Positions 1 through 22,293 of a stretch of 22,293 bases of DNA are shown here, piece by piece. Position numbers and translations under genes: made by a program. Below the pieces are notes generated by a model. It was not told where the DNA came from. It worked only from the letters and a program-made list of their open reading frames with translations, and did not search any database. Origin of the DNA: a virus; the IMG/VR virus record IMGVR_UViG_3300025086_000281, positions 1 through 22,293 of that record. The stretch is one strand, 5' to 3'. Each line of letters opens with the position of its first letter. Positions within the stretch are counted from its first letter, which is position 1.

Positions 1-90
1 AGCGATAGTGGAATTGAGCTGCCGCTGCCACCGCATGTGAACAGTTTGTGCGAGGGAAATATCGGTCACAACCCTTACTGTTACTCATAG
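1..90 (+). CDS. C-terminal end of an upstream gene (partial, unidentified)
   Basis: Frame 1 is open from the window edge to a TAG at 88-90, giving 29 residues that end in NIGHNPYCYS. The other two forward frames stop within the first 40 bases. The compact same-strand packing makes it likely that this is the 3' end of a preceding phage gene, probably an early or replication gene given the T7-like order. There is too little sequence to name it, and a chance open frame of this length is possible. Confidence 0.4.
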   Translation, partial: SDSGIELPLPPHVNSLCEGNIGHNPYCYS

Positions 91-145
91 TCTCAAAATG
101 GTCGCGGTAGATTCATTGACAGCTCGGACCTAGGCCTGCAAACTC

Positions 146-170
146 GATCTGCACATCACCAATGCAGATC
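146..170 (+). repeat. Perfect 8-bp inverted repeat at the SSB start
   Basis: GATCTGCA (146-153) and TGCAGATC (163-170) are exact reverse complements with a 9-base loop. The second arm ends 4 bases before the ATG at 175. It is followed by A residues, not T, so it does not look like a forward terminator. No Shine-Dalgarno sequence is visible between the repeat and the start codon. If transcribed, the hairpin would sit where the ribosome must land, which could affect SSB translation. Confidence 0.6.
148..162 (+). promoter_or_regulatory. Candidate phage promoter / regulator site 1 (before SSB gene)
   Basis: TCTGCACATCACCAA lies 12 bases before the SSB start codon. It shares TCTGCACATC-NN-CAA with the gap before the capsid gene (7455-7469) and TCTGCAC-N5-CAA with the gap after the last gene (22265-22279). 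T7 has its phi2.5 promoter at the corresponding place. The site lies inside an 8-bp inverted repeat (146-153 and 163-170), so a dimeric regulator site or an RNA hairpin are alternatives. Promoter function is an inference. Confidence 0.45.
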
Positions 171-174
171 AAAA

Positions 175-912
175 ATGGCTACCTGGCAATCACCAACTGT
201 CTATACGCCGCCGATGTTTGCGTCGTATCCTCACCTTGCGGAACCTGTTGGAGGGACCGGGGAGCGCGACTGCGAGCCTGATAAGAAAAATTGGCGGCTC
301 GTCGTCATCGGTGATCAGGGCGACGATCAGGTTCAGGCGCTTTTCAGCCAGATCAAGGGCTTTATGAAAGAAGCTCACGGCCCTGACGTTGGCCCTGGCA
401 AGAACGCCAAGCCAAAGATTGGCAGGAATGGGATGCCGATGCGTCCTGAAATGAAAGAGAACGACAACGGCGAGTTAGTGCAGACCGGTCGTTTCACGAT
501 GAATGTGAAAAGAGCGCTGATCCATGGAGGCAGCAAGAAAGAGCAGGGCGGCCCGTTGATCGTCGATTCACAGGGCAGTCCATGGGACAGGTCGATTTTG
601 ATTGGCAACGGTTCGGTCGTCAGGGTGAAGCTGCACTTCTGGGCATGGGATCGAACAAGAGAAAGAGAAGGCGTTGGCCTGTCTGCTGAGCTGCACGCTG
701 TTCAGGTGATTGAGCACGTTCCTTATGAAGGCGGCGGCGCTCCTGTTTCCGCTGACGGTTTTGGCGTTGTCGAAGGTGGTGCAATTGCACCGAAGGTTGA
801 ACAGGACGATTTCCAGAACCTGCCGCAGGATGACTTCAGCCAAAAGCTGAGACAGGCAGCAGAAGAAACCGAAGCGGCCAGTGCTGGTTACACCGACGAC
901 GAGTCGTTCTGA
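175..912 (+). CDS. Single-stranded DNA-binding protein, T7 gp2.5-like
   Basis: A 245-residue protein, close to the 232 residues of T7 gp2.5. It probably coats single-stranded DNA at the phage replication fork and in recombination intermediates. The N-terminal two thirds are mixed beta-type sequence with basic and aromatic residues suited to an OB fold (for example VVRVKLHFWAWDR near residues 147-159). The C-terminal region, from about residue 205, is acidic and low in complexity and ends in DDESF. An acidic tail with a terminal phenylalanine is the hallmark by which gp2.5 contacts the polymerase and helicase. The ATG at 175 is the first start in the open frame; no clear Shine-Dalgarno is seen and an inverted repeat lies just upstream. 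The stop overlaps the next start (TGATG). Position before the junction resolvase and exonuclease matches T7 order. Family assignment rests on tail chemistry, length and context. Confidence 0.8.
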   Translation: MATWQSPTVYTPPMFASYPHLAEPVGGTGERDCEPDKKNWRLVVIGDQGDDQVQALFSQIKGFMKEAHGPDVGPGKNAKPKIGRNGMPMRPEMKENDNGELVQTGRFTMNVKRALIHGGSKKEQGGPLIVDSQGSPWDRSILIGNGSVVRVKLHFWAWDRTREREGVGLSAELHAVQVIEHVPYEGGGAPVSADGFGVVEGGAIAPKVEQDDFQNLPQDDFSQKLRQAAEETEAASAGYTDDESF

Positions 913-1283
913 TGCCGGCGATGGTGCACCAGCGGTTCATGCTGCATGTTCCACTGATGTCAAAGGCCCGTCCGCGGGCTTTCAGCGGGCAGAAAACTCC
1001 CTACATGCCTGCGACATATAAGAAGTGGAAGTCACTGGTTCGTGCCCAGCTGGCCGAGTGGTGGACCGATCCGCCGCTGCAGAAGATCGAAGTCGTCACG
1101 TTCAAATTCTTTGGCCCAGCCAGGGGCGATCTCGACAATTTGATGGGTGCTGTTCTCGACTGCGGCAACAAATTGATTTGGGAGGACGATCGTGTCTCGA
1201 TCATTTCGAAGCTGCAGGGCGAGCACGAAAAGGCCAAAACCAACGAACAAAAAATTGAAATCAGACTCTGGTATCTCCCATGA
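912..1283 (+). CDS. RusA-family Holliday junction resolvase
   Basis: A 123-residue protein with the RusA layout: an early KARPRAF segment (residues 18-24), a Y-x-x-W helix (36-39), then GDLDNL (72-77) and a downstream WEDDRV (90-95). Asp73, Asp75 and Asp92 or Asp93 correspond to the acidic metal-binding residues that cut four-way junctions in RusA. In T7 the gene after gp2.5 is endonuclease I (gp3), which resolves branched replicating DNA; this enzyme probably fills that job with an unrelated fold. The ATG at 912 overlaps the SSB stop, pointing to translational coupling. A second in-frame ATG at 921 would remove three residues; no Shine-Dalgarno decides between them. The stop overlaps the next gene as ATGA. 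Confidence 0.88.
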   Translation: MPAMVHQRFMLHVPLMSKARPRAFSGQKTPYMPATYKKWKSLVRAQLAEWWTDPPLQKIEVVTFKFFGPARGDLDNLMGAVLDCGNKLIWEDDRVSIISKLQGEHEKAKTNEQKIEIRLWYLP

Positions 1284-1801
1284 ACTGTCCCCATTGCGGA
1301 CACGAAAAGAGTCGTGTCCTTGAAACAAGAGGTGATCGCAGGGTCCGCCAATGCGGCAAATGCCTGAAGGATTACTCGACTCAAGAGTGTCTGGCTGCCT
1401 ACGCGGGCAAGAAAGCCGGTTGGATCCACCAGGCACCAGAAGCCGAGGAGGCGCCACCAGCGCCAAAAAAGAAGCGGGTTCAGAAGTACCACCCAGCAGT
1501 AGCAATTGGTTCAATGGCTCAGGAGAACCCTGAGCTCACCCAGCTGTTGCTGACGTGGTGGAACGAGGCTCGCTGGTCAAAACATCCCGGAGCTGCATGG
1601 ACCCAGACCGCCTGGGAATCCACTGTTCGCAGGGTTTTGGCCATGGAGCCTGGCAAGGCCATGAAGCTGGCGGCCCGTGGCGTTGAAACCGGCTGGCAGA
1701 CCCTTCAGGAGAAATACCTAGAGGGTGAAGCCAGCACGGATGACGGCACCGTGACGCCCACAAATCCCGCAATGCGTGCAGCGCTCGAAGCATGGAACTG
1801 A
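1280..1801 (+). CDS. Zinc-ribbon protein, possible replication accessory factor
   Basis: A 173-residue protein. Residues 1-35 form a zinc ribbon with CPHC (Cys3, Cys6) and CGKC (Cys25, Cys28), similar in layout to the NrdR-type ribbon, where the two pairs flank a basic beta hairpin (here RGDRRVRQ). A proline/alanine/lysine-rich linker (about 52-68) follows. The C-terminal part has helices with a GKAMKLAARGVETGWQTL segment; a helix ending in G-W-x-x-L is common at the C-termini of phage replication-initiation and DnaD-type proteins. That suggests a DNA-binding accessory role in replication, but the family is not identified. It starts with an ATGA overlap and overlaps the next gene by 10 bases. 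A transcription regulator is an equal alternative for the ribbon part. Confidence 0.75.
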   Translation: MNCPHCGHEKSRVLETRGDRRVRQCGKCLKDYSTQECLAAYAGKKAGWIHQAPEAEEAPPAPKKKRVQKYHPAVAIGSMAQENPELTQLLLTWWNEARWSKHPGAAWTQTAWESTVRRVLAMEPGKAMKLAARGVETGWQTLQEKYLEGEASTDDGTVTPTNPAMRAALEAWN

Positions 1802-2322
1802 CGCCTGAGACGTTCCTGGCTGGTATCCAGATGATCCAGCAGCAACTGCGCATTAAGCGAGACGATCACTGGTCAACAGCGGTCTGCAAGCTCAAATACG
1901 CCAGTTTTCGCAGTGAGTTTCCTGAGGTCAACGATCCTCAGTTCTTCTGGGCCTGCGAGCAGTGGATCCAGCAATTCTCTGCCAAGGAGTTCGCCACGAT
2001 GCCGACGTGGCGTGAGCTGATGGTGCCGCTTTACGCCTGCGAAAACGGCCAGGCCAATCGGTCCTGGGGGTTCAAGCGTGAGCTGCCGGCATCAGTTGCG
2101 CCGACAGAACAGCAGAAAGCATTGCTGCCAGCAGAGGTCAAATCCATTGCCGGTGCTGCCGATCCTCATAACGCTGCGGCGTATCAGGTGGTGATCACTC
2201 CACGGATCAAGGAACAGCATTTGCTACCCGAGATCCCGATGAGCAGAGATGAGCTGACCCCAGAGCAATGGGCGGCGTATCTCCGCGAACTCGAAAAGGA
2301 GATCAATGGATTCTCTGATTGA
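1792..2322 (+). CDS. Hypothetical protein, possible helicase-loader-like
   Basis: A 176-residue protein with a helical N-terminal half and a looser C-terminal half, no signal peptide and no membrane segment. Residues 25-80 resemble the general pattern of phage helicase-loader N-domains (G39P or DnaI-helper type): a helix, FPEVND (43-48), a helix with FFWACEQWIQQF (51-62), then a MPTWRELMVPL segment (70-80) at the place where loaders usually have F-P-T-x-x-E-L. This is pattern likeness only. Its start overlaps the zinc-ribbon gene by 10 bases, so the two are probably co-translated and may act together. The C-terminal end is acidic and charged. If it is a loader, the phage helicase would be of DnaB type with assisted loading, unlike T7 gp4. 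Confidence 0.7.
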   Translation: MELTPETFLAGIQMIQQQLRIKRDDHWSTAVCKLKYASFRSEFPEVNDPQFFWACEQWIQQFSAKEFATMPTWRELMVPLYACENGQANRSWGFKRELPASVAPTEQQKALLPAEVKSIAGAADPHNAAAYQVVITPRIKEQHLLPEIPMSRDELTPEQWAAYLRELEKEINGFSD

Positions 2323-2545
2323 CCCGAGGTCTCTCCAGGGAATTCTTGAGAGAGGCCTGATCACCGGCAAGTGGTCAATTGCGCAATTCAACCGCACTGA
2401 CTATTGGCACGAAATTAAACCCAAAAAAACCAAACAACACATTCTTCCGAGCAGTGAATTCCTTCAAACCAACCCACAATTCCTTGACCAGAATTTCAGG
2501 GATTTATCCGCATACAAGAGAGCAAACCATCGCCGCGTTGTCTAA
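2306..2545 (+). CDS. Small hypothetical protein (79 aa)
   Basis: A 79-residue basic protein with no recognisable domain. The ATG at 2306 is preceded by AAGGAG (2296-2301), a good but closely spaced Shine-Dalgarno, and the frame overlaps the end of the preceding gene by 17 bases. The sequence has a plausible N-terminal helix (SLIDPRSLQGILERGLI), then a lysine- and glutamine-rich middle. The ribosome site makes it a real gene more convincingly than the competing frame from 2379 over the same bases. Function is unknown; location suggests the DNA metabolism group. Confidence 0.6.
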   Translation: MDSLIDPRSLQGILERGLITGKWSIAQFNRTDYWHEIKPKKTKQHILPSSEFLQTNPQFLDQNFRDLSAYKRANHRRVV

Positions 2546-2717
2546 GTTCAAAAAGAAAGGCCCAGTTGATATCGACATCAGCACGATTGAGGCCTACATC
2601 CACTATGCCAGTGATGAATATGACAAGGCCTTCAGAGAAGACAATTCCTACAACCAGGCCTGGTGGGACGGGGCTTTGGCCATGGCACGCTGGATTCAGG
2701 AGGCTGACGGACAGTGA
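2538..2717 (+). CDS. Small hypothetical protein, TTG start proposed
   Basis: The frame ending with TGA at 2715-2717 encodes a well-formed acidic helical protein from residue SKFKKKGPVDIDIS onward, including a YNQAWWDGALAMARWIQEA helix. I propose the TTG at 2538, which overlaps the stop of the preceding gene (TAA 2543-2545) and gives 59 residues. An upstream ATG at 2379 would give 112 residues, but the extra part lies fully inside the 2306-2545 gene and reads like an out-of-frame shadow. No strong Shine-Dalgarno is seen for the TTG. Function unknown. The stop overlaps the GTG start of the exonuclease gene, which suggests coupling. Confidence 0.6.
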   Translation: MSKFKKKGPVDIDISTIEAYIHYASDEYDKAFREDNSYNQAWWDGALAMARWIQEADGQ

Positions 2718-3466
2718 ACTATCTTCTCTATGACACAGGATTTTTCGCTTATCGTTTTGCTGCCGGGAACAGCGAAGATTTTGATTTTGGCAACGGTTGG
2801 TTTATCCATGGCTGCAATCATGACAATGCGCTCAATGACTACATCTGCCACACGCAGGAATTGCTCGAAGCGTTCCCTGGATACTCTATTTTTCTCGTCA
2901 AAGGAGACAAGAGAACATTCAGGCATGATCTCTGGCCGGACTACAAGAAAAACAGAAGAGATCGCCGAGCTCCTGCGGGTTATGCGATCTTCCTTGAGAG
3001 TCTGATCGAGTATTCAAAACGGCAAGGCTGGCTATGCGGTCATTTCCATAACGTCGAAGACGACGACGTTTTGGGAATCTGCAGCAGCGACAACACCGTG
3101 ATCGTTTCAGGTGACAAGGATCTGCTCACTATTCCCGGCAGGCACTATCGCGACGGCGAGGTTGTCACTGTCACTGAGGCTCAGGCCGACGCGCAGTTTT
3201 TTAAGCAAGCGTTGATGGGGGATGCCACTGATGGCTTTCCCGGCTGCAAAGGAATTGGCGAGAACAACAAGATTTTTCGCAGCAAGGAATGGGTCACGGC
3301 AGAGACACCCGCTGAGTATTGGGTGCAGGTTCGTTATCAATACGAGAAAGCAGGATTCGATGAGCTTCATGCCATCACGATGGCCAGATTGGCCCGGATC
3401 CTGAGGCCAGGTGAATACGACCTGAACGCAGGTACTCCTCACCTATGGGAACCACCGGTAACCTGA
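2714..3466 (+). CDS. 5'-3' exonuclease, flap-endonuclease family (T7 gp6-like)
   Basis: A 250-residue protein of the FEN/5' nuclease family. The acidic metal-binding set is visible: Asp7 in LLYDTGF, EDDD at 115-118, GDKD (Asp134, Asp136), and GDATDGFPG (Asp170, Asp173), followed by the CKGIG helix-hairpin segment (178-182) that contacts DNA. A basic stretch (DYKKNRRDRR, 76-85) corresponds to the arch or clamp region. T7 gp6 degrades host DNA, removes RNA primers and takes part in recombination and concatemer processing; the same roles are expected here. The start is GTG at 2714, with AGGAGG at 2698-2703 upstream, overlapping the previous stop (GTGA). It lies just before the virion genes, as gene 6 does in T7. 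Confidence 0.9.
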   Translation: MNYLLYDTGFFAYRFAAGNSEDFDFGNGWFIHGCNHDNALNDYICHTQELLEAFPGYSIFLVKGDKRTFRHDLWPDYKKNRRDRRAPAGYAIFLESLIEYSKRQGWLCGHFHNVEDDDVLGICSSDNTVIVSGDKDLLTIPGRHYRDGEVVTVTEAQADAQFFKQALMGDATDGFPGCKGIGENNKIFRSKEWVTAETPAEYWVQVRYQYEKAGFDELHAITMARLARILRPGEYDLNAGTPHLWEPPVT

Positions 3467-3484
3467 GATCATCTCTATCTATGT

Positions 3485-3673
3485 ATGAGCGATTACTTCC
3501 CGCCAATTGATGAGCGATTGGTGGCTGCACTAGCGGCAAAGTTCCCTAGTCAGTCTCCATCGCTTGATACACCAGAGCGTCAGGTCTGGTTTGATGCGGG
3601 TGCTGCTCATGTTGTTGAGTGGCTCACTCTCAGACTGGAAGAGCAGAATGAGATGAACTTGGAGGGCATCTAA
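3485..3673 (+). CDS. Small hypothetical protein (62 aa)
   Basis: A 62-residue acidic protein, probably all-helical, starting MSDYFPPIDERLVAALAAKF. It has no recognised motif. It is placed between the exonuclease and the first gp6.7/7.3-like gene and its stop directly abuts the next ATG. No convincing Shine-Dalgarno precedes the ATG at 3485; an ATG at 3481 is out of frame. A protein of this kind at this position feels familiar from cyanobacterial podoviruses, but I cannot confirm that from the sequence. Function unknown. Confidence 0.75.
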   Translation: MSDYFPPIDERLVAALAAKFPSQSPSLDTPERQVWFDAGAAHVVEWLTLRLEEQNEMNLEGI

Positions 3674-4078
3674 ATGTGTTTTGGCGGCGGTGGGGGAGGC
3701 GGCACCATCAACATGCCTGACACCGGTGCATATGACCGGATGTTGGATCGTCAGATTGCTGCGATGGAATCAGAGCGGGATGGCGTTGTCCAGCTAAAGC
3801 AGGCTGAATTGCAGACAGCTCAGCAGGCGCAGCAGCAAGCGTTGACGCAGCTGAACGATTACAGGACAGACAGGGCTGAGGAATTTGCCTCTGTGGAGGC
3901 TGAAGCTCGCCGTCTGATGAACATTGTCGGTGCGCCTCCCCCGGAGGAGTCCGCCAAGGCGCCAGTCGTTGGCGACAGTCGCCGTTCTTCCAGCAGGAAG
4001 AGGGGCAAGCGTGGGCTACGGATTGGCCGTAGCAGCGCAAGTTCTTCCGGTTATGGCACCGGTCTCAACATCACCTGA
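3674..4078 (+). CDS. Small virion-type protein, gp6.7/gp7.3-like (copy 1 of 3)
   Basis: A 134-residue protein. It opens with MCFG and a run of glycines, then has a long helical, glutamine-rich stretch (about residues 20-75, coiled-coil-like), a basic linker with SRKRGKRG, and ends in GLRIGRSS followed by SSGYGTGLNI. T7 gp7.3 ends in a comparable serine-glycine GGGINI tail after a KSLSVARSS segment, and T7 gp6.7 begins Met-Cys-Phe, as I remember both. T7 gp6.7 and gp7.3 lie at the same place between genes 6 and 8 and are minor virion proteins that leave the particle during infection. A strong GGAGGG ribosome site (3661-3666) precedes the ATG. The likely role is a minor head/tail or ejected protein. 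The two following genes are homologues. Confidence 0.75.
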   Translation: MCFGGGGGGGTINMPDTGAYDRMLDRQIAAMESERDGVVQLKQAELQTAQQAQQQALTQLNDYRTDRAEEFASVEAEARRLMNIVGAPPPEESAKAPVVGDSRRSSSRKRGKRGLRIGRSSASSSGYGTGLNIT

Positions 4079-4086
4079 GGTTCACC

Positions 4087-4491
4087 ATGTGTTTCGGAGC
4101 ACCAGCAGCACCTGAAATTGTTTATTCAGGTCCAAGCCAAGAGGACATTGATCGCAACACTGCATCGCTCAACGAGTATGAGCAGAAGGTGGCGGATCAG
4201 CAGGCCAACTTCTCTGCGCAGTTGGCACAGCAAATCACTGCAGCAGAAGAGGAGACGGCACGGATCCAGGCCAGATATGACGAGGAGCTGGCTGCCGCTG
4301 CCGCAGATGCTGATGCTGCCGGGTCAATGGAGAACAACAACGTCTATGCCGTCACGGCAGCGCAAACACCGGTGAGTGGGGCCGAGACGACAACGGCAAT
4401 CAAGAAAAAGAAAAAGCCCAATAGCTCACTGAAGATTGCCATCGGTGGCACGCAAAACCAGGCCGGTTCCGGCCTCAACATTGGAGTTTGA
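4087..4491 (+). CDS. Small virion-type protein, gp6.7/gp7.3-like (copy 2 of 3)
   Basis: A 134-residue protein with the same architecture as its upstream neighbour: MCFG start, central alanine/glutamine/glutamate-rich helix (about residues 20-80, coiled-coil-like), then a lysine run (KKKKKP), a SSLKIAIGG segment and a SGLNIGV end. Central sequence is diverged from copy 1, but both ends are conserved, which argues for duplication with functional constraint on the ends. A purine-rich TGAGG site lies about 8 bases before the ATG. No signal peptide. Probably a minor virion protein; the exact role is unknown. Confidence 0.72.
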   Translation: MCFGAPAAPEIVYSGPSQEDIDRNTASLNEYEQKVADQQANFSAQLAQQITAAEEETARIQARYDEELAAAAADADAAGSMENNNVYAVTAAQTPVSGAETTTAIKKKKKPNSSLKIAIGGTQNQAGSGLNIGV

Positions 4492-4493
4492 TC

Positions 4494-4940
4494 ATGTGCA
4501 CTGGTGATGGCGGCCAAGCTGCTGCAGAACGCGAGCAACGACGCCAGGAAGAGCTGGCAAGGTCACGTCAAAACGAGCTGAATCGTATTGCTGCAGAACG
4601 TCAGGCGATTACTGCAAGCCAGCAGGCAAGACGTGATGAGCTGTTAGCTACTGCCTCTGCGCAGGAGGCTGCGGCTAAGGCCGAGTCTGAACAGGCGTTG
4701 GCTGAGTTTGAGGGTGAGCGAGCTGTACTCAAGCAGCAGGCTGAAGCAAAGACTCGCGCAGGTCAGGCAGCTGGCCAATCGCTGCGAGTGCTTGCAATGA
4801 ATCAAGGCAGGCAGCAAGGCAGGTCGGCAACGATCAGCAAGCGTCGTAACCCTCGCCGTGGTGCTCGTCAAACCACAGCATCGCTGCGTCTTGGTTCAAC
4901 CGCGAGCCGCGGCGGCTCAGGATCCAACCTCTCTATCTGA
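4494..4940 (+). CDS. Small virion-type protein, gp6.7/gp7.3-like (copy 3 of 3)
   Basis: A 148-residue protein starting MCTGDGG, with a long charged helix (about residues 10-95, rich in Glu, Arg, Gln and Ala, coiled-coil-like), an arginine-rich segment (KRRNPRRGAR), then ASLRLGSTASRGGSGSNLSI at the end. The ends match copies 1 and 2. I chose the ATG at 4494 over the in-frame TTG at 4488 because GGAG (4483-4486) is spaced for 4494 and because this gives the family Met-Cys start. It precedes the portal gene by two bases. Confidence 0.72.
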   Translation: MCTGDGGQAAAEREQRRQEELARSRQNELNRIAAERQAITASQQARRDELLATASAQEAAAKAESEQALAEFEGERAVLKQQAEAKTRAGQAAGQSLRVLAMNQGRQQGRSATISKRRNPRRGARQTTASLRLGSTASRGGSGSNLSI

Positions 4941-4942
4941 CC

Positions 4943-6565
4943 ATGAAGAGCGCTCAATCGATTTACGACTCCCTCCAATCTGAGAGGAATTACTGGCTCG
5001 ATCGAGCGCGGCGGTCAGCAAGTCTGACGATCCCGTATCTAATCCCGATCTCCAACACTCCAACGATGGAGAACGTGGATGCGTTTCGGCTGCCATGGAA
5101 CGGGATCGGGCAGAGAGGAACCAACAGCCTCTGCGCGAAGCTGTTGATGGCAATTCTTCCGCCGACTGAGGCGTTTTTCCGTTTCACCTTGGATCCGGTG
5201 GAGATGGAGAAGCAGGAACTTCAGATGGCAGAAGCCGGCATGGCGCCGGAAGAGATTGCATCAGCCAAGTCTGAAATTGAGCTGTCGCTGAACAAGCTGG
5301 AGCTGTCGATTCTGCGCAGCATTGAAACCAGTAATGACCGGGTGATGGTGCATGAAGCACTGATGCACCTTGTCGTCGGTGGCAACTGCCTGATGCACAT
5401 CGCTGAGGATGGCTTGCGGGTCTATCCGCTCAATCAGTATGTGCTGTTGCGTGATCCGATCGGAGAGCCACTGGTTGCTGTCATCAAAGAAACGATGGCG
5501 ATTGATCAGCTGCCGGCGAGCATTCGCAATGAGCTGAGTAAAGACAAGGATGAATATGGTCAGCTGCTGGACACGAATGATCCACTGCCGACCGGCGAGC
5601 CGAATAAAGCGGTTGATATTTACACCTGCGTGAAGTGGGAGGGTGAAAGCGTTGAGTGGTTCCAAGAGATCAATAAGCAGGAGATTGAAGGCACTAGGGG
5701 TTCATCTAAGAAATCAGTATCGCCGTGGTTGCCGCTCAGGATGGCCAGCTATCAGGCAAGCAGCTATGGGCCTGGCTATATCGAGTCAGCTGCTATCGCT
5801 GATTTACAAACAGCAGAAGCACTGTCGCAAGCTGTTGCTGAATGTGCACTGGTTAGCGCTCAGGTAAAGCATCTTGTGAAGCCAGCTGGTGTAACCAATG
5901 CCAAGAATTTGGCGGAGGCACCGAACGGCGCCTATTTGCCGGGAAATCCAGAGGATGTCTACACCGTCAGGACCGACAAGGGATCCGACGTTGGTGTTGC
6001 TTACACAGCATTGCAACGTATTGAGCAACGCTTGGCAGCGACATTCATGCTCTCTGAAATGCGTGACGCTGAGCGCGTTACTGCCGAAGAAGTCCGAATT
6101 AGTACACTCGCTACGGAGCAATCCCTCGGGAACGTGTATGCAATTCTGACCAGTGAATTTCAAGCCCCATACATCAGAAGGCGCCTTGATCTCTACATGA
6201 AGAAAGGCGGAATGCAGAAGCTGCCTGAGGGTCTTGTGCAGCCAATGGTCAGCGTCGGCTTGGCTGGTGTCGGTCGCGGCAATGATCTTGAAAAGACGGC
6301 TCGATTCATCAACATCCTCCAGCAATCAATAGGCCCTGAGGGTATGGCTCAATACCTGAATAACAGTGAGCTCATTAAGCGGTTGGCAAGTTCAATGGGT
6401 ATAAGTCCGTTAGGCTTGGTGAAGTCAGAGCAGCAAATTGCAGCTGAAATGCAACAAGCTCAGCAGCAAGCAATGCAGCAACAACTGATGGCTAATCCTC
6501 AGGGAGTCGCAGCAGCTGCTCAGACCGTCCAAGAAATGAACACACCACCTGAAGAAAATGGCTGA
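4943..6565 (+). CDS. Portal (head-tail connector) protein, T7 gp8-like
   Basis: A 540-residue protein, nearly the same length as T7 gp8 (536). It forms the dodecameric ring at one vertex through which DNA is packaged and ejected, and it nucleates head assembly. The N-terminus has the typical podovirus portal pattern: an early helix, RSASLTIPYLIP (24-35), LPWNGIGQRGTNSLCAKLL (50-68) and an FFRFTLDP strand (79-86). The DAERVTAEEVR segment and a following long helix match portal stem/wing elements. The C-terminus is glutamine- and methionine-rich (QQAQQQAMQQQ), as often seen at the portal barrel end. The stop overlaps the scaffold start by 8 bases. Weak ribosome site. Confidence 0.93.
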   Translation: MKSAQSIYDSLQSERNYWLDRARRSASLTIPYLIPISNTPTMENVDAFRLPWNGIGQRGTNSLCAKLLMAILPPTEAFFRFTLDPVEMEKQELQMAEAGMAPEEIASAKSEIELSLNKLELSILRSIETSNDRVMVHEALMHLVVGGNCLMHIAEDGLRVYPLNQYVLLRDPIGEPLVAVIKETMAIDQLPASIRNELSKDKDEYGQLLDTNDPLPTGEPNKAVDIYTCVKWEGESVEWFQEINKQEIEGTRGSSKKSVSPWLPLRMASYQASSYGPGYIESAAIADLQTAEALSQAVAECALVSAQVKHLVKPAGVTNAKNLAEAPNGAYLPGNPEDVYTVRTDKGSDVGVAYTALQRIEQRLAATFMLSEMRDAERVTAEEVRISTLATEQSLGNVYAILTSEFQAPYIRRRLDLYMKKGGMQKLPEGLVQPMVSVGLAGVGRGNDLEKTARFINILQQSIGPEGMAQYLNNSELIKRLASSMGISPLGLVKSEQQIAAEMQQAQQQAMQQQLMANPQGVAAAAQTVQEMNTPPEENG

Positions 6566-7439
6566 CCTGATTCCACAGCAAGCAATTCCCGTTGGTTTTG
6601 ATCCACAGTTTGAAGGCGCAGAGGGGATGATTGCCCCTGGCCAGGAAGAGCTGGCCAAGCAGCTGATGGGCGAACCTGAGGAAGGGATTCCTGCTGTCCA
6701 GACAGATCCTGGTGAGGATTTGATTGGCGGCAAGTTCCGTTCACAGGATGACCTGCTGAAGGCGTATCAGGAGCTGGAGAAAAAGCAGAGCCAGGCGTCC
6801 GGTCCTAACTCTGCTGAGCCCTCGCAACCTCAGGCTTACACAGCTGAGCAGGCTGTCCAGGTCTACGGCGACGACATCGTGAATGCTGTCGGAGAGGCCG
6901 GACTAAACATGGCTGATTTGATGTGGCAGGCCGATAACGGCGGTGACATCAGCCAGCATTACGACGCACTGGCGGAAGCCGTTGGCGTTCCCCGTCAGGT
7001 TGTCGAGAACTACGTCTCCAAGGCTCAGGCAGGTGATGGCGAGCAAGTTGAATTAAGCGATGCCGATCAGACGGAGATCGTCAATGAGATTGGCGGGTGG
7101 GATGAGTTCAACCGGTTGAGCCAATGGGCTAAGGACGGCGGCGGCCTGACTCAGGCAGAGCTGGATGATTACAACGCTGTTGCCAATAGCGGCAATAAAG
7201 CTGCAGTGCGCTGGGCGTTGAAAGCGATCCAGGCCAAGAACGCAAAACCTGCAGCGTCAGAGCCAAAGTTGATTCGTGGTCAAGCACCAGCAGAAACGCA
7301 GCGCAGGTTTAACAGCAAGTCAGAGGTGCTGGAAGCCATGAACAAGCGGAACAGCAAAGGTCAACGCTTGTATGACGTTGACACCGCATATCAGCAGAAG
7401 TTTGCTGAGCTGATGAACAATTCAGACGTGTTTGGTTAA
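6558..7439 (+). CDS. Capsid assembly scaffolding protein, T7 gp9-like
   Basis: A 293-residue acidic protein (T7 gp9 is about 307). It would line the procapsid interior, guide coat protein assembly and leave before or during DNA packaging. The first 85 residues are acidic and poorly ordered, with the GGKFRSQDDLLKAYQELEKK helix (about 54-73), which is common in T7-type scaffolds. The C-terminal part has DYNAVANSGNKAAVRWAL and then EAMNKRNSKGQRLYDVD and YQQKFAELMNNSDVFG, the coat-binding end. It sits between portal and major capsid, as expected. The ATG at 6558 overlaps the portal stop. Confidence 0.92.
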   Translation: MADLIPQQAIPVGFDPQFEGAEGMIAPGQEELAKQLMGEPEEGIPAVQTDPGEDLIGGKFRSQDDLLKAYQELEKKQSQASGPNSAEPSQPQAYTAEQAVQVYGDDIVNAVGEAGLNMADLMWQADNGGDISQHYDALAEAVGVPRQVVENYVSKAQAGDGEQVELSDADQTEIVNEIGGWDEFNRLSQWAKDGGGLTQAELDDYNAVANSGNKAAVRWALKAIQAKNAKPAASEPKLIRGQAPAETQRRFNSKSEVLEAMNKRNSKGQRLYDVDTAYQQKFAELMNNSDVFG

Positions 7440-7454
7440 ATTGATCGCAGGTGT

Positions 7455-7470
7455 TCTGCACATCTGCAAC
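7455..7470 (+). promoter_or_regulatory. Candidate phage promoter / regulator site 2 (before capsid gene)
   Basis: TCTGCACATCTGCAAC lies in the 111-base gap between scaffold and capsid genes, 80 bases before the capsid ATG. It matches site 1 over TCTGCACATC-NN-CAA and site 3 over TCTGCAC-NNN-TGCAAC. T7 has the strong phi10 promoter here. A GC hairpin, CCCC-TGC-GGGG (7478-7488), follows and could cap or stabilise the capsid transcript. The rest of the gap shows no other structure, and no Shine-Dalgarno precedes the ATG at 7551. Confidence 0.5.
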
Positions 7471-7550
7471 TGATCGGCCCCTGCGGGGATAACCGAGAGG
7501 ATTGAGAAAGCTGCGTTACCTAACCGCAAACTTCAATCAATTCTTCCGTC

Positions 7551-7778
7551 ATGGCTGACGCTGATCTCAAACGAGTAGGTCAAATTAAGGGCACCGGTGG
7601 CTCATGGGCCGCTGGTGCTACTGCTCAAGATGGCTTCAAAGCCCTGTTCCTCAAGCTGGGTTCTGCAGAGGTGCTGAGCGCCTTTGAGGAATACTGCTGC
7701 ATGAAGGGCAAGGTGAAGGAAAGGAACATCCGTGGAGGCAAATCCATGGCGTTCCCCATCACCGGTAAGCAAGAGGCT
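7551..7778 (+). CDS. Major capsid protein, T7 gp10-like, exon 1
   Basis: This exon encodes the first 76 residues of the coat protein, ending FPITGKQEA. Joined to 8041-8856 it makes a 347-residue protein, matching T7 gp10A (345). The N-terminal arm starts MADADLKRVGQIKG; the segment RGGKSMAFPITG corresponds to the T7 SGKSAQFPVLG stretch, in the extended-loop region of the HK97 fold. Unspliced, the frame runs into intron sequence and stops at TAA 7800-7802, which would give a useless 83-residue fragment. The ATG at 7551 is the only start after an in-frame TAA at 7521; no Shine-Dalgarno is seen, which is odd for what should be the most abundant virion protein. The 5' splice point after T7778 was chosen by the U-G pair in P1, restored reading phase and protein alignment. 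Confidence 0.9.
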
Positions 7779-8040
7779 GAATTGCGGCCCGCATTCGCGT
7801 AAGCGAACTGCGATAACAGGGTGAATTGTCTGGGACCCCTCCATCTTTGGGGAATCAGCAGCCAAGCCAGATCACAATCTGGAAGGTTCAACGACTAGAT
7901 CCCGAGAGGAAACTCAGTAACGGATCCACGAGTGCCCTGCACCCAACCAGTTATTAACTAGGGGGTGAAGATATAGTCTGACCTTGCGGGATGGTAAACC
8001 GTAAGAACCGAAGGATAAAGAGCCTTCGGGATAACATTTG
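7779..8040 (+). ncRNA. Group I intron (subgroup IA-like), ORF-less
   Basis: A self-splicing intron of 262 nt interrupts the capsid gene. P1: exon GGCU (7775-7778) pairs with GGCC (7786-7789), with U-G at the splice point; UGC (7783-7785) can pair with the first exon-2 bases GCA as P10. P2: 7791-7798 with 7803-7811 and a GUAA tetraloop. P3: CAGGG (7817-7821) with CCCTG (7935-7939). P4: TTG-T-CTG (7826-7832) with CAGCAG (7856-7861). P5: CCCC (7836-7839) with GGGG (7849-7852). P6: CCAGAT (7867-7872) with ATCTGG (7877-7882). P7: GACTA (7893-7897) with TAGTC (7974-7978). P7.1/7.2-type hairpin: GATCC (7898-7902) with GGATC (7922-7926). P8: CACCC/GGGTG closing 7940-7967. P9-type hairpin: CCGAAGG (8008-8014) with CCTTCGG (8023-8029). 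The last base is G8040. The Q-like AATCAGCAGCCAAGCC and R-like TTCAACGACTAGA strings are textbook. There is no homing endonuclease inside. The boundaries are inferred. Confidence 0.93.
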
Positions 8041-8856
8041 GCATACCACCAGCCCGGCACAGAAATCAACGGAGGAACCAACGATCCTTCCGCGATCAAT
8101 GAGCGCGTTCTCAACCTTGATTCCCTGATGGTGGCAGACGCCGCGATCGCGGAAGTTGATGAGCTCATGGCTTATTGGCCAGCACGCCAAGAGATCACTC
8201 GTGAACTCGGTCGTGCATTGGCTTATGAGTATGACCGCAGAGCCTTGCGCATTGTTTATGCCGCTTCAGTAAACACAACTGAACCGCTGAACAAGACCAT
8301 CAACACTGGCCGTATCGGTACTTCCGTCACCCTCGGAACCGACTACACCGGTGCTTCTGCAACTCGTCAAGAAAAGGGCGATGCGCTTGTGAACGCTATC
8401 TTCGATTGCAGAATCGAGATGGAAAAGAAGGACGTTCCTGTTGACTCAGGAATGTATGCAGTCTTCGGCCCTGAGGATTACTACGCCATCACCCAATCTT
8501 CCAGAGCTATCAATGCTGATTTCGCTGGTGGATATGGCGCAAACGGCACGATTGCAGATGGCAAGACCCTGCAAATTGCAGGCATTCCCATCCTGCGTTC
8601 AAACCACGTCACTCAAGCTGACTACTCGCTAGTCGCCGGGGACAATAATTCCGAATACGCACAAGACCTGAGCAAGTGCAAAGGACTTGTGTTCCACGGT
8701 GATTGCATGGGTGTCCTGTCACTGCTCTCCCCTGCACTGCAGGTGACCAGCGGCGACTGGAATGTTTCTCACCAGTCCACATTGCTTGTGGCTCGTCAGA
8801 GCATCGGCATGGGAGTTCTCCGTGCTGAGTGTGCTGCCAACATCAGCATCACCTGA
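8041..8856 (+). CDS. Major capsid protein, T7 gp10-like, exon 2
   Basis: This exon supplies residues 77-347, starting AYHQPGTEI, the continuation of FPITGKQEA in exon 1. It contains the coat segments typical of T7-type capsids: INERVLNLDSLMVADAAI, DELMAYWPARQEITRELGRALAYEYDRRAL, the DYYAI beta region and the SDGDWN-like C-terminal SGDWNVSHQS followed by LLVARQSIGMGVLR. It builds the icosahedral shell around the DNA. The triplet TTG at 8038-8040 directly before it is the 3' end of the intron, not a start codon. A strong terminator (8888-8915) follows, as after T7 gene 10. No slippery sequence for a gp10B-like frameshift product is evident at the 3' end. Confidence 0.93.
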   Translation, partial: AYHQPGTEINGGTNDPSAINERVLNLDSLMVADAAIAEVDELMAYWPARQEITRELGRALAYEYDRRALRIVYAASVNTTEPLNKTINTGRIGTSVTLGTDYTGASATRQEKGDALVNAIFDCRIEMEKKDVPVDSGMYAVFGPEDYYAITQSSRAINADFAGGYGANGTIADGKTLQIAGIPILRSNHVTQADYSLVAGDNNSEYAQDLSKCKGLVFHGDCMGVLSLLSPALQVTSGDWNVSHQSTLLVARQSIGMGVLRAECAANISIT

Positions 8857-8861
8857 ACTAC

Positions 8862-8875
8862 TCTCCAATTGGAGA
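8862..8875 (+). repeat. Perfect 14-bp palindrome after the capsid stop
   Basis: TCTCCAATTGGAGA begins 5 bases after the capsid TGA and reads the same on both strands. It has no loop, so a DNA-binding dimer site is more natural than an RNA hairpin, but a chance palindrome of this size in 22 kb is also possible. It lies just upstream of the terminator. Confidence 0.4.
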
Positions 8876-8887
8876 AAGTGGATCTGC

Positions 8888-8915
8888 GGGTCAGCTACGG
8901 CTGGCCCCTTTTTTT
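8888..8915 (+). terminator. Intrinsic terminator after the capsid gene
   Basis: An 8-bp GC-rich stem, GGGTCAGC (8888-8895) and GCTGGCCC (8900-8907) with one G-U pair, closes a TACG loop on a C-G pair, a very stable UNCG-type tetraloop. A run of seven T (8909-8915) follows after one C. This is a classic rho-independent terminator. It stands where T7 has its main terminator Tphi, just after gene 10, and would give high capsid mRNA with partial read-through into the tail genes. Confidence 0.9.
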
Positions 8916-8941
8916 GGCTCCCCTAACATGAGCACAGCACC

Positions 8942-8956
8942 TGTGCACATTAGAAA
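8942..8956 (+). promoter_or_regulatory. Weak copy of the TCTGCAC motif before tail tubular gene A
   Basis: TGTGCACATTAGAAA agrees with the site-2 motif TCTGCACATCTGCAA at 11 of 15 positions. It lies after the capsid terminator and touches the start codon of the next gene, so it cannot be a normal promoter for the full gene unless translation begins at the second ATG (8968). It may be chance; noted because it is in one of the few gaps. Confidence 0.15.
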
Positions 8957-9618
8957 TGGGTTCGTCCATGCAGTCAGCCACTCCGGGGCGCACGACGCTG
9001 CTGGATGCAACAAACGTCCTGTTGCGCAATATCGGTGAGATGCCGGTCAATTCGCTCGAAGACGAGCAGGTCCAAGACGCACGAATTGCTGAGCAGACCC
9101 TGCTTGAGTTTCACAAGGAAGGACAGACCCGTGGATGGTCGTGGAACCGTGAGGCCAAATACCCATTTGATCGTGATGCGACCACTGGCGAGGTTGATGT
9201 TCCAGCGTCAACGATGACCTGGCTGGTGGATCCGTATCACGACAATGGCCGTTACGTGCTGAGGGGCACCAGGGTCTACGACAAGAAAAACCGCACGTTC
9301 AAGATTGACGCCAACGATGCACCGATTGAGGCGGATGTGATCTGGCTGCTGTCGTGGGATGAATGCCCAGAGGCTTACAACCGATGGACAACGATCAGAT
9401 CAGCGCGGGTGTTTTCGACCCGGATGCTGGGATCAGATTCCGTCACCAACTACACGGCAGTTGATGAGCAAGCGGCATTGACCGAGTTGATGCGATTGGA
9501 GATGGAACAGTCGCAGCCAAACTCGCTGACAGGCGGCCCATTCTCTGGCCCAATGCCGACTTACAGCGCTGAGCAGGGCCTGCGTCGTTCAATGTTTGGA
9601 GGCAGCTACGTTGGCTAA
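8956..9618 (+). CDS. Tail tubular protein A, T7 gp11-like
   Basis: A 220-residue protein (T7 gp11 is 196). It forms the ring that joins the portal to the gp12-type nozzle and carries the tail fibres. The conserved start of the family is visible: a long helix LLDATNVLLRNIGEMPVNSL (15-34), then DARIAEQTLLEFHKEGQTRGWSWN, where the RGWSWN turn is a strong gp11 hallmark. The ATG at 8956 has no clear Shine-Dalgarno; the ATG at 8968, four codons in, is an alternative start. The 3' end overlaps the gp12-like gene by 8 bases and carries that gene's ribosome site. It is the first gene after the capsid terminator. Confidence 0.92.
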   Translation: MGSSMQSATPGRTTLLDATNVLLRNIGEMPVNSLEDEQVQDARIAEQTLLEFHKEGQTRGWSWNREAKYPFDRDATTGEVDVPASTMTWLVDPYHDNGRYVLRGTRVYDKKNRTFKIDANDAPIEADVIWLLSWDECPEAYNRWTTIRSARVFSTRMLGSDSVTNYTAVDEQAALTELMRLEMEQSQPNSLTGGPFSGPMPTYSAEQGLRRSMFGGSYVG

Positions 9619-12175
9619 TCTTGTCAGCTACACAATCCCTAGCCTAATTCAGGGTGTAAGCAATCAACCTGACGCACAAAGGGATCCCAGCCAGGCATCA
9701 ATACAAATTAATGGTGTCAGTTCGATTGCTGAAGGGCTGAGGAAAAGAGATCAGACAAATGTGCTTGCCAGGGTCAGCTCGAATCCCTTTGGCGATGCTT
9801 TTGTCCATTCCATCTTAAGAGACACGACAGAGGAATACCTGTCGGTGATCACGAATAGTGGCATTCAGGTTTTTGATTTAGATGGAACAGAGATAACAGT
9901 TGAAGAAGATGGCAGTTCCTTCAATTATTTGAGTTCAGTCACTGACGCACGCAGGCAATTGCGAGCGGTGACAATTGCAGATTTCACGTTTATCTGCAAT
10001 CTCAATACCAGCACGGCAATGAAGACGGACATTGCTCCTGCTAATGCCAGGCCAGAACCGCATGAATGCTTGATCTGGATTCGCGCCGCGAACTACGGCC
10101 AGACATACACCGTCAACGTCAATGGCAATCAAGTTCAGGTGACAACGCCTGTTGCGCCTGTTGTTACCAGTGGAAGCACGGTAACAGAAAACAGGATTAG
10201 TTCTGAGGATATTGCAGATGCAATTATCACAGGACTAGGCACTGCTGGCCTGACTGGTTACGACTTAGATCAGCAGGGTTCAGTGATCTGGATTCGTGGC
10301 GCAAACCCGATAACGGTTGAGGTTTCTGACGCTCGATCTAACGCAGACATTACTGCAATCTTGAATTCAGTACAGACATTTACTGAACTTCCGACGATTG
10401 CACCAATTGGCTATCAGGTCACAATTGAAGGTGATCCTGGCAATCAATTTGACACCTATTACGTTGAATTCCAACCGCGTGGTTCGGATGTCAAGAATCC
10501 ATCAACTCCACCTGAGTTTGGTGAAGGTTCATGGCTAGAAACTGTTAGTCCTGGTGTTGAGTATCTGATCGATCCAGATACCATGCCGCACCTGCTTATT
10601 CGTAAAAGTAATGGTGAGTTCTGGTTCGGCCCCGCCAACGGTCAGGTCGTAGCCAACATTCCTAATAACGTGCCGTCCTGGGGCGAGCGCACCTGCGGCG
10701 ATTTTGATACAGCCCCGGATCCCAGCTTCATTGGGAATCCAATCAATGACGTTTTTATCTACAAGAACCGACTTGGTTTCTTGGCTGACGAAAACATCAT
10801 CCTTAGCCAGAACCGAGAATTTTTCAAATTCTTCCCTGACACGACCACGACAGTTCTGGATACAGATCCGATTGATCTGGTTGCCAGTAATAACAGGGTT
10901 TCGATCCTGCGATATGCCGTTCCTTATCAGGACGAACTGATCCTTTTCAGTGCGCAGTATCAGTTCAGGTTCAACGCGGCGGAAACTGTTTTGACGCCAA
11001 AAACGGCTCAGCTGACTGTGCTGACCCAATACGAGGTGGATGTGAACCTGCGGCCACAACAGGTGGGTGGCGGAATCATTTTTGCGCAGGAGAACGGCGA
11101 GTGGTCACAGATGCGCGAATTCAGCGTGAGGGGAGCCGGCACCGCGCTAACTGCCGACGCGACCGATCTGACCGGATACGTCTCCAGCTATGTGCCGGCA
11201 GAGCTTTTTAAGTTGGCGGTCAACGACACCGGCAATGCGCTGTTTGCCATTAGCGGCCGGGAGGTCACGGGCGGAACTGATTACAGAAACAGGATTTACG
11301 TCTACAAGTTTTTCTTGCGCAATCAGGGCAGCGGTGTCGAGAGAGCGCAATCCAGCTGGAGCCATTTTGAGCTGACCGGTGCTGATCAGATCCTCCAGGT
11401 GCTTTGCGTTGAGGAGATGCTTTATCTGCTGGTGCAATACGGCAATGAGGTTTATCTGGAACAGATGTCGGTGATGGACCGCCAGGCAGAAACTGCCAGC
11501 GCTGCACCGTATCCAATGTTGTTGGATCGACGAGTCACGAACACAGCCCACACTCCAGTAAGTGTTCGCATGGCGGCTGCGACTTACAACCAACAAACGA
11601 ACACTTCTACGTTCACCGTGCCTTACACGATGACGGCACGAACGCAGATCTGGTCCATGTGGAACTTGGCCGATCCAACGGCGACAGGTCCAGTGTTTAT
11701 TGGTGAGGCTGAAAGCGGCACCACGATCACGGCAAGGGGTGACTGGTCATCGACTGATTGCGTGTGTGGTGAGCCGTTTGAGTTCCGCTATCGATTTACC
11801 AAATTCAAGATGGTGAAAGACATCGGTGGCGGCAGAACTGCGGTCAATTCGATGCGAACGCAGATCAGGACAGCCAAGCTCAGATATCACGAGACCGGGT
11901 TCTTCAAGGTCATGGTGATGCCTGAATACAGGGCTACGGGCGAATACATCTATGACGGCACGGTTGCAGGTGTGCGAAATGCTGCGATTGGCAGGCCAGA
12001 CATCTCGCACGGTGAAGACACTGCTCGATTCTTTGAAGGTGTTTTTTCTGTGCCGATTTACGGGCAAGGTGACCAGATCTTTGTTGAAATCAGAAGTGAT
12101 CAACCCATGCCTTGTAAGTTCTCGACATGCGAATGGATTGCACTTGTGACAGGAAGAGCACAGGCTCTGCAATGA
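9611..12175 (+). CDS. Tail tubular protein B (nozzle), T7 gp12-like, TTG start
   Basis: An 854-residue protein (T7 gp12 is 794). It makes the hexameric tail nozzle, a beta-propeller-rich tube through which DNA leaves. The N-terminus MANLVSYTIPSLIQGVSNQP matches the gp12 family opening, where a short strand is followed by G-G-x-S-x-Q-P. Further family-like segments are KNRLGFLADENIILSQ (near residue 391) and FSAQYQFRF. I chose TTG at 9611 over the in-frame TTG at 9596 because GGAGG (9598-9602) lies 8 bases before 9611 and the protein then begins like the family. A rare start codon under a strong ribosome site may set stoichiometry. The stop overlaps the next ATG as ATGA. Confidence 0.92.
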   Translation: MANLVSYTIPSLIQGVSNQPDAQRDPSQASIQINGVSSIAEGLRKRDQTNVLARVSSNPFGDAFVHSILRDTTEEYLSVITNSGIQVFDLDGTEITVEEDGSSFNYLSSVTDARRQLRAVTIADFTFICNLNTSTAMKTDIAPANARPEPHECLIWIRAANYGQTYTVNVNGNQVQVTTPVAPVVTSGSTVTENRISSEDIADAIITGLGTAGLTGYDLDQQGSVIWIRGANPITVEVSDARSNADITAILNSVQTFTELPTIAPIGYQVTIEGDPGNQFDTYYVEFQPRGSDVKNPSTPPEFGEGSWLETVSPGVEYLIDPDTMPHLLIRKSNGEFWFGPANGQVVANIPNNVPSWGERTCGDFDTAPDPSFIGNPINDVFIYKNRLGFLADENIILSQNREFFKFFPDTTTTVLDTDPIDLVASNNRVSILRYAVPYQDELILFSAQYQFRFNAAETVLTPKTAQLTVLTQYEVDVNLRPQQVGGGIIFAQENGEWSQMREFSVRGAGTALTADATDLTGYVSSYVPAELFKLAVNDTGNALFAISGREVTGGTDYRNRIYVYKFFLRNQGSGVERAQSSWSHFELTGADQILQVLCVEEMLYLLVQYGNEVYLEQMSVMDRQAETASAAPYPMLLDRRVTNTAHTPVSVRMAAATYNQQTNTSTFTVPYTMTARTQIWSMWNLADPTATGPVFIGEAESGTTITARGDWSSTDCVCGEPFEFRYRFTKFKMVKDIGGGRTAVNSMRTQIRTAKLRYHETGFFKVMVMPEYRATGEYIYDGTVAGVRNAAIGRPDISHGEDTARFFEGVFSVPIYGQGDQIFVEIRSDQPMPCKFSTCEWIALVTGRAQALQ

Positions 12176-12618
12176 AATGGGCGGACGCAACTGAAGAGGC
12201 TGCACTTCATATTGCGATCCACCTAAGAGAGGAAGACAAAGCAGAAGTTTGGTTGAGTCACGGCCTTACACCCACTGAGGCCGTGATGTGGAGCTGGTCT
12301 GAGAGTGATATATGCCGCTGCATCGCTTCAGCGGATGGCGAACCATTGGCTCTGACGGGCCTAGTTCGGAATAGGATCTGGCTACTCGGCACTGAAAAGT
12401 TGACCGCCACACGCGAGAGACGTTTGCAACTGTGCAAAGAAGGGAGAGAATGGGTTGAGACGTGCATTGAGCGAGCTGGGATGGCCATCGGCAATGACGT
12501 TTATGCGAAGAACACTCGCAGCATCCGCTGGCTAAAACATCTCGGGTTTGAGGTGGCAACTCCTAGGCCAATGGGTCCGAGCGCTGAGTTGTTCTCTGAG
12601 TTTTGGAGGGCTGCTTAA
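12172..12618 (+). CDS. gp13-like virion assembly protein, GNAT-fold
   Basis: A 148-residue protein (T7 gp13 is 138) in the exact T7 position. It begins MKWADATEEAALHIAIHLRE, then DKAEVWLSHGLTPTEAV, matching the gp13 pattern of R-x-x-D-x-x-E-x-W-x-S-H-G. The C-terminal NTRSIRWLKHLGFEV (about 114-128) is the usual last motif of N-acetyltransferase folds. T7 gp13 is needed for proper internal core assembly, and no enzymatic role is established. I chose ATG 12172, which overlaps the gp12 stop, over the upstream in-frame ATGs at 12127 and 12133, which lie in gp12 coding sequence and add 15 or 13 unlikely residues. Confidence 0.85.
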   Translation: MKWADATEEAALHIAIHLREEDKAEVWLSHGLTPTEAVMWSWSESDICRCIASADGEPLALTGLVRNRIWLLGTEKLTATRERRLQLCKEGREWVETCIERAGMAIGNDVYAKNTRSIRWLKHLGFEVATPRPMGPSAELFSEFWRAA

Positions 12619-13511
12619 TGGTTGCACCGTTGGCCATGGGGTTGATCAGTGGTGGCATTAACGCCGCCACTGGGGTGCTTGGTGCGTTTGGCCAGCAGGC
12701 TGCTGCACGCCAGAGATACGCCGATGATCTTGCCTTTCAAACCGCCAATAACAGGTTTGCTGCTTGGCAGGCAGGGTTTAACGCCAAGGTTCAGGACGCT
12801 AATAAGGAGCACCAGTTTTGGAAGGAAACGGTCAACTACAACCAGCAGCGATCGTTCGTTAATTCGCAGCGCAATGTCGATCTGTTGCGTGAAGCTGATC
12901 AGGCTCAGGTTGTTTTTCAAAATCGAGCATCTGCCGGAGCTGCCTATGCAGACGACAGTGCTGCTCTGAGTGATCAGCTGGCTGAAGCAGAAATGGCTTC
13001 AGCGGTCGCTCAGCAGCAATACACCTGGAGAGCGCTGTCAGCACGGGCATCGGTGCAAGCGTTGAATCAAGAAGGGAATTCTGTTGAGCGAATTGTCAAC
13101 AACTATGCGTTTCAGCTAGGTGATCAGCTGTCGCTTGCGGCGATTGAGTCCGACCTGAGGGAGAGGCAATACGACAGAGCGCAGGCAGGGCAGGTTGCTC
13201 AATACCTGAACAGATGGAACAGCCAGACGTTCTATGAAGGTCAGCAATTCATGGATCCATTGGCGCCATTTGCGCCGCTGCCAACGCTGATCACGCCACC
13301 GCCACCGACCAGAACAGGGGCACCACCGAGCAACGCAGCATTTGCGATGAATGTTGCCACTGGATTGCTGGGTGGCGTCAGCGCTGGTTTCAGCACTTAC
13401 AACTCAATGAGTCGGTTGCAAACGCCTAGCAGCAGGATCGGCCCTGGCACTCCAGGTGGCCGTCTGGGCGGAAATGTTCTGGGTCAAATCAGTAATTACA
13501 TGGACAGCTGA
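12618..13511 (+). CDS. Internal virion protein, T7 gp14-like
   Basis: A 297-residue protein (T7 gp14 is 196). T7 gp14 is ejected first and forms a pore in the outer membrane. Residues 4-28 (from PLAMGLISGG through VLGAFG) are a small-residue hydrophobic stretch able to enter a membrane, as in the gp14 family. A long alanine- and glutamine-rich helical region (30-215) follows, then a proline-rich linker (PLPTLITPPPPTRTGAPP) and a second glycine-rich hydrophobic stretch (AMNVATGLLGGVSAGF). The ATG at 12618 follows GGAGGG (12605-12610) and shares one base with the preceding stop. Assigned from position, composition and length; gp14 proteins diverge fast. Confidence 0.82.
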   Translation: MVAPLAMGLISGGINAATGVLGAFGQQAAARQRYADDLAFQTANNRFAAWQAGFNAKVQDANKEHQFWKETVNYNQQRSFVNSQRNVDLLREADQAQVVFQNRASAGAAYADDSAALSDQLAEAEMASAVAQQQYTWRALSARASVQALNQEGNSVERIVNNYAFQLGDQLSLAAIESDLRERQYDRAQAGQVAQYLNRWNSQTFYEGQQFMDPLAPFAPLPTLITPPPPTRTGAPPSNAAFAMNVATGLLGGVSAGFSTYNSMSRLQTPSSRIGPGTPGGRLGGNVLGQISNYMDS

Positions 13512-16084
13512 TGGAACGTCTTTTTAACAATCAGATCCGGCCACAAGCGCAGCCGATCAGTTCATTCGTTCAGCCTCAGCAGTTCAGGCGAGCCAATGCG
13601 GCACAGCCGGCGTTGCTTGGCAATGTCAGCACGATCGTCCAGGCGCAACAGCAGAGCCAAGGATCGGTCGCTGGTTTCAATCAAATGGAACAGCTGACCA
13701 ATGCGTTGAAACCTTTCAGCAAAGAGCTGACGAAAGGACTCAATCGTGGCTTCACGATGTATGCCACAAGCAACATCGAAGCTGGATATTACGAGGAAGC
13801 AAGGAACCAAGCTGAGCGAGCTCGGCTGCAGATGCAGCTCAATCAAGAGAAGGGGGCCGAGGAAGCAGCGGCATTGCAGACCCAGCTGGCGAAAATAGAT
13901 CCAGTGGGTGCAAGCCTGCTGAGTGAGGCGAATCCTTGGAAAGCGATTGGCCGTCGCCGTGCCCTGGCTCAGCAAGCAGCTGGTCAAGTTGCGACAGAGT
14001 TGCAAGGCGATCTTGTCAATAATGCGTCAGAGCTGTCTGGAATTAAGCCTGGGAGCCAAGAGCTTGGCGACCGCAAGATGCGGCTAACGCAGCAGGTCTA
14101 TCAGCGGTTTGGCTTGACTGGTAACGAGCTCGAAGCGAATTATTATGTGACGCCTGAGGTCAACAGGCAGTGGGATAAATACACGCAAACGCAGAGCAAG
14201 TTGTATGACACTGAGCTGCTGGATTCAACCATACGGTTGACAGGCCAAGCGGCAGCAACTTCTGTGAAAGGTGTTGTCACTAATGGCGTGTTGACGCCGA
14301 TTGGTGTCATTACCCCTGACAACGCTGATTGGGCAGGATTGGCAGGATTGCAGATCAGCAATGAAATCGATAAATCCTTGAGCCTTCTGGGTGGCGAAGA
14401 CAGGATTAAAGCGATTGAAAAAATCAAACAGCAGCTGGCTTACCTTGCGGCGACTGGTGGTCCACGGTATCGGCAGGCTATTGAAAATATCCGCTGGGGC
14501 CGAAGGGTTGTTGATGCTGAAGGCAAAGACGATCTCAGTAAGCGGCCGACTTGGCTGGAATCTAGGCCTTATGACTTGGCTGATTATACAAAGAAAGCGC
14601 TTGAGACTAAAAACGCTCTCTACAACGAACAGCAGCAGTCTTTGGAAAGCCAGTTTGAACAGGATCTTGAGAAGGCGACTGCAGGATTGGTTGAAAATTC
14701 TCCCGAATGGTATGACGCAGTTCGCGCTGTTGACGAGAGGTATGAACAAGAAGGCCTGCGAAACCGTGCGCAGAAACTAAGTTCTTGGATTGACAATGAA
14801 GAGGCAATTGCAGCAGACGTTGGCGTTGATCTGCGCGGCCCTGTTGATGCCGAGGATGTCCAGGAAATTGAGGATTACATTGACGGCTTAACGATAGAAC
14901 AGCTTGAAGATAAGGACGCGATGAAAGATTTTGACAATAGGTTAGTTAGTTATGTCGAAAGGGTTGTTGGCGCTAAGAATCGCAAAACTGAAAGAGCAAG
15001 GCTGAGAAAGCTGATTCAAGACAGAATCGATGTGCTCAACAGTTCCCCGACAGGTGTAACGAGTGAGATCAATAACTATGTGAAATCAGATTTACTTGAT
15101 CCTGCAATTGCGGCGCTGAAGCCAAGCAGAAACAATCTGAATGGGCGAATGGTTTATAGAAAAGGCCAGTCGGACGCCACGGCTCAGCGATACAAGGCTT
15201 TTGAAAACACTGTTCGTGGTTTGTATCAGCGTGAATACCAGAATCAGCTAAACATTTGGCGTGCTCAAAATGAAGGGATTGATACGCCGAACCTGCAAGA
15301 CAAGGCTGACCTTATTAAAAACACTGCTACAGCAGTTCGCAGCAGCGATTCATTCAAACAAGCCAGAGATATTGCGCTTGGAAAGCTGCAGCCAGATGGG
15401 ACTCCAAAGCCACCGCCGCCACCAGCGGGCAATAGAAATCTGAATGAAGGGCCGATCCCAGCGAAAGCAGCTGGCACTGTTACTGCAGGGCAGGCCCGCG
15501 AATACAGGACTAAGCCAATCATGGATGGCCGCTGGGTTCGTAGTGAATACACCAACTACGCCAACACCAGGAAGACCAGCCCACAGCTGAATGGACTTGC
15601 CAAAAAGGCTGGTGTTGCCCCGTTGCGGTTCTTGATTGAACAGCTGAATCAATATCCAGGGCTCGACCCACAGGGCGCAGTTCGCGATGCACTGCTGAAA
15701 GATCTGAACAAGGACAAGCAGAGTTCGACGCCTGCAGTTTCGTATGGGAACGAATTAGCTCGGTTGCCGAATTTTGAGCAAGGCCCTGCGCAAGGTGAAA
15801 ACACCCCGATCAAGTGGTATCCGCAAGGCGGACCAGATTCGCTCCGAGGTTTTTACGGACCAGAAAAGGCTTCGCGTTCGTATGGAAACGAATTAGCTCG
15901 GTTGCCTGGTGGTGTGTCAGGCCCAGCTCAAGGCCCATACACACCTATCAGAAACGATGGCAGCGGAAACATGCCTGACGGCAGAGAACCCGGCGTTCCT
16001 GTGCCATTGCCGATGAGAGTTCAGCGCTCACCTGGCTCATGGCTGACCGCAATGGTGATGCCCGTTCTCACCCCTAACGCCTAG
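13511..16084 (+). CDS. Internal virion protein, T7 gp15-like
   Basis: An 857-residue helical protein (T7 gp15 is 747). T7 gp15 is part of the internal core and, after ejection, of the periplasmic conduit with gp16. The N-terminal 60 residues are glutamine-rich; residues 90-130 and 360-560 are long charged helices (coiled-coil-like). From about residue 640 the chain is proline- and glycine-rich and contains SYGNELARLP twice (Ser744 and Ser790), each followed by GPAQG and TPI. The start overlaps the preceding stop by one base (TGATG type). No enzymatic motif is seen. Assignment is from order, size and helical character. Confidence 0.82.
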   Translation: MERLFNNQIRPQAQPISSFVQPQQFRRANAAQPALLGNVSTIVQAQQQSQGSVAGFNQMEQLTNALKPFSKELTKGLNRGFTMYATSNIEAGYYEEARNQAERARLQMQLNQEKGAEEAAALQTQLAKIDPVGASLLSEANPWKAIGRRRALAQQAAGQVATELQGDLVNNASELSGIKPGSQELGDRKMRLTQQVYQRFGLTGNELEANYYVTPEVNRQWDKYTQTQSKLYDTELLDSTIRLTGQAAATSVKGVVTNGVLTPIGVITPDNADWAGLAGLQISNEIDKSLSLLGGEDRIKAIEKIKQQLAYLAATGGPRYRQAIENIRWGRRVVDAEGKDDLSKRPTWLESRPYDLADYTKKALETKNALYNEQQQSLESQFEQDLEKATAGLVENSPEWYDAVRAVDERYEQEGLRNRAQKLSSWIDNEEAIAADVGVDLRGPVDAEDVQEIEDYIDGLTIEQLEDKDAMKDFDNRLVSYVERVVGAKNRKTERARLRKLIQDRIDVLNSSPTGVTSEINNYVKSDLLDPAIAALKPSRNNLNGRMVYRKGQSDATAQRYKAFENTVRGLYQREYQNQLNIWRAQNEGIDTPNLQDKADLIKNTATAVRSSDSFKQARDIALGKLQPDGTPKPPPPPAGNRNLNEGPIPAKAAGTVTAGQAREYRTKPIMDGRWVRSEYTNYANTRKTSPQLNGLAKKAGVAPLRFLIEQLNQYPGLDPQGAVRDALLKDLNKDKQSSTPAVSYGNELARLPNFEQGPAQGENTPIKWYPQGGPDSLRGFYGPEKASRSYGNELARLPGGVSGPAQGPYTPIRNDGSGNMPDGREPGVPVPLPMRVQRSPGSWLTAMVMPVLTPNA
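15740..15906 (+). repeat. Two near-identical 29-base coding repeats in the gp15-like gene
   Basis: Bases 15740-15768 and 15878-15906 differ at one position and lie 138 bases (46 codons) apart in the same frame. Each encodes SYGNELARLP. Protein likeness extends further (GPAQG then TPI) while the DNA between differs, so it is an old segment duplication with the core held at both protein and DNA level. Confidence 0.85.
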
Positions 16085-16088
16085 ACCC

Positions 16089-18842
16089 ATGCAACCTCTT
16101 TTTGCCATTCCTGAGATCGACGAGGAGACCGCTTACGAGCCGGTCAAAGTTGCTTATCCAGAGAGTCCACGGGGTCCTGGCGGGCTGCCGCCTGATCTGA
16201 CGGATGTTCTGCGAACAAACGTCGGCAATCAGCTTGGCCCGATTCCACAGGAGCAGCTGAATCAGATGACTCCAAGTCAGCTGCGTGCGCTGAAAAACCA
16301 GCGGTTTGAAGATGCTGCCGGCTGGGGCAGGCCACTGGCTCAACTCTTTAATGCGGTGACATCACCAGCAGTGGGCGAGGGAATGATCCTTGGCATCCCA
16401 AACGCATTGGCGCAGCTGGGCCGAAACACAGTTGATGCTTTGGTGGGCCTGCCCAGCGAGTCAGAGAGCGCTGAGTTCGGCATTGAATACACACCAACAC
16501 CGCAGATTCCTAGAGACGCACTGGCTGGTATCAACCCACTGAGAGAAGGCGACCCTGCTGATACACCAGCTGATCAATACGGCTACGAGATCGGCGCTGA
16601 GTCAGCAGCTGAACTCGCTGGTTTCGCTACTGGTTCAGGATTGCTGCGTCGATTGCCGCAGGCAGCCAGGCTTGCCAATGCCATCAGGCAAACCAGAACG
16701 GTTAAGAGCCTGGCGGTTGCTGGCAGTCAGAACAGAACGATTCGACGTGGCATCAACCTTGCTCGCTTTGGTGGAGAGGCGCTGTTTGATAACGCCTTAT
16801 CGCAGATCTATTCAGATCCGTCGTTTGGCAATGCTGCTGACCTGACTTCAGTTGTGGGAATTTCCAACCCACTGCAAACAAACGAGAACGACGATTACTG
16901 GGAAGCGCAGGTCAAAAAGCTGACTGCGGACACATTGTTCATTTTCAAGCTGGCTGGCGGTGCTCAGGCAATCCCGGCAGTCCGTCGTCTGGCTGATGGC
17001 GATATGGCGTTTGGCTTGGAAGAGCTGGCCCGTGTTGAGCTTGAGCCGTATGTGCCAAGAAAGATCACGCAGCCTCAGCTGCCACCGGCTTCATCTGTTG
17101 ATCAGCAGTTTGATTCAGCTATTGATCGCACTACCTCTGCACAGTTGCAGGCACAGCAGGTAGCGCAGCAGCAGGAACGCATCAACACGATGTTCCCTGG
17201 ACTGCGGGAACTGAATAGCGACCAGCTGGCCATCGACATTACGTCGGTTGGCGGCACCGGCACCGGCAACAGACTTAGCAGGGTCGAGACGCCTGAAGGT
17301 GAGGTTGTCCCTGGCGGCCCGGAATTTGAATTCAAACAACGTCCAAGGCAGGGCGCACTTGATTTGGGTGAATTCGGTGATGCACCGGATCCACGACCAG
17401 AGATCTCCACGTATCTGGCAGAGCTCGATGAGCTGGATGATGCAGGGCTGCGGCGTGTTGTGGCCAACGTCAACCAAGACGAGAGATTGATTGCCCGGCA
17501 GCGATTGCTTGAAGATGCAGAAGCTCGCGCAATTGCAGCTGAAGAAAAGATCTTTGAGGTGGGTGACCGTCTTGACTTGCCTGAAGGAGACAAGCGCAAG
17601 CTGACTGAAAAAGGCTCTAAGCGAATCCTGAACAAGGCGAACAAAGAGCTTGAGCTAGCACGAATTGAAGCAAGCAATATTTCGGCGGAACCATTCACTC
17701 CTGCCAGCGTTGGCGATCAGCTGGCAATGGAGTTGCAACCAGTGCGTCTAGGCCAGCTTGATCTGGACCTTGACCCCAAAGCAAAGGTTGAGAGTCCTGA
17801 GATTCAGCTGCCCAGCCTGGAGAAGTTTGAATTCGATGAGGCCACCGGGACGTGGCGACCGAAGAAAGCTGATGGCGGCTATCCCAGCCTGGAGGCGTAT
17901 CGCGAAGACATCTCCGGCTGGAACCGTGATCTGCTCAGAGGGATGGCATCGCCGGAGAACAGCCCGCAGATCGCTGCACTGGTGAAGGCAAGGACTGGCC
18001 GCCGGGTGTGGGCTGCCAAAAAGCAGGACATCGTTGATGCGCTGGTTGAGTATGCCGGCCGCACCAAGCGATACGCCGTTGACCCTGGCAGGCAGTTGGA
18101 GATTCCTGGTCAGCAGGGACAGTTGCCGGTGAACCAATTGGTGACAACAGAAACAGGCGTTGCCATTGATGTTCCGTTCCAGCGTCGTGGCATGAGTGCT
18201 GACGAGCGCGAGCTGATGAAGAAGAAGATTCTGCAGGCAGCGATTGATGCAGGTGAGGTGCAGGCAGACATCACCCCGCCACCAGCAGGTCTGCCGCAGA
18301 TTCAATTCAACCAGGGTGAGTTGATTGAGTCGCTGTTTAACGCTGACGCGAGCGGCCAGCTTGATCTGCTCAAAGGCTATGCCGACGGCGAAATCCCGAC
18401 CTACAAGGCTGGCGGTAAAAACGCTGAAGCTCTGATTGAGGAAGTGCGGTCGCGGTTCGATTGGGCAGAGCTTGATGGTGCTGGCCAGGTCGCATCGAAG
18501 AAAGCGATGTGGGAGAAGGAGGGATGGAACAAGTTGACGTGGGATGAGCGCAAGCGGTTGATGATGCTCAACCGTGAAGAGACAGGCCTTTACCGGGATA
18601 CGCCGGGGGAGGTGACTGACGTTGGAACCACGACTCAGTTGTTGGAGTGGACTCCAGAAGGCAACGTGCCAGCCAAGGAAGCAGCAGTTAAAAAGCCTGC
18701 AGCAACCAAGCCAAAATCAAGGCGCAAATCCAAGAGCACCAAGACCCCTGATCAGGTCAAGGTCGATCAAACCCTTAAACGAGCCGACGACGACGTTCGT
18801 CGACTTGAAAAGCAACTAGCGGAGGCAACCTGCAATGGCTGA
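16089..18842 (+). CDS. Large internal virion protein, first gp16-position protein
   Basis: A 917-residue protein directly after the gp15-like gene. In T7 this place is taken by gp16 (1318 residues), the largest ejected protein. The N-terminus is proline-rich; residues about 75-130 and 180-250 hold glycine/alanine-rich hydrophobic helices (for example GEGMILGIPNALAQLG) that might touch membranes. The middle (450-560) is a charged, acidic coiled-coil-like region, and the end (about 865-890) is very lysine-rich before a final helix. I see no lytic transglycosylase motif, which T7 gp16 carries at its N-terminus. No strong ribosome site precedes the ATG at 16089. It overlaps the next large gene by 8 bases. 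Role inferred from position and size. Confidence 0.75.
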   Translation: MQPLFAIPEIDEETAYEPVKVAYPESPRGPGGLPPDLTDVLRTNVGNQLGPIPQEQLNQMTPSQLRALKNQRFEDAAGWGRPLAQLFNAVTSPAVGEGMILGIPNALAQLGRNTVDALVGLPSESESAEFGIEYTPTPQIPRDALAGINPLREGDPADTPADQYGYEIGAESAAELAGFATGSGLLRRLPQAARLANAIRQTRTVKSLAVAGSQNRTIRRGINLARFGGEALFDNALSQIYSDPSFGNAADLTSVVGISNPLQTNENDDYWEAQVKKLTADTLFIFKLAGGAQAIPAVRRLADGDMAFGLEELARVELEPYVPRKITQPQLPPASSVDQQFDSAIDRTTSAQLQAQQVAQQQERINTMFPGLRELNSDQLAIDITSVGGTGTGNRLSRVETPEGEVVPGGPEFEFKQRPRQGALDLGEFGDAPDPRPEISTYLAELDELDDAGLRRVVANVNQDERLIARQRLLEDAEARAIAAEEKIFEVGDRLDLPEGDKRKLTEKGSKRILNKANKELELARIEASNISAEPFTPASVGDQLAMELQPVRLGQLDLDLDPKAKVESPEIQLPSLEKFEFDEATGTWRPKKADGGYPSLEAYREDISGWNRDLLRGMASPENSPQIAALVKARTGRRVWAAKKQDIVDALVEYAGRTKRYAVDPGRQLEIPGQQGQLPVNQLVTTETGVAIDVPFQRRGMSADERELMKKKILQAAIDAGEVQADITPPPAGLPQIQFNQGELIESLFNADASGQLDLLKGYADGEIPTYKAGGKNAEALIEEVRSRFDWAELDGAGQVASKKAMWEKEGWNKLTWDERKRLMMLNREETGLYRDTPGEVTDVGTTTQLLEWTPEGNVPAKEAAVKKPAATKPKSRRKSKSTKTPDQVKVDQTLKRADDDVRRLEKQLAEATCNG
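17136..17151 (+). promoter_or_regulatory. Intragenic copy of the TCTGCAC motif
   Basis: TCTGCACAGTTGCAGG matches the site-2 motif TCTGCACATCTGCAAC at 12 of 16 positions, including TCTGCACA and TGCA at the same spacing. It is inside the coding region of the first gp16-position gene, encoding SAQLQA. It could be an internal promoter for the second large gene, but one such match by chance is not surprising. Confidence 0.2.
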
Positions 18843-21800
18843 TTGTTCAAAGATTGAAGCTGAACTTCAGCGTGCACGGGAACGGCAAGCTGCTGCGCAA
18901 AAGCTGAAGCGGCAGGTTGATGCCGAGGCGAAAGCCACTGCTGAGATGAGAGCGGAGGAAGAGGCGACAGGCGCCAAGCCATTCCGCACGTTCTCCATGG
19001 TGGACGGCACCAAGATCAGGATCAATCCGCGTGAGTTCTACCGACAGGTGGAGCTGGACAACATCGGTCTGGGTGAAGACAAGGTGCGTGAGTTGGTGCG
19101 TGCTCGCTTCGACAAGGACGCCAAGCCTGATGGCAGCGAAGGGTTGAACATCAACTACGCGGAGATGGAATTCAACGATGAGAACCGCAACATCCTGCTG
19201 GAGTTGGCCGGTGCTCGTCGCATGAAATCTGCTGCTGGCGCTGAGCTGGCAATGGAATTCACCGAAGAAGCGGCGCGTGAGCAGCTGCTCGACAACATCC
19301 GAATGCTGGGTGGTGATGCTGCTGAGATTGCCAGGGTGATGGGGCGGAACAGTGCAGGACTGAAGAAGCTGCCAGTCCTGATGGTGATGGCGAAGAAGAT
19401 GAAATTCGACAGCGCTCGGTATTACGCCGACTTGTTGGATGACACGGGCACGTTGATTGATACGTTCGGCGTCAGCCCTGCGATGCAGGCCAGGCTGTCG
19501 CGTGCCTCACAGTTCACTCATTTCTTTGAGCAGTTTGATGCGCTGGTTTCCAGGAAGGTGGGCCAAGCATTGGCATCACGTCAGTTTGGTTCGATTTCCG
19601 AACGCTTGGACGGAATTGGAGATGAGATTGATTTTGGAAACATCAAGAGCCTTGATCTGGAACTGTTGGAAGAGGGCAGCCTTGCTGCTCAAGTGAGCGA
19701 GGCAATCCTGCAGGGGAACGCAGAAGACCTGCGCAAGATTGCGCGTGCCAAGCGTGTTGGTGCATTGAATGAAGTTGGCCTGAATGAGGGCAGGATCTCT
19801 ACGCAGGTGAGGATCCTGAACAACCTGCGCCGGGACAACATGTTCTTGAGCCCGTCCACCTGGGTGCAGCGCAACGTGGTAGCTGGTGCGCTGGTGAACT
19901 TCAGCAATGGCGCTGAGGATTTTTACTCCATGGCCTTCAAGAGAAAGGACTTGGGGGATGCCTATCGCATGTCGATGTTCGCTGTCCGCAATATGGGGAT
20001 GGGAATGAGCGCTGCATTCGGCAATGCGTTCGAGATGCTGACAACAGGCAAGCCGACATTTACGCAGGCCGGGATCAAGGAAGGTCTTGATCCGATGTCA
20101 CTGGTCAACAGGAAAGAGAACAATCAGCAGATCATGTTGAAAACCAGGGATGACCTGAATTCTCTGTGGGAAGAAGTTGTTGAGGGGAACATTGCGCAGA
20201 AGGCTGGCGCTGCAGCGGAAGCAACAGTGGATGTTCCCCTGTCAGCGTTGACGTTGATGAGCACCGGCGCTCGCTACTTGCTGGGCAAAACGATTGAAAG
20301 CTTGCCTGGTGGCAGCACTGCTGGATATTCACCAGGCTTTTCGCTGTTGGCTGCTGGTGATGAAGTCACCCGCAAGATGGCGTTTGATTGGGCTGCCAGC
20401 AAAACGGCCTACGACAACGCCCTGACCGAATGGGATCAGCTTGTTGATAAGCCAGAAGGAATCTCCAAGGCGCAGTGGGTAGCTGATCGCGCCAATGAGC
20501 GAGCAGAAGCTGCAGTGTTTGCGCCAGAGAAGATGACTGCTGATGACCTGGCAGTGATCAGACGCCAAGCCGGTGGAATGCAGTTTGGCGATATGGGCGA
20601 TGACGCGCTGCGTCTGAAGCTGTTCAACGATCAGGCTGGACTGCCAAACCTTGGAACACCTGAAGGCAGGGCTGGTGCGGCGCGTGGCGCTGCAGCCACA
20701 TTCACGCAAAAGATTGACGGCCAAGTTGGCGTCGGCATTCAGATGATCAGGCAGAACCCGCTGGGTGGCTGGGTCATGCCAGTGTTTCAGACCCCATACA
20801 ACGGTCTGAAGTGGTTGATCGGCCGCGACTTTCTGTGGCAGCTGCCACAGCAATTTATCAAGGAAACACGTCAGGCCAGGGGGGTTGCTGATGACCTGCC
20901 ATTCACGGCAGATGAGATGGCTGATGCTCGTGCCAGAACACTGAATGCATTCATGATCAGTGCGACAACTTATGGGCTGTGGCAATCAGGCGTGTTCCGC
21001 GATGGTGGCAGCTTTAACCCTGATCAAAGGAAGCGTGAGAACAACCCAGCGTTGGGCGCACCGTATTCATTTGCTTTCAGCATGGGCAACATTCTTGGCA
21101 TGTCCAAGCTTTCAATTCCAGGCGCATCAATTGATCTGGTTGACCTGATGGGATTACAGGCTGATGTGCACCGAGCACGCCACGAAAGCCTTATCAATGA
21201 CACGGATGTTCAAGAGTTCATCTTCTCTATCAGCCAGGCGTATATGCGTGTGCTGGATAACAAGTCAACGCTGACTGGCGTGATGGACATCCTCAACATG
21301 ATCAATCGGGTAGCAACGGGTCAGAAGGTTGACTTCACACAAGTCATGGCAGGTCAGATGAATGGAGTCTTGCCCTTGTCTGGGTTCATGGGTGCTGCAT
21401 CGCGTGGCTTTCAGGACCCAAACGAGCAGCAGACGTTTGGCCGTCGGCAACTGTCTCCAACCGAGGTTGAAGCGTTAGGCAAAGATCCCAATTGGAATGT
21501 GTTCCAGAAGTTTTGGGGCAGGGTGGCTCGCAACTATCCAATCGTTGGAACCATTGGCTATCAGTATCAAGACAAGGATTGGTTGATGCGTGATCGTCGC
21601 CGGCCATTTGGTGTGCCGGTGGATTCTGCTGCACCTTTCGCAATCCTTCTGACGAACGACAGTCCACTGGATCAGTGGATGAACAAGAACGGCTTCGGTG
21701 CCAAGCCAAGACCTGAAGGCAAAGTGGGTGGCTCTGACTTGGGCCTGCCGACTGGCACTGCGGCAACAACAATGTCGATGGATGAAGAGCGGACCTATCG

Positions 21801-22245
21801 GATTGAGATGAACCGGATCAAGGGTGATGTTCCAGTTGAGTTGATCCTGGGTAAAACCAACGCAGTAATCAACACAGGCACCAACGTCTACAACATCAAC
21901 CAATACACCCGAGGCAAAACGCTAATTGAAGCGTTGACAGCGTTAAGCGAGGATCCGCGATACAACGCTGATCTGTCATTGCCTTACGGACCGAGCCTTG
22001 AAAACTCACAGCTGCCCGTTTGGGATCAATCATTGGCCAAGAGGAAAGAAAGGATCAATGACCCTGGTGGTGTCTACAAAGTGTTCAACGCGATTGTCGA
22101 TTACTACGACAAGCTGGGATTGACGGCAATGGCGCGACAGCACCCTGACTTTGTGAAGAAGGCAATTGCCAACACGCAAGTCAGAAAGGAGAGAGAGCTG
22201 GAGAACTACGAGGCGCAGTCACCGCTGGGTCTTTCCCGGCAATGA
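18835..22245 (+). CDS. Large internal virion protein, second gp16-position protein
   Basis: An 1136-residue protein, by far the largest in the window. The first 45 residues are a charged helix (coiled-coil-like), matched by a charged helix at the end of the preceding protein. Residues about 345-430 (FLSPSTWVQRNVVAGALV, RNMGMGMSAAFGNAFEML) and 640-720 (MIRQNPLGGWVMPVFQTPYN, LNAFMISATTYGLW) have conserved-looking, weakly hydrophobic helices of the kind seen in the gp16 C-terminal part and in large phage structural polyproteins. I see no transglycosylase or other catalytic motif. GGAGG (18821-18825) lies 9 bases before the ATG at 18835, so it has its own start and is not just the second half of a frameshifted gene. 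It is presumably ejected with the other internal proteins; this is inferred from position. Confidence 0.78.
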   Translation: MADCSKIEAELQRARERQAAAQKLKRQVDAEAKATAEMRAEEEATGAKPFRTFSMVDGTKIRINPREFYRQVELDNIGLGEDKVRELVRARFDKDAKPDGSEGLNINYAEMEFNDENRNILLELAGARRMKSAAGAELAMEFTEEAAREQLLDNIRMLGGDAAEIARVMGRNSAGLKKLPVLMVMAKKMKFDSARYYADLLDDTGTLIDTFGVSPAMQARLSRASQFTHFFEQFDALVSRKVGQALASRQFGSISERLDGIGDEIDFGNIKSLDLELLEEGSLAAQVSEAILQGNAEDLRKIARAKRVGALNEVGLNEGRISTQVRILNNLRRDNMFLSPSTWVQRNVVAGALVNFSNGAEDFYSMAFKRKDLGDAYRMSMFAVRNMGMGMSAAFGNAFEMLTTGKPTFTQAGIKEGLDPMSLVNRKENNQQIMLKTRDDLNSLWEEVVEGNIAQKAGAAAEATVDVPLSALTLMSTGARYLLGKTIESLPGGSTAGYSPGFSLLAAGDEVTRKMAFDWAASKTAYDNALTEWDQLVDKPEGISKAQWVADRANERAEAAVFAPEKMTADDLAVIRRQAGGMQFGDMGDDALRLKLFNDQAGLPNLGTPEGRAGAARGAAATFTQKIDGQVGVGIQMIRQNPLGGWVMPVFQTPYNGLKWLIGRDFLWQLPQQFIKETRQARGVADDLPFTADEMADARARTLNAFMISATTYGLWQSGVFRDGGSFNPDQRKRENNPALGAPYSFAFSMGNILGMSKLSIPGASIDLVDLMGLQADVHRARHESLINDTDVQEFIFSISQAYMRVLDNKSTLTGVMDILNMINRVATGQKVDFTQVMAGQMNGVLPLSGFMGAASRGFQDPNEQQTFGRRQLSPTEVEALGKDPNWNVFQKFWGRVARNYPIVGTIGYQYQDKDWLMRDRRRPFGVPVDSAAPFAILLTNDSPLDQWMNKNGFGAKPRPEGKVGGSDLGLPTGTAATTMSMDEERTYRIEMNRIKGDVPVELILGKTNAVINTGTNVYNINQYTRGKTLIEALTALSEDPRYNADLSLPYGPSLENSQLPVWDQSLAKRKERINDPGGVYKVFNAIVDYYDKLGLTAMARQHPDFVKKAIANTQVRKERELENYEAQSPLGLSRQ

Positions 22246-22261
22246 CACCCGGCCTACACTG

Positions 22262-22293
22262 AGGTCTGCACCAGTGCAACCCTTGCATGACCT
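22262..22293 (+). repeat. Inverted repeat at the window end
   Basis: AGGTC-TGCA (22262-22270) is the reverse complement of TGCA-T-GACCT (22284-22293) apart from one bulged T, with a 13-base loop. It encloses the candidate site 3. Whether it is a terminator stem depends on a T-run that would lie beyond the window. Confidence 0.45.
22265..22280 (+). promoter_or_regulatory. Candidate phage promoter / regulator site 3 (after last internal virion gene)
   Basis: TCTGCACCAGTGCAAC lies 19 bases after the last stop codon. It agrees with site 2 over TCTGCAC-NNN-TGCAAC (13 of 16 bases). T7 has phi17 after gene 16, upstream of the tail fibre gene. Promoter function is an inference and the downstream gene is outside the window. 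Confidence 0.45.

Follow-up and report, generated by a model that had tools for sequence, protein, structure and literature searches.

What are the three small genes that stand directly upstream of the portal gene in this stretch of viral DNA, and why do their products all begin with Met-Cys? The window, meaning the whole stretch of 22,293 nucleotides (IMG/VR record IMGVR_UViG_3300025086_000281), is part of the genome of a T7-like cyanopodovirus, a virus of cyanobacteria. PHROG and Pfam searches find an Autographiviridae-type structural block in it, with the portal (PF12236) and, downstream, tube A (PF17212). From upstream to downstream, the genes encode an exonuclease, a small phrog_4970 protein, the three proteins of interest (P1, P2 and P3) and the portal, with tube A and an internal virion protein of acetyltransferase-like type further on; position is the basis for naming the scaffold, capsid, tube B and core proteins (Table 1). 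Members of phrog_4970, represented here by the ORF at 3485–3673, often neighbor Met-Cys genes on the upstream side in cyanophage-type loci. Homology of this ORF to T7 gp6.5 was not supported (hhalign E 0.11), leaving it a positional counterpart only. The major capsid frame appears broken across two frames (7551–7802 and 8038–8856), either by sequencing error or in reality.

Table 1. Features of the window discussed in the text (coordinates in the window).
Feature	Coordinates	Strand	Basis
P1, 134 aa, first copy: Met-Cys arm, one long helix, basic tail GKRGLRIGRSS..GTGLNIT	3674..4078	+	ORF, sequence, AlphaFold2
P1 Cys2 codon, sole cysteine of P1	3677..3679	+	
P1 single helix, residues 19-85, predicted	3728..3928	+	AlphaFold2, block-mean pLDDT about 69-93
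P1 tail, counterpart of T7 gp7.3 residues 83-99	4004..4075	+	profile alignment, shuffle test
P2, 134 aa, second copy: Met-Cys-Phe arm, long helix, tail SLKI..GSGLNIGV	4087..4491	+	ORF, sequence, AlphaFold2
P2 Cys2 codon, sole cysteine of P2	4090..4092	+	
P2 single helix, residues 18-79, predicted	4138..4323	+	AlphaFold2, block-mean pLDDT 82-96 to residue 70, then lower
P2 tail	4402..4488	+	profile alignment, shuffle test
P3, 148 aa, third copy, adjoins portal gene: Met-Cys arm, helix-like middle, tail SLRL..GSGSNLSI	4494..4940	+	sequence only
P3 Cys2 codon, sole cysteine of P3	4497..4499	+	
P3 tail	4872..4937	+	profile alignment, shuffle test
Portal gene, phrog_449, PF12236; presumed docking partner	4943..6565	+	PHROG/Pfam match
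Tail tubular protein B (nozzle), presumed partner of P1-P3 tails	9596..12175	+	position after tube A
gp14-like core protein, cysteine-free in window lineage	12618..13511	+	by position
Split gp16-like core protein, first half; sole cysteine = residue 915 of 917, codon 18831-18833	16089..18842	+	by position
Split gp16-like core protein, second half; sole cysteine = residue 4, codon 18844-18846	18835..22245	+	by position

The original prediction described three adjacent genes with a Met-Cys start, a basic patch and a shared C-terminal segment running into a Gly/Ser tail, and the ORFs and their translations confirm this layout. The products start MCFG, MCFG and MCTG; the segments GLRI, SLKI and SLRL each follow a basic patch, and the tails end in GTGLNIT, GSGLNIGV and GSGSNLSI (P1, P2 and P3, respectively). 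AlphaFold2, given 12-sequence alignments, models P1 and P2 as one helix each with flexible ends (mean pLDDT 69 and 71; pTM 0.31 and 0.36). The likeness of the ends, which the prediction had left to a test against chance, lies above it: shuffles reached the tail-pair score in 1/5000 cases for P2–P3, 11/5000 for P1–P3 and 165/5000 for P1–P2, and profile–profile comparison gave E-values of 8e-13 (P1–P2), 1.6e-8 (P1–P3) and 2.5e-10 (P2–P3). By shuffling, the middles of P1 and P3 are alike at chance level (247/1000), while P1–P2 (21/1000) and P2–P3 (31/1000) are borderline. No copy matched the whole-protein Pfam models of gp6.7 (PF17570, E up to 1) or gp7.3 (PF11653), and P1–P3 against PHROG, like P1 and P2 relatives against Pfam and PHROG, gave nothing above noise. 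Profile searches of the PDB with P1 and P2 returned coiled-coil-like noise only, the Met-Cys protein of P-SCSP1c found no PDB match, and tblastn of P3 against phages found none either.

Position before the portal is a recurrent property of Met-Cys genes. Portal loci fetched from phages and IMG/VR formed 55 portal clusters at 80%, and a calling rule blind to cysteine identified the last pre-portal gene in 47 of them and none in 8. That gene starts with Met-Cys in 28/47 cases, compared with 5/287 of the other genes in the loci, and two of these five resemble family members that have changed place. At −1918 (L147) and −2655 (L055) from the portal, farther upstream, there are also Met-Cys proteins with GSGVN/GSGAN ends, and thus the gene can move. 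With T7-like and K1E-like loci added, 98 clusters at 90% had sufficient upstream sequence; the block contains no Met-Cys gene in 34, one in 37, two in 13, three in 13 and four in 1, counts that include some chance frames or cut contigs.

Among the fetched loci, 27 have an ordered three-gene chain directly adjoining the portal; they amount to 16 clusters (lineages), one of which, L015, has a portal identical to that of the window. Cys2 had been called invariant; this holds for P1 and P2 (16/16 lineages and 27 of 27 loci each) but not for P3 (13/16 lineages, 18 of 27 loci). The three lineages that lack it retain the P3 tail, and in them the spacing between P2 and the P3 start is unchanged, which speaks against a start-call artefact. 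When the last 30 residues are compared, the best match is the same copy in another lineage in 48/48 cases and a sister copy in 0/48, which rules against a recent tandem repeat or gene conversion; the same copy is also the best match for 43/48 N-terminal 25-residue stretches and 47/48 middles. The observation that the middles diverged while the ends were kept needs one correction: the middles diverge from copy to copy, yet within the same copy they are conserved across phages, and the tails are likewise copy-specific. The suggestion that the copies have specialised gains support. The triplet is old and stable. A quick portal tree gathers all 16 triplets, with support 100, in one clade of 21 rows; its remaining five rows have one or two Met-Cys genes (among them L076, a cut contig). 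Phages S-SRP02, MedDCM S38-C3, S31-C1 and S37-C6 share the window's triplet before the portal; S31-C1 differs in that its P3 lacks Cys2 and its gp16-like gene is single and long. The third copy of S-SRP02 (L001:5807-6376) is unannotated in its record.

Comparison with T7 distributes the two ends of P1–P3 over two proteins. T7 gp7.3 (PF11653 VirionAssem_T7, phrog_1320) shares with them a basic C-terminal segment, an S/G-L-x-I/V motif, a Gly-rich I/L-N-I end (its C-terminus is KKSLSVARSSGGGINI), the absence of internal cysteine and the place of last virion gene before the portal, but its start is lysine-rich and lacks Met-Cys. T7 gp6.7 (PF17570 T7-like_gp67, phrog_1391) shares the Met-Cys start with Cys2 as sole cysteine, a gene upstream of gp7.3 and the portal, and an internal G-L-K-V; unlike P1–P3, it has 88 aa, ends in AFGGKK rather than GxGLNI and, in the virion, is resolved as loops only and not as one long helix (PMC11784390). 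The P1 tail profile aligns with T7 gp7.3 over its final 46 residues (E 1.3e-4); with single tails compared with gp7.3, shuffles reached the score in 6/5000 (P1), 139/5000 (P2) and 511/5000 (P3) cases. A model built from 15 gp7.3 tails, searched at E up to 10, matched 29/281 portal-upstream proteins, 0/472 others and 10/3765 shuffled tails, with weak single E-values (best 0.0044). The gp7.3-type segment KK-S-L-x-V-x-R-S-S-G-x-G-I-N-I is therefore clear in P1, whereas P2 and P3 are weak alone and supported through the P1–P2–P3 profiles. A gp6.7 N-terminal model matched 15/281 portal-upstream proteins, all 15 of them Met-Cys, 1/472 others and 20/3765 shuffles; it separates the window family no further than Met-Cys itself. 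P1–P3 share with gp6.7 the Met-Cys start and a gene in the pre-portal block. Of the predicted gp6.7/gp7.3 type, then, the kinship is supported, with profiles linking the tails to gp7.3, while membership of the two Pfam families is not.

Such sequence marks offer a way to seek gp6.7/gp7.3-type proteins in phages where they have been called unidentifiable. A preprint on Vibrio phage Peru-2 calls gp6.7/gp7.3 of ICP3 not readily identifiable. Two ICP3 ORFs (L012:1948-2199 and 2642-2932) match phrog_1391 (1.2e-18) and PF11653 (31.7 bits, above the cut-off), respectively.

Structural work on T7 indicates what such ends may do. In the mature virion, six copies of gp7.3 residues 84–98 lie on paired nozzle subunits, K84 and K85 being at the DNA end, and 12 copies of gp6.7 residues 2–15 ring the portal barrel and bridge to gp14 (PMC11784390). 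By analogy, these placements support the predicted reading of the ends of P1–P3 as docking segments. After ejection, the opened nozzle is lined by 12 gp6.7 and 6 gp14, which are partners in the outer-membrane channel; in gp6.7 conformer B, residues 11–59 are seen and the second helix contacts two nozzle subunits (PMC11784390). Residues 53–56 of gp6.7 read GLKV and fall within this visible part, and we infer that the GLKV motif itself makes the nozzle contact; after infection gp6.7, by a like motif, may take over a nozzle site that gp7.3 would occupy beforehand.

We consider it probable (roughly 0.7) that P1–P3 are gp6.7/gp7.3-like minor virion and ejection proteins of the portal–tail axis of a T7-like cyanophage, and infer their location, docking, ejection and division of labor as follows. 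One old triplication would have produced three copies, each with its own middle and tail. After removal of Met1, a flexible N-terminal arm would begin with the protein's only cysteine and probably sit on the portal helical barrel, like gp6.7 residues 2–15. The predicted single helix of P1 and P2, about 9–10 nm long, would probably pack along the portal or the gp14-like protein, and the basic flexible tail would probably bind the last-packaged DNA end and the nozzle, like gp7.3 residues 84–98; ejection would probably come early in infection. Within the trio, the gp7.3-like role would likely fall to P3, whose gene is closest to the portal's and which sometimes lacks Cys2, and the gp6.7-like role to P1 and P2. 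These features suggest that the window lineage carries both T7-type ends on each of its three copies. In T7 the two ends belong to different proteins at distant sites, so a single P1–P3 molecule may not use both at once.

Alternatively, P1–P3 could be assembly factors that help to mount the nozzle and core onto the portal but do not stay in the virion. The accessible text of the P-SCSP1u cyanophage structure paper names no P1–P3-like protein, and we found no virion proteomics for the window lineage in the literature. Loss after assembly is nonetheless unlikely, considering that gp7.3 is still resolved in mature T7 (PMC11784390) and that mass spectrometry detected gp6.7 and gp7.3 relatives in phiPsa17 virions. 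It is far less plausible still that P1–P3 are unrelated small proteins whose ends are alike through low complexity in Gly, Ser and Lys. The tails are compositionally simple, and P2 and P3 score weakly when tested singly, but the sequence tests disfavor this explanation: the gp7.3 tail model separates portal-upstream proteins from others, and every tail finds its own copy in another lineage.

The conserved Cys2 calls for its own explanation. Among the Met-Cys proteins with the tail motif, it is the only cysteine in 88/88, encoded by TGT in 51 and TGC in 37 and often followed by a hydrophobic residue (F in 35/88); of 17 other Met-Cys genes, which lack the motif, 16 encode one cysteine and 1 encodes four. 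Proteins assigned as ejected contain 12 cysteines in 18,753 residues, all at most 4 residues from an end, compared with 87 in 13,614 residues of portal, tube and T7 capsid proteins; both sets were hand-picked from fetched records and are no census, and the ejected set (T7, ICP3, S-SRP02, Unn, P-SCSP1c, K1E, S-CBP4, NMeng1, Deep1, S31-C1 and the window) includes several proteins assigned by position only. One cysteine-free protein at the gp15 position, Unn gp46 (L242:3579-5591), is annotated as a tryptophanyl-tRNA synthetase, probably a misannotation. In the open-access literature, with subscription papers mostly outside its scope, we found no report on the N-terminal cysteine of gp6.7/gp7.3-type proteins. 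A study of phage Milano reportedly deals with disulfides.

T7 gp14 (PF24072) is a different gene from P1–P3 but, like them, has a Met-Cys start and Cys2 as sole cysteine, whereas its counterpart in the window lineage is cysteine-free. Sole Cys2 recurs in gp14 of 15/15 T7-type loci and 24/24 P-SCSP1-type loci (omitting L284 and L285, two fragments of one contig), and window-type gp14-like proteins lack cysteine in 23/23. Where a lineage has exactly one small Met-Cys protein, its gp14-like protein is Met-Cys as well, in 8/8 cases (T7, ICP3 with Met3-Cys4, P-SCSP1c, Deep1, L042, L048, L046/L071, and L049 with a GTG start assumed); where it has none, the gp14-like protein is cysteine-free, in 4/4 (K1E, S-CBP4, L136 and L151). 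Fisher's test gives 0.002 for this association, ignoring kinship among the 12 lineages, which are related and include some positional gp14-like assignments. With at least two small Met-Cys proteins the picture is mixed: the gp14-like protein is cysteine-free in the window, S-SRP02, S31-C1 and NMeng1 and Met-Cys in Unn. No examined lineage has exactly one Met-Cys protein in total, leaving aside L105, whose gp14 is Met-Cys and whose small genes are not fully counted. In 8 loci the gp14-like protein was read from the matched frame; 12/20 records searched had no gp14 match and are silent on the pairing.

Two separate genes take the place of a single gp16-like gene in the window, S-SRP02, S37-C6 and pelagiphages. 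First halves end in TCNG, GGSC (or GARC, GASC), YKCK, YKCD or RKCL, and second halves start with MADC, MTDC or MAEC, except in HTVC120P, which has C9 instead (C6 from a second Met). Across the window and L315–L341, the single cysteine of each half lies at these facing ends, with none elsewhere, in 28/28 places, a count that includes a few loci with frames running past the start codon or cut by contig ends. Because MADC formed part of one of the two scan patterns, L318 and L333, found by that pattern alone, are biased; the other pattern was present in 20/22 scan loci. Cysteine is absent from the unsplit T7 gp16 and K1E gp36 and, over the 903 residues read, from the unsplit gene of S31-C1. Upstream of position 3501 in L329, the first half of the split gene is frameshifted.

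These patterns admit a tentative proposal that adds to the gp6.7/gp7.3-like reading of P1–P3 and does not replace it: Cys2 may form disulfides between N-terminal arms (P1–P2–P3; gp6.7 with gp14 in T7) once these reach an oxidising place, with the facing cysteines joining the gp16-like halves. Extended, at similarly guarded strength, to short-tailed T7-like phages at large, it becomes a terminal-cysteine code in which end cysteines pair between injected proteins and lock the ejection channel, while chains free of internal cysteines would unfold through the channel and cross the oxidising periplasm without misbonding. The solitary Cys2, the terminal cysteines of ejected proteins, the facing ends of the split gene and the gp14 pairing all favor such bonds. 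Against them, no bond has been observed, the main text of the T7 cryo-EM paper never mentions cysteine or disulfide, and gp6.7 residues 1–10 are not resolved after ejection (PMC11784390); 3/16 lineages have a P3 without Cys2, 35/98 portal clusters have no sole-cysteine Met-Cys gene in the block, and the gp14 association carries the kinship and positional assignments noted above. Alternatively, and again short of even odds, Cys2 may serve packing only: after Met removal a small N-terminal thiol would fit a portal-barrel pocket, and the cysteine poverty would come from channel passage, unrelated to Cys2. T7 gp6.7 is modeled from residue 2 on the portal barrel (PMC11784390), and the frequently hydrophobic residue 3 is likewise consistent with packing, which nevertheless leaves unexplained the Met-Cys of gp14, the pattern of no or at least two Met-Cys proteins and the placement of cysteines at the facing ends in the split pair. 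From the conserved Cys2 comes an idea open to test: bonds between chain ends would hold the ejection machine of podoviruses together, and its injected proteins would otherwise avoid cysteine. A disulfide between Cys2 and the portal was also considered for the window; the portal there has four cysteines, none in the C-terminal part of the alignment taken as the barrel, which makes such a bond unlikely.
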